A stretch of 64,000 bases of DNA from Halogeometricum sp. S1BR25-6 (lineage in GTDB: Archaea; Halobacteriota; Halobacteria; Halobacteriales; Haloferacaceae). The first letter of the stretch is position 1. Every line of letters begins with the position of its first letter. The notes beneath the pieces were generated by a model. The model was given only the letters and a program-made list of their open reading frames with translations, made no database searches and had not been told where the DNA came from. The stretch is from the NCBI RefSeq assembly GCF_031624495.1, contig NZ_JAMQOP010000002.1, forward strand, positions 1 through 64,000, given 5' to 3'. The translations under genes and the position numbers were made by a program. Positions 1 to 64,000 of this stretch are shown here, one piece after another.

Positions 1-70
1 TTAAGCTCGCCAGCGTGAACGCAAGTACTGGAGTGTGCGAACCTCTGGGAACACGTTCTCGCCGCCTCCC
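1..70 (+). rRNA. rrf: 5S ribosomal RNA, 3' part (cut by window start)
   Basis: The first ~70 bases read like the 3' half of a haloarchaeal 5S rRNA. They include the conserved blocks AAGTACTGGAGTG and CCTCTGGGAA and end in GCCGCCTCC, the strand that closes the terminal helix. The 5' half lies outside the window, so a 16S-23S-5S operon should sit just to the left on the same strand. The exact 3' end is uncertain by a few bases. I found no tRNA-Cys behind it, although a tRNA follows 5S in many haloarchaeal operons. Identification rests on memory of haloarchaeal 5S sequences. Confidence 0.85.
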
Positions 71-115
71 ACTCATACTCAAACGCAGACGCGAACGATA
101 CTCAACTGCGGATTC

Positions 116-157
116 ATTCGCCCGCGCAGGACCGACCCGCGCGGGCGAGTTTCATTT
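116..157 (+). terminator. Hairpin terminator of the rRNA operon
   Basis: A perfect 9-bp GC stem (CGCCCGCGC at 119-127 with GCGCGGGCG at 139-147), extended by one A-T pair and a wobble, is followed by a T-rich stretch (TTTCATTT). It lies ~50 bases past the 5S end, the expected place for rRNA operon termination. Confidence 0.6.
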
Positions 158-347
158 CGAAAAGCGAAGAGCGACTGCCACGCCCGAGACGCATCTGCCC
201 GTCGTGGACTCGATAGCCGGGGTGCTGCGGACGCCCCGAACCACGCTCAGAATCTGTTCGGCGAGGGATTCCGTCCATTCGCTCTTGGTACCGACTACGG
301 TCTTCGTTTCGCGACGAAACCCGCGCAGTCTGCCGATTAAGCCGAAT

Positions 348-381
348 TAAATCCGGCTAAAACGAGCTATAGTCGGATTTA
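348..381. promoter_or_regulatory. Inverted repeat in the promoter region of the secreted protein
   Basis: TAAATCCG (348-355) and CGGATTTA (374-381) form a perfect 8-bp inverted repeat in an AT-rich block 46 bases before the start of the secreted-protein gene. A second, overlapping repeat, AGCCG/CGGCT, lies just upstream. The TTTAGATA part could be the TATA box. An operator role is inferred from position only. Confidence 0.4.
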
Positions 382-426
382 GATACTATCTCTATTATGT
401 GTATGTAGGGTGTAGATGAGAGTGCA

Positions 427-1764
427 ATGCGCATCAAATCACTGACGGTCGTGCTGGCACTGCTGGTCGTGACCGCCGCCCTTCCGGGGGCGGCGAGTGC
501 GGCGACGAGGGTGAGCGTCGACGTCGAACAGGACGAGGCGACGGGCGAAGCGCTCGTCCTCGTCACAGACAACGGAACCGCGGTCGAGAACGCGACGGTG
601 AACGTCACCGGGGAACTGGCGTACGCGGGCGCGGGGACGTACCAAACGGACGCGAACGGGAGCGTCACGCTCCCCGAACCCGCGGAGACGCAGAACGTCA
701 CCGTCGTCGCGACGGACGGCGACGCGACGGACGAGACGACTGTCCGTCTCGTCGGCGCCGGACTGACGCTCGACGTCGCACAGGCCGACGACGGTACCGT
801 GACCGTCGGCGTCGCCCGCGACGGTAGCGGAGTCGCGAACGCGACGGTCAACGTCGCCGTCGAGAACGGTAGCTACGCCGCGGCCGGCAACCACACCACC
901 GACGAGAACGGCACGGTCGAACTCGCCGCGCCCGCGGAGAACGTCACCGCGACGGTCACCGCCTCGGAGGCCGACGAGACGGCCACCGAGACGGTGACGC
1001 TGCTCGCACCGACGGTGCCGCTCGAGTTGACCGTCGAACAGGATGCCGGCGTCGAAATCGGCGTCTCCCGCGGCGACGGCGCGGTGGAGAACGCGACGGT
1101 GACCGTGGCGAGCGCCAGCGACTACGTGGGGACCGGAACCTTCGAGACCGGCGAGGACGGAACCGTCTCCCTGCTCGCGCCGACGGAGAACGTCTCCGTG
1201 ACGGTGACCGCGACGGCCGACGGCGACACAGTCTCCGAGACGGTCGCGTTGACGACGGAGTTCGTCGGAGAGCAGAAGAACTTCGGACAGGCGGTGAAGA
1301 CGTTCCTCGACGCACTGCGCGCCGCGGGCTTCAACGGCCCGCCGGGACGGATCATCTCGGACTTCGTGACGGCGAACAATCCCGGTAACGCGGACGACGC
1401 GCCGGGCCGGTCCGATGCGGCGGACCGCTCGAACGCGCCGGGCCGGTCTGACGCGGCCGGACAGGGAGCGAACGCTTCCGCGGCCGCCGACCGAGGCGCC
1501 GACGGCGAACGCGGGGCGCCGGAGCACGCGAAGAAGGGGAAGAACCCGGACGACTCCGATTCGGACTCCGACGCGCCGGAAGACGACCGAGCGGCGAACG
1601 ACGCCGGTGAAGACGACGTCGACGAGGACGACGCCGACGGCGCGGACGAGGACGATTCCGACGACGACGAGGAACGCTCCTCCTCGAACCGAGGCAACGG
1701 AGGGGGGAACGGGAACGGGAACGGGAACGGGAACGGTAACGGCAACGACAGAAAGAACGAGTAA
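427..1764 (+). CDS. Secreted protein with three Ig-like/adhesin-type repeats and acidic low-complexity tail
   Basis: A 445-residue exported protein of unknown function. Residues 1-25 form a Sec-type signal peptide with an ASA cleavage site. Three related ~82-residue units follow at ~30-110, 113-194 and 199-277. Each carries an ENATV-type strand, a (D/E)NGTV turn and an NVTVT-type end, resembling carboxypeptidase-regulatory or Ig-like folds. Residues ~284-322 hold a short helical region containing GPPGRIISDF. From ~325 the chain is low complexity: PGRSDA repeats, a long Asp/Glu run, and a final (GN)n tract. There is no C-terminal membrane anchor or PGF-CTERM, so it is probably secreted free or held by charge. 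Many Asn-X-Ser/Thr sites could be N-glycosylated. It stands alone between the rRNA terminator and a convergent gene pair. Confidence 0.75.
   Translation: MRIKSLTVVLALLVVTAALPGAASAATRVSVDVEQDEATGEALVLVTDNGTAVENATVNVTGELAYAGAGTYQTDANGSVTLPEPAETQNVTVVATDGDATDETTVRLVGAGLTLDVAQADDGTVTVGVARDGSGVANATVNVAVENGSYAAAGNHTTDENGTVELAAPAENVTATVTASEADETATETVTLLAPTVPLELTVEQDAGVEIGVSRGDGAVENATVTVASASDYVGTGTFETGEDGTVSLLAPTENVSVTVTATADGDTVSETVALTTEFVGEQKNFGQAVKTFLDALRAAGFNGPPGRIISDFVTANNPGNADDAPGRSDAADRSNAPGRSDAAGQGANASAAADRGADGERGAPEHAKKGKNPDDSDSDSDAPEDDRAANDAGEDDVDEDDADGADEDDSDDDEERSSSNRGNGGGNGNGNGNGNGNGNDRKNE
1705..1746 (+). repeat. GGGAAC hexanucleotide tandem repeat inside the secreted-protein gene
   Basis: Five exact GGGAAC units run from 1705 to 1734, followed by GGTAAC and GGCAAC. 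They encode the (Gly-Asn)n tail. Such a tract can change unit number in frame by replication slippage without breaking the gene. Confidence 0.85.
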
Positions 1765-1811
1765 CCGCTCGGAACGCGACCGAACCCGACGTCGATACCG
1801 ACATCGACATC

Positions 1812-1838
1812 GACCCGGGTTATCGACGCCCGGGGGTC
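1812..1838. terminator. Possible shared terminator between convergent genes
   Basis: A GACCCGGG / CCCGGGGGTC stem-loop sits between the end of the secreted-protein gene and the converging hypothetical gene. It has no clear T-tract, so the call is weak. Confidence 0.3.
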
Positions 1839-2226
1839 ACGGCTCGGTACGCTCTTTTGCGAGTCGGGTTTCGAGGTCGGAGAGCGGGACGCCCGCGCGC
1901 GCGGCGACGCGTTCGGGGTCGACGTCGAAGCGTTCGGACGCACACACCGCGCCGACGGCGACGAGTTCGTTGCGCGTGTCCGGCGGCGACCACGTCGGAA
2001 CGAGCGGTTCTGACTCGGCCGTCGACTCCAGGGCGGAGACGGCGACGGTGCACACCAACGCCGCGGTCAGCGGGTCGGACCGCGGGTCGCCGGCGTCTTC
2101 GCGGGCGCGTTCGACCGCGCCGGCCAGCGCGAAGTAGCGTCGCGCGTCCGACGCTTCGAGCAGCGCCCGTTCGAGGGCGCTGTCGACGACGGCGGACAGG
2201 GCGTCCACGTCGGGCGAGTCGGTCAC
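1837..2226 (-). CDS. Conserved-type haloarchaeal hypothetical protein
   Basis: This 129-residue protein is not recognised. The likely start is a GTG whose last two bases overlap the stop codon of the upstream gene (GTGA), which implies translational coupling. The sequence looks all-helical. Residues ~8-80 form an Ala-rich helical bundle, and the C-terminal ~50 residues contain FDVDPERVAARAGV followed by a second short helix, an arrangement like a helix-turn-helix. The frame can be extended upstream but only through Arg-rich, noncoding-looking sequence. No enzyme motif, membrane segment or signal peptide is visible. A small DNA-binding or adaptor protein is possible but unproved. Confidence 0.6.
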   Translation of the reverse strand: MTDSPDVDALSAVVDSALERALLEASDARRYFALAGAVERAREDAGDPRSDPLTAALVCTVAVSALESTAESEPLVPTWSPPDTRNELVAVGAVCASERFDVDPERVAARAGVPLSDLETRLAKERTEP

Positions 2227-2582
2227 GCCTCGCCCGTCGCTTCGAGGTCCGCGCCGACGACGGTGCCGTCCGGGCGGAGCGTGACGCGTCCGAGCGTCAC
2301 CGTCTCGCCGTTCGGCGTCTCGGTCGCGATGGCGCGAAGGGTGCGCTCTCGGTCGAGTCGCTCCCAGACGACTTCCTCGACGAGACGCTGGAACTCCTCG
2401 GGGTCGGTCCACCCGGAGTCGATGTCCGAGGGGACGCGGACGACGAACTGCAGGTCGGACTCGGTGACGTGGATGCCGACGCCGAACGTGTCCCCGGCGG
2501 CGCGGCCGTCGGTGTCTCCGTCCGCGTCCGCCCTCGCCCTCTCGTTCTCGTCTGCCTTCGCGTCCCCGTCGCTGTCGGTCAT
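2223..2582 (-). CDS. Haloarchaeal hypothetical protein (small acidic)
   Basis: A 119-residue acidic protein, first gene of a two-gene unit with the next gene downstream (GTGA overlap). The first ~35 residues are Asp/Ala-rich and disordered. Residues ~40-119 look like a compact alpha/beta domain: a strand GIHVTES, then DLQFVVRVP, a helix around FQRLVEEVVWERLD, and strands TVTLGRVTL and GTVVGADLEA. ATG was chosen as start because upstream sequence in the frame is Arg-rich. The family is unknown to me. Coupling suggests it works with its partner. Confidence 0.6.
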   Translation of the reverse strand: MTDSDGDAKADENERARADADGDTDGRAAGDTFGVGIHVTESDLQFVVRVPSDIDSGWTDPEEFQRLVEEVVWERLDRERTLRAIATETPNGETVTLGRVTLRPDGTVVGADLEATGEA

Positions 2583-2757
2583 GTCGGGTCCTCGGGGGCG
2601 ACGCGGCAAATAATCGGTGGTGCGTCGGGGGAGTCGAAGCGTCGGCACGTCGGCGCGGCGACGACTTGCGACGTCCGGCCCCGTGCGAACTGCCAGCACG
2701 GGCCTGAGAGCGAACGGATAGGACGCCTTTTGCCCGCCGAGTAATTTCGAGAAGTCA

Positions 2758-3948
2758 ATGAGCTACAAGATCGGACTCGTCGGCAAACCCTCCGTCGGCA
2801 AGTCCTCTTTCTTCAACGCGGCGACGATGAACGACGTGCCCGAGGGCGCGTACCCGTTCACGACCATCGACCCTTCCGTCGGCGAGGCGTACGTCCGCGT
2901 CGACTGCGCGGCCCCCGAGTTCGACGAGACTTGTACCCCCTCGGTGGGTTACTGCGACGACGGCACGCGCTTCGTCCCGGTGAAACTCGTCGACGTGGCC
3001 GGTCTCATCCCCGGCGCGCACGAGGGGAAGGGCCTCGGTAACCAGTTTCTCACCGACCTGAACGAGGCGGACGTCCTCGTCCACGTCGTCGACTTCTCCG
3101 GCGAGACGGACATCGAGGGCGAGGCCACCGAGGGCCACGACCCGCGCGAGGATATCGACTTCCTGGAGGGCGAACTCGACATGTGGTATCTCGACATCTT
3201 GGAGAAGGGACTGGAGCGCTACCGGACGGGATACGACGGCGACGAGAAACACGTCGAGGAGGACCTCGCCGAACAGATGTCGGCGTTCAAGACGAACAAA
3301 GACGAGATAAAGCAGGTCGTGCTCGGTCTCGGCCTCTCCTTGGACCCCGACGAGTGGGACGCCGAGGACAAGGAGGCCATCGCCCGCGAGATTCGCAAGC
3401 GGACGAAGCCGATGCTCATCGCGGCGAACAAGATGGACAAGCCGGCCGCACAGGAGAACTTCGCGGAGATAACGTCGGACCCCGAGTACGAACACCTCAC
3501 GTTCGTCCCCGCCAGCGCGCACGCGGAGAAGGCCTTGAAGAAGGCCGCCGACGGGGGCGTCGTCGACTACGAACCGGGCGCGGCCGACTTCGACATCGTC
3601 GGCGACGTGAGCGACGACCAGGAGGCGGGACTCGAACAGATCGGGGAGTTCCTCGACGCCTACGACGGGTCGGGAGTTCAGCAGTCGCTGGAGGCCGCCC
3701 TGTTCGACGTGATGGGCGCCATCGCCATCTTCCCCGGGAGCGCCAACGGGAAGTCCGACTCGGAGGGGGTGTTCCGCGACTGCTTCGTCCTGCCCGAGGG
3801 GTCGACCACCGAGGACTTCGCGTACCACCTGCACTCGGATATCGGCGACGGCCTCCTGCACGGCATCGACGTTCGGTCGAAGCGACAGGTCGGCTCCGAC
3901 CACGAACTGGCGCACAGGGACGTGCTCGAGATCGTAACGACTGGTTAA
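2758..3948 (+). CDS. ychF: YchF/OLA1-type GTPase (ribosome-associated)
   Basis: A 396-residue P-loop NTPase of the Obg-HflX superfamily, YchF subfamily, usually linked to ribosomes and stress responses. The P-loop GKPSVGKSS is at residues 9-17, the G3 DVAGL at ~80, and the G4-position NKMD at 224-227. A TGS domain occupies the last ~85 residues. Known YchF/OLA1 proteins bind ATP better than GTP because of a changed G4 motif; here NKMD is the canonical GTP-type motif, as in archaeal members. Length and start are normal for archaeal YchF. It is monocistronic, with its own short upstream region and a spacer before the next gene. Confidence 0.9.
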   Translation: MSYKIGLVGKPSVGKSSFFNAATMNDVPEGAYPFTTIDPSVGEAYVRVDCAAPEFDETCTPSVGYCDDGTRFVPVKLVDVAGLIPGAHEGKGLGNQFLTDLNEADVLVHVVDFSGETDIEGEATEGHDPREDIDFLEGELDMWYLDILEKGLERYRTGYDGDEKHVEEDLAEQMSAFKTNKDEIKQVVLGLGLSLDPDEWDAEDKEAIAREIRKRTKPMLIAANKMDKPAAQENFAEITSDPEYEHLTFVPASAHAEKALKKAADGGVVDYEPGAADFDIVGDVSDDQEAGLEQIGEFLDAYDGSGVQQSLEAALFDVMGAIAIFPGSANGKSDSEGVFRDCFVLPEGSTTEDFAYHLHSDIGDGLLHGIDVRSKRQVGSDHELAHRDVLEIVTTG

Positions 3949-4001
3949 CTTTCGGACTGGTACGACTTACTACATAAGGCGAGTCGCATGAACTATGGGT
4001 G

Positions 4002-4370
4002 ATGAGCCGATACGGACCTACGATGCGGGAGGAAAGCCCTGCTCTCGACGCCACCCTTTCTGGGGAAATCGGTGGCCTCGGAGGAGACGTGACGCTCGAC
4101 GACCTCTTCGGGGACGACTGGATGGCGATGCACACGGACAGCGAGTCCATCGCCGAGTTCATCCAGTCGTGCGACTACGAGGTCGACGACCAGGAATCGT
4201 TCGAGAACATTCCGGACAGGAAGTGGGACGACCACGTGGCGGCCCACTCGCAGTTCGACGACTGGCGTTCGATGCTGTCGGCCGCCGTCGAGACGTACGT
4301 CGGTATCGTGCGTCCGACGCCCGACGCCGGGTCCGACCCGAACGACCCGGCCGCGGAAGCGAGCGACTGA
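4002..4370 (+). CDS. Small acidic hypothetical protein
   Basis: A 122-residue cytosolic protein with no recognised family. A TATA-like ACATAAGG lies ~26 bases ahead of the GTG at 3999 and ATG at 4002, which fits a leaderless transcript; an internal ATG at 4023 is an alternative. The middle carries DDLFGDDWMAMHT, FIQSCDYEVDD and HSQFDDWRSML, rich in Trp and Asp, and the last 20 residues are disordered. It is convergent with the HTH regulator of the hut region, with a hairpin between them. No catalytic or metal site is apparent. Confidence 0.6.
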   Translation: MSRYGPTMREESPALDATLSGEIGGLGGDVTLDDLFGDDWMAMHTDSESIAEFIQSCDYEVDDQESFENIPDRKWDDHVAAHSQFDDWRSMLSAAVETYVGIVRPTPDAGSDPNDPAAEASD

Positions 4371-4467
4371 CCGACCGAGAGCGACACGCTATCCATCCCG
4401 ACTCACCTTACCTGACGCGACCCGAGTCCGGTCGGTTCGAACCGGACCGACCCGACCCGGCTCGAAT

Positions 4468-4489
4468 CGACTCGATACGATACGAGTCG
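4468..4489. terminator. Bidirectional hairpin between convergent genes
   Basis: CGACTCG (4468-4474) and CGAGTCG (4483-4489) form a perfect 7-bp stem with an 8-base loop in the 140-base gap between two converging genes. A transcription-termination role is inferred from the location. No long T-run follows. Confidence 0.4.
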
Positions 4490-4510
4490 CGACCGACTGA
4501 CTGACCCGAC

Positions 4511-5176
4511 TCACCCCGCGCCGCGACGGCCGCGGAGGTGTTCGAAGACGGCACCGACCAGTTTGTTCTCCGCGCGGCGGAGATGCTCCTCCGCCGTCCG
4601 TCGACCGACGCCCAGTCGTTCGGCCAGTTCTTCGGTCGTCGTTCGCCGCGGAATCTCGTAGTGCCCCTCCTCGACGGCCGCGCGCAGGGCGTCGTACTGG
4701 CGCGGGCTGAGGTCCGGCAGGAGGTCCGCCGGCGACGGCGGCGACCCCTCGGCGACGGCGTTCACGCGCCGCTTCGACCGCACGTCGACGGCCGTGCCGT
4801 CGGCGACGAGTTCCCGGTAGACGGCCGTCAGCGACGCGGGGTCGAGGGCGAGGACGCGGCAGAGTTTCGCGCCGCCCTCGTAGCGGACGGGCGGGAGCAG
4901 GAGGCAGTCGTTTCGGACGAGGTACGCCTCGATGGCGTTCGGTTCCCGCCGCCGCAGGCAGTCGTCGGTGATAAGGAGGACCTCCCCATCCCTGTCGAGT
5001 CGCTCCCGGACGCCGACCGCGCGTTCGACGCGTTCGACCACCGCCTCGGCGGACGGCCCGCGGATGTGCAACAGGTCGCAGTGTTCGTTGCACCACAGTT
5101 CGAGCGACGCGTCCGTCTCCGCCGTCGCCAGCGTGTAGCCGCCGTCTCCGACTATCTCGAACGTCGCCTCGTACAC
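4511..5176 (-). CDS. HTH_10 (bacterio-opsin activator-like) transcriptional regulator, likely of the hut operon
   Basis: A 221-residue regulator of the haloarchaeal Bat/HTH_10 type. Residues 1-~150 form an N-terminal sensing region. Residues ~155-208 contain the HTH_10 domain, beginning [19 protein letters not shown] and ending with the recognition segment [16 protein letters not shown]. It is transcribed divergently from hutU across an 84-base gap. Its GTG start lies ~26 bases from the TATATAAAT box at 5199, as expected for a leaderless transcript. The arrangement makes it the likely local regulator of histidine degradation. The inducer (urocanate or histidine) is a guess. No phosphoacceptor or PAS domain is obvious, so it may bind a ligand directly. 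Confidence 0.8.
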
Positions 5177-5198
5177 GCCGACACGTCCGCGGCGGTAG

Positions 5199-5224
5199 TA
5201 TATAAATCACCCTCCGAAAGGAGG
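5199..5224. promoter_or_regulatory. Divergent promoter/operator of regulator and hut operon
   Basis: TATATAAAT (5199-5207) is the only AT-rich box between the divergent genes. Four bases away is a perfect palindrome, CCTCC-GAAA-GGAGG (5211-5224). The box is ~26 bases from the regulator's GTG. For hutU it would place transcription start near 5228, ~33 bases before the ATG. The palindrome then lies between box and start site on the hut side, where a repressor or activator could act. It could equally form an RNA hairpin. Confidence 0.55.
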
Positions 5225-5260
5225 CCGAGCGAGTATCCGTGGCGGGCGTCGACTAGTTGC

Positions 5261-7174
5261 ATGGACGAGACGAACGGACGAGACGGGGCGGCCGGACGTG
5301 AGCGTCCGAACGGCGGACGCGAAGAGAGCGGGGAGACGGGCCGACGCCGGTTCGACGTCGGCGACCCCTCCGCGGAGTGGAAGCGGTATCAGGGGTCGCC
5401 CACCGGAACGGATATCGAGTGCCGGGGATGGCGACAAGAGGCGGCCCTGCGGATGCTGAACAACAACCTCGACCCGGAGGTGGCCGAACGCCCCGAGGAC
5501 CTCGTCGTCTACGGCGGCACCGGCCGCGCGGCCCGGTCGTGGGACGCCTACGACGCCATCCTCGCGGAGTTGCGCGAGTTGGGCGACGAGGAGACGCTCT
5601 TGGTCCAGTCGGGTAAACCGGTCGGGCGCTTCCGCACGCACGAACGCGCCCCGCGGGTGCTCATCGCCAACTCCAATCTCGTCGGGAAGTGGGACAACTG
5701 GGAGCACTTCCACGAACTGGAGGCCGAGGGGAAGATGATGTACGGGCAGATGACCGCGGGGTCGTGGGCGTACATCGGCACGCAGGGCATCCTGCAGGGA
5801 ACGTACGAGACGCTGGCCGAACTCGGCCGCCGGCATTTCCCCGACGAGGAGGGCCTCCGGGGCAGAATCGCCGTCACCGGCGGTCTCGGCGGGATGGGCG
5901 GCGCGCAACCCCTCGCGGTGACGATGAACCGCGGCGTCTGCATCGCCGCCGAAGTGGACGAAGAGAGAATCGACCGGCGCATCGAGACGGGGTACTGCGA
6001 AGAGAAGACCGACTCCGTGGCCGAGGCGGTCGAACGCGCCGAAGCGGCCGCGGAGGCGGGCGAACCGTACAGCGTCGGCGTCCACGGCAACGCGGCCGAC
6101 GTGCTCGAAACCATGCTCGAACGCGGCTTCGTCCCCGACGTCGTCACCGACCAGACTAGCGCGCACGACGAACTGGAGGGGTACTACCCGAGCGGGTATT
6201 CGGTGACAGAAGCGGACGCCCTCCGCGAGTCGGACCCCGAGCGATACGTCGAGGAGAGCGTCGACACGATGGCGCGGCACGTCGGCGCCATCCTGGCGAT
6301 GCAAGAGCGGGGGAGCGTCGCCTTCGAGTACGGTAACAACATCCGCGGGCAGGTGGAGTCGTACCGAGGGGACGTGGACGTTCCCGCGCGCGACGCGGGC
6401 AGCGGCGGGGCCGACTCCCGGTCGCCCTTCGACTTCCCCGGTTTCGTCCCGGCGTACGTCCGGCCGCTCTTTTGCAGGGGCAAGGGACCGTTCCGCTGGG
6501 CCGCTCTCTCCGGCGACCCCGCGGACATCCGACGGACCGACGACGCGGTCCTCGACCTGTTCCCCGACGACGACCGCCTCGCGCGGTGGATTTCGCTCGC
6601 CCGCGAGGAGGTGCAGTTCCAGGGACTCCCCGCCCGCGTCTGCTGGCTCGGGTATCGGACGGACGAGGAGGGCCTGACCGAACGCGCTCGCTTCGCCCTG
6701 CGGATCAACGAACTCGTCGCGCAGGGCGAAATCTCGGCGCCGATAGTCGTCACCCGAGACCACCTCGACGCCGGGAGCGTCGCTAGTCCGCACCGCGAGA
6801 CGGAGGCGATGCGCGACGGCACCGACGCGGTGGCCGACTGGCCGATTCTGAACGCCCTGCTCAACTGCGCCGCCGGCGCCGACATCGTCAGCGTTCACGA
6901 CGGCGGCGGCGTCGGTATCGGCAACGCCCTGCACGCGAACAACCACATCGTCCTCGACGGCTCGGACCTCGCGGCCGAGAAGGCGCGCGCGGTGTTCACC
7001 ACCGACCCCGGTATGGGGGTGATTCGCCACGCCGACGCCGGCTACGAGGAGGCGCTGGACGAGGCGGAGCGCTCGGGTGCTCACGTCCCGATTCCGCCCA
7101 CGGAAACGGGGCCGGCGGCCGGCGCGTCGGAGTCGGACGAGCGAGCGGAGGAAAAGGAGGCAGAACGCCGATGA
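5261..7174 (+). CDS. hutU: Urocanate hydratase (urocanase)
   Basis: Converts urocanate to 4-imidazolone-5-propionate, the second step of histidine degradation, using a tightly bound NAD+ as electrophile. The 637-residue protein shows urocanase hallmarks: [20 protein letters not shown] near residue 60, the NAD-binding glycine motif [11 protein letters not shown], and the conserved cysteine in [12 protein letters not shown]. The C-terminus contains [13 protein letters not shown]. It is longer than bacterial enzymes because of a ~55-residue disordered Gly/Arg/Glu-rich N-terminus and an acidic tail. The ATG was chosen because it is the first one after the promoter. It is the first gene of hutUGIH, and its stop overlaps the hutG start (ATGA). 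Confidence 0.93.
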
Positions 7175-8124
7175 CGGCGGAGATGGACCCCGCCCCTGAG
7201 TGGACCGGTACCTCCGCGGACCCGAACGACGAGCAGTTCGGCCACGTCGTCGAGCGGACGACGCTCGACTCCTCGGACGAGTACGACGCCGTCCTCGTCG
7301 GCGAACCCTACGACGGCGCGGTCATCGGCCGTCCCGGCGCGCGCGGCGGCCCCGCCGCCATCAGGGAGGCGCTCGCGGGGGTGAAGACCCACCACTTCGA
7401 CGGCGGACCGGTCGGAACCGTCGCCGACGCGGGCGATGTTCGCGTCGCGCGCGGGGCTTCGTCGGTCCGCGACGTGCAGGAGTCGCTGCGAGAGACGACG
7501 AAGGAACTGTACGAGGCGGGAGCGCTCCCGGTGTTCCTCGGCGGCGACAACTCGCTCACCTACCCGAACGTCGTCCCCCTCGTCGAGTCCGCGAGCGCCG
7601 ACGGCGGGCGCGTCGGCGTCGTCAGCCTCGACGCCCACCTCGACTGCCGCGAGGTGCGCGAGGGCGAGGGACCGACCAGCGGCACACCCTACCGACAACT
7701 CCACGACGCGGGGTTGGAGACGCTCTGCGTCGTCGGCGCGCGGCACTTCGAGACCAGTTCGATATACGCCGACTACCTCCGGGAGCGAGGCGGCACCGTC
7801 GTGACCGCCGAGTCCGTCGCGGCGGGCGTCGACCCGACCCTCGAACGGATTCGGAGCGCCGTCGCCGACGCGGACTCGCTGTATCTCAGCATCGACGTCG
7901 ACGTGCTCGACGCGGCGGCCGCGCCGGGCGTCAGCGCGCCGACGCCGGGCGGTCTCGCGTCGAGAGAGCTGTTCGCTCTCGTCCGCGGCGTCGCCGCCGA
8001 CGAACGGGTGCGAGGGTTCGAGGTGGTCGAGTGCGCGCCGCAGTTGGACCCGACGCCGACCGGCCTCACCGCCGCGACGGCCGCCCGCGCCGTCGCCCAC
8101 TTCTTCGCGGGGGTGGCGGCGTGA
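7171..8124 (+). CDS. hutG: Formimidoylglutamase (ureohydrolase/arginase family)
   Basis: Hydrolyses N-formimidoyl-L-glutamate to glutamate and formamide, ending the pathway. It is a 317-residue ureohydrolase with binuclear Mn site motifs [10 protein letters not shown] and [20 protein letters not shown]. The first metal motif reads GGDNS rather than the arginase-type GGDHS, so the usual first histidine ligand is Asn. I cannot check whether this is normal for haloarchaeal HutG. Starts and stops overlap at both ends (ATGA with hutU, GTGA with hutI), so the operon is translationally coupled. Context separates it from agmatinase or arginase. Confidence 0.9.
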
Positions 8125-9365
8125 CCGACCTCCTCCTGACGAACGCCGCGGAAGTCGTGGCGTACGCCGACCACGAGCGACTGGAACGAGTCGAGGACGG
8201 CGCCGTCGTCGTCGAGGAGGGTCGCGTCGTCGCCGTCGGTCCGACCGACGAGGTGCTCGGAGACCATCCCGAGAGCGGCGCCGACGAGGTGCTCGACTGT
8301 TCGGGACGAGCGGTCGTCCCGGGCTTCGTCGACCCGCACACGCACGCCCTGTTCGCCGGCGACCGCTCCGACGAGTTCGAGGCCAAGTTACGGGGGAAGA
8401 CGTATCAGGAGATTCTCGCCGACGGCGGCGGCATCCTCCGGACCGTCGACGCGGTGCGGGAGTCCTCGACCGGCGAGTTGGTCGAGAATCTCGTCGAGCA
8501 GTTCGACGCGATGCTCGCGCACGGGACGACGACGGTGGAGGTGAAGTCGGGGTACGGCCTCGACGCGGAGACCGAACTCCGGATGCTGGAAGCGATAGAC
8601 CGGGCGGCCGCGGCGCACCCGATTCGCGTCGTCCCGACGTTCATGGGCGCGCACGCCGTCCCGCGGGGCAGCGACGCCGACGACTACGTCGAGGAGGTCG
8701 TCGAAGAGCAGATTCCGGCCGTCGCGGGGCAGGGAATCGCGGAGTTCTGCGACGTCTTCTGCGAGGAGGGCGTCTTCGACGTCGAGCAGTCTCGACGAGT
8801 GCTGGAAGCCGGGAGGGAACACGGTTTGACCCCGAAAGTCCACGCCGAGGAGTTGAGCCACCTCGGCGGGACGGGACTGGCCGCCGAGGTGGGGGCCGCG
8901 AGCGCCGACCACCTCCTGCACGCGACGGGAGACGACATCGACGCCCTCGTCGACGCCGGCGTGACGCCCGTCCTCCTGCCAGGGACGGCGTTCGGCCTCG
9001 GCGCCGAGTACGCCGACGCCGAGGCGTTCCTCGCTCGCGACGCCCCCGTCGCACTCGCCACCGACTTGAACCCGAACTGCTACTCGCAGAGCGTGCCCTT
9101 CGCCATGACACTCGGGTGCGTCGAGATGGGACTGACGCCCGCGCAGGCGCTCGGCGCGTCGACGGTCAACGCCGCGCGCGCGGTGGACCGCCCCGACGCC
9201 GGCCGACTCGAATCCGGGTCGCCGGCCGACCTCGCAATTCTCGACGCCCCGAGCCACGTCTATCTCCCGTACAACTTCGGCGTGAACAGCGTGGACGCCG
9301 TCGTCGTCGGCGGAGAAACGGTCGTCGAGGGCGGAACGGTCCTCGACCGGGAGGTGGTCGCGTGA
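8121..9365 (+). CDS. hutI: Imidazolonepropionase
   Basis: An amidohydrolase that opens imidazolone-5-propionate to N-formimidoyl-glutamate, the third step of histidine degradation. The 414 residues include the metal site [12 protein letters not shown], the substrate loop [11 protein letters not shown], the catalytic region [25 protein letters not shown], and the metal aspartate in [12 protein letters not shown]. Length matches the family. The GTG start overlaps the hutG stop, and its own TGA overlaps the hutH GTG. The frame is open further upstream, but that part is antisense-type Arg-rich sequence overlapping hutG. Confidence 0.92.
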
Positions 9366-10951
9366 GCGATTCGCGCGACGCCGAGACGGTCGTCGTCGAC
9401 GGCGCCTCGCTCACCCCCGCGGACGTGGCGGCGGTGGCCCGCCGCGGCGCGACGGTCGAGATAAGCGAGGACGCGCGGGCGGCCGTCGTCGCCTCGCGCG
9501 AACGCGTCGAGGAAATCGTTGAGAGCGGACGGGCCGCGTACGGACTGAACACGGGGTTCGGCCAACTCGTCGACACCCGCATCGAGGAGTCGGAGATAGA
9601 ACGCCTCCAGACCAACCTCCTGCGGAGCCACGCCTCCGGCGCCGGCCGCGCCCTCGACGAGGAGGAGGTGCGGGCGATGCTGCTGACGCGGCTGAACGCC
9701 CTCGTCAAGGGCTACTCCGGGGTCAGAGCGGTCGTCGTCGACCACCTCGCGACGATGCTGAACGAGCGGATACACCCCGTCGTGCGGTCGCGCGGGAGCC
9801 TCGGCGCCTCGGGCGACTTGGCGCCGCTGGCGCACCTCTCTCTCGTGCTCATCGGCGAGGGTGAGGCCACCGTCGACGGCGAACGCCTCTCGGGGGCGGA
9901 CGCGCTGGCGACGGCGGGGCTGACGCCGCTGACGCTGGCTCCCAAGGAGGGACTGGCGCTCATCAACGGGACGCAGTTGACGACGGGCGTCGCCGCCTTG
10001 CTCGTCGTCGACGCCGAACGGGTCTGCGAGGCCGCCGACGCCGCCGGCGCCCTCACCACGGAGGTGACGATGGGGACGACGGCGAACTGCGACCCGGCCG
10101 TCCAGCGCGTCCGCCCGCATTCCGGGCAGGCCGCGACGGCCGAGCGAATCAGGAGACTCACCGCCGACTCCGAAATCGTCGAGTCGCACGCGAACTGCGA
10201 CCGGGTGCAGGACGCCTACTCGATTCGATGCATCCCGCAAGTCCACGGCGCGGTGCGCGACGCCGTCGACCACCTCCGCGAGGCCGTCGAAGTCGAACTC
10301 AACAGCGCCACCGACAACCCGCTGGTCTTCGGTGCGGCGGAGGCCGACAGCCGAGCGACCGGAACGGACGACGCGGTGGTCATCTCCGGCGGCAACTTCC
10401 ACGGCGAACCGCTGGCGCTCCGTCTCGACTACTTCGTCGGCGCGCTCACGGAACTCGCGGCCATCTCCGAACGACGGGTCGACCGAATGGTGAACCCCAA
10501 CCTCCAGGAGGCGCACCTGCCGCCGTTTCTCACCCCCGAACCCGGTCTCAACTCGGGGTTCATGATTCCCCAGTACACCGCCGCCTCGCTGATAAACGAG
10601 ATGCGCGCCACCGGGCGGCCGTCGACGGACAACACGCCCGTCAGCGGCGGACAGGAGGACCACGTGAGCATGAGCGCCACGAGCGCCTTCGCCGCCAAGT
10701 CGGCACTGGAGAACGCCCGGACCGTCGTCGCCGTCGAACTGCTCACCGGCGCGCAGGCCGCGGAGTTCGTCGACGACTCTTTGACGCACGGCCGCGGGAC
10801 GAGCGCCGCCTACGAACTCGTCCGCGAGGCGTCGCCGCCGGTGGTCGAAGACCGGAGCCTCGACGGCGACATGGAGGCCGTCGCCGGCCTCGTCGCCGAC
10901 GGAACGCTGTCCGAACGCCTCGCCGACGCCCTCTCGGACTCGCCCCGGTAG
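9362..10951 (+). CDS. hutH: Histidine ammonia-lyase (histidase)
   Basis: The first enzyme of histidine degradation: it eliminates ammonia from L-histidine to give urocanate. The 529-residue protein belongs to the aromatic amino acid lyase family. Ala149-Ser150-Gly151, in GSLGASGDLAPLAHLSLVL, is the triad that cyclises to the MIO cofactor. Other family marks are the Tyr in AYGLNTGFGQLVD near the N-terminus, INGTQLTT, SATDNPLVF and the late QEDHVSMSA. It is the last gene of the operon although it acts first; coupling by GTGA to hutI keeps the four products together. A ~130-base spacer to the next gene ends the operon. Confidence 0.94.
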   Translation: MSDSRDAETVVVDGASLTPADVAAVARRGATVEISEDARAAVVASRERVEEIVESGRAAYGLNTGFGQLVDTRIEESEIERLQTNLLRSHASGAGRALDEEEVRAMLLTRLNALVKGYSGVRAVVVDHLATMLNERIHPVVRSRGSLGASGDLAPLAHLSLVLIGEGEATVDGERLSGADALATAGLTPLTLAPKEGLALINGTQLTTGVAALLVVDAERVCEAADAAGALTTEVTMGTTANCDPAVQRVRPHSGQAATAERIRRLTADSEIVESHANCDRVQDAYSIRCIPQVHGAVRDAVDHLREAVEVELNSATDNPLVFGAAEADSRATGTDDAVVISGGNFHGEPLALRLDYFVGALTELAAISERRVDRMVNPNLQEAHLPPFLTPEPGLNSGFMIPQYTAASLINEMRATGRPSTDNTPVSGGQEDHVSMSATSAFAAKSALENARTVVAVELLTGAQAAEFVDDSLTHGRGTSAAYELVREASPPVVEDRSLDGDMEAVAGLVADGTLSERLADALSDSPR

Positions 10952-11079
10952 CCCGGAGACCCGGCGATACCGCCCCGAACTATCACGGTCGTTCCACCGG
11001 AAACCGGGTGCGCCGGGGACGATTGCTCGCCGCTCGGACGCAATTGTTTTCACAGTCTACACAATACTATACAATATAG

Positions 11080-11937
11080 ATGTCCGAGAATCGTGGCGGT
11101 ACCCGCGGACGCGACCACCCTCCGACGGAGTCGAACAGCGACCGGTCGGGCGACCGACCCGCGGCGGACCCGAACGTGGGCCGGGGGTTGCTCGACGAGG
11201 AGATGGGTCCGAGTTCGGCGATGGCGCACCTCTACCGAGGCGAGATACACCGGATGACGCTCTGGCGCGAGCGACTGGACCGGACGACCAACTGGGCCGT
11301 CATCCTCCTCGTCGGGGTGCTCACGTGGGCGTTCTCGCAGGCGACGAACCCCCACTACGTCCTCCTCCTCGGCAACGCCGCCGTCGGCCTCTTTCTCGTC
11401 ACCGAAGCGCGTCGTTACCGCGCGTACGACGTGTGGCGCTCGCGAGTGCGTTACCTGCAAGAACACGTCTGGGCGCCCGGCCTCGACCCGGAGGCGTCGC
11501 TGCGGGACGAGGACTGGCGCGCCGAACTCGCGCGCGACTACCGGAACCCGACGCTGAAGATAACGCTCGAGGAGGCCCTGGCACACCGTCTCAGACGCGT
11601 GTACCTGCCGCTGTTCGCCGTCCTGAACGGCGCGTGGCTCCTCCGCGTGACGTCGTTCGCCGGCGACCCCTGGCCCGCCAGCGCCGCCATCGGCCGGATT
11701 CCCGGCGCCGTCGTCGTCGCCGCCGTCGTCGTCCTGTTCGTCGGCGCCGCGGCCATCGCCTACCGGCCGCGGACGTGGCACACGCGCGGCGAACTGCTCG
11801 CAGAGGACCTGCGCCGCTACGAGGGGAGCGACAGCCTTCGGCACACGCAGGCGGAGTCCCGGTCGGAACGGCGCGACAGACGGGAGCGGGAACGCGAATC
11901 GAGGACGGAGGGGAGCGACGACCCGGAGAGCCACTGA
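11080..11937 (+). CDS. DUF2270 family integral membrane protein
   Basis: A 285-residue protein matching the pattern of DUF2270 proteins. After a ~45-residue disordered N-terminus comes MGPSSAMAHLYRGEIHRMT, a short helical region, then two closely spaced membrane segments at ~70-86 and 90-105, a soluble middle with RYRAYDVWRSRVRYLQEHVW, and two further membrane segments at ~178-195 and 205-225. The C-terminal 50 residues are charged and probably cytoplasmic. The family's function is unknown. The region before the ATG is AT-rich (ATACTATACAATATAG), unlike its GC-rich surroundings, and probably holds the promoter. It does not overlap hutH, so it is probably a separate unit. Confidence 0.8.
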   Translation: MSENRGGTRGRDHPPTESNSDRSGDRPAADPNVGRGLLDEEMGPSSAMAHLYRGEIHRMTLWRERLDRTTNWAVILLVGVLTWAFSQATNPHYVLLLGNAAVGLFLVTEARRYRAYDVWRSRVRYLQEHVWAPGLDPEASLRDEDWRAELARDYRNPTLKITLEEALAHRLRRVYLPLFAVLNGAWLLRVTSFAGDPWPASAAIGRIPGAVVVAAVVVLFVGAAAIAYRPRTWHTRGELLAEDLRRYEGSDSLRHTQAESRSERRDRRERERESRTEGSDDPESH

Positions 11938-11967
11938 CGTCGTTCGGGGACCGCGAGTCCCGCGCAG

Positions 11968-12312
11968 TCAGGTCTCCAGGCGGTACAGCGAGGCGAGGAG
12001 CAGTCCGACCCCGACCGCGAGGAGCGTCGCTTCGGCGGTCCTGAGGAGGTACAGTTCCCGACCGAACGCCTGGTAGCCGCCGTTCACGCCGAACTCGTAC
12101 ACCGCTTCGGTGACCGACCCGAACGCGAGAAAGGAGAAGCCGGCGGACGCGACGAGAAACGACGTCGCCCCCTCTCGCCGGTACGCCTTGTACGCGATGC
12201 TCGCCAGCAGCGCAAACAGGAGGAAGACGACGAGGTTCGAGACGCCGAACGCGACGGCCTCCGCCGACTCCTGCGCCTGCAGTGTGACGCGGGCGACCGG
12301 AAGTGCCCTCAT
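11968..12312 (-). CDS. DUF7521-type four-helix membrane protein
   Basis: A 114-residue membrane protein with about three to four hydrophobic helices (residues ~22-42, 50-70, 88-110). It is coupled to the upstream winged-helix regulator by an ATGA overlap. Paired HTH/DUF7521 genes recur in haloarchaea, which is the basis for the family name; the precise DUF number is from memory. The function is unknown. The tight pairing suggests a membrane-associated sensor or modulator of the regulator's activity. Confidence 0.65.
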   Translation of the reverse strand: MRALPVARVTLQAQESAEAVAFGVSNLVVFLLFALLASIAYKAYRREGATSFLVASAGFSFLAFGSVTEAVYEFGVNGGYQAFGRELYLLRTAEATLLAVGVGLLLASLYRLET

Positions 12313-12662
12313 CCGCTCTGTGACTCACCCAAGGAGCGCCACACGCGGCTGAACCGGTCGACGAGGTCGTCTCGAACCGTGACGTCGACGCGGAACCGCT
12401 CTCTGTCGACGGTGAGCGTCACCGACCGGACCCGGGTCTCGTACGTGCTGTAGTGGTCACCGTCGTCGGTTATCTGCGTCTCCTCTCGCAGCAGGTTCGC
12501 GTCGACGAGGTCGTCCGTGTGCCGGTACACCGTCGCGACGGAGACACCGACCTCCTCCTGTAGGTTCTGCGCCGACATCGGCTCGCGGTTCGCGAGGCAA
12601 AGTATCTCTCTGGCGTCCTCGCTGGCCAGCGCGTCGACGAGTTCGTCGGTGTCTGCGTCCAT
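12309..12662 (-). CDS. ArsR-like winged-helix transcriptional regulator
   Basis: A 117-residue regulator. Residues ~5-70 form a winged helix: LASEDAREILCLANREPMSA, then LQEEVGVSVATVYRHTDDLV as the recognition helix region, and a wing around LREETQITDDGDHYSTYETR. The C-terminal third (VRSVTLTVDRERFRVDV) is beta-rich, as in the haloarchaeal ArsR group that partners DUF7521 proteins. It lacks the metal-binding cysteines of true ArsR sensors. It overlaps the downstream membrane-protein gene by four bases, so the two are co-translated. The target is unknown; autoregulation is plausible. Confidence 0.8.
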   Translation of the reverse strand: MDADTDELVDALASEDAREILCLANREPMSAQNLQEEVGVSVATVYRHTDDLVDANLLREETQITDDGDHYSTYETRVRSVTLTVDRERFRVDVTVRDDLVDRFSRVWRSLGESQSG

Positions 12663-12779
12663 CCTCCCACCCGTACCCTACCGGTCGGACACGTTTCACC
12701 GTTGTGCCGGCACCGCGTTTGCAGGACCTGTGAACGCGGTTCGGCTTCAAGGGGCGAGCGCCGCTACGTTCGACCAGAG

Positions 12780-13304
12780 ATGAGCACCGACTGGGAGTCC
12801 GTCGCCGGTGACGCACACGCATCGCACGCGAGCGAAAACGCGGACGTCGCAGTGAGGGCGCCTCTCGAAGCGTTCGGCGCCGAGCGGTGGGACGGCGTCG
12901 ACGCCGACCCGCCGATGGAGCGAATCGTCGTCGACACCGACGCTGGAGGAGACGACGAAGTGGGCGTCACCGTCGAGGGGCGACTCGAAGACGCGAGCGT
13001 CGACTCCGTGGTTGCGCTCGTCGCGGAGGACTACTGCGCCGACAGAATAGTGGTCGACGACCCGTCGTCGTCCGAGGACGCGGCGAGCGTCTCCTTCGAG
13101 GGCGGCTTCGACGAACGGACCGGACTGCTCGGAGAGGTGGCCGGTTCAGACGCCGACTTCGACCATCTCGCCTTCGACCCCGAGCGAGGGGACGGAGACG
13201 ATATCGGATTCTCGCTGCACGGTCGGTTCGACGATGCGGGGGTCGGCGGAGACGGTGACTCCGTCCCCGACAGCCGCATCGTCATCGAACCCGAAGGCGA
13301 GTGA
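12780..13304 (+). CDS. Acidic hypothetical protein with three strand-turn repeats
   Basis: A 174-residue, very acidic soluble protein of unknown function. Three short related units are visible: DDEVGVTVEGRLEDA, EDAASVSFEGGFDER and GDDIGFSLHGRFDDA. Segments with RIVVD or RIVIE also occur three times, suggesting a repeated beta-hairpin fold. The ATG was chosen because the extra in-frame upstream residues are Arg- and Cys-rich and overlap the regulator's promoter. It has no signal peptide, membrane segment or catalytic motif. It is divergent from the ArsR/DUF7521 pair with ~117 bases between the starts. Confidence 0.55.
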   Translation: MSTDWESVAGDAHASHASENADVAVRAPLEAFGAERWDGVDADPPMERIVVDTDAGGDDEVGVTVEGRLEDASVDSVVALVAEDYCADRIVVDDPSSSEDAASVSFEGGFDERTGLLGEVAGSDADFDHLAFDPERGDGDDIGFSLHGRFDDAGVGGDGDSVPDSRIVIEPEGE

Positions 13305-13487
13305 GCGACGTTCCCGTTATCTGACCCGTCTTCGAGCGGCCACCATCGCGTGGACGACGCGACCGCTCCGCGCTGCATCCCGTACCGTTCCGCGACCGCT
13401 CTCGCACCGAGACCATCGCGGAGCCGAGCGTCTCCGATCTGACTCCGCGAGGAAACGCTCCGCTCTTCACGTACTACGTTCGGAGAA

Positions 13488-13562
13488 TGCTCCGGCAGGG
13501 ATTCGAACCCTGGTCATCACCGTGAGAGGGTGATATGATTGGCCGGACTACACCACCAGAGC
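13488..13562 (-). tRNA. tRNA-Glu (anticodon CUC)
   Basis: The minus strand folds into a full 75-base cloverleaf. The acceptor stem is GCUCUGG/CCGGAGC with discriminator A, followed by a D-arm. The anticodon stem UCACC/GGUGA carries the loop CUCUCAC, giving anticodon CUC (decodes GAG, glutamate). A T-arm contains GGTTCGAATCC. CCA is not encoded and no intron is visible. In archaea this tRNA is charged by GluRS; its Gln counterpart goes through the GatDE route, of which gatE lies in this window. Confidence 0.95.
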
Positions 13563-13667
13563 GCATCCTACCGTATCGCTCCGACGAATAAAACCGTTCC
13601 GTTTCGGGACGGGTGTGGCGTGCGGTGGCGCATCGTCGCGCCGCCCTCGTCGGGGTGTACGGACGAC

Positions 13668-14867
13668 CTACGCCGCCCGGTCGCCGCCGCGGTAGACGGC
13701 GTCGGCGTCGCGCCACGCCGTCGCGTCCTCGTTCGGGTCGGCGTCGAGAACGAGGAGGTCCGCGCGGTACCCCTCCGCGACGCGGCCCGCTTCGACGCCG
13801 AGCAGTTCCGCGACGGTGGCGGTGGCCGCTTCGAGCGCCTCCGCGGGGGTGAGACCGTACTCGACCAGCAGTTCCATCTCGCGGAGGGCGTTCTCGCCGT
13901 GGAAATTGAACGGCGTCCCCGCGTCGGTGCCCATCGCTATCTTCACGCCGGCGTCGAGGGCGTGCTCCCACGCGCGCTCGAAGCGCTCCTGTGCGTCCTC
14001 GGCCTTCTCCACCGCCTCGTCGGGGATGCCCGCCTCGACGCCGTTCTCGACGATACCCTCCAGGGCGCTGGCCGTCGGCACCCAGTACGTTCCCTCGCGG
14101 GCCATCAGGTCCGCCGTCTCCCTGTCCATGAACGTCCCGTGCTCGACGCTCGTGATTCCGGCGCGGACGGCGTTCTCGATGCCATCTTTCCCGTGGGCGT
14201 GCGCGGCGGTCGGAACGCCCGTCGCCGACGCCGCGTCGACGAGGGCGGCGAGTTCGTCCTCGGCGAGTTCCGGCGCGCCCGTGACCGCGCCCTCGGTGAG
14301 GACGCCGCCGGTGGCCATACATTTCACGACGCCCGCGCCGCGCTTCAGTTGCTCGCGAACCGCCTTTCGGACCTCGTCGGGACCGTCGGCCTCGCGACCG
14401 AACCAGTGACCGTGCCCGCCGGTCATCACGACGTTCCGCCCGCAGGCGACGACGCGCGGGCCGGAGAGCACGCCCGCCTCGACCGCCCGGCCGGCGTCGA
14501 GGGCCAGCGTCCCCGGCGCGCCGAGGTCCCGAACCATCGTCACGCCCGCTTCCACGGTCGCACGAAGGTTCGCGGCGGCGCGATAGCTCAGCATCTCTCG
14601 GCTCTCGGCGTCGACCGTCGCCACGTCCGGCCGGCCGTCCATCATCAGGTGGACGTGCGAGTCGATCAGTCCCGGTGCGAGCACCTTGCCCGCGGCGTCC
14701 ACCGTCTCGGTTTCGCCCTCGTCCTCACTGCCGTCGGCCGAATCGGCCGCGTCCGTCCCCACCGCGACGATGGTTCCCGCGTCGGTATCGACGACCACGT
14801 CCGCCCGTCGCGTCCCGTCGGCGTCGGCCACGCGCCCGCCGACGAAGACGAGTCTGTCTGCGTCCAT
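13668..14867 (-). CDS. Metal-dependent amidohydrolase (prolidase/imidazolonepropionase-like)
   Basis: A 399-residue TIM-barrel amidohydrolase. Visible metal and catalytic residues are His-X-His in LIDSHVHLMMDG, a lysine in GVVKCMATGG (probably carbamylated), histidines in AAHAHGKDG and SVEHGTFMD, and the aspartate in MGTDAGTPFNFHG. The N- and C-terminal beta segments make the usual composite sandwich domain. This pattern is typical of the group annotated as Xaa-Pro dipeptidase-like or organophosphate-acid-anhydrolase-like amidohydrolases. The true substrate cannot be read from sequence. The ATG was chosen as the start of conserved sequence; upstream in-frame residues are Arg-rich. It stands downstream of tRNA-Glu in the same direction, without evident coupling. 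Confidence 0.85.
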   Translation of the reverse strand: MDADRLVFVGGRVADADGTRRADVVVDTDAGTIVAVGTDAADSADGSEDEGETETVDAAGKVLAPGLIDSHVHLMMDGRPDVATVDAESREMLSYRAAANLRATVEAGVTMVRDLGAPGTLALDAGRAVEAGVLSGPRVVACGRNVVMTGGHGHWFGREADGPDEVRKAVREQLKRGAGVVKCMATGGVLTEGAVTGAPELAEDELAALVDAASATGVPTAAHAHGKDGIENAVRAGITSVEHGTFMDRETADLMAREGTYWVPTASALEGIVENGVEAGIPDEAVEKAEDAQERFERAWEHALDAGVKIAMGTDAGTPFNFHGENALREMELLVEYGLTPAEALEAATATVAELLGVEAGRVAEGYRADLLVLDADPNEDATAWRDADAVYRGGDRAA

Positions 14868-14964
14868 GCCGCGTCGGTTTTGCGCCCCCCGGCCTAAGCG
14901 TCCGGGTAGCGGTACCCTACGACGTCGGCGGGTGGCGGAGTCGAACGAGAAGACACGGGGAGGC

Positions 14965-15885
14965 TCAGTCGTCCGTCGGGCGCGAGTCGCCGACGCGAAC
15001 CTCGTCGCCGACGGCGAGCGTCTCACCCCACGAGGACGCCGCGACGCGCGTGTTCACCATGAGGCGGAAGTCGTGGTCGAACCAATCGCCGTCGGACTCC
15101 GTCCGACGAGACCCGGAGCGTCGCTCCGGGACGCCGCCGGACCACGCGGGCATCGTCTCGCGCCGACGCCGGACGAACGTCTCGCGGAACCCGTCGTACG
15201 CCGCGCCCGTGTCGGGGTCGCGCGAGGGGACGACGCAGCGCTGACACGGGTTGACGCCCGCGAACTCGACGTCGCCGATTCGGAAGTCGACGACGCGGCC
15301 CCGTCGGTCGAACAGGCGGTCCTCCCAGAACGCCGGCAGGTCGCCGTCGAGACCGCCGAGTTCGACGTTCGCGCGCAGGCGTCGGCGCATCTCCTTGACG
15401 CTGATACCGTCGAACCACGAGGCGACTTCGCGAAGCGTCGCGGTGCTGACGACCGTCGGGCCCGACGCCTCGGTGTCGTCCGGAAAGCCGCCGTCGCGGT
15501 TCCGCCGGAGCGACACCTCGTAGCCGACGTGTTCGGAGAGCAAGCCGGTCAGCCTCCCCCTGTCGCCGTCGTCGTCCACGTCGAACCGTTCGGTTTCCCG
15601 GTCGGGAAGTGTCACTCCCAGCGTCCGCGTCTCGGGGTCGAACTCGGTTCCGACGCGGTGAATCGAGCGCTCCCGCTTGCCGTTGACGTACTCGCCCGCA
15701 GAATCGAACAGCGCGAACTCCCGGTCGCCGTCGAGGCCGCCGTTGCGGACCACGCGCACCGACTCGCGGTCGCACCCGTCGAGTGATTTCACCGGAAACG
15801 TCGTGAGGCGCCGGACGACGGCCGTCGGGGCGTCGTCTGGGTCGAAGCGAGTTCCCGACGTCCGTTCGGTCCGGTCGTCCGTCAT
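14965..15885 (-). CDS. MOSC domain protein (YcbX/mARC-like)
   Basis: A 306-residue protein with an N-terminal MOSC beta-barrel (residues ~22-140, containing FPVKSLDGCDRESVRV and GLDGDREFALFD) and a C-terminal MOSC domain. The C-terminal part carries the NPCQRCVVPSRDPDTG motif, whose second cysteine corresponds to the molybdenum-ligand cysteine of mARC/YcbX enzymes. Such enzymes reduce N-hydroxylated compounds using the molybdenum cofactor. No ferredoxin domain is attached, so an external electron donor would be needed. It lies six bases behind the proteasome alpha gene on the same strand and could be read through from it. Confidence 0.85.
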   Translation of the reverse strand: MTDDRTERTSGTRFDPDDAPTAVVRRLTTFPVKSLDGCDRESVRVVRNGGLDGDREFALFDSAGEYVNGKRERSIHRVGTEFDPETRTLGVTLPDRETERFDVDDDGDRGRLTGLLSEHVGYEVSLRRNRDGGFPDDTEASGPTVVSTATLREVASWFDGISVKEMRRRLRANVELGGLDGDLPAFWEDRLFDRRGRVVDFRIGDVEFAGVNPCQRCVVPSRDPDTGAAYDGFRETFVRRRRETMPAWSGGVPERRSGSRRTESDGDWFDHDFRLMVNTRVAASSWGETLAVGDEVRVGDSRPTDD

Positions 15886-15891
15886 CGCGCC

Positions 15892-16644
15892 TTACTGGGC
15901 TTCGTCGGAGTCGTCCGTTCCGGGGACGTGTTCGGAGAGCACTTCGTCTATCTCGTCCTCGTCGACGTCGCGGTAACCCTCCGAGGAAAGCGTGACGGCG
16001 CTCACGTCCGGTGATTCGAGTTCGTCGTCGGTGACGAGGAGGCCGCGGACGGCGAGGTCGACGCCGTCGGACAGCGACAGTTCCTCGGTCCACTCCTCTT
16101 CGAGGAACTCCTGGATGTCGTTGCGCTTCGCGCCGATGGCGACCGCCTTCCACTCCTGCGGCGCCCCGGAGGGGTCCGTCTGGAACAGACGCGGTTGGGC
16201 GTCCTCGCCCTCGCCGTCCATCCCGCCGATGAGGAGGGAGGCGCCGAACGGGCGGGTGCCGCCGCGCTGGGTGGTCTCCTGAATCATGTCGGAGAGCGAC
16301 GTGGTCAGCGTCTCCACGCCGATGGGTTCGCCGTAGCGAAGGTGGTTCACCTGCGCCTCCTGCCGAGCGTCGTCGACGAGTTGCCGGGCGTCGGCGACGT
16401 GTCCCGCCGTGGCGGCGCCGAGGTAGCTATCCAGTTTGTGTATCTTCTCGATGCTCTCGGCCTCCATGAGCGACGAACTCGTCCGGCGCTGTGCGGCGAG
16501 GACGACGCCGTCGGCGGTCCGGATACCGAGGCTCGGCGCGCCTCGTTTGACCGCCTCGCGGGCGTACTCGACCTGATAGATACGGCCGTCGGGGGAGAAC
16601 AGCGACGTACCTCGGTCGTACGCCTGCTGGTCGTTCCGATTCAT
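15892..16644 (-). CDS. psmA: Proteasome alpha subunit
   Basis: A 250-residue subunit of the 20S proteasome outer ring, which gates substrate entry and docks ATPase rings such as PAN. The N-terminus contains the alpha-type signature FSPDGRIYQVEYAREAVKRG at ~16-35, and the body has GVVLAAQRR and AATAGHVADARQLVD. An acidic C-terminal tail (VDEDEIDEVLSEHVPG) is typical of halophiles. Haloarchaea often carry two alpha subunits, and I cannot tell which paralogue this is. No beta subunit gene is next to it. Confidence 0.93.
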   Translation of the reverse strand: MNRNDQQAYDRGTSLFSPDGRIYQVEYAREAVKRGAPSLGIRTADGVVLAAQRRTSSSLMEAESIEKIHKLDSYLGAATAGHVADARQLVDDARQEAQVNHLRYGEPIGVETLTTSLSDMIQETTQRGGTRPFGASLLIGGMDGEGEDAQPRLFQTDPSGAPQEWKAVAIGAKRNDIQEFLEEEWTEELSLSDGVDLAVRGLLVTDDELESPDVSAVTLSSEGYRDVDEDEIDEVLSEHVPGTDDSDEAQ

Positions 16645-16765
16645 GCCCCCATATCCGACCCCCGGAGGTATAAAAGCACCACCGAGGGCCGATAGTACCG
16701 CATCCCGGTAACGTATTTACGTGCACCGCGCGAGCCACGGGCCGGACGTCGCGCGGGCGGCCGGT

Positions 16766-16945
16766 TCAGAGCGTCTCGACCGGCGCGTCGGGGGCGTTCT
16801 CCTTCACGCTCCGAATTCCCTGTCTGGCCTTCTGTCTCGTGGCGTACCCCTCGCCGCTGTCGGCGAGGATGTTGCCGTTGCGGTGGACGAGTCGCCAGCG
16901 GTACTTCTCCTCTTTGTCCTCGTAGAGTTCGAACGTGGCGGTCAC
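16766..16945 (-). CDS. DUF1508/YegP-like small protein
   Basis: A 59-residue protein matching the YegP fold: a beta strand ATFELYEDKEEKYRWRL, then HRNGNILADSGEGYATR and a helix ARQGIRSVKENAP. Two-copy YegP proteins exist in bacteria; haloarchaea have this single-copy form, which probably dimerises. Start is GTG, since upstream in-frame sequence is noncoding. The molecular role is unknown. It is a single gene divergent from an exported protein gene. Confidence 0.8.
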   Translation of the reverse strand: MTATFELYEDKEEKYRWRLVHRNGNILADSGEGYATRQKARQGIRSVKENAPDAPVETL

Positions 16946-17116
16946 GCTCTCCGGTTGGTGAGGCGGCGACAAAAAGCGTCGTTCCGGACGGACCGACGAA
17001 GGACGCACCCCAGAGCGTCCGTTCGCTCGGAGGCGGGACGACGGCTTCGACGACCCGAACGACGGTGTCGCACCGCGCAGACGAACCTTTTCTCCGTGGA
17101 CGCCGTTCGGACCGAC

Positions 17117-17608
17117 GTGTCCTACACCTCTCGAACCGTCGTCGCGGTGTTCGTCGTCGGCCTCCTCGTCGGCGGCGGTGCAGTCGCGTTCGTCCTGCCC
17201 GGGTCGGTGACGACGAGTCCGACGTCCTCGACGGGCGCCGCCACGGGGTGCGTCGCCGACCCGCCCGCCGGGCCGTCGTCGTACCTCGTCCGCGTCCCCG
17301 ACGGCGACCTGACGACGTTCCTGTTCAACCGCACGTTCGCACACGAGTCGACGTCGCTCCAGATTCGCGGCACCGTCGAGACGCCCGAACCCGGCACGTA
17401 CGTCTATCGCGTCACGACGACGCCGGATGCCGACTCCGAGAAGCCCGCTCCCGAGGACTGCACGCCGTTCACGCGGATGGACGGCGTCGCGTCCGTCCCG
17501 AGCGACTACGAGCGGTTCTCCGTCGTCGTCGACGGCGAGACGCTGGCGACCGTCGAGAACGACGGTTCGCACGTCATCTTCCGACGCGTCGAGAACGGGA
17601 CGGCCTGA
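17117..17608 (+). CDS. Small membrane-anchored or exported hypothetical protein
   Basis: A 163-residue protein with one N-terminal hydrophobic segment (residues ~6-25, VVAVFVVGLLVGGGAVAFVL), acting as signal peptide or anchor. The ~135-residue extracellular domain starts after a Ser/Thr-rich linker. Two cysteines (GCVADPPAG and EDCTPFT) may form a disulfide, and the rest alternates in a beta-rich pattern (YLVRVPD, TTFLFNRTF, YVYRVTTTP, YERFSVVVDG). GTG at 17117 was taken as start; a GTG at 17096 in the same frame is an alternative. The family is unknown. It is convergent with folA. Confidence 0.6.
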   Translation: MSYTSRTVVAVFVVGLLVGGGAVAFVLPGSVTTSPTSSTGAATGCVADPPAGPSSYLVRVPDGDLTTFLFNRTFAHESTSLQIRGTVETPEPGTYVYRVTTTPDADSEKPAPEDCTPFTRMDGVASVPSDYERFSVVVDGETLATVENDGSHVIFRRVENGTA

Positions 17609-17634
17609 ACCCGCGGTCCGACCGTCTGCGGTCG

Positions 17635-18147
17635 CTACTCCTCGGTTCGTTCGTAGGTCACGAAGTCGAACTGCTCGCGTTCGTCCCGTTCGACCTCCCG
17701 CCACGCCGACTCGTCTCTCGTAGGGAACGCCGTGTCGCCTTCGTAGGACTCGGGAATCTCGGTCAGAATCAGCCGACTCGCCCGCGGGAGGAACTGCTCG
17801 TAGACGCGCGCGCCGCCGGCGACGTAGACGGTGGAGACGCCCATCTCCCCGGCGGCGTCCTCGGCCGTCTCGACCGCCTCCTCGAACGACTGCGCGAGCA
17901 CCGCGCCCGCGGGCAGGTCGAGGTCCCGCGAGGAGAGCACGACGCTCGTCCGGTCGGGGAACGGTTCGCCGATGGCTTCGAGGACGCTCTCGTACGTCTT
18001 CCGGCCGACGACGACCGGGTGGCCCGTCGTCGTCCGCTTGAAGTGCGCCATGTCTTCGGGGAGGTGCCACGGCATCCCGCCGTCCCGTCCGATGACGCCG
18101 TTTTCGGCGACGGCGGCGACGAGGACGAATTCGACTTCTCCGCGCAT
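17635..18147 (-). CDS. folA: Dihydrofolate reductase
   Basis: A 170-residue enzyme reducing dihydrofolate to tetrahydrofolate with NADPH. Family motifs are the N-terminal LVAAVAENGVIG, MPWHLPEDMAHFK (Met20-loop region and acidic substrate residue), TTGHPVVVGRKTYES for NADPH binding, and YVAGGARVYEQFL near the C-terminus. It begins one base after the thyA stop, so thyA-folA form one transcript. This pairs synthesis of dTMP with recycling of the dihydrofolate it makes. The acidic surface (Glu/Asp-rich C-terminus) fits halophilic DHFRs. Confidence 0.93.
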   Translation of the reverse strand: MRGEVEFVLVAAVAENGVIGRDGGMPWHLPEDMAHFKRTTTGHPVVVGRKTYESVLEAIGEPFPDRTSVVLSSRDLDLPAGAVLAQSFEEAVETAEDAAGEMGVSTVYVAGGARVYEQFLPRASRLILTEIPESYEGDTAFPTRDESAWREVERDEREQFDFVTYERTEE

Positions 18148-18148
18148 C

Positions 18149-19150
18149 TCACTCGGCCACCGCGAATCGGATGCCCCCGTCGGGCTCGTAGCCGTGCAGT
18201 TCGACGTCGTCGCGGGCGAGTTCCTCGAGCGGTTTGTCGGCCACCTCGATAGTCGGCTTGGCGCGCGGTTCGCGGGCGCACTGGGTCAGGAGGCCGGGGA
18301 CGTGGTCGTAGTCTTCCTCGCCCTCGGGTTCGTCGGGCGCCGCCGCAACCACCCAGTCGCGCACGTCGAGGTACTCCTCTCGCGAATCGACGCCCGTGAG
18401 TCGCTCCTGCAGGTCCGAGAGGTGCTCGCCGTACCACGCGCCGCGGTCGCCCGTCCCGCAGTAGACGTGGGCGTCGACGACGGTGTGGGCGAATCTGCCC
18501 ACCTCGAACCCCGTCCGCTGGGCGACGGCGTGCGCGAGGAGGGCGTACGCCGCGAGGTTGAACGGGACGCCGAGCGCGATATCGCCCGACCGCTGCGTGA
18601 GGTGGAGGTTCAGTTCGTCGCCCTGCACGTTGAACACGAACGAGTAGTGACACGGGGGGAGCGTGGAGACGGCGGCGTTGGCGGGGTGCCACGCGTTGAC
18701 GACCATGCGCCGGGAGTTCGGGTTCTCGCGGAGCGTATCGAGGACGTACTGAATCTGATCGAACGTCCGTTCGCCCTCGTTCATCCAACGGTGGGAGTCC
18801 TCGGGCCAGGCCTCGCCCGGCAGTCCCGACTCGGGGACCGGAAAGCGCCGCCAGAAGCGGCCGTAGGCGGTGTCGAGGCGGCCCTCTTCGTCGGCCCACG
18901 CGTCCCAGATGCCCGTCTCCTCGCGCAGCGTCCGGATGTGCTCCTCTCCGGACATGTACCAGACGAACTCGTGGAGCAGCGAGTTCCAGCGGAACCCGGA
19001 GAGGTCCTTCGTCGTGAGGAGGGGAAAGCCCTCCTGCAGGTCCACCTCGTAGTGGCGGCTGAACGACGAAATCGTGTCGACGCCGGTGCGGTTCGGCTTG
19101 TGGTGGCCGCCGGAGAGCACGTCCGAGACCAAGTCGAGATACTGGCGCAT
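18149..19150 (-). CDS. thyA: Thymidylate synthase (ThyA type)
   Basis: Methylates dUMP to dTMP using methylene-tetrahydrofolate, releasing dihydrofolate. The 333-residue protein carries the nucleophilic cysteine in LPPCHYSFVFNVQ, the dUMP-binding QRSGDIALGVPFNLA and NSRRMVV, and the N-terminal NRTGVDTISSFSR. A ~50-residue insertion before the C-terminus (with EPEGEEDYDHVP) makes it longer than bacterial ThyA (~264). The start MRQYLDLV was preferred; a GTG 30 bases upstream in frame is possible. It is the first gene of thyA-folA. Thymidine kinase at 49 kb provides the salvage route. Confidence 0.93.
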   Translation of the reverse strand: MRQYLDLVSDVLSGGHHKPNRTGVDTISSFSRHYEVDLQEGFPLLTTKDLSGFRWNSLLHEFVWYMSGEEHIRTLREETGIWDAWADEEGRLDTAYGRFWRRFPVPESGLPGEAWPEDSHRWMNEGERTFDQIQYVLDTLRENPNSRRMVVNAWHPANAAVSTLPPCHYSFVFNVQGDELNLHLTQRSGDIALGVPFNLAAYALLAHAVAQRTGFEVGRFAHTVVDAHVYCGTGDRGAWYGEHLSDLQERLTGVDSREEYLDVRDWVVAAAPDEPEGEEDYDHVPGLLTQCAREPRAKPTIEVADKPLEELARDDVELHGYEPDGGIRFAVAE

Positions 19151-19277
19151 GGGGGAAGTTGGGGTTACGACTGTGGACACAGTTGCCGCCTAAAGAGTGT
19201 ACGATACGGGTCCGACTTGCCGAGTAACGCCGACCCGGAGAGAAAGACGAAAGTCCCGTTCGCGTCTACGCGAACCC

Positions 19278-19856
19278 GTGATAACCAACCTCGCGCAGGG
19301 CGTGCAGGCGTTCACGAGCAACGTCTTCCTCGTCACCGGCGACACCACCGCCGTCGTCGACCCCGGAGCGAACTTCGACGTCGTCCCTCGAATCGAAGAA
19401 CGCGTCGACGAACTCGACCGCGTGTACCTGACGCACACCCACTCCGACCACGTCGGCAACGTCGACGCCGTTCGCGACGCGTTCGACGTGGAGACGTGGG
19501 GCTTCGACGCCGACCGCCCGGAGGTCGACAACGAGATAGCCGACGGCGAGACGGTGCCCATCGGGAACGACTCCTACGAGGCGCTCCACACGCCGGGACA
19601 CAAGAACGACCACCTCTGCCTGTACTCGCACGCGGCCGGCGTCCTGTTCGCGGGCGACTTGGTGTTCGCCAACGGCGGGTTCGGGCGGACGGACCTAGAG
19701 GAGGGCGACCGACCCACGCTGATAGATAGCCTCGACAGACTCCGCGAAGCCGTCGAGGAGGACTTCGCGGAGATGCACGCCGGCCACGGGCCGAGCGTCA
19801 CGCAACGGCCGTTCGACGACGTCGAGGCGGCCGGGCGCGCCGCCCGGATGGGATAA
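19278..19856 (+). CDS. MBL-fold (metallo-beta-lactamase) hydrolase
   Basis: A 192-residue single-domain MBL protein with the metal motif THTHSDHVGN, downstream ligands in LHTPGHKNDHLC and LFAGDLVF, and the late histidine in MHAGHGPS. The size and the glyoxalase II-like order of motifs suggest a hydroxyacylglutathione-hydrolase-like or related thioesterase. Haloarchaea lack glutathione, so a different thiol or ester substrate is likely. The GTG start at VITNLAQGVQAF gives the usual N-terminal strand. It is divergent from thyA with ~130 bases between the starts. Confidence 0.82.
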   Translation: MITNLAQGVQAFTSNVFLVTGDTTAVVDPGANFDVVPRIEERVDELDRVYLTHTHSDHVGNVDAVRDAFDVETWGFDADRPEVDNEIADGETVPIGNDSYEALHTPGHKNDHLCLYSHAAGVLFAGDLVFANGGFGRTDLEEGDRPTLIDSLDRLREAVEEDFAEMHAGHGPSVTQRPFDDVEAAGRAARMG

Positions 19857-19863
19857 GCCCGGA

Positions 19864-20169
19864 CTACTCGTCGGCGTCCTCGGGAATCTCGTCGGCGGGA
19901 CGCGACTGCGAGTGGAGGCCGAAGTAGCCCGGTTCGTCGCCCTCGGGGTCGTTGATGACCAACTCGTCGGCGTGCGCCATCAGCCACGGCACCGTCCAGA
20001 CGACGATTCGCTCCTCCGTCTCGGCGTCCAGTTCCGTCTCCGGGTCGAGTCCCTGCAGGACGCGCGATATCTCGGGCACCGTGTACATCAGGCCCTCCTC
20101 CAGTATCTCCTCGGGTTCGTACAGTTGATAGGGGTACAGCGTGTCGAACTCGTCTTTCGATTTGGGCAT
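19864..20169 (-). CDS. Small haloarchaeal conserved protein (DUF5827-like)
   Basis: A 101-residue acidic protein. It has FDTLYPYQLYEPEEILEEGL near the start, TVPEISRVLQGLDPET in the middle and VVWTVPWLMAHADELVIND, ending in a disordered acidic tail. I associate this pattern with the haloarchaea-specific DUF5827, from memory. The function is unknown. It is convergent with the MBL gene, the stops being 7 bases apart, and lies downstream of sod on the same strand, separated by a hairpin. Confidence 0.6.
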   Translation of the reverse strand: MPKSKDEFDTLYPYQLYEPEEILEEGLMYTVPEISRVLQGLDPETELDAETEERIVVWTVPWLMAHADELVINDPEGDEPGYFGLHSQSRPADEIPEDADE

Positions 20170-20282
20170 GTCGACACAGTCGACGGCGGCGCACGTAAGC
20201 GCGGTGCATGCGCGGCGCTGGGGGAGGCGTCGCTCGCGGGTCGGATGCGGCGTCGAAAGAAAAGTCGGGGTGTACGCTCGGA

Positions 20283-20297
20283 ACGCTCGAAGCGAGC
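20283..20297 (-). terminator. Terminator of the superoxide dismutase gene
   Basis: CGCTCG (20283-20288), a 3-base loop and CGAGCG (20292-20297) lie just past the sod stop. On the minus strand a T-rich ACTTTTCTTT occurs ~20 bases further on. Position and shape suggest a factor-independent terminator for sod. Confidence 0.45.
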
Positions 20298-20316
20298 GAC
20301 CTCCGAGCCTCGTCGC

Positions 20317-20916
20317 TTACTCGAACAGCTGAACGGCTTCGCCGTAGCGGGAACTGGGTTCCTCCCAGTCGACGACCTCGAAGAACGCGTCGATGAAGTC
20401 GCCGCGTGCCGGGCCGTAGTCGTGGTAGTAGGAGTGTTCCCAGACGTCCAGCGCGAGGACGGGGTGAGAGCCCCAGAGAGCGCCCTGGTCGTGCTTGTCG
20501 ACGACGACGTTGCGCAGCTGGTTCGAGAACGAATCGTAGACGAGGAGCGCCCAACCGCTGGCGTTCTTCGCGGCGGCCTCGAACTCGCCCTTCCAGGCGT
20601 CGTAGGAGCCGAAGTCCTCCTCGATGCGGTCGGCGAGGTCACCCGAGGGTTCCTCGCCGCCCTCCGGCGACATGTTCTGCCAGAACAGGTCGTGGAGGAT
20701 GTGCCCGCTGCCGTTGTGCGTGACGTTGCGCAGCGCGCTCCCCGAGGAACCGAACTCGCCGTCCTCGCGGTTGGACTCCAGGGTCTCCTCGGCGTCGTTC
20801 CAGCCGTTCACGTAGCCCTGATGGTGCGTGTCGTGATGCCACGTGAGCACCTGCTCGGAGATGTGCGGTTCCAGCGCGTCGTAGTCGTACGGTAGGGGGT
20901 CGAGTTCGTAGCTCAT
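20317..20916 (-). CDS. sod: Superoxide dismutase (Mn/Fe family)
   Basis: A 199-residue Mn/Fe-type superoxide dismutase that converts superoxide to hydrogen peroxide and oxygen. The four metal ligands sit in LTWHHDTHHQGYVNG (first His), NGSGHILHDLFWQN (second His), and DVWEHSYYHDYG (Asp and last His). Haloarchaeal members normally use Mn. The start is MSYELDPLPYDYD. A purine-rich GGAGGAACCTC just before the ATG looks like a ribosome binding site, unusual in this mostly leaderless genome, and a TATA-like GTTTAACAT lies ~40 bases upstream. Confidence 0.95.
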   Translation of the reverse strand: MSYELDPLPYDYDALEPHISEQVLTWHHDTHHQGYVNGWNDAEETLESNREDGEFGSSGSALRNVTHNGSGHILHDLFWQNMSPEGGEEPSGDLADRIEEDFGSYDAWKGEFEAAAKNASGWALLVYDSFSNQLRNVVVDKHDQGALWGSHPVLALDVWEHSYYHDYGPARGDFIDAFFEVVDWEEPSSRYGEAVQLFE

Positions 20917-21018
20917 GAGAGGTTCCTCCACCCCGTAGTTGTCTCGGACCGATGTTAAACGTTGAGGAGTGCTATGCTAACACGACACTGTCATATTCGG
21001 TGACCGTCTCCCGGTCGG

Positions 21019-21636
21019 TTACTTTTCGACCGGTTCGCTCCGCCGTTCGTACTCGATTTCCCCCGCCACACGGGCGGCGACGTCGGCGCCGCACTCGCGT
21101 TCGACGAGGTGGAGCGCGAGGTCCAATCCGGAGGTGACGCCGCCGGCCGTGAGCACGTCGCCGTCGTCGACGAACCGCGCCTCGGTCACGACGGCGTCCG
21201 TCGCCCGCAGGTCGTCGAGTGCGCTCGCGTGGGTCACGGCCCGTCGGCCGTCGAGGACGCCGGCGCGGGCGAGAAGCATCCCGCCGGTGCAGACGCCCGC
21301 CACGACGCCCCCGCGGTCGGCGTGCGCGGCGACGGCCTCGGGAATCGCACCCTTCTCCGCCTCCATCCCCGCGCCGGACTTTGAGGAGTCCGACCACCCG
21401 CCGCCGGGGACGAGGAGGACGTTCGGTCCGCCGGCGTCCGGGTCGTGCGCGTCTCCGAGCGTCCCGTCGACGCCGACCCGGAGGCCGTGACTCGCCGTCA
21501 CCGATTCGGCGTCCGCGAGCGTGACCATCCGCGCCTCGCAGTCCGCGCCGAACGCGCCCGCCGTCTGGAACACCTCGTACGGACCGACAGCGTCGAGTTC
21601 GTCGAAGCCGTCGTAGAGGAGGATGTCGACGTTCAT
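21019..21636 (-). CDS. DJ-1/PfpI family protein
   Basis: A 205-residue protein of the DJ-1/PfpI class I glutamine amidotransferase-like superfamily. It has a nucleophile elbow at GGVVAGVCTGGMLLARAG (cysteine near residue 110), an N-terminal DILLYDGFDELDAVGPYEVF with the conserved acidic residue, and a catalytic-type His in VTHASALDDL. The FDELDAVGPYEVF pattern places it near the AraC-type or isonitrile-hydratase-like branch rather than chaperone DJ-1. It lies downstream of the photolyase gene on the same strand with an 86-base gap. The substrate cannot be told. Confidence 0.85.
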   Translation of the reverse strand: MNVDILLYDGFDELDAVGPYEVFQTAGAFGADCEARMVTLADAESVTASHGLRVGVDGTLGDAHDPDAGGPNVLLVPGGGWSDSSKSGAGMEAEKGAIPEAVAAHADRGGVVAGVCTGGMLLARAGVLDGRRAVTHASALDDLRATDAVVTEARFVDDGDVLTAGGVTSGLDLALHLVERECGADVAARVAGEIEYERRSEPVEK

Positions 21637-21722
21637 ACCGAAGCATCGAGAGCCGGGAGTATGAGTGTACCTTCGCGGGAGAGACCCGCCGCCCGACCCA
21701 CCGCTCCCTCCGGTGCCGGTCG

Positions 21723-23129
21723 TCAGTCGTCCTCGTCGTCGCCTCGCGCGTCTTCGAACATCGAGATGGCCATCTCGCGGCGTTCGGCGTGGTCGACGAT
21801 GGGTTCGTAGTAGTCCGGCGCGGCCGACTCGCGCTCTGTCGGCGACAGCTCCGGCCAGTCGTGAATCTCGTCGGCGGAGGCGTCGCGGAGTTCGGGGACG
21901 TACTCCTTGATGTACGTCGCGTCGGGGTCGTAGCGCTCCCCCTGCGTCGTCGGGTTGAACACGCGGAAGTAGGGCTGGGCGTCGGTGCCGGTGGAGGCGG
22001 CCCACTGCCAGCCGCCGTTGTCGTTGGCGGTGTCGTGGTCCGCGAGGTGCTCCCGGAAGTGGGCGTACCCCTCGCGCCAGTCGAGGAGCAGGTCCTTCGT
22101 GAGGAACGAGGCGACGAGCATCCGCATCCGGTTGTGCATGTACGCCTCCTCGCGCAACTGCCGCATCCCGGCGTCGACGATGGGGTACCCCGTCTCGCCC
22201 GCCTTCCACGCCGCGAGCGCGTCGTCGTCGTCGCGCCACTCGATTCCGTGCTCGTAGGACTTGTAGTTCTCCGTCACCACCTCGGGGTTGAAGTAGAGGA
22301 CGTGCGCGTAGAACTCCCGCCAGGCCAACTGCGATTGGAACTCCTCGACCGACTCGGCCTCGTCGCCGTCTGCGTTCTCGGCGGCCTCTTCGGTGGCCTC
22401 GTACGCCTCCCGAACTCCGATGGTCCCCCACTTCAGGTCCGTCGAGAGCCGCGAGGTGGCGTCGCGTTCGGGGTAGTCGCGGTCCTCGGCGTAGCGGTAG
22501 ATGGCGTCCTCGCAGAACGTCGAGAGGCGCTCGCGCGCCGCTTCGGTCCCCGCCTCGGACACGTCGGCTGTCGGCTCCTTGAAGCCCAGTTCGTCGATTG
22601 CGGGCAGGTCCTCGCTCGTCACGTCGGCCAGCGAGTCGGCCCCCGGTGCCGGGTAGGGGTCGGCCTTCTCCCGGTCGCGCCACTTCTTCCAGAAGTAGGT
22701 GTACACCGAGTAGGGGTCGCCCGCGTTCGTCGTTATCGACCCCGGTTCGTGGTGAATCGCGTCGTGAACGGACTCGCGGGCGACGCCCGCATCGTCCAGT
22801 GCCCGCCGTACCGCCGCGTCCCGGGTCCGTGCGAGTCCCGAGTAGTCCTGATTCCAGACGACGCGCTCGGCGTCGTACTCGGCCGCGAGGCGCGGAATCT
22901 CCTCGGCGGGGTCGCCGCGGGCGACGACGAGGTCGGAGCCTCGTTCGCGGTACCACTCCCGCAGTCGGGCGAGAGCATCGAGCATGAACCGGACCCGCGC
23001 GGCGCCGGCGTGCGCCAGCACCCCGTCGTCGAACACGAAGACGGGGACGACCCCGCCCGCGTCCGCCGCCGTCGCCAGCCCCCGGTTGTCCGACGCGCGC
23101 AGGTCGCGGCGGTGCCAGTGGAGTTGCAT
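21723..23129 (-). CDS. phr: Deoxyribodipyrimidine photolyase
   Basis: A 468-residue FAD-dependent DNA repair enzyme that splits UV-induced cyclobutane pyrimidine dimers using blue light. The N-terminal alpha/beta antenna domain starts LHWHRRDLRASDNRGL. The C-terminal FAD domain has WREFYAHVLYF, ETGYPIVDAGMRQL, YMHNRMRMLVASFLTKDLL and WQWAASTGTDAQPYFRVFNP, including the conserved tryptophans of the electron-transfer chain. It is a class I CPD photolyase by length and motif order. It contains an acidic insertion (AENADGDEAESVEE) usual in halophiles. Divergent from a membrane-protein gene across a 270-base gap. Confidence 0.93.
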   Translation of the reverse strand: MQLHWHRRDLRASDNRGLATAADAGGVVPVFVFDDGVLAHAGAARVRFMLDALARLREWYRERGSDLVVARGDPAEEIPRLAAEYDAERVVWNQDYSGLARTRDAAVRRALDDAGVARESVHDAIHHEPGSITTNAGDPYSVYTYFWKKWRDREKADPYPAPGADSLADVTSEDLPAIDELGFKEPTADVSEAGTEAARERLSTFCEDAIYRYAEDRDYPERDATSRLSTDLKWGTIGVREAYEATEEAAENADGDEAESVEEFQSQLAWREFYAHVLYFNPEVVTENYKSYEHGIEWRDDDDALAAWKAGETGYPIVDAGMRQLREEAYMHNRMRMLVASFLTKDLLLDWREGYAHFREHLADHDTANDNGGWQWAASTGTDAQPYFRVFNPTTQGERYDPDATYIKEYVPELRDASADEIHDWPELSPTERESAAPDYYEPIVDHAERREMAISMFEDARGDDEDD

Positions 23130-23263
23130 ATCGATGGCAAGGACGAGGTACCCCTCAAACTACCGGCATCGGATGAGAACGTCTCTCTCCGGCCGAGAAC
23201 GCGTCCGAAATCCGAACCGTCCGTCCGGTCTGTTCCGTTTTGGTGAACGTTATTCGCTGGTAT

Positions 23264-23280
23264 CCGGCGATTATCGCCGG
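23264..23280. promoter_or_regulatory. Palindrome in the phr divergent intergenic region
   Basis: CCGGCGA-TTA-TCGCCGG is a perfect 7-bp inverted repeat in the 270-base gap between phr and the divergent membrane-protein gene. It lies ~135 bases from the phr start. It could be an operator or hairpin; nothing further supports a role. Confidence 0.35.
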
Positions 23281-23399
23281 GACGATTCGACGATGCACCG
23301 CTTAACGGTCGATAGGACGGGCGAAAAAACGGCGGATATGTCGTGAATCGGGAGTAAGCGCCGCATACCTAACCCGGAGCACCCGTTGGTGTTCAGGTA

Positions 23400-24329
23400 G
23401 TGGCGAGAGTGCTCGACCGCGTCCGCAGACGCACCGCGACAGCAGGTACGTCCATTCGTTCGATAGCCCTCGCCGCGCGACGCCGCCGGGACCCCCGTGT
23501 CGTCGTGCTGACCGTCGCGGCGTTCGCCGTCCTCGCGGGCGTCGTCGTCGGGACGGCGGCGCGGTGGCCGACCGCCGGCGTCGTCGTCTCGTTCGTTCTC
23601 GCGGGAACGGCGGCGGTGGTCATCGCCGACAATCCGGCGTTCCGCGCCGCGGTCCGACGCCTCCCCCGTCGCGTCGCCGCCGGGGCGCGCGGTCTCTTCG
23701 CCGACGACGCCCGACCCTCCACGGAGTCCGGCCTCGACCCGGCCGAGTTGCATCTCCGCCGCGCCGACCTGCTCGTCGACGGTGAGGCCGACGTCCCGCG
23801 CGTCGACCCGGCGTTCGAGCGGACGTGGCGCCGTCGCATGGTCTCGATGGGCGACCGGAGCGAGGACCCAGCGGCCCTCGCCGACCTGCTCTCGGTCCCT
23901 GCTCGGGAGGTGGACCTCTCATGGGAGGCCGACGACGGGACGCTGGTCGCCTCGGTCCGCGACCGACCGGCGGGCCGGTGGCCCTCGCGCGCCGCGTTCC
24001 TCGCGGACGTCACCGCCGTCGAGGAGTTCCGGACGCGGTTTCCCGAGTGGTGGACGCTGGACCCGATGACCCGCGTCCGCGTCCTCGCGGCGCTCAGACT
24101 CCGCCTCGACTGGTGTCCGGTCTGCGACGGCGCGATCTCCGTCTCCCGAGTCGGGTCGCCGGCGACCGGCCTCGGCCCTCACCCGACCCCCGCCCACGAC
24201 TCCACCCTCGCGAACGAGTCGGTCCTCGCAGCCACCTGCGACGCCTGCGCCTCCCGTCTGTTCGAGGCGTCGGTCGAACCGGTTCCCCTCGACCGGCCGC
24301 TCCGACGCGACGCCGACGCGGAGGTCTAA
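23400..24329 (+). CDS. Membrane protein with C-terminal zinc-ribbon-like cysteines
   Basis: A 309-residue haloarchaeal-type protein, not recognised. The N-terminus is basic, followed by two adjacent membrane helices (~34-52 and ~58-76), then a long cytoplasmic region. Around residues 240-290 there are two CxxC pairs (CPVCDG and CDACAS) separated by ~40 residues, as in a zinc ribbon interrupted by a loop. The middle contains FRTRFPEWWTLDPMTRVRVL. The start is GTG immediately after a conserved-looking spacer. It has no operon partner; the next gene converges. A membrane-anchored nucleic-acid or protein-binding factor is one possibility. Confidence 0.65.
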   Translation: MARVLDRVRRRTATAGTSIRSIALAARRRRDPRVVVLTVAAFAVLAGVVVGTAARWPTAGVVVSFVLAGTAAVVIADNPAFRAAVRRLPRRVAAGARGLFADDARPSTESGLDPAELHLRRADLLVDGEADVPRVDPAFERTWRRRMVSMGDRSEDPAALADLLSVPAREVDLSWEADDGTLVASVRDRPAGRWPSRAAFLADVTAVEEFRTRFPEWWTLDPMTRVRVLAALRLRLDWCPVCDGAISVSRVGSPATGLGPHPTPAHDSTLANESVLAATCDACASRLFEASVEPVPLDRPLRRDADAEV

Positions 24330-24394
24330 GTACTCTTCGCGGGCCACCGGTCCCACCGGTTCCGTCGGTTCCTCCACCCTCGTTTCTCCCGTTC

Positions 24395-25069
24395 TTACGG
24401 CGGCCGTATCGACTCCCGTCGCCCGTCGAGCACCGCGAATCGCTCGCCGCGGCGCCCTTCGAGGAGATACAGTAACCGCTCCGCCCACCGCAACTTCCGC
24501 GCCTTCGCGGCGCCGACGCTCGGGTCGTCGAAGTCCCACCCGACGAACCGGAGTTCGGCGGCCCCGAACGCGTCGGCGAGGAACGCCGCCCGGTCGCCGT
24601 CGGTGAACCCGCCGTGGTTGACGACGTTTCCGACGGGCGCCGCCTGCGTCGTCGCCAGTACGTGTTCGGCGTCGAACCGGGGCATCCACTCGCGGACGGC
24701 GGGGACGTTGTCGCCGTGAGCGTGCGCCGCGACGGGTCGCCCGGCGCGCGTGCGTTCCCGCGCCGTCTCGGGGTTCTTGTCCAAGTCGGTCACCATCAGG
24801 TCTACCCGATACCCCGCCTCGCGAACGACGTCCGCCGCCGTCGAGGCGGCGAACACCCGGTCGGCGTCGGCGACGGTGCCCACCTCCGCCGGGAGCGACG
24901 GCGCGGCCCCGACGACGGCCACCGTCTCGCCCGCGCAGTCGACGCTGGTCGCGTCGAACGGGCGCGCGAACTCCGCCATCGCGTCGCGGGCGCGTTCGTC
25001 GCCCTCCCGCGGGTAGCCGAAATCCGCCAGAATCCGCTCGTAGACGGATTCCCAGTCGGTGAACTCCAT
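24395..25069 (-). CDS. mptE: MptE-like 6-hydroxymethylpterin diphosphokinase (DUF115)
   Basis: A 224-residue protein of the DUF115/MptE family. In archaea it replaces bacterial FolK: it transfers pyrophosphate from ATP to 6-hydroxymethyl-7,8-dihydropterin, providing the substrate of dihydropteroate synthase. Visible family features are CAGETVAVVGAAPSLPAE, DLMVTDLDKNPETARE (TDLD acidic motif), AHAHGDN, and LRFVGWDFDDPSVGAAKARKL. It lies directly downstream of folP on the same strand, with a hairpin between, so two successive steps of pterin synthesis are neighbours. Confidence 0.85.
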   Translation of the reverse strand: MEFTDWESVYERILADFGYPREGDERARDAMAEFARPFDATSVDCAGETVAVVGAAPSLPAEVGTVADADRVFAASTAADVVREAGYRVDLMVTDLDKNPETARERTRAGRPVAAHAHGDNVPAVREWMPRFDAEHVLATTQAAPVGNVVNHGGFTDGDRAAFLADAFGAAELRFVGWDFDDPSVGAAKARKLRWAERLLYLLEGRRGERFAVLDGRRESIRPP

Positions 25070-25225
25070 CGGTTAGGACTCCGCAAAGATAGTTCGGTGT
25101 GGGCCGGAATGGCACCAAGTACCCCTACCCGTGTGCCCTTCCGGCTTCCAGTGGACCGATTCTCGGTCGTCCGGCATAAGTTTTCTCTTAGCTAAGTGTC
25201 CGGGTGATAAAAATACAAGCACCGC

Positions 25226-25242
25226 ACGGCGCTTTTCGCCGT
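25226..25242 (-). terminator. Terminator after folP
   Basis: ACGGCG-CTTTT-CGCCGT forms a perfect 6-bp hairpin 12 bases beyond the folP stop. On the minus strand it is followed within ~15 bases by TATTTTTATC. This would separate folP from the mptE-like gene downstream. Confidence 0.5.
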
Positions 25243-25253
25243 CTCTCGGGCGC

Positions 25254-26444
25254 TCAGAAGACCGCCTGCCTCACCGAGTCGAGCGCCGACCGGAGCGCAT
25301 CGGACTCACCCTCGGCGACAGTCGCCGCCTCGCGGAGGGCGCGGGGGGTCCCGAGGAGGAGGACGTCGTGACCGGCGGCCCCCGATACCGTCGTCCCCCG
25401 CGCGAGCGTCGCTCCCGCGTCGCCCGCCGCCGCGGCCAGCGTCCGCACGTCCTCGTCGGCGAGGCCGTCGAGTTCGAAGACCCGGACGACGGACTCCTCG
25501 GCGACGGACGCCGGCGCCTCGACGCCGAGGCGGTCGAGGTGGCGTTCGGCCTCCCGAGGCGTCGTCACGTCGAGTTCCTCGACGCTCACGTCGCCGTCGC
25601 CGGGGTCGGAGGAATCCTCGCGGGTCCGCGTCCGCCGCCGGGCGAACTCCTTCCCGACGAGCGCCGCGTCCCGCGTCTCCGCCACGTCGTGGGTCCGAAT
25701 CACGTGCGCGCCGCGTTCGACGGCCATCGAGGTGGCCGCCAGCGAGACGGGCAGGGCGTCCTCGGTGTCGCGTCCGGCCACCTCGCGGAGGAAGTTCTTC
25801 CGGTTGATGGAGACGAGTATCGGCCGACCGTACCCGCGGAACTCGCGGAGGCGGCGGAACGTCTCCCGGTCGTGTTCGAGCGTCTTCGCCTCGGACCACC
25901 CGCCGAACGCCGGGTCGACGATGGTTTTGTCGGTGAAGCCGTTCCGCGCGAGAGCGTCGTAAATGTCGTCCACCTCCTCGACGGCGCCGGGCCGTTCGAG
26001 GTCCGGCGGCGACGCCATCTTGGCGACGGCGGCGTCGTGGTCCTCGCAGACGACGGGCATCTCCGGGTCGGCGAAGCCGCAGATGTCGTTCACCATGTCG
26101 AACCCCCGCGAGAGCGCCTCGTCGGCCACCTCGTGGTAGCGCGTCTCGATGGAGAACACGGCGTCGCCGGAGACGCTCTCCATCGCCTCGACTGCGGTGT
26201 CGAGTCGGTCGAGTTCCTCCTCGGCCGACAGCACCTCGAAGCGTTTGTTCGCCGACTCCAGACCCACGTCGACGATGTCGGCGCCCTCGCCGACGAGGGC
26301 GTCGTCGACGTACTCGGCCGCCTCGCCCGGGTCGTCGAACACGCTCGGGGAGTACGGCGACTCCTTCGAGATGTTCAGGACGCCCATGATTCGCGGCGGT
26401 CGGTCGTCACCGATTTCCAGTCCGGCCGCGTCGACGGTCTGCAT
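25254..26444 (-). CDS. folP: Dihydropteroate synthase with extra C-terminal domain
   Basis: Joins dihydropterin pyrophosphate to p-aminobenzoate (or an analogue). Of 396 residues, ~19-275 form the DHPS TIM barrel: PRIMGVLNISKESPYSPSVF (archaeal variant of the pterin-binding entry motif), ADIVDVGLESANKRFE, FDMVNDICGF, VSINRKNFLREV and HVIRTHDVAETRDA. Residues ~285-396 are an additional domain (RHLDRLGVEAP to SALDSVRQAVF), not present in bacterial FolP. In Haloferax, FolP is known as part of a FolC-FolP fusion; no FolC sequence is attached here. A mptE-like gene lies downstream. Confidence 0.88.
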   Translation of the reverse strand: MQTVDAAGLEIGDDRPPRIMGVLNISKESPYSPSVFDDPGEAAEYVDDALVGEGADIVDVGLESANKRFEVLSAEEELDRLDTAVEAMESVSGDAVFSIETRYHEVADEALSRGFDMVNDICGFADPEMPVVCEDHDAAVAKMASPPDLERPGAVEEVDDIYDALARNGFTDKTIVDPAFGGWSEAKTLEHDRETFRRLREFRGYGRPILVSINRKNFLREVAGRDTEDALPVSLAATSMAVERGAHVIRTHDVAETRDAALVGKEFARRRTRTREDSSDPGDGDVSVEELDVTTPREAERHLDRLGVEAPASVAEESVVRVFELDGLADEDVRTLAAAAGDAGATLARGTTVSGAAGHDVLLLGTPRALREAATVAEGESDALRSALDSVRQAVF

Positions 26445-26559
26445 TGATGGGGACGTAGGATGGGACCGACATATGCGGTCCGGTCTCGGCGGCCCTCGCT
26501 TTCACCCTCGAACGCCGGAGTCACGCTCTTTTTATCCGCGCGCCCGCTACGTTCCGCTC

Positions 26560-27135
26560 ATGGCGAAGGTCAGTATCGGACTCCGCGGATGGCGCTTCGA
26601 CGAGTCGGAGGTGTTCACCGGCGAGGGGGAGTTCCGTCCGCTCGACGAGGTTCCCGAGGACGCCCGGACGCGACTCATCCGACTCACCTACCTACAGTCG
26701 AAACCCTGCGACGCCTGCTACTTAGTCCACGGCGAGGCGGAGAAGCGGCGCTGTAACCCCGCGGCGGTCGTGTACGGCGAACCGATGGAGGAGGTGCTCC
26801 TCTGTCCCGACCACGAGGTGGACTTCTTCTACTGGTACCGCGAGGCCGGCGGGTCGGAGTACCGCGGCGAGGAGACGTTCAGAGACGAGTTCCACGAGTG
26901 GTTCGCCGCCGGCGGTCGCGCCCCCGACGACTACGAGGGGCCCGACCACGTCGACACCGACCCGGACGAACTGCCGACGCCGCCGGACCCGGCCGAACTC
27001 AACCGCCGCCTCAACGAAGGACAGAAGGGCAAGCGCAAGCGCATCGACTTCAAGAAGGGCGAGGTAACGTACGAGGACTGGAACGACGAGGACCAGAACC
27101 GACTCGACTTGGGGCAGGACTACCCCACGAAGTGA
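26560..27135 (+). CDS. Haloarchaeal protein with cysteine cluster, linked to trmJ
   Basis: A 191-residue soluble protein of unknown function. The N-terminal half contains LRGWRFDESEVFTGEGEFRP, a CDACYLVHGE motif and a later Cys (RRCNP, then LLCPDH), giving four cysteines and a histidine that could bind zinc. The C-terminal half is charged and ends KGKRKRIDFKKGEVTYEDWN, with a basic patch suited to RNA binding. A TATA-like CTTTTTATCC is ~28 bases before the ATG, so it is probably leaderless. trmJ starts five bases after its stop, which suggests an RNA-linked role. That is inference from context only. Confidence 0.75.
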   Translation: MAKVSIGLRGWRFDESEVFTGEGEFRPLDEVPEDARTRLIRLTYLQSKPCDACYLVHGEAEKRRCNPAAVVYGEPMEEVLLCPDHEVDFFYWYREAGGSEYRGEETFRDEFHEWFAAGGRAPDDYEGPDHVDTDPDELPTPPDPAELNRRLNEGQKGKRKRIDFKKGEVTYEDWNDEDQNRLDLGQDYPTK

Positions 27136-27140
27136 CGGCG

Positions 27141-27953
27141 ATGCCGCGCAGTCACACCCCCATCGTCGTCGTCGTCGAACCCGAGACGCCCGGAAACGTC
27201 GGCACCATCGCGCGGGCGATGAAGAACTTCGGGCTGACGGACCTCAAACTCGTGAACCCGCCGGAGCTGGAACCCGACGGCGAGGCGTACGGATTCGCCG
27301 GCCACGCTCGCGAGGACGTCCTCCCGAACGCCGAGGAGGTCACCTTCGAGGAGATAGTCGACGCCTACCACACCGTCGGCACGACGGCCATCACGAACGA
27401 GGACAGCCGAAAGCACGTCCGCTACCCGTTCAAGACGCCCGTCGAGGTGCGCGAGAGCTTAGAGACGGTCGACACGAAGACGGCTCTCGTCTTCGGCCGG
27501 GAGGGGCGCGGCCTCAACAACGACGAACTCGCGCGCCTCGACGAGGTGTGTTCCATCCCGGCCAGCGGCGAGTACCCCGTCCTCAACCTCGGACAGGCCG
27601 CGACGGTGCTGTTCTACGAACTCCGTTCGCTGACCGTCGCGGAGACGCAGTTACCCGACGTCGAACGCGACAGGGCCGAGGAGGGGGACATCGAGCGGTT
27701 CTACGACAACTTCGGGTCGTTCCTCGAACGCGTCGAGCACCGCGACCACAAGCGCCCGAAGACGATGCGCATGATGCGCCGCGTCGTCGGCCGCGCTCAC
27801 CCCACGGACCGAGAGATACACACGCTGACGGGCGTGTTCCGCCGCGCCACCGACCGACTGGAGCGGCTGGGCGGGTTCGGCGACAGGGAGGCGGAGGACG
27901 CCACGAAAGCGGTCGGAGAAGTCGGCGACGAGAGCGACGGGGCCGACGGGTAG
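27141..27953 (+). CDS. trmJ: tRNA 2'-O-methyltransferase TrmJ (SPOUT family)
   Basis: A 270-residue SpoU/TrmH-type methyltransferase, most like TrmJ, which methylates the ribose of residue 32 in tRNA anticodon loops using S-adenosylmethionine. The three SPOUT motifs are clear: VVEPETPGNVGTIARAMKNF, TALVFGREGRGLNNDE, and YPVLNLGQAATVLFYELR, forming the trefoil-knot cofactor site. A C-terminal helical region (~180-270, ERVEHRDHKRPKTMRMMRR) is the family's dimer or tRNA-binding extension. It follows the cysteine-cluster gene by five bases and is convergent with the truncated MaoC remnant. Confidence 0.9.
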   Translation: MPRSHTPIVVVVEPETPGNVGTIARAMKNFGLTDLKLVNPPELEPDGEAYGFAGHAREDVLPNAEEVTFEEIVDAYHTVGTTAITNEDSRKHVRYPFKTPVEVRESLETVDTKTALVFGREGRGLNNDELARLDEVCSIPASGEYPVLNLGQAATVLFYELRSLTVAETQLPDVERDRAEEGDIERFYDNFGSFLERVEHRDHKRPKTMRMMRRVVGRAHPTDREIHTLTGVFRRATDRLERLGGFGDREAEDATKAVGEVGDESDGADG

Positions 27954-27954
27954 C

Positions 27955-28260
27955 TTACGCCGCTCCGCTCTCGTCCCCGCTTTCGTCCCCGTTCTCCCCC
28001 TCGGTTCCGTCTTCGCGCCGCGCGAACAGCGTCAGCGCGACCATCGAGCAGACGACCTCCGCGTCCGTCTCACCGTCGTCCCGGTCACCGCCGTCGACTC
28101 CGTTCTCGCCGTCCGCGTCCGCGACGCCTCTAAGAACCTCGATTCGCGTCTTCACGAGACCGCGGTCCGACCGTTCGGCCTCCGTCTCCTCGACCGTCAG
28201 GCGGAGCGAAAGCGTGTCGCCGAGACGCACCGGCCGCCGGTCCCCTCGTCGAACGGACCG
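27955..28260 (-). pseudogene. Truncated MaoC-like dehydratase (C-terminal fragment)
   Basis: The minus strand encodes ~100 residues that look like the second half of a MaoC/hotdog dehydratase: RPVRLGDTLSLRLTVEETEA, then DRGLVKTRIEVL and AEVVCSMVALTLFARR, ending in an acidic tail. The N-terminal half, which should hold the catalytic Asp/His region and the HG motif, is missing. The frame upstream is open but is simply the antisense of the M48 protease gene starting at 28306. So this is probably the 3' remnant of a gene cut short when the protease gene arrived. A short functional protein cannot be excluded. Confidence 0.5.
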
Positions 28261-28305
28261 CCGCCGAACGAACCGTTTTGACGCTCGGTTCCCTACCGGC
28301 CCTCG

Positions 28306-29274
28306 ATGTCCGCCTCCCCCGCCCGCGGCGGTATCCGGCTTCTGATGGTTCTCGTCGGCGTCGTCGTCCTCCTGTTCTACGGCCTGTTGGCGTACGGCAG
28401 TTACGTCGCGCTGGCGACGCTGTGGCGCTTGCGACCCGACCCGACGACGGCCGTCCTCGCCGTCGTCGTCCTCACCGTCGTCTTCGGCTACCTCAGCCTC
28501 CGGGTCGGGACGGCGCGCCTCCTCGCCCAACTCGACGCCCGCGAACTGTCCAGAGCGCGCGTTCCGGGCGCCTACGAGGTGCTCGGCGGCCTCGTCGAAC
28601 GAATGGACGTGGAGGCGCCGCGCCTGATGGTCGTCAGACTGCAGACGCCGAACGCGTTCGCCCTCGACACCGCGGGCCGCGACACCGTCGTCGTCGACGC
28701 CGCCCTGCTTCGTCTCCTCGACCGCGCGGAGTTCGAGGGGCTGTTGGCGCACGAACTGGCGCACCTCGAACGCCGCGACAGCCTCGTTCAGACGCTCGCG
28801 TTCAGCACCGTTCAGACCGTCGTCAGCCTCGCGTACGTCGTCGTCTCGCCCGTCGTGTTCCTCGTCAACGGACTCGCCTTCGCGGCGGCGTGGTTCCGCG
28901 GCGACCCCTCCTCGTGGGGCGAGACGGTCCCCGGACGCGCCCGCCGGCGCCTCGAACAGGGCGTCACCGTGGCGATGGCCGCGGTGACGCTGTTCGCGCG
29001 GGCGCACTCGCGTCGTCGCGAGTACGCCGCCGACGCCCGCGCCGCCGCCGTCACGGGCCGACCGCTCGCCCTCGCGCGCGCACTGGAGAAGATAGAGCGC
29101 GCGGCGACCCCAGAGTTCGGCATCCTCTCGCCGCTGTGGATTCGCGGCGAAGTGGAGTCCGGCGGGGAACGCGCCCTCCGCGACCTGTTCTCGACGCACC
29201 CGCGAACCGAGGACCGCGTCGAGCGACTCCGTCGCCGCGCCGAGGACGACGGGGTACGAATCGGGATTCGTTGA
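28306..29274 (+). CDS. M48 family (HtpX-like) membrane metalloprotease
   Basis: A 322-residue membrane-bound zinc protease likely involved in membrane protein quality control. Membrane segments are at ~10-33, 45-62 and ~165-192. The catalytic HELAH is at residues 149-153 (in GLLAHELAHLERRDS), and the third zinc ligand is the Glu of RRREYAADARAAA. The C-terminal domain ends with the typical STHPRTEDRVERLRR. It matches the HtpX group but is divergent, so I leave the symbol blank. It begins at the point where the neighbouring MaoC-like fragment loses its homology. Confidence 0.88.
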   Translation: MSASPARGGIRLLMVLVGVVVLLFYGLLAYGSYVALATLWRLRPDPTTAVLAVVVLTVVFGYLSLRVGTARLLAQLDARELSRARVPGAYEVLGGLVERMDVEAPRLMVVRLQTPNAFALDTAGRDTVVVDAALLRLLDRAEFEGLLAHELAHLERRDSLVQTLAFSTVQTVVSLAYVVVSPVVFLVNGLAFAAAWFRGDPSSWGETVPGRARRRLEQGVTVAMAAVTLFARAHSRRREYAADARAAAVTGRPLALARALEKIERAATPEFGILSPLWIRGEVESGGERALRDLFSTHPRTEDRVERLRRRAEDDGVRIGIR

Positions 29275-29365
29275 CGCAACGGCGCTGAGAGGGAGAGAGT
29301 GCCCAGACGGACGTCGGAGCGACACCGGTTCGTTGGATTTAACAACCATGGGATACAAACACACG

Positions 29366-29475
29366 CATGGGAAGGCCGGTCGCCCCGGTCTTCTGGCGGG
29401 CTTGTCGGGCCACACAGGCCCAACCAGAACCTGTGCACTAGCTAAGAACCCAAACGCGTGAATACGCTTCCTCGT
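29366..29475 (+). ncRNA. Candidate structured small RNA
   Basis: A TTTAAC box (centre ~29340) predicts a transcript start near 29366. The next ~105 bases can form a closed multi-branch fold. GGAAG (29370-29374) pairs with CTTCC (29467-29471). CCGG/CCGG makes a first hairpin. TTCTGG (29391-29396) pairs with CCAGAA (29424-29429), enclosing GGGCC-ACACA-GGCCC. GCGT-GAAT-ACGC makes a last hairpin. Short ATG frames of 24 and 36 codons also exist here but resemble nothing I know. This is not tRNA, SRP RNA or RNase P RNA as I know them. It could be a trans-acting sRNA or a leader of the MaoC-like gene. Confidence 0.4.
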
Positions 29476-29612
29476 TGATCGTCGGGGAGAAGTCATCGAG
29501 AGTCCGCACGCCCGGCCCGACGCGCCTGCTTTTCCGTTCTGTCCCGACTCGACTGTCCGTAGACGGCGCCCCGGAGACAGGTTCTTCCGCCGGCGGCGAG
29601 TGCGTCCGAACC

Positions 29613-30035
29613 ATGCCTCAGCGTCCGCGCGAGGGAGACACGCACGTCGTCGAGCGGTCGTTCTCGACCGAGGAGGTCCGACGGTTCGCGGCGCTCTCGA
29701 ACGACGACCAACCGAGACACACCGAACCCGACGCGGACGGTAGACTGCTCGTCCACGGCCTCCTGACGGCGACGCTGCCGACCGAAGTAGGCGGCGACCT
29801 CGGCGTGCTCGGTCGCTCGTTCGCGTTCGAGTTTCACCGACCCGTGTACACCGGCGACAGCGTCCGCTGTGAGTGCGTCGTCGAGAGCGTCGAAGAGCGA
29901 GACGACCGGCACGACCTCTCGGTGGACGTGACCTGTACGCGGGAGAACGGAGCGGATGGTGAATCCGGAGACGGCGGCGCCGACGCGGAAGTGGTGATGA
30001 CGGGGACGGTGACCGGACTCGTTCGGAAGCCCTAG
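29613..30035 (+). CDS. MaoC-like hotdog-fold dehydratase
   Basis: A 140-residue single hotdog-domain protein. The catalytic region of MaoC-type (R)-hydratases is recognisable as FAALSNDDQPRHTEPDADGR followed by LLVHGLLTATLPTEV. The second half, FEFHRPVYTGDSVRCECVVE, matches the family's C-terminal strands. Such proteins hydrate trans-enoyl-CoA to (R)-3-hydroxyacyl-CoA, feeding fatty-acid or polyhydroxyalkanoate metabolism, but the exact substrate is open. Its TAG stop overlaps the gatE stop on the other strand through a shared CTAG. The truncated gene at 27955 shows a similar second half and may be a relic paralogue. Confidence 0.82.
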   Translation: MPQRPREGDTHVVERSFSTEEVRRFAALSNDDQPRHTEPDADGRLLVHGLLTATLPTEVGGDLGVLGRSFAFEFHRPVYTGDSVRCECVVESVEERDDRHDLSVDVTCTRENGADGESGDGGADAEVVMTGTVTGLVRKP

Positions 30036-31900
30036 GCGCGCTTCTGTATCTCCTCGCGGAGCACCGAACTGACGACTTCGCCGTCGGCCTTCCCGCGGAG
30101 GGCGCCCATGGCCTCGCCCATCAGCGCCGAGAACGCGCCCATGCCCTGCTCTTCGACCTGCGCGCGGTTGCGCTCGACGACGTCGCTCACGGCGTCGCGC
30201 ACCTCGTCTTCGTCGACGCCGGAGAGGCCCGCCTCCTCGACGGCCGCCTCGGCCGTCAGCGACGGATTCTCCGCGATGGCCGTCAGTACGTCGTTGACGC
30301 CCTCCTTCGCCAACTCGCCGTCCTCGACGAGGTGCATGAGGTCGAGGAGGTGCTCGTCGGAGACGTTCTCAACGGGCACGTCGTCGCGGCGGAGTTCGGT
30401 CAGCGTCGATTCGAGGAGGCCGGCCGCGAACGTCGCGTCGACGCCCTCGTCGGTCGCGCGTTCGAAGAGCGGCATCTTCCGGCCGTAGGCGACCTGTTCG
30501 GCGAGGCCGGCGCCCAGACCGAACTCGGATTGGTAGCGTTCGACCTTCTCGGTGAGCAGTTCGGGCGTCTCGACCTCCAAGGGGTCGAGTTCCACGGGCG
30601 GAACGTCCGTCTCGGGGTACATCCGCGCCGCGCCGGGGAGGGGGCGGAGGTAGCGGGTCGTGCCGTCCTCGTTGGCGCCGCGGGTCTCCTCGGGGACGCC
30701 CGACAGCGCCGTCTCCGCGCGGGCCTGCGCGGCGTCGATGGCGAGTTCGGCCGTCTCCGGGTCGGTGGCGACGATGACGACGGCGTCGTCCTCGCCTGCG
30801 CCGACGGCCTCGCGGAGGGATTCTACCTCCTCGTCGGTGACGCCGTAGGCGGGCAGTTCGTCGGTGTGGAAGATGCCGCCCGCGCCGTGGCGCTTGGCGT
30901 GGTCCGAGAGTTCGGTGCCGAGGCGGCGGTCGGGCTGAATCTCCCGCCCGACGAGGCCGTCGAAGCCGAACAGGGGGACGGCGCGGACGACGCCGCCCGA
31001 GGAGAGGGCGCCGCCGACGACGCCCGAATCAGTGTCTTCGAACACGTCGGTCACGTCGGTCGTCTCGCCGACCGAGGCGTCTCTCGACTCCAGTTCGTCG
31101 CGGATGGCCAGCAGTTCGACCTGCCGGCCGACCTCCTGCCGAACGATGTCGTCGATGGCGTCCAGCGCCTGCACGCCCTTTATCTCCACGCGCGCGCCCT
31201 CGGCGATGGAGACGTTCACGTCCTGCCGGATGGTGCCGAGGCCGCGTTTCACCTTCCCGGTCGAGCGCAGCAACATTCCGATGGTCTCGGCCGCCTCGCG
31301 CGCCTGTTCGGGCGAGGAGATGTCCGGCCGGGTGCCGATTTCGACGAGCGGAATCCCGAGTCGGTCCAGCGAGAACGTGACGCCGTCCTCGCGCTCTTCG
31401 ACCCGCTGTGCGGACTCCTCTTCGAGCATCAGGTCCTCGACGCCGACGGGGCCGTCGCTCGTCTCGATTTCGCCGTCTTGGGCGACCAGGGAGGAGCGCT
31501 GGAAGCCCGAGGTGTTCGAGCCGTCGATGACGAGTTTGCGCATGACGTGCGCTTGGTCCACCGCGTCCATGTCGAGGAGCGAGGCTATCTGCATGACTAC
31601 CTCGCGGGCCTCCCGGTCGAGTCGGTGCGGCGGTTCGTCGTCCTCTTCGACCAGACAGGTGGTGTCGTAGGCGAGGTACTCGAACTCGCGGTCGACGCGG
31701 CTCTCCTCTAAGGCCGCCTCGTCGAGTTCGCCGAGTTCGCTCTTCGTCGGGTGGAGAAACCGGGTGAACGTCCGCTCGGCGTCGTCGGGGTCGCGGATCG
31801 CGGTCGGACACCCGCAGAACAGCTTCGTCGCGGTGTCGAGTTGCTGGTGGATTTCCAGCCCCGCGACGAGTCCGAGGTCCTCGTAGTCGTACGCGCTCAT
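30032..31900 (-). CDS. gatE: Glutamyl-tRNA(Gln) amidotransferase subunit E
   Basis: A 622-residue archaeal amidotransferase subunit. With GatD it turns Glu-tRNA(Gln) into Gln-tRNA(Gln), binding the tRNA and activating the glutamyl end. It starts YDYEDLGLVAGLEIHQQLDT and has IPLVEIGTRPDISSPEQARE and RGLGTIRQDVNVSI in the GatB-like core. The AspRS-type GAD insertion is in the middle (FDGLVGREIQPDRR), then YLRPLPGAARMYPETDVPP and the C-terminal YqeY-like helical tail. Start MSAYDYEDL lies ~28 bases from a CTTTTTACA TATA-like box, so it is leaderless. Length is normal. gatD is not next to it. Confidence 0.94.
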   Translation of the reverse strand: MSAYDYEDLGLVAGLEIHQQLDTATKLFCGCPTAIRDPDDAERTFTRFLHPTKSELGELDEAALEESRVDREFEYLAYDTTCLVEEDDEPPHRLDREAREVVMQIASLLDMDAVDQAHVMRKLVIDGSNTSGFQRSSLVAQDGEIETSDGPVGVEDLMLEEESAQRVEEREDGVTFSLDRLGIPLVEIGTRPDISSPEQAREAAETIGMLLRSTGKVKRGLGTIRQDVNVSIAEGARVEIKGVQALDAIDDIVRQEVGRQVELLAIRDELESRDASVGETTDVTDVFEDTDSGVVGGALSSGGVVRAVPLFGFDGLVGREIQPDRRLGTELSDHAKRHGAGGIFHTDELPAYGVTDEEVESLREAVGAGEDDAVVIVATDPETAELAIDAAQARAETALSGVPEETRGANEDGTTRYLRPLPGAARMYPETDVPPVELDPLEVETPELLTEKVERYQSEFGLGAGLAEQVAYGRKMPLFERATDEGVDATFAAGLLESTLTELRRDDVPVENVSDEHLLDLMHLVEDGELAKEGVNDVLTAIAENPSLTAEAAVEEAGLSGVDEDEVRDAVSDVVERNRAQVEEQGMGAFSALMGEAMGALRGKADGEVVSSVLREEIQKRA

Positions 31901-32127
31901 TGGTAGCCAATGCGAGTGCGGGGTGTAAAAAGGATTCACAACGAACGCCGGCGCCTCGGGTCGGAGGAGAGTCGGGACGAGAGACACGGGGCCGCGGGCG
32001 GAGGCGCTCCTCAGGTCTCAATTAGCGAGCGGGTGCGGCCGACGCCGCATCCGCCGGAAATCGACGCTCCGCGCTCCATCCTCCCGTTTCGGCTCGGGTC
32101 CGGGAGCGGACCCGTTCTGTCCGTCGC

Positions 32128-32292
32128 TTAGACGCGGCGCAAGCCCTGACCGAGACCCGTCGCCTCGTTGCACTCGGGGCACTCGTAGTGCCATCCGTCG
32201 TTCGTCGCTCGCCCCTCCGGGAACGTGGCACCGCACCCTCGACACTCCAACATGTCGCGGCCGTGCTCACGCCGATACTGAAGGCTCGGCAT
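32128..32292 (-). CDS. Small zinc-ribbon protein
   Basis: A 54-residue protein with two knuckles, CRGCG at residues 17-21 and CPEC at 38-41, the spacing of a compact zinc ribbon. It resembles the haloarchaeal small CPxCG-type proteins. The start MPSLQYRRE was chosen; an ATG 27 bases upstream in the same frame is an alternative. Function unknown; such proteins in Haloferax affect motility or stress adaptation in some cases. It is a lone gene upstream of gatE on the same strand with ~230 bases between. Confidence 0.7.
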   Translation of the reverse strand: MPSLQYRREHGRDMLECRGCGATFPEGRATNDGWHYECPECNEATGLGQGLRRV

Positions 32293-32466
32293 GATTGCTA
32301 TTTCTACGGATTCCGGCATCAAAATACCGATTCTGTCCGTCGTTCGTGACTGTTGCGCACGGCTGCGGCGCCGTCGCACGATTACCGAGCGGACGATTCC
32401 GAAAGAAACTATTGAGAGGCGATATCACGGCACATCGACTCCGTGTCGACCCGGCCCGGTGCGCCC

Positions 32467-33873
32467 TCAGTCGTCGCCGAGGATGCCCCGGTGCGTCATC
32501 TTCTCGGGGTCGAGCACCTCGTCGGCCTCCTCCTCGGAGAGGTAGCCCTTGTCGACGACGACTTCTCGGACGGTCTTGCCCTCCTTCAGCGCCGTCTTCG
32601 CGACCTCGCTCGCCTTGTCGTAGCCGATGGTCGGGTTCAGGGCGGTGGCCAGCGCCATCGAGCGCTCGACCTGTTCCTCGCAGACCTCCTCGTTGGCTTC
32701 GAGTTTGCGGACGAACTTCGTCCCGAACGTCTCGGCGGCGTTCGAGAGCATCTGCGTCGATTCGAGGACGTTGTGCGCGATGACGGGCTTGTAGAGGTTG
32801 AGGTCTATCTGCCCCTCGGCGGCGCCGGCGGAGACGGCGGCGTCGTTGCCGACGACCTGCTTGTGGACCTGGTTCACCGCTTCGGCGACGACCGGGTTGA
32901 TCTTCCCGGGCATGATTGAGCTTCCGGGCTGGTTCTCGGGTTGCTCTATCTCGCCGAGGCCGTTGCGCGGGCCGGAGGCGAGCAGGCGCAGGTCGTTGGC
33001 TATCTTGTTCAGCGAGCCGGCGACCGTTCTGAGCGCGCCGTGCGCCTCGCTCATCGCGTCGTGGGCCGCCTGCGCCTCGAAGTGGTCGTCGGCCTCGCGG
33101 AACTCGATGCCCGTCTCCTCGGAGATGTACTCGGCCGCTTTCTCGGGGAACTCGGGGTGGGTGTTCAGCCCGGTGCCGACCGCGGTGCCGCCGAGCGCGA
33201 GTTCCGAGAGGTGCTCGCGGACGTTGTCGAGGCGGCCGAGGCCCTTCTCGACCTGCGTGCGGTAGCCGCCGAACTCCTGTCCGAGCGTGATGGGCGTCGC
33301 GTCCTGCAGGTGGGTGCGGCCCGTCTTGACCACGCCCGAGAACTCCTCCTCCTTCGCTTCGAGCGACTCCCGGAGGGTGTCGAGGGCGGGCAGGAGGTCC
33401 TTCTCGACCGCTTCGAGCGCGGAGACGTGCATCGCCGTCGGGATGACGTCGTTCGAGGACTGCCCGTAGTTGACGTGGTCGTTCGGGTGGACGACCCGGT
33501 CGCCGATGTCCTCGCCCATCAACTCGGCGGCGCGGTTGGCGATGACCTCGTTGGCGTTCATGTTCGAGGAGGTACCCGACCCTGTCTGGAACACGTCGAC
33601 GGGGAACTGGTCGTCGTGTTCGCCGGCGATGACCTCGTCGGCGGCCTCGACGATGGCGTCGGCCTTCTCCGCTTCGAGGAGTCCGAGGTCGCGGTTCGCC
33701 TGCGCGGCCCCCTTCTTCACGACGCCCAGCGCGCGGACGAACCGACGGCTGAACGTGATACCTGAGATGGGGAAGTTCTCGACGGCCCGTTGGGTCTGCG
33801 CTCCCCAGTAGGCGTCCGCTGGCACCTGCATCTCTCCGAGACTGTCCCGTTCGGTACGGAAGTCCTCGCTCAT
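32467..33873 (-). CDS. fumC: Class II fumarate hydratase
   Basis: Interconverts fumarate and malate in the citric acid cycle; iron-sulfur-free class II enzyme. The 468-residue protein shows the signature GSSIMPGKINPVVAEAVNQV, the catalytic-region TGRTHLQDATPITLGQEF, the N-terminal DSLGEMQVPADAYWGAQTQR and QTGSGTSSNMNANEVIAN. Length is normal. The ATG lies ~28 bases from GTTTTACG on the minus strand, consistent with leaderless expression. Its upstream gap of 350 bases is shared with the divergent ABC transporter operon. Confidence 0.95.
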   Translation of the reverse strand: MSEDFRTERDSLGEMQVPADAYWGAQTQRAVENFPISGITFSRRFVRALGVVKKGAAQANRDLGLLEAEKADAIVEAADEVIAGEHDDQFPVDVFQTGSGTSSNMNANEVIANRAAELMGEDIGDRVVHPNDHVNYGQSSNDVIPTAMHVSALEAVEKDLLPALDTLRESLEAKEEEFSGVVKTGRTHLQDATPITLGQEFGGYRTQVEKGLGRLDNVREHLSELALGGTAVGTGLNTHPEFPEKAAEYISEETGIEFREADDHFEAQAAHDAMSEAHGALRTVAGSLNKIANDLRLLASGPRNGLGEIEQPENQPGSSIMPGKINPVVAEAVNQVHKQVVGNDAAVSAGAAEGQIDLNLYKPVIAHNVLESTQMLSNAAETFGTKFVRKLEANEEVCEEQVERSMALATALNPTIGYDKASEVAKTALKEGKTVREVVVDKGYLSEEEADEVLDPEKMTHRGILGDD

Positions 33874-34223
33874 ATCTCGGGGGACGACGGGTGCCCGCGT
33901 AAAACCGTTGGTCCCGGTTCCATTCGTCCCCCAGCACGCCCGAGCAGCCGTTTCACGAACCGAAACCAATCTTTCGGGAACTGGAACGAAACATCGGTCG
34001 AGCGGCTCGAAAGACGATTGTTCGGAGAGATTTTCTTCGCCGTCGTCAGCAAAGACCTGTCGGGTAATTTATTAATATCGACGATACCTGACCGGAGTCA
34101 GTCGATTTAGTGTATGATATTCTTTGGCTATATATCGATTCACTCATATATCAGTAAAGACCGGAAATGTTTAACTAAACCATGCGGTAATGGTTTACGC
34201 GCAACTGTCAACGACAAATTACC
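33874..34223. other. AT-rich divergent intergenic region (fumC / ABC operon)
   Basis: 350 bases without a gene. Next to fumC there is a TATA-like box for that gene (~33900). The right half (34060-34220) is much richer in A+T than the surroundings (TAATTTATTAATATC, GGCTATATATCG, CTCATATATCAG) and holds several possible TATA boxes. The 34170-34197 operator-like palindrome of the ABC operon is at its right end. No ORF here looks real. Confidence 0.6.
34170..34197 (+). promoter_or_regulatory. TATA box and palindromic operator of the sugar ABC operon
   Basis: TTTAACTA (34170-34177) is a TATA-like box. TAAACCAT (34176-34183) and ATGGTTTA (34190-34197) form a perfect 8-bp inverted repeat with a 6-base GCGGTA spacer, lying between the box and the predicted start site (~34200). 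A protein bound there would block transcription. The sequence differs from the TACT(N)GAGTA site known for TrmB in Halobacterium. No regulator gene is adjacent. Confidence 0.6.
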
Positions 34224-35609
34224 ATGAACGAAAACACTACCGACGACGGACTTTCCCGACGCACGTATCTCCGACTCAGCGGTCTGGCCGGGGCCGGCAT
34301 GGCGGGACTCGCCGGCTGTTCGAGCGGCGGCGGCGAGGGGACCGAGACGGAGACGACACAGGCGGGCGGCGAGGGGACGAGCGGCGAGTCCACCGAGACG
34401 ACGACCGAAGGGAGCGGCGGCAGCGGCAACGCGCTCGAACTCGTCCACTGGTGGACGGCCGGCGGCGAGCAGGACGCGCTGAACGCGCTTTTGGAGGGGT
34501 TCAAGCAGGAGTACCCCGACGTGCAGGTCAACAACAACCCGGCGCCCGGCGGCGCGGGGTCGGCGCTCGACACGGTCGTCAAGAACCGCGTGCTCAACCA
34601 GAACCCGCCGAGCACGTTCCAGATTTGGCCGGGTAAGGCGCTCACCCAGTACGTCGAGGGCGACGTGCTGAACACGCTGGGCGACTCGGTGTGGAGCCAG
34701 GACATGCGCGACGCCTACCGGCAGGGCGTCCAGCAACTCGCCCAACCGGCGGGTAACTACGTCGCGGTGCCGCTCAACATCCACCGGCTCAACAACCTCT
34801 TCTACAATACGGCGGTCCTCGAGGAGGCGGGCGTCGACCCCTCCAACCTCTCGAACCCCGCGGCGGTTACCGACGCGCTCGGCACCGTCGCAGAGAACAC
34901 CGACGCGGTGCCGATGGCCCACCAGACGCAGTCGCCGTGGTCGTCCGTCCAACTGTGGGAGACCATCTTCCTCGGGTCCAACGGCGTCGACGCGTACAAC
35001 GACGCCATCGTGAACGGCAACATCGGTCAGCACGAGAGCGCGGTCAGCGAGTCGCTCCAGACGCTGAAGGACTACCACCAGCACTTCAACGACGACGCCG
35101 GCTCCATCTCGTGGGACCAGGCGAACAGCAAGGTCGTCAACGGCAACGCCGCGTTCATCCACCAGGGCGACTGGGCGGCGGGGCAGTACAAGTCCGCCTC
35201 GGACTTCGAGTACGAGAGCGACTGGAACATGGTCCCGTTCCCGGGCACCGGTTCGATGTACTCTGTCGTGACCGACTCGTTCGTCTTCCCGAAGAACAAC
35301 CCGTCGCCGGACGCGACGCGGAAGTTCCTGAGCTACTGCGGCACCGTCGACGCCCAGGAGCGGTTCAACCCCATCAAGGGTTCCATCCCGCCCCGAACCG
35401 ACGTGCCGGCCGACCAGTTCGGGCCGTTCCTCTCCTCGCAGATAGAGGACTTCAAGAACTCCGAGACCCAGCCGCCGACCATCGCGCACGGGACGGCGGT
35501 CACCCCGGACGTCCACGGCAACATCGACGAGGCGTTCGCGGGCTTCAACGAGCAGTGGAACGTCGAATCGACGACCACCGCGCTCGTGAACGCCTTCCCG
35601 TCCAACTAA
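34224..35609 (+). CDS. Sugar-type ABC transporter substrate-binding lipoprotein (Tat-exported)
   Basis: A 461-residue family 1 extracellular binding protein. The twin arginine of LSRRTYLRLSG (residues 12-13) and the lipobox LAGLAGC (Cys32) mark Tat export and lipid anchoring. A Ser/Thr/Gly/Glu linker runs to ~residue 68. The binding fold starts LELVHWWTAGGEQDALNALL and includes FNIHRLNN-like NIHRLNNLFYNTAVLEEAG, FIHQGDWAAGQYK and IPPRTDVPADQF, resembling glucose-binding proteins of the GlcS/GtsA type. The substrate is probably a sugar, plausibly glucose, but this is inferred. First gene of a four-gene operon. Confidence 0.88.
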   Translation: MNENTTDDGLSRRTYLRLSGLAGAGMAGLAGCSSGGGEGTETETTQAGGEGTSGESTETTTEGSGGSGNALELVHWWTAGGEQDALNALLEGFKQEYPDVQVNNNPAPGGAGSALDTVVKNRVLNQNPPSTFQIWPGKALTQYVEGDVLNTLGDSVWSQDMRDAYRQGVQQLAQPAGNYVAVPLNIHRLNNLFYNTAVLEEAGVDPSNLSNPAAVTDALGTVAENTDAVPMAHQTQSPWSSVQLWETIFLGSNGVDAYNDAIVNGNIGQHESAVSESLQTLKDYHQHFNDDAGSISWDQANSKVVNGNAAFIHQGDWAAGQYKSASDFEYESDWNMVPFPGTGSMYSVVTDSFVFPKNNPSPDATRKFLSYCGTVDAQERFNPIKGSIPPRTDVPADQFGPFLSSQIEDFKNSETQPPTIAHGTAVTPDVHGNIDEAFAGFNEQWNVESTTTALVNAFPSN

Positions 35610-35618
35610 CGGGCGACG

Positions 35619-36635
35619 ATGCTCGAATCACTCTTTCGACGACTCGCGACCCGCGGCGGCGAAGGGAGCGACCCGAGCGACAGCGACGGCGACGTTCGGA
35701 CCGACGGCGGCACCGTCACGCAGACGGCGGGGTCGACCGAACAGTCCCAGCGCTCGTGGCGCGAGTCGGAGTTCGTCCGCTCGCTCCCCTTCTGGCTCCC
35801 GCCGGCGCTCCTCATGGGCCTGTTCGTCTACGGCGCCATCGGCTGGAACGCGGTCATCTCGCTGACCGAGTGGGAGGGGTTCGGCAGTCCCGACTACGGC
35901 AACCTCGATTTCTCGATGTACGGGCGGATGCTGGCGGACCCGACGTTCGTCGCGGCCGCGCGCAACACCGTCGTTCTGCTGGTCGCGTTCACCGTCGTCT
36001 CGCTGGTGGTCGGTCTCCTCGTCGCCATCCTCGTCGACCGGGGCATCCGCTTCGAGAACACGCTGCGGACCATCTACCTCCTGCCGATGAGCCTGTCGTT
36101 CGTCGTGACGGCCATCTTCTGGGCGTGGATGTACAACCCTGAGTTCGGCCTCATCAACGTCCTTCTCAGGAGTACCGGCCTCGGCTTCCTCGCGAACGAC
36201 TGGATCAGCGACCCGAACACGAAGCTCGCGGCGGTCATCTTCGCGCTGATGTGGCAGTTCAGCGGCTACTGCATGGTCGTCTACCTCGCCGGTCTGCGCG
36301 CCATCCCGAGCGACCAGTTCGAGGCGGCGCGCATCGACGGCGCCTCGACGCTCCGCATGTACTGGCGCGTCATCATCCCGCAACTGCGCGCCTCGACGAT
36401 GAGCGCCGCCGTCGTGCTGATGGTGTTCGCGCTGAAGGCGTTCGACTTCCTCTACGTCATGTTCGGTGACACGCCGGGCCCCTCGACGGACATCCTCGCG
36501 ACGATGATGTTCCGCGAGGCGTTCAGCTCCTCGAACTGGGCGTATGGGGCGGCCATCGCAACCGTGCTGTTCGGACTCGCGTTGGTGGTCATCGGCCCCT
36601 ACCTGTACGTGCAGTACCAGCGGGGTGACCTATGA
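35619..36635 (+). CDS. Sugar-type ABC transporter permease (MalF-like)
   Basis: A 338-residue permease with a ~50-residue disordered acidic cytoplasmic N-terminus and six membrane helices from residue ~60. The EAA coupling loop that contacts the ATPase is FEAARIDGASTLRMYWRVII. It begins 9 bases after the binding-protein stop and overlaps the next permease gene by four bases (ATGA), so both are made in equal amounts. It forms one half of the transmembrane channel. Confidence 0.9.
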   Translation: MLESLFRRLATRGGEGSDPSDSDGDVRTDGGTVTQTAGSTEQSQRSWRESEFVRSLPFWLPPALLMGLFVYGAIGWNAVISLTEWEGFGSPDYGNLDFSMYGRMLADPTFVAAARNTVVLLVAFTVVSLVVGLLVAILVDRGIRFENTLRTIYLLPMSLSFVVTAIFWAWMYNPEFGLINVLLRSTGLGFLANDWISDPNTKLAAVIFALMWQFSGYCMVVYLAGLRAIPSDQFEAARIDGASTLRMYWRVIIPQLRASTMSAAVVLMVFALKAFDFLYVMFGDTPGPSTDILATMMFREAFSSSNWAYGAAIATVLFGLALVVIGPYLYVQYQRGDL

Positions 36636-37531
36636 GCGCAGACACCGAGGACGGACGCTTCCCGAGCGTCTCCCGCATCGCGCTGTACGCCGTTCTCGTC
36701 GCGATGGCGCTGTTCTACCTCGCGCCGCTGGAGACGGGGCTGATGACGGCCATCAAGACGCAGGACGCGTTCTTCTCGTCGACGCCGTTCGTGCCGCCGT
36801 TCGGCGACGGCTTCACGCTCGAACCGTGGTACGAGGCGTGGGCGACGATGCAGGGTCCGCTCACGGACTTCTCCGGCGCGCTGTACAACAGCGCGTTCGT
36901 CGCCATCCCGGCGACGGTGCTGTCGGGCCTCATCGGGTCCGTGGCGGCGTACGGGCTGACGAACCTCAACTGGCGCGGACAGGCCGGCGTGCTGATGCTG
37001 TTCGTCGCCGGGATGTTCGTCCCGTACCAGTCCGTGCTCGTCCCGCTGACGCGCTTTTGGACCATCGTCGGCCTGCAGAACTACCTGGCCGGCGTGCCGT
37101 TCCTCGCCCAGCGGGTCGGACTCATCGAACTCGTCGTCACGCACACGGCCTACGGGATACCCATCTGCACCATCCTGTTCCGGTCGTACTACGCGAGCTT
37201 CGACGAGTCGATGCTGGAGGCGGCGCGCATCGACGGCGCGACGTTCTCGCGCATCTACCGGCGCATCATCTTCCCGCTGTCGAAGCCGATGTTCGCGGTG
37301 GTGCTCATCTACCAGTTCACGCAGGTGTGGAACGACTTCCTGTTCGCGCTGGTGTTGGTGTCCTCGCCGACGAGCGAGGTGGCGACGATCGCGCTGAACA
37401 AACTCCAGGGCTCGATGGTCCAGCAGTACAACGTCCAGATGGCCGCCGCGTTCGTCGCGGCACTCCCGACGCTCTTGGTGTACGTCCTGTTCGGCGACCA
37501 GTTCGCCGAAGGGGTCGCAGGTGAAACATAG
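36632..37531 (+). CDS. Sugar-type ABC transporter permease (MalG-like)
   Basis: A 299-residue second permease with six membrane helices. The EAA loop reads LEAARIDGATFSRIYRRIIF, close to that of its partner. The N-terminal helix (IALYAVLVAMALFYLAPL) is followed by a ~50-residue external loop, as in MalG-type subunits. The ATGA overlap with the first permease gene and the one-base gap to the ATPase gene indicate a single transcript. Confidence 0.9.
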   Translation: MSADTEDGRFPSVSRIALYAVLVAMALFYLAPLETGLMTAIKTQDAFFSSTPFVPPFGDGFTLEPWYEAWATMQGPLTDFSGALYNSAFVAIPATVLSGLIGSVAAYGLTNLNWRGQAGVLMLFVAGMFVPYQSVLVPLTRFWTIVGLQNYLAGVPFLAQRVGLIELVVTHTAYGIPICTILFRSYYASFDESMLEAARIDGATFSRIYRRIIFPLSKPMFAVVLIYQFTQVWNDFLFALVLVSSPTSEVATIALNKLQGSMVQQYNVQMAAAFVAALPTLLVYVLFGDQFAEGVAGET

Positions 37532-37532
37532 C

Positions 37533-38672
37533 ATGGCAGAACTCACACTCGATCACGTTACGAAGGTGTACGACGACGACGGCTCGGACATCGTCGCGGT
37601 CGACGACGTCTCGATAGACATCCCCGACGGCGAGTTTCTCGTCCTCGTCGGCCCCTCGGGGTGCGGGAAATCCACCACGCTCCGGATGATAGCGGGGCTG
37701 GAGACGGTCTCCAGCGGCGACATCCGCCTCGGCGGCGACGTCGTTACCGGGCGCCCCCCGCGCGAACGCGACATCGCGATGGTGTTCCAGTCGTACGCGC
37801 TGTACCCGCACATGACCGTCCGCCAGAACATGTCGTTCGGCCTCGAAGAGTCGACCGACATGGCCGACGGCGAGATATCGTCGGTGGTCACCGACACCGC
37901 CGAGATGCTGAGCATCGGCAACCTGCTCGACCGGAAACCCGGCGAACTCTCGGGCGGGCAGCAACAGCGCGTCGCCCTCGGCCGCGCCATCGTGCGCGAC
38001 CCGAAGGTGTTCCTGATGGACGAACCGCTCTCCAATCTGGACGCCAAACTCCGCTCGCAGATGCGCACGGAGCTGCAGCGCCTACAGGAGGACCTCGGCG
38101 TCACCACCGTCTACGTCACGCACGACCAGACGGAGGCGATGACGATGGGCGACCGCATCGCCATCCTCAACGACGGCATCCTCCAGCAGGTGGCGACGCC
38201 CCTCGAAGCGTACCACCAACCCGCGAACCTGTTCGTCGCGGGGTTCATCGGCGAACCCTCGATGAACTTCTTCGAGATGGAGGTGCAGGGCGACCGGTTG
38301 AGCGGCGACCAACTCGACTACCCCATCTCGCAGGAGACGCGCGAGGCCATCGGCGACGCGACGAACGTCACGCTGGGCATCCGCCCGGAGGACGTGCAAC
38401 TGGTCGACGAGGGACAGGGCGACCACGACTTCGGCACCGTCGTCGACGTCGTCGAACCGATGGGCAACGAGAACAACGTCTACCTCTCGTTCGAGACGGA
38501 CGACCCAGCGGACTTCGTGGCGACCATCGACGGGATGCGGAGCCTCGACGCCGGGCAACCGGTCGTCGCTCGTATCCCCGAGGACGCCGTCCACCTGTTC
38601 GACACCGACACGGGTGAGACGCTGAAGAATCGCTCGCTCGCCGAACTCGAAGAGAACGAACCGCGCGTCTGA
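37533..38672 (+). CDS. Sugar-type ABC transporter ATP-binding protein (MalK/UgpC-like)
   Basis: A 379-residue ATPase that powers the importer. Motifs in order: Walker A GPSGCGKSTTL (residues ~38-48), Q-loop MVFQSYALYPHMTV, signature LSGGQQQRVALGRA, Walker B VFLMDEPLSNLDAKLR, and H-loop THDQTEAM. The C-terminal ~130 residues are a TOBE/MalK-type regulatory domain with LGIRPEDVQLVDE. Proteins of this kind may serve several importers. ATG at 37533 was chosen; a GTG 12 bases upstream overlaps the permease stop. The operon ends here, 15 bases before the first dispersed hairpin element. Confidence 0.92.
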   Translation: MAELTLDHVTKVYDDDGSDIVAVDDVSIDIPDGEFLVLVGPSGCGKSTTLRMIAGLETVSSGDIRLGGDVVTGRPPRERDIAMVFQSYALYPHMTVRQNMSFGLEESTDMADGEISSVVTDTAEMLSIGNLLDRKPGELSGGQQQRVALGRAIVRDPKVFLMDEPLSNLDAKLRSQMRTELQRLQEDLGVTTVYVTHDQTEAMTMGDRIAILNDGILQQVATPLEAYHQPANLFVAGFIGEPSMNFFEMEVQGDRLSGDQLDYPISQETREAIGDATNVTLGIRPEDVQLVDEGQGDHDFGTVVDVVEPMGNENNVYLSFETDDPADFVATIDGMRSLDAGQPVVARIPEDAVHLFDTDTGETLKNRSLAELEENEPRV

Positions 38673-38687
38673 GCGGACCGCTCCGTT

Positions 38688-38769
38688 ATAGTAGCGTCTG
38701 CACGTCTCCACACACTCGACCGCACGACGGCGTGCGGTCGGATGAGTACACAGTTGCAGACGCTACTAT
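38688..38769 (+). repeat. Dispersed hairpin element, copy 1
   Basis: An 82-base element bounded by perfect 15-bp inverted repeats, ATAGTAGCGTCTGCA (38688-38702) and TGCAGACGCTACTAT (38755-38769). The 52-base centre holds a second perfect 9-bp stem, CGACCGCAC/GTGCGGTCG, flanked by ACTC/GAGT. Copy 2 at 63364 differs in only 4 of 82 positions. It lies between the convergent ABC ATPase and bolA genes. No target-site duplication is evident. It could be a miniature transposable element, a 3' processing or terminator module, or a small RNA gene. Confidence 0.9.
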
Positions 38770-38781
38770 CGCTCTTCTTCC

Positions 38782-39051
38782 TCACGCCGACTCGCTCGCC
38801 GCCTCGTACTCCTCGGGCGTGTACGTCTTCAACTCCATCGCGTGGATGTCCGTCGTCATCGACTCCCCGAGGGCGTCGTACACCATCTGGTGCTGTTGGA
38901 CGAGCGTCTTCCCGTCGAACGCCGGCGAGACGATGACGGCCGCGAAGTGGGCGTCCTCGTGCTCCTCGTCCGGAACCCGGGGGAGCGTCACCGTCGCCTC
39001 CGCGTCCTCGATACCCGACTCGATGAGTCGTTCGACTTCTGCTGTCTCCAT
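38782..39051 (-). CDS. BolA family protein
   Basis: An 89-residue protein of the BolA family (class II KH-like fold). Typical features are the N-terminal helix TAEVERLIESGIEDAEATV, then the FDGKTLVQQHQMVYDALGE region with the conserved histidine, and IHAMELKTYTPEEYEA at the end. BolA proteins act with monothiol glutaredoxins in iron-sulfur cluster handling; in archaea the partner is unclear. The ATG was chosen since the longer frame upstream overlaps noncoding sequence. It is convergent with the ABC operon across the dispersed hairpin element. Confidence 0.85.
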   Translation of the reverse strand: METAEVERLIESGIEDAEATVTLPRVPDEEHEDAHFAAVIVSPAFDGKTLVQQHQMVYDALGESMTTDIHAMELKTYTPEEYEAASESA

Positions 39052-39344
39052 ACCCGCCGGTGGGGTCGCCGCCGGATAAAGTCCTCCGGGAGCGACCGGT
39101 CCGTCCGCCCGCGTCCTCTCAACCGCCGCCTCTGGAGTCAGAGGTGATAACCGACGAGGAACGAACGTAACCACCCTACTGAGAGCAGAGCGCCCGAACC
39201 GAAATCGGGGCCGCTGGAGCGCGATGTGTTCGTACTGGTCACCGATTCTCGAATCGACAGCTCCGGCGTCGAACCGGATTTTAAAATCATATCTGATAAC
39301 CGACGGCGAACTGTTTTGACCCGAACTGTCATCGAACGAGTCAG

Positions 39345-41618
39345 ATGAACATCGCCCGCACGCTCGATGATCTGCTCCCCGACCGACTCCGGGGAAACTA
39401 CCTCGCGAAACTCGCCCTCCTGTTCGCCGTCGTCACGGTCGTCGTCGTCGCCGTCGGCGGCTACACGTACGTCACGGTCGCCGAGGAGGTGAGCGACTCG
39501 GCTCAACGGGACCTGCAGACGACCGCCACCCTCCAGTCCGAACAGCTCTCGGGGTGGATGACCCAGCAGCGACAGACCGCGCGGATGGTCTCGCGGTACA
39601 ACGTGTTCCAGACGGCGAACGACCCCGTCATCTCGCAGTACCTCCGCCGCGAACGGGCCGTCCTGCCCACCGCCGTGGCCGAGGTTCACTACGTCGACAC
39701 CGAGTACTCGAAGGTCGTCGCCAGTTCCCGCGAGGACGCCGTCGGCACCGCGCCGCTGCCCGAGGGGACCGAGTTCGTCGAGGGGTCGATGGAGATGCCC
39801 GTCGCCGACGACGTGTCGGTCACGCGACCGTACCGCCGCGACGGGCGGACACTGATGGCGTTCGTCAGCCCGGTCCAACTGAAATCGAACAAGGTGGTGA
39901 TGGTCGTCGCCGACGTGAGCTACGCCGAACTCACCCTCGACACCGCCGTCGACGGAAGCTTCGCGCAGGTCGTCACGACCGACGGGCGGGTCCAGTTCGA
40001 CGCCTCCGGGCGCGGCGACTACGGCGACTACGGCGTCGAGGACGCGACGGCGCTGACCGACGGCGCCGCCGGAAACGCCGGCGTCTACGAGGAGGCCGCC
40101 AACGGGGTGATGGACGAATCGCACCTCGTCGCCTACGCGCCCGTCGCCAACACCGACTTCGTTGCCGTCGTCCACGCCCCGAGCGTCGCGGTGTACGCGG
40201 TCGAATCGCAGGTCGGCGAGCAGTTGCTCGTCCTCCTCGGCGTCGTCGTCGCCGGCTTCGTCGCCCTCGGCGCCATCATTCACGCGACCACCGTCAGCCC
40301 CCTCGCCGCGCTGGCGGGGCGCGTCGAACGCCTCCGCGAGGGGGACCTCGACGTGTCGCTGCCGACGGGCCGCACCGACGAGTTCGGCTCCGTCGTCGAC
40401 GGGGTCGCGTCGCTCAGAGACGACCTCCGATCCCAGCGCGGGGACGCCCGCCGCTACAGCGACGTGATGAGCGAGGCGGCCGACGGCGACCTGACCGTCC
40501 GCATGGACGCCGACTCCGACTCCGCGGACATGCGGACCATCGCCGCCGCGTTCAACGAGATGACCGCGGAGTTGGAGGCGACGCTGCTCGCCCTCACGGC
40601 GTTCGGCGAGACGGTCGCGTCCGGCAGTTCCGGCGTCGCCGAGGGCGCCGCGGAGGTCAGCGCCGCCAGCGACGAAATCGCCCGCTCCGTCGAGCACATC
40701 TCCGCCGGCGCGCGCGAACAGGCCGACCACCTCTCGGACCTCTCCGGGGAGATGGGCTCGCTGTCGGCGTCGGTGCAAGAGGTGTCGGCGACGACCGACG
40801 ACTTGGCCGTCGGGTCCGCGCAGGTCGCCGGGCGGGCGGACGAGGGACACGGGGCGGCGAACGAGGCGCTCGACAGCGTCGAGGCCATCGAGGCGGAGAC
40901 GCGCGAGGCCGTCGCCTTGGTCGAGGACTTAGACGAGGAGATAGCCCGCATCAGCAGCGTCACCGGCGTCATCGCCGACCTCGCCGAGCAGACGAACATC
41001 CTCGCGCTGAACGCCTCTATCGAGGCCTCCCGGGCGGGCGAGGCGGGCGCCGGGTTCGCCGTCGTCGCCGAGGAGGTGAAACACCTCGCCGAGGAGACGG
41101 CGACGTACGCCGAGACCATCGAGACCCACGTCGAGACGCTCCAAGACAAGCGCGCCGAGGTGGTCGACGGCATCGAGGGGATGCGCGAACGGGTCGCGGC
41201 GGGAACCGACGACGTCGACGAGGCGCTCTCGTCGTTCGACGAGATAGCCGCCGGCGTGAGCCAGAACAGCGCGAGCGTCGAGGAAGTCGCGGCCGCGATG
41301 GACGAACAGACCGGCGCGGCCGACGAGGTGCTCTCGATGGCCGACGAACTCGCCGGCATCGGCGAGGAGACGACCGCCGAGGCGCAGAACGTCTCCGCGG
41401 CGACCGAACAGCAGACCGCGACGCTCGCCGACGTGGCCGACGGCGCGACCGACCTCGCCGACCGGGCGGGCGAACTCCGGGGGCTGCTCGCGGAGTTCCG
41501 CCTGACGGACGAGGCAGTGGACTTCGAGGGTGACCTCGGTCTCGACGCGCAGACGGCCGCCGCACTCGAAGACGCCGTCGGTGCGGTCGAGACGACGCCC
41601 GCCGCCTCCGACGACTGA
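39345..41618 (+). CDS. Membrane methyl-accepting transducer (haloarchaeal Htr type)
   Basis: A 757-residue chemoreceptor. One membrane helix at ~21-43 is followed by a large extracellular sensor domain (~44-285, probably Cache-like, with Tyr/Ser-rich loops) and a second helix at ~288-310. Two HAMP-like segments follow ([20 protein letters not shown] and [14 protein letters not shown]), then the coiled signalling hairpin. Its tip region is [20 protein letters not shown], and [17 protein letters not shown] is the methylation-associated helix. The ligand is unknown. No che genes are nearby, so it signals to a cluster elsewhere. The promoter region contains the palindromes CGATTCTCGAATCG and GATTTTAAAATC. 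Confidence 0.92.
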
Positions 41619-41669
41619 GCGGCGGCCGACGACGGGCTTTTCTCCCGACGCTCCGAGGACGGGCCTACC

Positions 41670-42188
41670 GTGTGCGATTCTTCCGGTTCGCCCGACCTGC
41701 CCGGTTCGTCCGACTCGCCCGACTCGCCGGACCGGCCCGAGGTCGTCGGCCGCGTCGAGCGACGTCTGTCAGCCGAACACGCAGACGTACTGGAAGCTCT
41801 CTCGGCCTGCGCGGACGCCGTTGCGGCCGAGTGGGGCGACGGAGGTGACAAAAATGATGGCGAGACCGCCGCCGAACGCCCCCCGCGGACGACCGACAGA
41901 GAGGCCGTCGGCCCCCCGCTTCACCGGGCGCTTGACGCCTCGGGACTGCTCGCGCACCTCCCGTGCGTCCTCTCGGACCTCGTGACGGCCGCCGGGCGTC
42001 CGATGCCCGCCTCGCCCGTCGCGGCGCCGCCGTACGTCGTCGTCACCAGCGAGGGCGTCCTCCTGCGGGCGTCGCTGGACGACGGTCGGTTGGTCGTCTC
42101 CCTCCGCGTCTTCGACATCGACCGGAGCGGCGGAGAACCCGGTTACGTCAGACGCGACGGCGTCGACCCGGCGGTCGAGTTCCGCTGA
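41670..42188 (+). CDS. Haloarchaeal hypothetical protein
   Basis: A 172-residue soluble protein. The first ~25 residues are a Ser/Pro/Asp repeat (SDSPDSPD), followed by a helical part with VERRLSAEHADVLEALSACAD and a second half that is beta-rich (PPYVVVTSEGVLLRASLDD, RLVVSLRVFDIDR). The order helix bundle then sheet is like other haloarchaea-specific families but I do not recognise it with confidence. The start is GTG close behind the transducer gene. It could be co-transcribed with it, though the 51-base gap gives no coupling. Confidence 0.6.
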   Translation: MCDSSGSPDLPGSSDSPDSPDRPEVVGRVERRLSAEHADVLEALSACADAVAAEWGDGGDKNDGETAAERPPRTTDREAVGPPLHRALDASGLLAHLPCVLSDLVTAAGRPMPASPVAAPPYVVVTSEGVLLRASLDDGRLVVSLRVFDIDRSGGEPGYVRRDGVDPAVEFR

Positions 42189-42215
42189 CCCGGCGCCGTC
42201 CGACTCCCCCGACGC

Positions 42216-42539
42216 TCACATCTGGTAGCGGCGTTCGTCGTCTCGCTGCGGGTACTGGTCCTGCCCGGTCATCTCGTCGTACGTCATCCCCGAGAGGTAC
42301 TCGTCGTACGTCACGTCGTAGCCCTGTCGGAGGTGGAAATCGAGGGTTCCCCGGTCGACGGTGGTCTGAAAGAGCAGGTGGACCGCCCGGCGGAGCAGTT
42401 CGTCCACCTCGTCGGTCTCGAAGGCGGCCGACAGCATCGCCAGTTCGTGTCTCGTCTCGCGGTCCAGCGAGGCCGTCGACTCCTCGTCGATGTCGGCGTA
42501 CGCGGCTTCGACGTCGTCGGTGAGTTCGTCGAGTCCCAT
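42216..42539 (-). CDS. Small acidic haloarchaeal hypothetical protein
   Basis: A 107-residue, mostly helical protein: GLDELTDDVEAAYADIDEE, LDRETRHELAMLSAAFETDE, VDELLRRAVHLLFQTTVDRG and a Tyr/Asp-rich end (YDVTYDEYLSGMTYDEMTG). No motif suggests a catalytic role. It is convergent with the preceding gene and divergent from mutY, whose start is ~105 bases away. The regular amphipathic helices suggest a small dimeric helical protein. Confidence 0.65.
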   Translation of the reverse strand: MGLDELTDDVEAAYADIDEESTASLDRETRHELAMLSAAFETDEVDELLRRAVHLLFQTTVDRGTLDFHLRQGYDVTYDEYLSGMTYDEMTGQDQYPQRDDERRYQM

Positions 42540-42643
42540 ACCCGCCTCCGACGAGAGCGGCGCGTAAGGTTTCTGCGACTCGGAGCGACCGACGCCGACG
42601 CGGAATCACCACCCCTAAGCCCGCACCGACCCACCTCCGCACG

Positions 42644-43597
42644 ATGACCGACGGCGACGCTTCGACCCTCGACGCCGACGACGGTGACGCTCCCGCCCTC
42701 CCCGACGACCCCGCGGAGGTGGACGCCGTGCGCGACGCCCTCGTCGAGTGGTACGAGGCGGACCACCGCGACTTCCCGTGGCGGCGGACGCACGACCCCT
42801 ACGAGATTCTCGTGAGCGAGGTGATGAGCCAGCAGACGCAACTCGGTCGCGTCGTCGAGGCGTGGGCGGACTTCTTGGAGGAGTGGCCCACCGCCGCCGA
42901 CCTCGCGGCGGCCGACCGCAGCGACGTGGTCTCCTTCTGGAGCGGACACAGCCTCGGCTACAACAACCGCGCGAAGTACCTCCACGAGGCGGCCCGGCAG
43001 GTCGTCGAGGAGTACGACGGGGAGTTTCCGCGGACGCCCGACGAACTGTCGGAACTGATGGGCGTCGGTCCGTACACGGCGAACGCCGTCGCCTCCTTCG
43101 CGTTCGACAACGGCGACGCGGTGGTGGACACGAACGTGAAACGGGTTCTGCACCGCGCCTTTGACGTTCCCGACGACGACCCCACCTTCGAGCGCGTCGC
43201 CTCACATCTTATGCCCGACGGCGAGTCGCGCGTCTGGAACAACGCGGTCATGGAACTCGGCGGGGTCGCCTGTCAGAAGACGCCGAAGTGTGATGAGGAG
43301 GGCTGTCCGTGGCGGACATGGTGTCACGCCTACGAGACGGGTGACTTCACCGCTCCCGACGTACCGACGCAACCCGAGTTCGAGGGGAGTCGACGACAGT
43401 TCCGGGGGAGGATTATTCGCGTCCTCGGCGAGTACGACGAACTTCCCTTGGCCGACCTCGGCCCGCGAATCCGCGTCGACTACGGCGGCGAGACGGGGGA
43501 GGAGTGGCTCTGCGGTCTCCTCTCCGACCTCGCCGACGACGAGTTGGTTGAACTCGCGGAACGCGACGGCGAGACGGTCGCTCGGCTTCGTGGCTGA
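42644..43597 (+). CDS. mutY: A/G-specific adenine DNA glycosylase
   Basis: A 317-residue repair enzyme that removes adenine mispaired with 8-oxoguanine. The N-terminal catalytic glutamate is in VSEVMSQQTQLGRV, the helix-hairpin-helix in LMGVGPYTANAVASFAF, and the catalytic Asp in VVDTNVKRVLHR. The [4Fe-4S] cysteines are CQKTPKCDEEGCPWRTWC, spaced C-x5-C-x4-C-x5-C instead of the usual C-x6-C-x2-C-x5-C. The C-terminal ~90 residues are not a clear NUDIX-like MutY domain but look like a winged helix (IRVLGEYDELPLADL). Single gene. Confidence 0.88.
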   Translation: MTDGDASTLDADDGDAPALPDDPAEVDAVRDALVEWYEADHRDFPWRRTHDPYEILVSEVMSQQTQLGRVVEAWADFLEEWPTAADLAAADRSDVVSFWSGHSLGYNNRAKYLHEAARQVVEEYDGEFPRTPDELSELMGVGPYTANAVASFAFDNGDAVVDTNVKRVLHRAFDVPDDDPTFERVASHLMPDGESRVWNNAVMELGGVACQKTPKCDEEGCPWRTWCHAYETGDFTAPDVPTQPEFEGSRRQFRGRIIRVLGEYDELPLADLGPRIRVDYGGETGEEWLCGLLSDLADDELVELAERDGETVARLRG

Positions 43598-43707
43598 GCG
43601 TCGCTGCGCCCGAAACGAGACACGGAGCGGACGGCGATTGTCGCGGAAAGAGCGGATAGCGGAAAGAACGGACGGCGAAAAGACTCGTCCGAGGGTACCG
43701 AGTTCCT

Positions 43708-44202
43708 CTACTCGGTGTCCGCGCGGACGAACGTCACCGGACACGGCGCGGAGAGCATGATCTGCTGTGCGAGGCTCCCGAAGACCGCCTTTCCGGTGGG
43801 AGAGCGCTTGCGCCCGCCGACGAGGATGCGGTCGGCCTCCGATTCCTCGGCCAAGGCGGTGATACCCTCGTCCTCGATGCCGACGGTGCCTCGAACCTCG
43901 TAGTCGATTCCCTCGGCGTCGAGGCGGTCAGCGAACTCGCGGATGACGGAGTACCGGACGGCCACGCTGTCGGGGGAGACGTCGTTCGCCGCTTCGCTGA
44001 AGCCCAGCGCCTCGACTCGGTCCTCGAAGTCCTCGGGGCTGAAGATGTGCGCGAGGACGACGGTCGCGCCGGTGGGGCCGGCGACGTCCACCGTCTCCTC
44101 GACGAGGCGGTCGAGGCGGTCGCTGTCGGTCGGTCCGACGGCGACGAGAACGTTCTGGAGTCCGGCCTGCGTGGGTTTTCGAGTCGCTACTGGCGTTTCC
44201 AT
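43708..44202 (-). CDS. Universal stress protein (UspA family)
   Basis: A 164-residue single-domain Usp. The N-terminal strand is VLVAVGPTDSDRLDRLV. The C-terminal ATP-binding motif G-2x-G-9x-G(S/T) appears as ILVGGRKRSPTGKAVFGSLA, so it is probably an ATP-binding member. The last strand is SAPCPVTFVRAD. Haloarchaea carry many paralogues, so no specific role can be assigned. The upstream 270 bases contain only AT-rich promoter-like sequence. Confidence 0.88.
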   Translation of the reverse strand: METPVATRKPTQAGLQNVLVAVGPTDSDRLDRLVEETVDVAGPTGATVVLAHIFSPEDFEDRVEALGFSEAANDVSPDSVAVRYSVIREFADRLDAEGIDYEVRGTVGIEDEGITALAEESEADRILVGGRKRSPTGKAVFGSLAQQIMLSAPCPVTFVRADTE

Positions 44203-44473
44203 ACGAAACCGTACGCGAGGAGCGCGGATAAACCTTCTGTAGATTAACTCTATTCCGAGTAAATATTTGTACCGTACGTTCGTGAGGGTCGGGCGGCCGG
44301 GTCGTTCTCAGCGGATTCGCGGGCGGTCCGCTCTTCACGACCGACCACGGCGCCGGACGGGGGTCACCGCCGGAAGCGCCCGTCCTCCGAGAGACCGCCC
44401 GCCCGAAACACGCGCTCGCCCGAACGGCTTCGGCGGTGAACGGGCCTCCGAGAGGCGGGACGACGCGGCGACC

Positions 44474-45358
44474 TCAGTGGAGCAGACTCCCGACGAACTC
44501 CTCGTAGCCGTCCGGGACCGTCTCCCGAAGCGCGTCGGGGTCGGTCTCGCCGTCCGCGTTGACGAGCACGGTCCGACCGTCCACGTCGCCGTAGGCGCTC
44601 TGGAAGTCGTAGACGAAGCCGTAGAGGTCCTTCTCTTCGGACACCTCGTCGCTCCCGCGGAGATACTCCACCTGCGCGTGGACGTTGTACTCGACGAGTT
44701 GGTTGATGACCGCTCGTCTCTCGGCGTCCGTCTCGACGGCGCCGTCGTCGAGGGCCTCCTCGACCACGTCGACGATAGGTGCGACCTCCTGTTCGATTCC
44801 GGGGGGTTGCTCCCCCGCCTCACCGACGACGGACTCGTAGGCGGCCGTGACGGCCCCGCATCCCGTGTGGCCGACGACGACGCCGGAGGAGGCGCCGGAC
44901 ACCTCCAACCCGTATAGGAAGCTCCCGTCGACCGCCCGCTCCCCGTCGACGCGCGTCGTGACCTTGTTGCCGATGTTGGACGGTTTGAACAGGAAGCCGG
45001 CGTCGAGGGGCGCCGCGAACATCCCCTCCTGTGAGACCCGAGAGTCCGAGCAACAGACCGAGACGACCGCCGGGGACTGGGAGGTCCGGACGCCCTCGAA
45101 GTACCCCTCCGGAAGCGCGCCCGACCAGAGGCCGTTGCGTTCGAGCAGCCCCGGGAGGTCGCCGCCGAAGGCGAACTCCTCGCGGTTCGACTCGGCCTCC
45201 GACTCCGACGTCGAGTCCTCACGGTCCTCGTCCGCCCCCGATTCGGCGTCGGCGGCCGCTACTCCTCTCGCCCCGTACCCGAGGATACCCAGCATCGTCG
45301 CACCCGCGCCGCCGGTTTTCAGTGCCGTCCGTCTGCTTATCTCGGTGTCGTCGCTCAT
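44474..45358 (-). CDS. Exported beta-carbonic anhydrase (Tat signal)
   Basis: A 294-residue protein made of a Tat signal (ISRRTALKTGGAGATMLG, twin Arg at ~9-10) with an AAA/ADA cleavage region, a ~35-residue acidic linker, and a beta-carbonic anhydrase domain. Zinc-site motifs are VVSVCCSDSRVSQ (Cys, Asp-Arg dyad) and VVVGHTGCGAVTAA (His and Cys). It hydrates CO2 to bicarbonate, here outside the membrane, perhaps assisting carbon uptake or pH balance. The FLFKPSNIGNKV segment differs from the usual FVVRNAGN loop, showing divergence near the active site. Confidence 0.87.
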   Translation of the reverse strand: MSDDTEISRRTALKTGGAGATMLGILGYGARGVAAADAESGADEDREDSTSESEAESNREEFAFGGDLPGLLERNGLWSGALPEGYFEGVRTSQSPAVVSVCCSDSRVSQEGMFAAPLDAGFLFKPSNIGNKVTTRVDGERAVDGSFLYGLEVSGASSGVVVGHTGCGAVTAAYESVVGEAGEQPPGIEQEVAPIVDVVEEALDDGAVETDAERRAVINQLVEYNVHAQVEYLRGSDEVSEEKDLYGFVYDFQSAYGDVDGRTVLVNADGETDPDALRETVPDGYEEFVGSLLH

Positions 45359-45522
45359 GCGCTTCGCGGTTCTCTCAATCCGTACTTAGAAGCGGTGGCC
45401 GCGACGCCCTCGGCGGATTCGGGGGCGTCTGCCTCTCACGACCACGAACGCGCTACGCGGGGCGCAGAAGTGAGCGCTCGGTTGCCCGAAACTCGCCGCC
45501 GGTATCTCCGCCTTTTCCGCGA

Positions 45523-46071
45523 CTACGGCTTCGTCTTCAGCGTTCCGAGGACGGCCTCGCCGTACTCCGTGGCGGTCCACTCGCCGTCGACGTACCGCTT
45601 CGCCCACGGCGTGACGACCTGAAACGACCCGAACGGCCTCTTTCCGTCGTCGAGAAGCGCGACGCTGACGCGCTCGAAGGAGTCGTCGCTCCGGACGAGG
45701 GCGGCGTAGGCGCCGGCCACGTGCCCCACGTCGGTGACGACGCCCCGCCCGGCGGCGTCGCTCGGGGTCGCCTTCAGTTCGAGTTTCTTCCCGCGCTTCG
45801 TCAGTTTCTCGACGGCCGGCCCGCCGTCGGCGACGGCCGCCTCGAACGCGTCGGCGTCGGCGACGTCGGCCGACGCGGCGTCCCCGACCGACCGCTCGGC
45901 GACCGACCACCGCTCCTCGACGGGGAGGGCCGGCAGGTCGCCGTGGGCCGGAGTCTGTCGTTTCGCCGCCGTGGGCGTATCGCTCCCGCCATCCGCCTTC
46001 GCCGCGCACCCGGCGGTGAGGCCGACTGCGAGGGCGGCCGCGCCGCGACGGAGGATGTGGCGTCGTCGCAT
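45523..46071 (-). CDS. Putative Tat lipoprotein of unknown function
   Basis: A 182-residue protein with a basic start MRRRHILRRG, a hydrophobic stretch and a lipobox LTAGC with Cys22, so likely membrane-anchored outside. The mature part has an Ala/Asp-rich helix (ADAFEAAVADGGPAVEKL), a beta region (KKLELKATPSD) and the end FGSFQVVTPWAKRYVDGEW followed by YGEAVLGTLKT. I know similar haloarchaeal lipoproteins but no function. It is divergent from the antiporter gene across a 90-base AT-rich gap with TATA-like boxes for both. Confidence 0.7.
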   Translation of the reverse strand: MRRRHILRRGAAALAVGLTAGCAAKADGGSDTPTAAKRQTPAHGDLPALPVEERWSVAERSVGDAASADVADADAFEAAVADGGPAVEKLTKRGKKLELKATPSDAAGRGVVTDVGHVAGAYAALVRSDDSFERVSVALLDDGKRPFGSFQVVTPWAKRYVDGEWTATEYGEAVLGTLKTKP

Positions 46072-46163
46072 GAGATGAATGGATGTTTATTCTACGCCAG
46101 CACGAATAAATATTTTTGCAGATTGGCGATTATTTATTTACGCGACCGGGGAGAGTCGCCGTC

Positions 46164-47429
46164 ATGGCCCTCGAACCGTACTTCTTCGCGCAGTTGGTCG
46201 TCGGACTCGCCCTCGTCGGTCTCGCGGTGCTCCCCCGATTCGTCAGCGACTGGCCCGTCTCGCTCCCGATATTCTACGTGAGCCTCGGCTTCGCGGCCTT
46301 CTCGCTTCCGCTGGGGCTCCCGGCGCCGGACCCCTTGAAGTACGGCACCGTCGCGGAGAAGCTAACCGAACTCGGCGTCATCCTCGCGCTGACCGGAGCC
46401 GGGTTGAAACTCGACCGCACCCCCAGCCTTCGCGATTGGGCGTCGACGTGGCGGCTGCTCGGCGTGACGATGCCGCTGTCTATCGCCGCCGCGGCGCTGC
46501 TGGGGTGGGGCGTCGCCGGGTTCGCACTCACGACCGCACTGCTGCTCGGCGCCGTGCTCGCACCGACCGACCCGGTGTTGGCCTCCGAGATGCAGGTCGA
46601 AGAACCCGGCGCGGGCGCGGAGGACGAACCCGTCGAGGGGGCGGCCGGAAAGACGGACGAGGTCCGCTTCGCGCTCACCTCGGAGGCCGGACTCAACGAC
46701 AGCCTCGCGTTCCCGTTCACGAACCTCGCCATCGCCGTGGCGCTGCTCGGCGTCGACCCGGGCCTCTGGCTCGGCGAGTGGGCGCTCGTCGACGTCGGGT
46801 ACAAACTCGCGGTCGGACTGCTCTCGGGGTACCTCGTCGGCCGGGCGCTCGGCTGGGTCGTCTTCGCCGGCAGCCCGGACTCGGAACTCGCGCGGAGCGT
46901 CCGAGGGATGGAGGCGCTCGGCGGGACGCTCCTCGTCTACGCGTTCACCGAACTCGTCGGCGGGTACGGCTTCCTCGCCGTCTTCGTCGCCGCCCTCGTC
47001 GTCCGGGACGCCGAGCGAGAGCACGACTACAACGAGACGCTTCACGACGTTGCCGAGAAGAGCGAGCAGACGCTGATGACGGTGCTGATGGTGCTGTTCG
47101 GCGGGGCGCTCGCCGCCGGACTGCTCGACCCGCTGACGACGGCGGGCGTCGCGGTGGCGCTGACGCTCGTGTTCGTCGTCCGCCCTCTCGCCGGCGCCGT
47201 CGGTCTCTTCGGGTTCGACCGCGACCCCTTCGAGCGCGGCGTCATCGCGTCGTTCGGTATTCGGGGACTGGGTTCGTTCTACTATCTCGCGCACGCGTTG
47301 AACGTCGCTCCCTTCCCCGAGGCCCGGCGGCTCTGGGCGCTCGTCGGCGCCGTCGTCCTCGTTTCCGTCGTCGTTCACGGCGTCTCGGCCACGCCGGCGC
47401 TGAAGCTGCTCGAACGCCGGTCGTCGTGA
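46164..47429 (+). CDS. Cation/proton antiporter (CPA1, NhaP-like)
   Basis: A 421-residue membrane protein with about 12 helices. Family hallmarks are APTDPVLASEMQV (the DP region) and SEAGLNDSLAFPFTNLA, where the Asn-Asp pair is the ion-binding site of electroneutral CPA1 antiporters such as NhaP. It most likely exports Na+ in exchange for H+, important in high salt. A charged cytoplasmic loop (EEPGAGAEDEPVEGAAGKTDE) separates two halves. The ATG lies ~27 bases behind TATTTATTTA, so it is leaderless. No RCK/TrkA-C domain is attached. Confidence 0.85.
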   Translation: MALEPYFFAQLVVGLALVGLAVLPRFVSDWPVSLPIFYVSLGFAAFSLPLGLPAPDPLKYGTVAEKLTELGVILALTGAGLKLDRTPSLRDWASTWRLLGVTMPLSIAAAALLGWGVAGFALTTALLLGAVLAPTDPVLASEMQVEEPGAGAEDEPVEGAAGKTDEVRFALTSEAGLNDSLAFPFTNLAIAVALLGVDPGLWLGEWALVDVGYKLAVGLLSGYLVGRALGWVVFAGSPDSELARSVRGMEALGGTLLVYAFTELVGGYGFLAVFVAALVVRDAEREHDYNETLHDVAEKSEQTLMTVLMVLFGGALAAGLLDPLTTAGVAVALTLVFVVRPLAGAVGLFGFDRDPFERGVIASFGIRGLGSFYYLAHALNVAPFPEARRLWALVGAVVLVSVVVHGVSATPALKLLERRSS

Positions 47430-47529
47430 GAGGCCGACGTCCGCGGCCTCCCGAGTCGCCGCACACGGTTCCCGGTTCGAGGGAATCGGATCCACTCCTT
47501 ATCTCCCCGCCGTTCGTCCGTTCGAACGG

Positions 47530-47958
47530 GTGACTCGAATGACCAGAAAGCGACTCGTCGACTGGACCGTCGGCGCCGTCGTCGCGGCGGCCGCGTTTGC
47601 CCTCGGCGCCGCGGCGGTCGGCGGGACGAACGGCCGGTGGATGCCTCACGTGGGCGCGGGCGGACGGATGCCCCACGGGGCTGCGAGCGGCTGGATGGGT
47701 CCCGGAACCGGGATGATGGGTCCCGGCACCGGAGCGATGGGCGGCGGCTGGGGGTTCGGGATGCTGTTCGGCGTCCTCCTCTGGACGGCCCTGCTCGTCG
47801 GCGTCGCGGTGGCGGCCTACCGACTGTTCGCCCGCGAGGGGGGCGACGAACGCGCCCGACCCGACCCCGCGATGGACGAACTCCGGGCCCGGTACGCCCG
47901 CGGCGAGATAGACGACTCGGAGTTCGAAGAGCGGAGGCGGCGGCTCACGGGTCAGTGA
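47530..47958 (+). CDS. SHOCT-domain membrane protein
   Basis: A 142-residue protein. An N-terminal hydrophobic helix (~10-31) is followed by a Gly/Met/His-rich outer segment (GPGTGMMGPGTGAMGGG) that could bind copper or other soft metals, and a second helix (~78-97). The C-terminal SHOCT domain is DELRARYARGEIDDSEFEER, a short oligomerisation module. Start taken as GTG; an in-frame ATG three codons later is possible. Function unknown. A metal role is suggested only by the Met/His content. Confidence 0.75.
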   Translation: MTRMTRKRLVDWTVGAVVAAAAFALGAAAVGGTNGRWMPHVGAGGRMPHGAASGWMGPGTGMMGPGTGAMGGGWGFGMLFGVLLWTALLVGVAVAAYRLFAREGGDERARPDPAMDELRARYARGEIDDSEFEERRRRLTGQ

Positions 47959-47995
47959 CCGACTCCGCCTCCCGGCGGAGGCAGCGGCCGGGTTC

Positions 47996-48334
47996 TCACG
48001 GCACTTTCAGGTACGCGTAGCCGTCGGACTGCAGGCGCGTGAGTTCGCCGACGCCCGAGGGGACCGAGTCGACGTTCGCCAGCAGTTTCGACTCGGGGAT
48101 GTCGCGGCCGGTCAGCGAGTTGCTGCACCCGAGACAGCGCACGTCGTCGCCGAGGGCGCGCACGTCCTCGGCCAGCGGCGACCCCTCCGCGAACAGGTGG
48201 ATGGCGTCGCCGTTGACGAGGAGCACCGTCTCCTCCACTTCGACCGTCCCGTCGTCGAGGAGGTTGGTCACGTTCCCCAGCGCGCGCCGCCAGTCGTCTA
48301 CGTCGCCGCTCGTGAGGTGGAACACCGTCTTCAT
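47996..48334 (-). CDS. DsrE/DsrF-like sulfur-relay family protein
   Basis: A 112-residue protein with the DsrE fold: KTVFHLTSGDVDDWRRALGN at the start, VEETVLLVNGDAIHLFAEGS, and RCLGCSNSLTG, where the cysteine pair occupies the position of the active cysteine in DsrE-type sulfur carriers. Such proteins bind persulfide in sulfur transfer, though many archaeal members have unknown partners. The ATG was chosen since the longer frame is Arg-rich. It is divergent from the FMN reductase-like gene (~108 bases). Confidence 0.82.
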   Translation of the reverse strand: MKTVFHLTSGDVDDWRRALGNVTNLLDDGTVEVEETVLLVNGDAIHLFAEGSPLAEDVRALGDDVRCLGCSNSLTGRDIPESKLLANVDSVPSGVGELTRLQSDGYAYLKVP

Positions 48335-48442
48335 ACCGTGCTCCACGCCCGTGGCACCCTTCAGCGTTCCCGCCGTTCGCCGTCGTCGGTGCTCGAATCG
48401 CCACCGCGCACCACTTTTGCCCCCGCGGACGAACCGTGTGGT

Positions 48443-49024
48443 ATGGAAGCGACGCACGTTGTGGCCGTCTGCGGGAGCCTTCGGAAGCGGAGTTACACTC
48501 GATTGGCGCTGGAGCGGTCGCTCGACGGCGTCCGCGAGGCGGGCGGGACGGGGGAGGTGCTCGACCTGCGCGAGTACGACCTGCCCGTGATGAACGCCGA
48601 CGAGGACGAGACGGGCGACAGCGCGGCGGTGGTCGAGCGAATCGGCGAGGCGGACTCGCTCCTCCTCGGAACACCGGTTTATCACGGCTCCTACTCGGGG
48701 GTGCTGAAGAACGCGTTAGATTACTGCGGGTTCGACGAGTTCGACGGTAAGACGGTCGGCCTGTTGGCCGTCGCGGGCGGCGGGTTTCCGGTGACGGCGC
48801 TCGAACACCTCCGGTCGGTCTGTCGGGCGCTGAACGCGTGGGTCCTCCCGCACCAGGCCGCCCTCCCGCACGTCTCCGCGCAGTTCGACGGCGAGGAGGT
48901 GACCGACGAGGGGTTGGACCGGCGGGTGCGCGTCCTCGGTCGGCGGGTCGTGGAGTACGCGAGCATCGAACCCGACCCGGCGACGTTCGAGGCGGAAGAG
49001 AACGTGGGTGCCGGCGGGCGATAG
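48443..49024 (+). CDS. NADPH-dependent FMN reductase family protein
   Basis: A 193-residue flavodoxin-like protein. The phosphate-binding motif HVVAVCGSLRKRSYTRLAL at the start and LLLGTPVYHGSYSGVLKNAL match the NADPH-dependent FMN reductase family (azoreductase/ArsH-like). GKTVGLLAVAGGGFPVTALE is the second flavin-contact region. It probably reduces FMN, quinones or related compounds. It is single, divergent from the DsrE-like gene, and ends ~120 bases before tdk. Confidence 0.88.
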   Translation: MEATHVVAVCGSLRKRSYTRLALERSLDGVREAGGTGEVLDLREYDLPVMNADEDETGDSAAVVERIGEADSLLLGTPVYHGSYSGVLKNALDYCGFDEFDGKTVGLLAVAGGGFPVTALEHLRSVCRALNAWVLPHQAALPHVSAQFDGEEVTDEGLDRRVRVLGRRVVEYASIEPDPATFEAEENVGAGGR

Positions 49025-49146
49025 TCGAGGAGACCTGCTCGCGGCGAGGGGCGAACTCGTAGCGCCCGCGACCGAGCCACGACACCGACCCCCTCGGGGC
49101 GACGAATGGGGAACGGTTTTGCCGTTCGCTCGCACCCGAAGGAGGT

Positions 49147-49734
49147 ATGCACGCCATCACGAAGAGCGGGTGGGTGGAGGTCATCACGGGGTCGATGTTC
49201 TCCGGGAAGACGGAGGAACTCCTCCGACGCCTGCGGCGCGCCGAGATAGCCGGACAGGAGGTCGGGGTGTTCAAACCCGCCGTCGACGACCGCTACGGCG
49301 AGACGACGGTGGGGTCGCACGCGGGCAGTCAGTGGGAGGCGCACGTCGTGCCCGCCGAGGGCGACGACGTCTGGGAGATTCTTGAGAAACTGAACGGCGA
49401 GGACGTCGTCGCCGTCGACGAGGCGAACTTCTTCTCCGCCGAACTCGTCGACGTCTGCGAACGACTCGCGGCCGACGGCCGCCGCGTCCTCGTCTCCGGC
49501 ACCGACCAGACGTTCCGCGGCGAACCCTTCGAACCCCTGCCGCAACTGATGGCGACGGCCGAGTACGTCGACAAACTGCAGGCCATCTGCACCGTCTGCG
49601 GCGAACCCGCGACCCGCAACCAACGGCTCGTCGACGGCGACCCCGCCCGGTACGACGACCCGACCATCGTCGTCGGCGCGGAGGAGTCCTACGAGGCGCG
49701 ATGTCGCAACTGTCATACGCTCCAGCGCGAATAA
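49147..49734 (+). CDS. tdk: Thymidine kinase (type II)
   Basis: A 195-residue salvage enzyme phosphorylating thymidine to dTMP with ATP. The P-loop is ITGSMFSGKTEELL (residues ~13-26). The catalytic glutamate is in VVAVDEANFFSAEL, with Asn where bacterial enzymes often have Gln. The lasso domain contains structural zinc cysteines CTVC and CRNC. It complements thyA of this window. The Yip1 protein gene starts nine bases after its stop and may share the transcript. Confidence 0.93.
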   Translation: MHAITKSGWVEVITGSMFSGKTEELLRRLRRAEIAGQEVGVFKPAVDDRYGETTVGSHAGSQWEAHVVPAEGDDVWEILEKLNGEDVVAVDEANFFSAELVDVCERLAADGRRVLVSGTDQTFRGEPFEPLPQLMATAEYVDKLQAICTVCGEPATRNQRLVDGDPARYDDPTIVVGAEESYEARCRNCHTLQRE

Positions 49735-49743
49735 GCTAGCGAC

Positions 49744-50346
49744 GTGACTACGTGGGTCGAACATCCGGAAGGCGGGCGCGAACGCGGCCCCCGCGGCGTC
49801 GCCCGGGCGTGGGTCGAGGTGCTCGTCCGTCCCCGTCGGTTCTTCAAGAACGGCGTCGCGCCGGGCGACCAAGCGCCGGGACTCGTCTTCGCCGTCGTCG
49901 TCGCCGTCGCGTACACCGCCGGTCTGTTTACGTTCGCGCCCGACCGCATCCCCACCTTCGCCGGCGGCCCGGCCGTCTCGGCGCTCCTCGGTCTCGCCCT
50001 CGTCGCCCTCCTCCTCGCGCCCGCGGTGCTGCATCTCACCGCGGCGATACAGACCGTCCTACTCCTCGTCGGCGTCCGCGACAGGGGCGGAATCAGCGAG
50101 ACGGTGCAGGTGGTCGCCTACGCGACGGCGCCGTGCGTCCTCGCGGGCCTCCCCTCGCCGGAACTCCGCTTCGTCTGCACCGCCTACGGCGCGGCGCTCC
50201 TCGTCGTCGGCCTGAGCGAGGTGCACGACGTGAGTCCCCGCCGCGCACTGGCCGTCGGCGCGCTTCCCGCCGCGTTCCTGTTCGGCTACGCCTTCGAGGG
50301 GTGGGCGGCGTTCGAGCACGTCCTCCGACTCGCGGGTCTCATCTGA
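49744..50346 (+). CDS. Yip1-domain integral membrane protein
   Basis: A 200-residue protein with the haloarchaeal Yip1 layout: an N-terminal WVEVLVRPRRFFKNGVAPGD motif, then about five membrane helices (~47-65, 73-100, 118-135, 140-157, 170-190). The start is GTG, nine bases behind tdk. The function of archaeal Yip1 proteins is unknown. The conserved RPxxFF segment before the first helix is a reliable family mark. Confidence 0.82.
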   Translation: MTTWVEHPEGGRERGPRGVARAWVEVLVRPRRFFKNGVAPGDQAPGLVFAVVVAVAYTAGLFTFAPDRIPTFAGGPAVSALLGLALVALLLAPAVLHLTAAIQTVLLLVGVRDRGGISETVQVVAYATAPCVLAGLPSPELRFVCTAYGAALLVVGLSEVHDVSPRRALAVGALPAAFLFGYAFEGWAAFEHVLRLAGLI

Positions 50347-50566
50347 GGTTTCGGCTCCCGTCGACGCGCCGGGCGTGCATCCCGGCGGCACCCTGAAAAC
50401 GCCGTGCCGCGCGCAGAAAATTTCGCCCGACGGTCACGTAACCGAATCGAGACGTTCGGACGGTTCCGGCCGAATCCGACGGCAGAACGGAGCAACGGCG
50501 CCGAGACGAACGGCCGCCGAGAGCGATTCGACAAGGGTTTTAGTCCCGGGTCGTTTGTTGCACGCA

Positions 50567-52768
50567 ATGGATTGGATTACGCACGACGAAGACGTGTGGT
50601 TCGAGTTTCGGGGAAATTCCCCACAACAGCTGACGCCGGGGCGCTATTACAAGGGTACGGTCGACGGCTTCGCCGAGTTCGGCGTGTTCGTCGACCTTGC
50701 GAAGGGAGTGACGGGTCTACTGCACCGCAGCGAACTCGACCGTCGACTGGAGAGTCTCGACTGGGAGTCGGGCGACACCGTGTTCGTACAGGTGAAGAAC
50801 ATCCGCGACAACGGTAACATCGACCTCGGCTGGTCCATCCGCCAGTCCGAACGCGAGTTCCGCGGGTCGAAGATTCACGACCCGAACGGCGACCACGACG
50901 GCGAACCGGTCGACTCCTCGGACGACGACGACTCCGGCCCGGTGAAGATGAAGCCGAAGGGGTCGACGGAGTCGACCTCCGGTCGCGGCAACGGGAAGAG
51001 CCAGTCCCGGAGCGACGAAGGAACGGACGAGGAGAGCGACGCCGGGCGGAGCGACGCTGACGACGGCGGCGCGGACGCCGCGTCGGCCGATGTCGACGAG
51101 ACGAACGCCGACGCCGACGCTCAGAACGAAACGCACGAGAGCGAGGCGGACGAGAACGAGGAGCGAGCGGTCGCGGGCGACGACGGCAACGCCGACGACG
51201 TGGCCGAGACCGACGTCGACGAGGACCGCTTCACGCTGGTCACCGTCGACAGCCTCGAAGACCGCGTCGGCGACGACGTGCGCCTCGAAGGCGAAGTCGT
51301 CAGCACGCGACAGACCGGCGGCCCGACCATCTTCGAACTCCGCGACGAGACGGGCGTCGTCGACTGCGCCGCCTTCGTCGAGGCGGGCGTTCGCGCCTAC
51401 CCCGACATCGAGGAGGGCGACGTCGTCCGTCTGGACGGCGAGGTCGAGATGCGCCGCGACGAACTGCAGGTCGAGACGGAAGACCTCGCGGCGCTCGACG
51501 GCGAGGAGGCGCAGGCGGTCCTCCAGCGCCTCGAAGACGCGCTGGCGGCGAAGGCCCGCCCCGAGTCGGTCGAACCCCTGGCCGACCACGCCCCGGTCGA
51601 GGCGGTCACCGAGCGGTTGACCGACGCCGCGGAGGCCATCAACCGCGCCATCCTCGAATCCCAGCCCATCGTCGTCCGCCATCCGGCCACCGCCGACGGC
51701 TACGTCGCCGGCGCGGCCGTCGAGCGCGCCGTACTCCCCCGCATCCGCGAGGAGCACGACCGCGCGGACGCCGAGTACCACTACTTCACCCGCCGACCGC
51801 TCGACGACCCCGTCTACGGGATGGACGCGGCGACGAACGACGTGACGCGGATGCTGCAGGACGAACAGCGCCACGGCGAGAAACTGCCCCTGGTGCTCCT
51901 GCTCGGCGTCGGCGCGACGTCCGAATCGCTCGACGGACTCGGTCTCCTCGGCGTCTACGGCGCGAACCGCGTCGTCGTCGACGCCGCGGACGCCGACGAG
52001 GACGTCGAGAGCGAGGCCGACGTGGTCGTCAGTCCCGGACTGGTCGGCGCCGACGCGGCCGACCTCTCGACGGGCGCCCTCGGCGCGAACCTCGCCGCCA
52101 CCCTCGACACCGACATCCGCGAGGATATCGGTCACCTGCCCGCCGTGAGCTACTGGGAGAACACCCCCGAGGCCTACCTCGAACTGGCCGATGAGGCCGG
52201 CTACGACGCCGACCGGACGCGCGAACTCCGCGAGGCCATCGCCCTGGAGGCGTACTACCAGTCCTACGAAGACAAGCGCGAACTCATCACCGACCTGCTG
52301 TTCGACGACGGCGTCTCCTCGGGCGCCCAGCGCGCCGCCGACGCCGTCGAGGGCAACCTCGCCGGCCACATCGCCGAGCAGTTCCGCATCAAACTCGACA
52401 CGGAAGTCGAGACGGCGCAGGCGAACCTCGAAGAGCGAGAGGAGGGCGACGTCACCGTCGCCGTCCTCGACGCCGACGCGTACACGCACCGCTTCGACTT
52501 CCCGCCGACGTCGCTGCTCGTCGACGAACTCCACCGCCGCAACCGCGAGGGCGACGCCTACGTCACCGTCGCCACGTCGACGGACGAACTGTTCGTCCGC
52601 GGCACCGCCGACGTCGACATCCGCGCCGTCGCCGAGGCGGCCCGCGAGGCCGTCCCCGAGGGCGGCGTCACGGCCGTCGCCGTCCGGGACAACCGCATCG
52701 AGTTCCTCTCGGGCGCGCGCGACGCCGTCGTCGACGCGGTCATCGACGCCGTCGTCGACCAGTTCTAA
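50567..52768 (+). CDS. S1-OB-DHH protein with degenerate phosphoesterase motifs (RecJ/Cdc45-like)
   Basis: A 733-residue protein. An S1 RNA-binding domain lies at ~22-85 (GTVDGFAEFGVFVDLAKGV, HRSELDRRL). A long acidic linker follows (~100-215), then a nucleic-acid OB fold (~220-300, LEGEVVSTRQTGGPTIFELR and GVVDCAAFVEAG). A DHH-type core occupies ~310-733. In that core the RecJ motif HCDADG is HPATADG, the aspartate of the second motif is absent (LVLLLGVGAT), and DHH reads DAA (VVVDAADAD). It therefore looks catalytically dead, like archaeal Cdc45/RecJ scaffolds that bind GINS. The ATG follows TATA-like AAGGGTTTTAG. Monocistronic. Confidence 0.8.
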   Translation: MDWITHDEDVWFEFRGNSPQQLTPGRYYKGTVDGFAEFGVFVDLAKGVTGLLHRSELDRRLESLDWESGDTVFVQVKNIRDNGNIDLGWSIRQSEREFRGSKIHDPNGDHDGEPVDSSDDDDSGPVKMKPKGSTESTSGRGNGKSQSRSDEGTDEESDAGRSDADDGGADAASADVDETNADADAQNETHESEADENEERAVAGDDGNADDVAETDVDEDRFTLVTVDSLEDRVGDDVRLEGEVVSTRQTGGPTIFELRDETGVVDCAAFVEAGVRAYPDIEEGDVVRLDGEVEMRRDELQVETEDLAALDGEEAQAVLQRLEDALAAKARPESVEPLADHAPVEAVTERLTDAAEAINRAILESQPIVVRHPATADGYVAGAAVERAVLPRIREEHDRADAEYHYFTRRPLDDPVYGMDAATNDVTRMLQDEQRHGEKLPLVLLLGVGATSESLDGLGLLGVYGANRVVVDAADADEDVESEADVVVSPGLVGADAADLSTGALGANLAATLDTDIREDIGHLPAVSYWENTPEAYLELADEAGYDADRTRELREAIALEAYYQSYEDKRELITDLLFDDGVSSGAQRAADAVEGNLAGHIAEQFRIKLDTEVETAQANLEEREEGDVTVAVLDADAYTHRFDFPPTSLLVDELHRRNREGDAYVTVATSTDELFVRGTADVDIRAVAEAAREAVPEGGVTAVAVRDNRIEFLSGARDAVVDAVIDAVVDQF

Positions 52769-52937
52769 CCTCGCTCCTCCGGCCCCAACCGCGGTCGGTT
52801 CCGCGCCGCTCCGTTCGATTACCCGCGAGCGACGGCTTCGCGCCGTCGGGAGCGGTCGCACGGCGGCGGCCCTCGCCGGGGGATGACGCCGACGAGCGAC
52901 ACCCTTAACCCCGAAACGACGCGACTGAGAGGCAACG

Positions 52938-52982
52938 ATGTCTCTCGTCCGAACGTCCGTCGCGGCGGTGGTGGCGCCGTGA
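52938..52982 (+). CDS. Possible 14-codon leader peptide coupled to elp3
   Basis: Just behind a TATA-like CCCTTAACC box (centre ~52906) there is an ATG at 52938 reading MSLVRTSVAAVVAP then TGA. The TGA (52980-52982) overlaps the GTG proposed as the elp3 start (52979-52981). This is the same GTGA coupling seen between other genes here. Predicted transcription start is within ~6 bases of the ATG, so ribosomes would load here first. It could be chance. Confidence 0.35.
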   Translation: MSLVRTSVAAVVAP

Positions 52983-54652
52983 GCGCGGACGCCGACTCGA
53001 CAGAGGAGCAAGAGCCCGCCGAGACGGAGGCGTTCCGACGCACCTGCGAGGCGCTGGTCGAACGCATCCTCGACGGCGAAATCGAGCGTGACGACCTCGA
53101 ATCCGCGAAACTCGACGCCTGCTCGGAGCACTCCTCCCCGAAGGTACCGAAGAACGCCGAAATCCTCCAACACGCTCCGGAGGGTCGGCGCGAGGAGGTA
53201 CAGGAGGTCACCCAACGGAAACCCGTCCGGACCGCCTCGGGCGTCTCGCCCGTCGCCATCATGACCTCCCCGCACATGTGCCCGCACGGCAAGTGCCTGT
53301 ACTGCCCGGGCGGCCCGGCCTCGGAGTTCTCCTCCTCGCAGTCCTACACGGGTCACGAACCCGCCGCGGCGCGCGGCGTCCAGAACGACTACGACCCGTA
53401 CGGGCAGGTGACGCTCAGATTAGAACAGCTCAGACACATCGGTCACCCCGTCGACAAGGTCGAACTCATCCTGATGGGCGGGACGATGACGGCCCGGAGC
53501 CACGACTACCAGGAGTGGTTCGTCAAGCGCGCCCTCGAAGCGATGAACGACTACGACCTCGACTCGGAGCCGAACCCCGCCGAGGACCGGTCGTTCAAGC
53601 CCGACCCCGAGGACGTTGAGTTCTCCTACCTGGAGGACGTCATCGCCGAGAACGAAACGGCCGACGTGCGCAACATCGGGACGACGTTCGAGACGAAACC
53701 CGACTGGTGCGACCCCGAGCAGATCGACCGGATGCTCGATTTGGGGGCGACGAAGGTCGAAGTCGGGGTGCAGACTACCTACGAGCGCGTCAACCGCGAC
53801 ATGCACCGCGGGCACGGCGTGCAGGCCTCCCTCGATGCGAACCGCCGCCTCCGCGACTCGGCGTTCAAGGTGGGTTTCCACATGATGCCCGGCCAACCCG
53901 GGATGACCAAGGAGATGTGCGTCGAGGACTTTCGCCAACTGTTCGAGAACTCCGACTGGCGGCCCGACTACCTCAAAATCTACCCGACGCTGGTCGTCCG
54001 CGACACGATAACGTACGACATGTGGCGCAACGAGGAGTACGACCCGCTGAACAACGAGGAGGCCGCGGAGGTGGTGAGCGAGGTGATGGGGATGATTCCG
54101 AAGTACACGCGCCTCCAACGGGTCCAGCGGGACATCCCCGCGGACTTCATCGACGCCGGCGTCTGGAAGTCGAACCTCCGGCAGTTGGCCGAACAGCGCG
54201 CCGAGGAGAAGGGAATCGAGGTGAACGACATCCGCGCCCGCGAGGTGGGGATGAACGAGGCGAACCCCGACCCCGAGCGCGTCGAACTGCAGGTGGAGAC
54301 GTACGAGGCCGCCGGGGGAACCGAGCACTTCCTCTCCTTTGAGGACCCCGCGGAGAACCTCCTCGTCGGGTTCTGTCGACTCCGGTTCCCGAATGAGCCG
54401 GTTCGTCGCGAACTCGAAGACGCCGCCCTCGTCCGCGAACTGCACGTCTACGGCTCCGAAGCGGGAATCGGCGCGGACGGCGACTGGCAGCACAAGGGCT
54501 ACGGCCGCCGTCTCCTCGAACAGGCCGAAAAGATGGCCCGCGACGCCGGCTACGACAAGGTGAGCGTCATCTCCGGCATCGGCGTCCGCGAGTACTACAA
54601 GCAGAAGTTGGGATACCACCAGGACGGGCCGTACGTCTCGAAGCGGTTCTGA
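52979..54652 (+). CDS. elp3: Elp3-type tRNA U34 carboxymethyltransferase (radical SAM + GNAT)
   Basis: A 557-residue enzyme that adds a carboxymethyl group to wobble uridine of tRNAs using acetyl-CoA and a radical-SAM cluster. The cluster motif is CPHGKCLYCPGGP (C-x4-C-x2-C). A radical SAM TIM-barrel-like core follows, with KVELILMGGTMTARSHDYQE and KVEVGVQTTYERVNRDMHRG. The C-terminal GNAT domain starts about residue 430 and ends LEQAEKMARDAGYDKVSVIS, YYKQKLGYH. The GTG start gives archaeal-size protein; an ATG at 52883 in the same frame would run through the promoter box. Confidence 0.9.
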   Translation: MSADADSTEEQEPAETEAFRRTCEALVERILDGEIERDDLESAKLDACSEHSSPKVPKNAEILQHAPEGRREEVQEVTQRKPVRTASGVSPVAIMTSPHMCPHGKCLYCPGGPASEFSSSQSYTGHEPAAARGVQNDYDPYGQVTLRLEQLRHIGHPVDKVELILMGGTMTARSHDYQEWFVKRALEAMNDYDLDSEPNPAEDRSFKPDPEDVEFSYLEDVIAENETADVRNIGTTFETKPDWCDPEQIDRMLDLGATKVEVGVQTTYERVNRDMHRGHGVQASLDANRRLRDSAFKVGFHMMPGQPGMTKEMCVEDFRQLFENSDWRPDYLKIYPTLVVRDTITYDMWRNEEYDPLNNEEAAEVVSEVMGMIPKYTRLQRVQRDIPADFIDAGVWKSNLRQLAEQRAEEKGIEVNDIRAREVGMNEANPDPERVELQVETYEAAGGTEHFLSFEDPAENLLVGFCRLRFPNEPVRRELEDAALVRELHVYGSEAGIGADGDWQHKGYGRRLLEQAEKMARDAGYDKVSVISGIGVREYYKQKLGYHQDGPYVSKRF

Positions 54653-54722
54653 GGAGCGGTATTTTTCCTCCAGGTTTTCCGGGGCGAGCGGAGTTCCCGT
54701 GAGTCGAAGGCGAACGGGTGCA

Positions 54723-54743
54723 CGGGAGAACTTCGTTCTCCCG
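54723..54743 (+). terminator. Strong hairpin downstream of elp3
   Basis: CGGGAGAAC-TTC-GTTCTCCCG is a perfect 9-bp stem with a 3-base loop, 70 bases beyond the elp3 stop. It lies within a segment where a 25-30 base stretch from the elp3 end recurs. It may terminate elp3, or be a small palindromic repeat unit that inserted there. A T-run (TATTTTTCC) is instead found directly after the elp3 stop. Confidence 0.45.
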
Positions 54744-54864
54744 GAGCGAGCCTCGGAAAAAGTGGGTCTGTAGGTTTCGAAGCGGTTCCGAGAGGCGGTC
54801 TCTCCTGTGTCATCGATTACCGCAGGACCGAACGGACTATGCCCGGCCCCCGAGACGCCTTCGC

Positions 54865-55953
54865 ATGGACGACAGTATCGACGCCGACCGGGTGCGCTCC
54901 GGGCGGAGCGACCGGTTCGGACCGGAGACCTGGCGGCGACTCGCGCGCCAGCCCTTGGATGCCGTCGACACCGAGTTCCCCCACCACGTCCGGCAGGTCG
55001 ACTCTCCGGACGGGGGGCCACGCCCGCGCGAGCGACACCCCGTCTTCTACGGCTGTTACGACTGGCACTCGTCGGTCCACAGCCACTGGGCGCTGGTCCG
55101 ACAACTCAGACTGGCCGGAACGCACCCGAACCGCGCGGACATCGTCGAGAGCGTCGACGCGCGACTGACGCCCGAGAACGTTCGACGGGAGGTCGAGTAC
55201 CTGGAGGCGAATCCCGCCTTCGAGAAACCGTACGGCTGGGCGTGGCTGTTGCACTTGGACGCGGAACTGTCGCTGTGGGACGAGGAGACTGCCGAGCGGT
55301 GGCGCTCGACGCTCGAACCGCTGACGCGGACGGTGCGCTCGCTCGTCGGGTCGGAGTTCCTGACGCAGGAGCGGCCGTTCAGAGTGGGGACGCACGGCAA
55401 CTCCGCGTTCGCCCTCCACTGCGTCCACGACTACGCGCGGACGACGGGCGACGACTCCGTGCAGAGTGCCGTCGCCGAGACGGCGGAGGCGTTCTTCGGT
55501 GGGGACGAGGACTACCCCGTCGAGTACGAACCGCTCGGCTGGGACTTCCTGTCGCCGGCGCTGACCGAGGCGGACCTGATGCGACGCGTGTACGACCGAG
55601 CGGAGTTCCGGGCGTGGGCCGACCGATTCTTCCCCGACGTGACGACGGCGCCGTACGACGCGCTCCTCGAACCCGCACGCGTCGGCTCCGACCCCGAGGA
55701 GGGGGTCGCGCTCCACCTCGTCGGTCTGAACGTCTCGAAGGCGTGGGCGCTGGCGGGCGTCGCGGACGCCCTCGGTGACCACCCCTACGCCGACCCGTTC
55801 GAAGAGAGCGCGCATCGACACGCCGAACTGGGAGTCGAACAGGCGTTCACCGACGACTACGCGGGGTCCCACTGGCTCTCGTCGTTCGTCTGCTACCTTC
55901 TGACGAGGAACGACGGCGGAATCGCGCCCGCGCGAACGCCGTCCGGCAGTTGA
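54865..55953 (+). CDS. DUF2891 family protein
   Basis: A 362-residue protein matching DUF2891. FYGCYDWHSSVHSHWALVRQ near residue 70 is the family's hallmark with several His and Trp residues. EKPYGWAWLLHLDAEL, GTHGNSAFAL and EPLGWDFLSPALTEADLMRR follow, and WADRFFP and HLVGLNVSKAWAL lie near the end. The alternating helices suggest an alpha/alpha barrel, as in glycosidase-like folds, and the conserved histidines and aspartates could form an active site. The function is unproved. The ATG was chosen over upstream in-frame sequence that runs through the elp3 hairpin. Confidence 0.85.
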   Translation: MDDSIDADRVRSGRSDRFGPETWRRLARQPLDAVDTEFPHHVRQVDSPDGGPRPRERHPVFYGCYDWHSSVHSHWALVRQLRLAGTHPNRADIVESVDARLTPENVRREVEYLEANPAFEKPYGWAWLLHLDAELSLWDEETAERWRSTLEPLTRTVRSLVGSEFLTQERPFRVGTHGNSAFALHCVHDYARTTGDDSVQSAVAETAEAFFGGDEDYPVEYEPLGWDFLSPALTEADLMRRVYDRAEFRAWADRFFPDVTTAPYDALLEPARVGSDPEEGVALHLVGLNVSKAWALAGVADALGDHPYADPFEESAHRHAELGVEQAFTDDYAGSHWLSSFVCYLLTRNDGGIAPARTPSGS

Positions 55954-56319
55954 GGACGCCGTCTCGCCCTCGCGCGGCCGAATCGCCTCGAACCGACCCC
56001 GCCGCCCGCCGCGCGTCGTCCACTAAACTAGACAAATCATTTATGGTATATGTTCTTGAAGGGAGAGCACGAACGAACCGAGCGCACCGGGGCGGGTCGA
56101 ACGGCCGTCGGACTCCTCGCGGAAGAGAACGGGGGTACGGGAGTCGCCGCCCGGTCCGCTCGGCTCGCACCGTCTCAGCAGAACGATGGCATTCACTCGC
56201 ACGACAGCCGTATCCGCGGTCGGCATCGCACTCCTTCCCGCAGGCCTCCGTCACCGAACGGACGGGGACCGTCCGACTGTCCCCCTCGGGACGACTCACG
56301 GAGACGAGGGGGAAAACAG
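55954..56319. other. Intergenic region with promoter and a possible short ORF
   Basis: 366 bases between DUF2891 and the histidine kinase. A TATA-like ATTTATGGTATATG (around 56038-56052) is the only AT-rich block; it predicts a start near 56065 and thus a ~255-base leader before the kinase. The leader holds the 45-codon frame described separately. No other coding signal is seen. Confidence 0.5.
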
Positions 56320-56323
56320 ATGA
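56186..56323 (+). CDS. Possible 45-residue small protein coupled to the histidine kinase
   Basis: An ATG-started frame of 45 codons whose TGA overlaps the kinase ATG (ATGA). The first 20 residues (MAFTRTTAVSAVGIALLPAG) look like a signal or membrane segment and the rest is polar. Third positions are only ~two-thirds G/C, well below the clearly coding genes here, which argues against it. It may be a true small protein, an upstream regulatory frame, or chance. Confidence 0.3.
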   Translation: MAFTRTTAVSAVGIALLPAGLRHRTDGDRPTVPLGTTHGDEGENR

Positions 56324-58599
56324 ACGCACCGTCGGCCGCGTCCGGGGCCGAGGTGCCGATTCGCGTCCTCCACGTCGACGACGAACCCGACTTCGCCGGA
56401 CTGACCGCCGCGTTCCTCGAACGCGAGTCCGAGGGGACGACCGTCGAGACGGCGACGACCGCCGCCGAGGGACTACGACTGCTCGCCGAGGAGCGCTTCG
56501 ACTGCGTCGTCTCCGACTACAACTTGGCAGAGACCGACGGCTTGGCGTTCTTCGAGTCGGTGCGCGACGCGGGCGTCGACGTTCCCTTCATCCTGTTCAC
56601 GGGTCGCGGGAGTGAGGAAATCGCCAGCGAGGCGATTTCGACCGGCGTCTCGGACTACCTCCAGAAGGAGACCGGAACCGGACAGTACGCCGTGCTGGCC
56701 AACCGGATTCGGAACGCCGTCGACCAGCACCGCTCGCGAACCGCGCTGGAGACCAGTCAGAAGCGACTGGCCCTCTTCGTCGAGCAGTCCCCGCTCGGCG
56801 TGTTGGAGTACGACGAGAACTTCCGAATCGTCGCCATCAACGGGGCCGCCGCGGAGATACTCGGCTACACCGAGGACGAACTGCGCGGGCACACCTGGGA
56901 GAAAATCGTCGCGGACGCCAGCTACGAGAGCGTCGACGCGGTCACGTCCGCGCTGATGAAGTCCGAAGGCGGCTACTACAGCGTCGACGAGAACGTGCGC
57001 AAGAACGGCGAACGCATCGTCTGCGAGTGGCACAACCGCGTCGTCACCGACGAGCACGGCGAAATGGTCGCCGTCTTCTCGCAGTTCCGGGACATCTCCG
57101 AGCGACATCGGCGCGAAGAGCGCCTCCGGCGCACCACGGCCAGACTCGAAGCGCTGTTCGAGAACTCGCCGGACATGATAAACATCCACGACCAGGAGGG
57201 AGTGATCACCGAGGCGAACCCCGAACTGTGCGCGAAAACCGGCTACGACGCGGACGAACTCGTCGGCACGAGCGTCTGGGACCTCGACGACGACATCCAC
57301 CCGGACGAGGCGCAGGCGCTCTGGGCGAACATGACGGCGGGCGACCGGTCTAAACTGGAGGGGTCGTACCGCCGTCGGGACGGGTCGTCGTTCCCCGTCG
57401 AGGTGCACATCAGGCGCCTCGCGCTGAACGGCGAGGACCGCTTTCTCGTCATCAGCCGCGATATCTCCGAGCGAGTCGAGCGCGAGCGCCGTCTCGAGGA
57501 GACGACGAACCGCTATCGGACCTTAGTCGAGAACGTCCCCGACGGCGGCGTCTTCCTGTTCGACAAGGACCTGCGATACACGCTGGTCGGCGGGGAGGAA
57601 CTGCGCAGCATCGGAGTGTCGGCCGACGACTTCCTCGGTAAGGGGCCGCACGACCTGTTTCCGGCGGCCCTCGCGGACGAACTGGAACACTACTACCAGG
57701 AAGCGCTCGCGGGGAACGACCACACCTTCGAGCAGCGGCTCGACGGGGAGGAGTACCGGATACGGACGCTCCCGATACGTGGCGACGACGGCGTCGACGC
57801 GGGCATGGCGATGTCGCAGAACGTCACCGAGCAGCGACAGCAGGAACGGAAGCTCAGACAACAGAAAGAGAGCTTAGCGGAGTTCGCGAGCGTCGTCTCC
57901 CACGACCTCAGGAACCCGCTGAACGTCGCCGAGGGCCACCTCGAACTGATTGACACGGACGACGCCGACAGCCTCGACGCGGTGCGGCGCGCGCACCGGC
58001 GGATGCGGACGCTCATCGAGGACGTGCTGACGCTCGCGCGGGAGGGAGCGGCCGTCGAGAGCCTCGACGACGTCGAACTCGCCGCGGCCGTCGAGGCGAG
58101 TTGGCTGAACGTCGAGACGGGCGAGGCGTCGCTCGCCGTCGACACCGACCGCGCGATTCGGGCCGACGAGAGCCGGCTTCGACAGCTATTCGAGAACCTG
58201 TTTCGGAACGCTGTCGAGCACGGCGCTCGACAGGCCTCCGGTCGCTCCGCTCCCGGAGACAGCGTGGAACACAGTTCCACGAGCAGTCGGGCGACGCCCG
58301 ACGACGCTGTCGAGCATAGCTCTACGGGCGATTCGACGGCGTCGGATGAGGCCGTGACGGTCACGGTCGGCGCGCTTCCGGACGGGTTCTTCGTCGCCGA
58401 CGACGGCCCCGGAATCCCCGCGGAGTCGCGCGAGTCGGTGTTCGAGGCCGGGTACTCGACGTCGCGGGACGGCACGGGGTTTGGGCTCCGCATCGTCGAG
58501 CAGATAGCCGAGGCGCACGGCTGGTCGGTGGCGCTGACCGAAAGCGAGACCGGCGGCGCGCGCTTCGAGTTCTCCGGCGTCGCCCCCGCGGCCGAGTAG
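56320..58599 (+). CDS. Hybrid PAS-domain histidine kinase with N-terminal receiver
   Basis: A 759-residue cytosolic signalling protein. A receiver domain spans residues ~14-130 with phosphoacceptor Asp66 (CVVSDYNLAETDG). Three PAS domains lie at ~145-260, 270-390 and 395-510. A HisKA segment follows with the phospho-acceptor His528 (SVVSHDLRNPLNVAE), then a HATPase domain. The N box (LFRNAVEHG, Asn630) is followed by an unusual ~44-residue insert repeating VEHSST, then the G1 box DDGPGIP and G2 box GTGFGLRIVEQIAEAHGW. No membrane helix is present. It fits the haloarchaeal family of receiver-PAS kinases; stimulus and output unknown. Adjacent to a soluble transducer gene (convergent). Confidence 0.9.
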   Translation: MNAPSAASGAEVPIRVLHVDDEPDFAGLTAAFLERESEGTTVETATTAAEGLRLLAEERFDCVVSDYNLAETDGLAFFESVRDAGVDVPFILFTGRGSEEIASEAISTGVSDYLQKETGTGQYAVLANRIRNAVDQHRSRTALETSQKRLALFVEQSPLGVLEYDENFRIVAINGAAAEILGYTEDELRGHTWEKIVADASYESVDAVTSALMKSEGGYYSVDENVRKNGERIVCEWHNRVVTDEHGEMVAVFSQFRDISERHRREERLRRTTARLEALFENSPDMINIHDQEGVITEANPELCAKTGYDADELVGTSVWDLDDDIHPDEAQALWANMTAGDRSKLEGSYRRRDGSSFPVEVHIRRLALNGEDRFLVISRDISERVERERRLEETTNRYRTLVENVPDGGVFLFDKDLRYTLVGGEELRSIGVSADDFLGKGPHDLFPAALADELEHYYQEALAGNDHTFEQRLDGEEYRIRTLPIRGDDGVDAGMAMSQNVTEQRQQERKLRQQKESLAEFASVVSHDLRNPLNVAEGHLELIDTDDADSLDAVRRAHRRMRTLIEDVLTLAREGAAVESLDDVELAAAVEASWLNVETGEASLAVDTDRAIRADESRLRQLFENLFRNAVEHGARQASGRSAPGDSVEHSSTSSRATPDDAVEHSSTGDSTASDEAVTVTVGALPDGFFVADDGPGIPAESRESVFEAGYSTSRDGTGFGLRIVEQIAEAHGWSVALTESETGGARFEFSGVAPAAE
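58211..58322 (+). repeat. Array of short palindromes inside the kinase gene
   Basis: Five consecutive inverted repeats lie in 112 bases. They are CTGTCGAGC/GCTCGACAG (58211-58233), CTCCGG/CCGGAG (58236-58258), CGTGGAAC/GTTCCACG (58263-58281), GTCGGGC/GCCCGAC (58286-58302) and a weaker GAGC/GCTC (58312-58322). They encode the repeated VEHSST-type insert after the N box, in frame. The block looks like stepwise duplication of palindromic units derived from the N-box sequence. Confidence 0.8.
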
Positions 58600-58685
58600 C
58601 CGACCGTCGCCGGACCGGTTCGCGGATTCTTCGGAAAACCCTCGAAAACCCTCGCTGCTCCGGGTTCGTTCCATGCCGTTCCCCG

Positions 58686-60203
58686 TTACCGCGTCAGTTC
58701 CGCGAGCATGGCGTCCAGTCGGTCCGCGGACTCGTGTTGGGACTCCATGACGGCGACGATGTCGCTGATGGCCTCCTCTATCTCCGCGGCGTCGTCGCTG
58801 ACGTCTTCGACCGTGACGACGACGCTCTCGACCGATTCGGCCTGGTCGTCGCTCGCCGTCGAGAGTTCGCTCACGCCTTCGACCGCCTCGTCCATCGCGT
58901 CGGCCGCTTCGCGGAGCGACGCGACGGTGTCGTCGATGGCCGCGTCGGCGCGCCCGACGTCTTCGTGGGTCGTCTCGACCAACCGCGCCGTCTCGTTCGC
59001 GCGCGACTGCACGCGTTCGATGCGCTCTGTGACCTGTTCGGTGTGCGTCTGCGTCTCGTTGGCGAGCGATTTGACCTCCCCGGCGACGACGGCGAACCCG
59101 GACCCCGCCTCGCCGGCGCGGGCCGCCTCGATGTTCGCGTTCAGCGCGAGGATGTTCGTCCGCTCGGCTATCTCGGAGATGAGAGAGACCACCTCACTTA
59201 TCTCCGTCATGTCGGCTTCGAGGGCGTGAACCGTCTCCAAGAGTTCGTCGCTGCGCGCTGTGACCTCGTCCGTGACAGACCGTGTCTCGGCGGTCGAATC
59301 GAGCGAGGAGTCGACGTTGACGCGCGCCCGGTCGGCCCCCGCCTCGACTTCGGTCGAACTCGCCGCCACCTCCTCCATCGTGGCGCTGAACGCCGCCAGG
59401 TCGTCCCGAGCCGTCTCCAGCGCGAGTCGCTGTTCGGTCACGCGGCTGTCGATGTGGTGCGCGGCGTCGTTCGCCGTCGTCGCCGCGCCGCTCACATCCG
59501 CGGCGTGCCCCTCGACGTTCGCGACCAGCGACTCGAAGCGCTCCAGCGTCCGGTTCACCTCGCCGACGATATCGAGCAGCCCGTCTTCGAGGAGGTCCGC
59601 GTCGCCCTCGTACTCCACGCGAGCGTCGAGCGCCCCGGTTGCAGCGTTCCGAAGTGTCGCCGTCACCTCCGTCACGAGCGATTGCAGCGCCTCGCGCCGC
59701 CGGAGTTCTTCGGTCCGGTCTTGGATGACTTCGAGGACGCCCAGCAGTTCGCCGTCGGGGCCGCCGTCGAACAGCGGCATCACCTGGAACCGGATGTCGA
59801 CGTCGCTTCCGGCCGCCGTGCGCAGGCGGCTCTCGCGCTCGTAGACGTGGTAGCTCGTGTACGGGCTGTCGAGCCGGTTCACACCGTACTCCTCCGCGGC
59901 GTTGCGCGGGGCGAGAAGCACCTTGTCGGCGAACGAGAGGGAATCCTCGTCGTCGCCGACGACGATGGTCTCCCGGCTGTCGGACCCGAGCGCGTCCTCG
60001 GGAGCGATTCCGAGAAGCGTCTCCATCCCGTCGCTCCATCCGACGACCGTGTGGTCGGTGTCGAGGACGAACGCCGGCATCGGGAGCGCGTCGAGCACTT
60101 GCCCTACGCCGGTAACCCGTTCCAGCGCGCCCTCGCCGCCGCCCGCCGGACGCATCGCAGCCGCAACTCCCGCGGACAGTATCTCTAACATCGAGTATAT
60201 CAT
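58686..60203 (-). CDS. Soluble methyl-accepting transducer with PAS sensor
   Basis: A 505-residue cytosolic transducer. The N-terminal PAS domain (~35-160) starts [22 protein letters not shown] short HAMP-like helical link follows, then the coiled signalling domain with the hairpin tip [20 protein letters not shown] and the [22 protein letters not shown] methylation helix. There is no membrane segment or signal peptide, so it senses an internal cue such as redox or energy state. ATG at 60203 (MIYSMLEIL) was taken; ATG at 60191 is equally good. It is convergent with the histidine kinase gene; no che genes adjoin. Confidence 0.9.
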
Positions 60204-60259
60204 CGGATTATGAAACAAAAGCCTACCCGCCCGAGTACCGGATTTGATACCCGACCTGG

Positions 60260-60772
60260 TTAGTCGAGAGACTTCTGCATCTCGACGTGCGGGATTCCGG
60301 CGTCCTCGAACTCCTCGCCGACGGCGCGGTAGCCGAGCGACCCGTAGAACTCCCGGACGCGGACCTGCGCGTGGAGTTTCACGCGGGAGAACCCGGCCGC
60401 GTACGCCTCGTCCTCGGCGGCGTTCATCACGCGTTCGCCCCACCCTTCGCCGCGTCGGTCCTCGGCGACGACGACGCGTTCGATCTTCGCCGTCTCCTCG
60501 TCGTACGGGCGGACCCGCGCCGCGCCGACGACGACGCCGTCGTCGTAGGCGACGAGGTGCGTCGCCTCGGCGTCGGGTTCGTCGTGTTCGTCCCACTCCA
60601 ACTCCTCGTCGACGCCCTGTTCGTCCACGAACACGTCGAAGCGGACGGCGAAGGCGTCTTCGCGTTCCTCGTCGGTCCGGACGACGGACACGCCCGTGCG
60701 CACCTCGTCGTCCGCCGTCGCGTTCGCATCCGCGTCCGAATCCGCGTCGCCGTCTGCGTTCCGGTCGGTCAT
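60260..60772 (-). CDS. GNAT family N-acetyltransferase (ElaA-like)
   Basis: A 170-residue acetyltransferase with an acidic disordered start ([18 protein letters not shown]). The GNAT core begins [20 protein letters not shown], as in ElaA-like members. The acetyl-CoA loop is [20 protein letters not shown] (Q/RxxGxG/A type), and the end is [22 protein letters not shown]. The substrate is unknown. The ATG at MTDRNAD was chosen. It lies upstream of the transducer gene on the same strand, 56 bases before it; shared transcription is possible. Confidence 0.86.
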
Positions 60773-60857
60773 GTCCTCTCGCACGCCCGCCCGGGGACTG
60801 AGCGTTTCGGTGCAGTCCGGCCCCGACCGTGAAACGACCCCGACGGCCCGCCTCCGC

Positions 60858-61076
60858 TCACCGAAGCGACTCCAACTCCGTGTTCCCGCAGTAGACACAT
60901 TCGTACACCCGATGCGGCTGTCGGGCGTACTCTTCGTTCTCCTCGCGGACGTAGTCGTGTGCGTCGGTCTCCGCCACGGTGACGCTCACCTCGTGTTCCC
61001 GGTCGCCGCCGCACTCCGAACAGTGTCTGATTGTCTCCCCCTCCTCTTCGTCGACGCGCCGGTGCGGCTTCGACAT
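60858..61076 (-). CDS. Small zinc-ribbon protein
   Basis: A 72-residue protein with two CxxC knuckles, CSECGG near residue 19 and CVYCGN near 63, framing a beta region (EVSVTVAETDAHDYVREEN). This is a zinc-ribbon layout common to small haloarchaeal proteins. TATA-like ACGATATT lies ~26 bases before its ATG, so it is leaderless. The function is unknown; similar modules bind nucleic acid or proteins. Confidence 0.75.
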   Translation of the reverse strand: MSKPHRRVDEEEGETIRHCSECGGDREHEVSVTVAETDAHDYVREENEEYARQPHRVYECVYCGNTELESLR

Positions 61077-61121
61077 ACGTGTCGACACTCCGTCTCGTAC
61101 AATATCGTTTTTGGCTGCTGT

Positions 61122-61137
61122 TGTGAGTCTCCTCACA
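61122..61137. promoter_or_regulatory. Palindrome upstream of the zinc-ribbon gene
   Basis: TGTGAG-TCTC-CTCACA is a perfect 6-bp inverted repeat, extended by TT/AA with one bulge, in an AT-rich stretch between the divergent zinc-ribbon and rqcH genes. It lies ~45 bases from the zinc-ribbon start and ~135 from rqcH. It is a possible operator. Confidence 0.4.
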
Positions 61138-61269
61138 CAACGATTATCAGAATGATGAAAAATTATTACTTCGCTCCCGACCCTCGGCGGGGAATCTCGC
61201 CGGCGTCCGACGTCGCACCCTCGTCGGTCGAACGTGCGGCTTTTCATCCGCGGCCGTGAAGGCGGGGGT

Positions 61270-63369
61270 ATGGACCCGAAGCGGGAGTTGACGAGCGTGG
61301 ACCTCAGCGCTCTCGTCACCGAACTGAACCGGTACGAGGGGGCGAAGGTCGACAAGGCCTATCTCTACGGCGACGACCTGCTTCGCCTGCGGATGCGCGA
61401 TTTCGACCGCGGCCGCGTCGAACTCATCCTCGAAGTCGGCGACGTCAAGCGGGCGCACGCCGCCAAACCCGAGCACGTGCCCGACGCGCCCGGGCGGCCG
61501 CCGAACTTCGCGATGATGCTCCGCAACCGCCTCAGCGGCGCGGACTTCGCGGGCGTCGAGCAGTACGAGTTCGACCGCATCCTCACGTTCTCGTTCGAAC
61601 GCGACGACGAGGACACCGACATCGTGGTCGAACTGTTCGGAGAGGGCAACATCGCCGTCCTCGACGAGACGGGCGAAGTCGTCCGCAGTCTGGAGACCGT
61701 CCGGCTGAAGTCCCGGACCGTCGCCCCCGGCGCGCAGTACGAGTTCCCCGCCTCGCGCCTGCACCCCTTCACCGTGAGTTACGAGGGGTTCAAGCGCCGG
61801 ATGGAGGACTCCGACACCGACGTGGTGCGGACGCTGGCGACGCAGGTGAACCTCGGCGGCCTGTACGCCGAGGAGTTCTGCACCCGCGCGGGCGTCGAGA
61901 AGACGATGGACATCGAGGAGGCCGGCGGCGAGGAGTTCCGCGCCGTCTACGACGCCATCCAGTCGTTCCGCGACCGCCTGAAGTCCGGCGACTTCGACCC
62001 GCGCGTCTACGAGGAGGACGACGCCGTCGTCGACGCGACGCCGTTCCCCCTCGAAGAACACGAGGCGGAGGGGCTGAACAGCGAGTCCCACGACACGTTC
62101 AACGACGCGTTGGACGCGTACTTCTTCCGTCTCGACCGCTCCGCGGAGGACGACCCCGAGGAGGAACCGGGGTCGAATCGCCCGGACTTCGAAGAGGAGA
62201 TAGAGAAGAAAAAACGCATCATCCAACAACAGGAGGGCGCCATCGAGGGCTTCGAGGAGCAGGCCGAAGAGGAACGCGAACGCGCCGAACTGCTGTACGC
62301 CCACTACGACCTGGTGGACGAGGTGCTCACGACGGTCCGGGACGCCCGCAAGGAGGACGTCCCGTGGGACGACATCCGGGAGACGCTCGAAGACGGCGCC
62401 GAACGGGGCATCCCGGCGGCCGAAGCCGTCGTCGACGTCGACGGAGCGGAGGGCACTGTCACCGTCGAACTCGACGGCACGCGCGTCGAAGTCGTCGTCG
62501 ACACGGGCGTCGAGAAGAACGCCGACCGACTGTATACGGAGGCAAAGCGCGTCGAAGGGAAGAAGGAGGGCGCCCTCGCCGCCATCGAGGACACCCGCGA
62601 GGAACTGGCGGAGGCCAAGCGCCGCCGCGACGAGTGGGAGGCCGACGACGAGGACGACGACGAAGAGGAGGAACCCGAGGACATCGACTGGTTGTCCCGT
62701 TCGTCCATCCCCTTGCGTACCGAAGAGCACTGGTTCGAGCGGTTCCGCTGGTTCCACACCTCCGACGGCTACCTCGTCATCGGCGGGCGAAACGCCGACC
62801 AGAACGAGGAGATAGTGAAGAAGTATCTGAACAAACACGACCTGTTCTTCCACACGCAGGCGCACGGCGGCCCCGTTACCGTCGTGAAGGCGACGGGTCC
62901 CTCCGAACCCTCCGAGGCGGTGGAGTTCCCCGAGTCGACGAAGCGCGAGGCGGCGCAGTTCGCCGTCTCCTACGCCTCCGTCTGGAAGGACGGGCGGCAC
63001 GCCGGCGAGGCGTACATGGTGACGCCCGACCAGGTGTCGAAGACGCCCGAGTCCGGCGAGTACTTGGAGAAAGGTTCGTTCGTGGTCCGCGGCGACCGGA
63101 CGTACTTCCGAGACGTGGAGGCGAAAGTGACCGTCGGCGTGCAGTGCGAAGGGGAGACGCGCGTCCTCGGCGGACCGCCGTCGGCCGTCGAGGACCGCTT
63201 AGAGGCGAGCGTAACCCTCCAACCCGGTCGCTACGCGCAGAACGACGCGGCGAAGATGGTGTACCGCCGCTTCAAAGAGATGTTCGCCGACCAGTCGTTC
63301 CTCCGCAAGGTGGCGAGTCCGGACAAAATCCAGGAGTTCCTACCGCCGGGCGGCAGCGAGATACTATAG
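61270..63369 (+). CDS. rqcH: RqcH/NEMF-type ribosome quality control factor
   Basis: A 699-residue protein of the Rqc2/NEMF/FpbA (NFACT) family, which binds peptidyl-tRNA on split 50S subunits and directs C-terminal tailing of stalled chains. The NFACT-N domain begins SVDLSALVTELNRYEGAKVDK. A helix-hairpin region follows, then a coiled coil at ~300-345 (EEEIEKKKRIIQQQEGAIEG) and ~420-465. The NFACT-R domain contains WFERFRWFHTSDGYLVIGGR and KHDLFFHTQAHGGPVTVVKA. The ATG lies ~28 bases behind GCTTTTCAT. The TAG stop lies inside the left repeat of the dispersed hairpin element. Confidence 0.9.
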   Translation: MDPKRELTSVDLSALVTELNRYEGAKVDKAYLYGDDLLRLRMRDFDRGRVELILEVGDVKRAHAAKPEHVPDAPGRPPNFAMMLRNRLSGADFAGVEQYEFDRILTFSFERDDEDTDIVVELFGEGNIAVLDETGEVVRSLETVRLKSRTVAPGAQYEFPASRLHPFTVSYEGFKRRMEDSDTDVVRTLATQVNLGGLYAEEFCTRAGVEKTMDIEEAGGEEFRAVYDAIQSFRDRLKSGDFDPRVYEEDDAVVDATPFPLEEHEAEGLNSESHDTFNDALDAYFFRLDRSAEDDPEEEPGSNRPDFEEEIEKKKRIIQQQEGAIEGFEEQAEEERERAELLYAHYDLVDEVLTTVRDARKEDVPWDDIRETLEDGAERGIPAAEAVVDVDGAEGTVTVELDGTRVEVVVDTGVEKNADRLYTEAKRVEGKKEGALAAIEDTREELAEAKRRRDEWEADDEDDDEEEEPEDIDWLSRSSIPLRTEEHWFERFRWFHTSDGYLVIGGRNADQNEEIVKKYLNKHDLFFHTQAHGGPVTVVKATGPSEPSEAVEFPESTKREAAQFAVSYASVWKDGRHAGEAYMVTPDQVSKTPESGEYLEKGSFVVRGDRTYFRDVEAKVTVGVQCEGETRVLGGPPSAVEDRLEASVTLQPGRYAQNDAAKMVYRRFKEMFADQSFLRKVASPDKIQEFLPPGGSEIL

Positions 63370-63449
63370 TAGCGTCTGCAAGTCATCACACACTCGACCG
63401 CACGACGGCGGGCGGTCGGATGAGTACACAGTTGCAGACGCTACTATAG
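63364..63449 (+). repeat. Dispersed hairpin element, copy 2
   Basis: Second copy of the 38688-38769 element, same orientation relative to its upstream gene. Its 17-bp inverted repeats, CTATAGTAGCGTCTGCA (63364-63380) and TGCAGACGCTACTATAG (63433-63449), are perfect. The 52-base centre has the stem CGACCGC/GCGGTCG. The stop codon of rqcH (63367-63369) is inside the left repeat, so the gene's end is formed by the element. Differences from copy 1 fall only in the centre. Confidence 0.9.
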
Positions 63450-63705
63450 ACGACTCACCGTCCGCGGCGTGCACTCCGAAGGGTTCCGACCGGACCGAAC
63501 CCTCGCGCCCACTGGCCACAAAGACTATAACGTTCAACTAACCGGACAGAACTATAATATATATTTATCTCTCGAAACAGCGTTAGTCTATCCGAGCGTA
63601 CCACTCCGTCCACCCGACGGAACGACGGCCCGGGAGACAGTCCCGGTGTGACGGTCGGCCGCACGCAGCGGTAAACTGGGGGCAGGAGAACGCTCGTGAT
63701 ACACC

Positions 63706-64000
63706 ATGATTAGCGAATCACTCAACTACTTACGAAACGACGAGGAGGGCTGGGTTCGGACCGTCCTCATCGGCGGCGTCCTGAGCCTGCTCGGCGTCCT
63801 CGTCGTCCCCACGATTCTGGTCGCCGGCTACCTCGTCCGCGTCGTCCGCGCGACGATGCACGGCGACGAGCGACCCCCGGCGTTCGACGAGTGGGGTGAC
63901 ATGGCCGTCGACGGTCTGAAGGCCACGGTCATCGCCTTCGCGTACGCCCTCGTGCCCATGATCGTCGCCGGCGTCCTCGTCGCCGGGAGCCTCTTCACCC
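63706..64000 (+). CDS. DUF4013 family membrane protein, N-terminal part
   Basis: The first 98 residues of a membrane protein running off the window. It begins MISESLNYLRNDEEGWVRTV, then a hydrophobic helix (~22-44), GYLVRVVRATMHGDERPPAF and DEWGDMAVDGLKATV, a second helix from ~75. The PPxFDEWxDxxxDG pattern is the hallmark of DUF4013, common in haloarchaea, function unknown. The ATG has TATA-like AGCGGTAAAC ~32 bases before it. Confidence 0.82.
   Translation, partial: MISESLNYLRNDEEGWVRTVLIGGVLSLLGVLVVPTILVAGYLVRVVRATMHGDERPPAFDEWGDMAVDGLKATVIAFAYALVPMIVAGVLVAGSLFT

Follow-up and report, generated by a model that had tools for sequence, protein, structure and literature searches.

Among the closest described systems is RUP of Streptococcus pneumoniae, a short (107 bp), intergenic, non-coding element associated with IS630-Spn1, which has IS630-like ends, a TA target that is duplicated, a high copy number and a stable hairpin (PMC2229807). 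ISY100, a member of the IS630 family, inserts almost only into TA, which it duplicates, and mini-transposons retaining 30 bp of each end transpose with the efficiency of the full element (PMC2170065). According to the title of a paper by Tenzen and Ohtsubo (1991), a composite transposon associated with IS630 prefers TA in CTAG (PMC2170065). In the haloarchaea, the SMRs and MITEs of Haloquadratum walsbyi are 80-110 bp in length, carry inverted repeats and differ in their insertions between strains (PMC3119063). Here, an 80-bp non-coding element that occurs twice in a 64,000-nucleotide stretch of a Halogeometricum genome (the whole stretch being referred to as the window) was compared with these systems. 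On sequence grounds the dispersed element is very probably an IS630-type MITE, for which a transposase of the ISNpe3 type would act in trans. It is a new family of a known, ordinary kind, and a function beyond self-propagation is not supported.

The two hairpins that the sequence-only reading had described in the window proved to be real: 78 of 82 positions agree, and the four exceptions (16, 20, 21 and 46 in the numbering of the 82 bases) lie only inside the inverted repeats. At 38688-38769 the repeat is perfect over 15 bp, and at 63364-63449 over 18 bp. The first copy comprises 80 bp (38689-38768, plus strand), an assignment based on the TA duplication at other copies, the family match and its absence from the corresponding site (L154) of the related genome G002. 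Its left terminal inverted repeat, TAGTAGCGTCTGCA (38689-38702, plus strand), pairs with 38755-38768, and its inner hairpin, CGACCGCACG-ACGG-CGTGCGGTCG (38717-38740, plus strand), is defined by the fold and by covariation within the family. The second copy (63367-63446, plus strand) is likewise absent from G002 (L158); its left terminal repeat, TAGTAGCGTCTGCAA (63367-63381, plus strand), has its partner at 63432-63446, and in its inner hairpin (63395-63418, plus strand) the fold and the alignment of the copies reveal a T-to-G substitution with the loss of one base pair. Read against filled and empty sites, the TA target duplication is present on both sides of copy 2 (63365-63366 and 63447-63448) and on the left of copy 1 (38687-38688), the right side of which (38769-38770) reads TC, the second TA having decayed; the layouts are thus TA-80 bp-TA for copy 2 and TA-80 bp-TC for copy 1. 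The terminal repeats, perfect over 14-18 bp in the window copies, are kept across the 107 copies of the family that were compared. Both window copies fold far better than shuffled sequences on either strand (z -6.4 to -8.9), and the inner stems, previously put at 9 and 7 bp, come in the plus-strand fold to 11 bp for copy 1 and to 8+2 bp for copy 2.

Filled and empty sites were compared by means of G002, a close relative with few copies. Flanks of 20 copies from the window's own genome were located in G002, where 17 of the sites are without the element; of the three that are occupied, one is intact, one has its core inverted and one is internally deleted. Both window sites are empty. The search for empty sites that had been proposed from the sequence was productive, given a relative that is free of most insertions. 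Three empty sites (GTCG-TA-GAACG, GATAC-TA-TTCACC and AAC-TA-CGACC) are clean at single-base resolution, and their filled counterparts have TA on both sides, from which it follows that the element inserts at TA, duplicates it, and is 80 bp long, TAGTAGCGTYTGCA...TGCARACGCTACTA. The earlier statement that no target duplication is seen was thus mistaken, since the duplicated TA runs on into the inverted repeat and looks like part of it. The target context is biased, with C before the TA in 72 of the 107 copies and G after it in 76; the full CTAG target is found at 46/107 copies as against 8 of the 919 TA sites of the window. At the place of copy 1, G002 has GTAGCTAC, also read as CCCCGGTAGCTACCCC, in which GTAG+CTAC may be the stump left by a deletion of the element or may have arisen by chance.

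A search of the complete genome and its relatives, likewise suggested from the sequence, revealed a dispersed family with far more than two members. The window's own genome (4.52 Mb) holds 23 copies on six contigs at E<1e-15, which excludes chance as an explanation for the window pair. Three congeners have 17, 13 and approximately four places, and a fourth has one fragment; across the family Haloferacaceae, 34 of 170 genomes and nine of 28 genera match. An exact pattern run over 84,980 species matched only in Halogeometricum, Halobellus, Haloferax, Halobium and Halegenticoccus, and BLAST extended the range to plasmids of Haloferax mediterranei, Halorubrum and Haloplanus. In Halobellus inordinatus (G086) no fewer than 49 places carry the element, and the near-identity of many of these copies, judged by sequence, indicates recent spread. 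Two copies in the window's own genome (L012 on contig C7 and L015 on contig C5) lie within a segment duplicated on two contigs, with flanks 95% identical on both sides. The halovirus and phage or viral-contig collections searched gave no match to the element, and a literature search, ISfinder and supplementary tables lying outside its coverage, returned no account of the 80-bp family.

At 80 bp the element is too short to encode a transposase, and a partner was sought among IS630 loci taken by protein profile from MITE-bearing and other genomes, the ends of which were located as TA-flanked inverted repeats with the MITE sequence unused. One haloarchaeal IS630 group emerged, of about 1,055 bp, TA-flanked, with two ORFs and ends of the form TAGTAG..GTTAGAA.T..TACTCA. 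Its ORFs match the IS630 model NF033545, related elements bear the annotation ISNpe3 family, and the group includes ISNpe3 of Natrinema pellirubrum, the ends and length of which are the same. When a profile of these ends was run on the window, 63366+, 63446- and 38688+ were the top three of 1,836 TA-preceded sites; the fourth MITE end has lost its TA. With the first six bases set aside, the match still holds (permutation p 0.0004 and 0.002), and MITE and IS630 ends are alike, rather than identical, at about 20-23 of 30 bases. A second IS630 group, with ATGAGT ends, bears no resemblance to the MITE. As regards the insertion sequence with matching ends envisaged in the sequence-only reading, ISNpe3-type ends are similar, but neither a search of 11 genomes nor the approximately 70 IS630 loci compared yielded an element with the exact MITE positions 7-13 (CGTYTGC, where the IS has, for example, TCGTTAG). 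Of 29 genomes that bear the MITE or belong to congeners, 16 have the IS630 DDE domain (DDE_3). The domain gave no match in the window's own genome, in H. limi (G001), in H. pallidum (G003) or in H. gibbonsii (G030), all of which bear the MITE, so that mobility at the present day is unsupported in these four; the copies in the window's own genome may accordingly now be stranded. A count over the 170 family genomes, which mixes several IS630 groups and is too broad for co-occurrence, has one weak IS630 match each in the window's own genome, H. limi, H. pallidum and G004.

The TA duplication, IS630-like ends and dispersal together identify the element as an IS630-type MITE, and of the options offered by the sequence-only reading it is the MITE that is supported, there being many copies and sites that are empty in a relative. 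From the similarity of the ends, we infer mobilisation in trans by an IS630-type transposase. An ISNpe3-type transposase would bind the approximately 28-bp ends of the MITE, cut the element out and paste it into a new TA. Insertions within genes would be purged, leaving survivors that are intergenic and found most readily just behind stop codons. The nested hairpin would most likely represent two similar transposon ends fused head to head around a short palindrome, with stems that covary between source subfamilies and mostly decay within single insertions.

The neighbourhood of the copies bears on the possibility that the element is a 3'-end or transcription-terminator module kept for its function. 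Both copies had been placed directly after a plus-strand gene, which holds for copy 2 and rqcH; copy 1 lies between two convergent stop codons, those of an ABC transporter ATPase gene on its left (37521-38672, plus strand) and of a gene for a BolA-family protein on its right (38782-39174, minus strand). Copy 2 does supply the rqcH stop codon, as had been noted: the ORF of this NFACT/RqcH protein (61234-63369, plus strand, 711 aa) has TAG as its last codon, and copy 2 begins with these three bases. At the empty site in G002 the protein ends ...EIL-ED-stop, and in the window ...EIL-stop, a shortening of approximately two residues, indicating that such insertions can trim protein C-termini. Short G+C-rich inverted repeats adjoin several copies (window 38660-38690; flanks of L011 and L006), for example CGCCCCGG-ACGG-CCGGGGCG beside L006, and may themselves be native 3'-end hairpins.

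Among the 107 copies, a stop codon lies within 30 nt of 35 and a start codon within the same distance of only nine, the MITE folds are very stable, and a hairpin without a T-run is reported to bring about partial termination of transcription in Haloferax volcanii (PMC7237163), all of which would be in keeping with a terminator. However, when neighbour orientation was taken from a codon-usage gene call, and is hence approximate, 27 copies were convergent, 43 tandem and 26 divergent in placement among the 96 for which a gene was called on each side, and one copy fell inside a gene, such that about a quarter lie between divergent genes, where no gene ends. Moreover, the main intergenic termination motif of H. 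volcanii is a stretch of T (PMC7237163), whereas TTTT occurs within 20 nt on the 3' side of one copy of the 107, and on the 5' side of none. Most sites are also empty in the sister genome G002, and single copies mostly have uncompensated stem breaks, all of which makes a terminator kept for its function very unlikely. Of the TA sites in the window, 72% are coding, yet the copies lie almost wholly outside genes, and their placement fits survival of the MITE where it does least harm, as opposed to a dedicated 3'-end device.

Compensatory change in the stems was also examined. Pairs 12-73, 13-72, 32-53 and 34-51 switch by double change in 18-46 sequences among the 107 copies; on trees from which the columns concerned had been left out, parsimony counts 2 to 14 switches, and there are nearly no intermediates at pair 13-72. 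Two of these four covarying pairs sit in the inner stem, outside the transposon ends, as might be expected of a structured (small) RNA family with stems under RNA selection. In the window's own genome, however, 36 stem breaks and 11 one-sided changes outnumber four double changes; compensation is thus evident between subfamilies, whereas most single copies decay uncompensated. In addition, positions are not conserved between species, and subfamily covariation is also expected from amplified symmetric source copies or from hairpin-templated correction. No Rfam family reached its gathering score in a scan of four loci. The small-RNA option therefore gained no positive evidence, and it appears highly improbable. 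The simplest reading of the covariation is that symmetric source copies of the MITE differ between subfamilies and that inserted copies then decay, and hairpin-templated correction could contribute.

At one orthologous site with identical flanks, the 80-bp core lies in opposite orientations in the window's own genome (L020, 1501-1583) and in G002 (L040, 1500-1582). Same-site, opposite-orientation cases are known for SwitchRepeats in Haloquadratum (PMC3119063), and inversion has been reported for Correia elements (PMC10969869). The inversion, the inner-stem covariation, the few intermediates at pair 13-72 and the four double-compensated changes are compatible with an element that keeps itself palindromic, by arm-to-arm copying or folded-strand selection, and whose core flips, with a cruciform as the active substrate, although this is regarded as a rather unlikely elaboration.

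A second family of nested hairpins, TAGGGATTATCGTAA...TTACGATAATCCCTA, of similar length and with its own inner hairpin, was observed in Halobellus inordinatus (L117:2800-2890, L123:395-475 and 6335-6425, L129:6234-6320, L131:7777-7860). Its flanking sequences suggest a 3-bp duplication, TCA/TGA, and the window holds no copy at up to three mismatches. Second-family elements also occur inside first-family copies, a MITE within a MITE, with TCA or TGA on both sides (L262, G086:C16:311000-311420; L263, G086:C16:442040-442460).

The first family is thus a MITE found in at least nine genera of the Haloferacaceae, for which insertion sites are known at single-base resolution and which has ties to a definite IS630 group. 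Hairpins that look conserved and lie near stop codons in haloarchaea, and that might otherwise pass for terminators or small RNAs, are a class explained by this family, and the copies in Haloferax mediterranei make both mobility and effects on mRNA ends testable.

With regard to other known systems, the palindromic structure, the intergenic location and a GTAG close to the end, which recurs in GTAG-REPs (PMC3733652), might recall a non-autonomous palindrome of the IS200/IS605 type, or a REP-like one, that moves in the form of single-stranded DNA. This seems extremely improbable, since the element is bounded by terminal inverted repeats and shows a TA duplication, both of which are absent in IS605-type elements and PATEs (PMC3119063), and its ends match IS630. 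Identity with an IS605-type PATE or REP was ruled out by the presence of both features, and identity with the Haloquadratum SMRs by the TA duplication and IS630-like ends. The SMRs and MITEs of H. walsbyi resemble the present MITE in host group, size, inverted repeats and strain-specific insertion, but by their published description, the sequence of the 80-bp HqIRS41 being outside the comparison, SMRs have no target duplication and ends unlike any transposon. Correia/NEMIS and ERIC are similarly TA-ended bacterial MITEs with stem-loops (PMC10969869, PMC2229807), but differ in host, sequence and length. The autonomous ISNpe3-type IS630 elements (~1,055 bp) share with the MITE the TA target, the preceding C, the TAGTAG ends and a subterminal ..AA.T..CTCA; they differ at end positions 7-13 and in having a transposase in two overlapping ORFs, and have nothing else in common with it. 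RUP is alike in all of the features given at the outset, a likeness for which no sequence relation is expected; the MITE described here differs from it in being archaeal, in its length of 80 bp, in having one frame open throughout and in perfect inverted repeats of 14-18 bp, as compared with the 9 listed for RUP.
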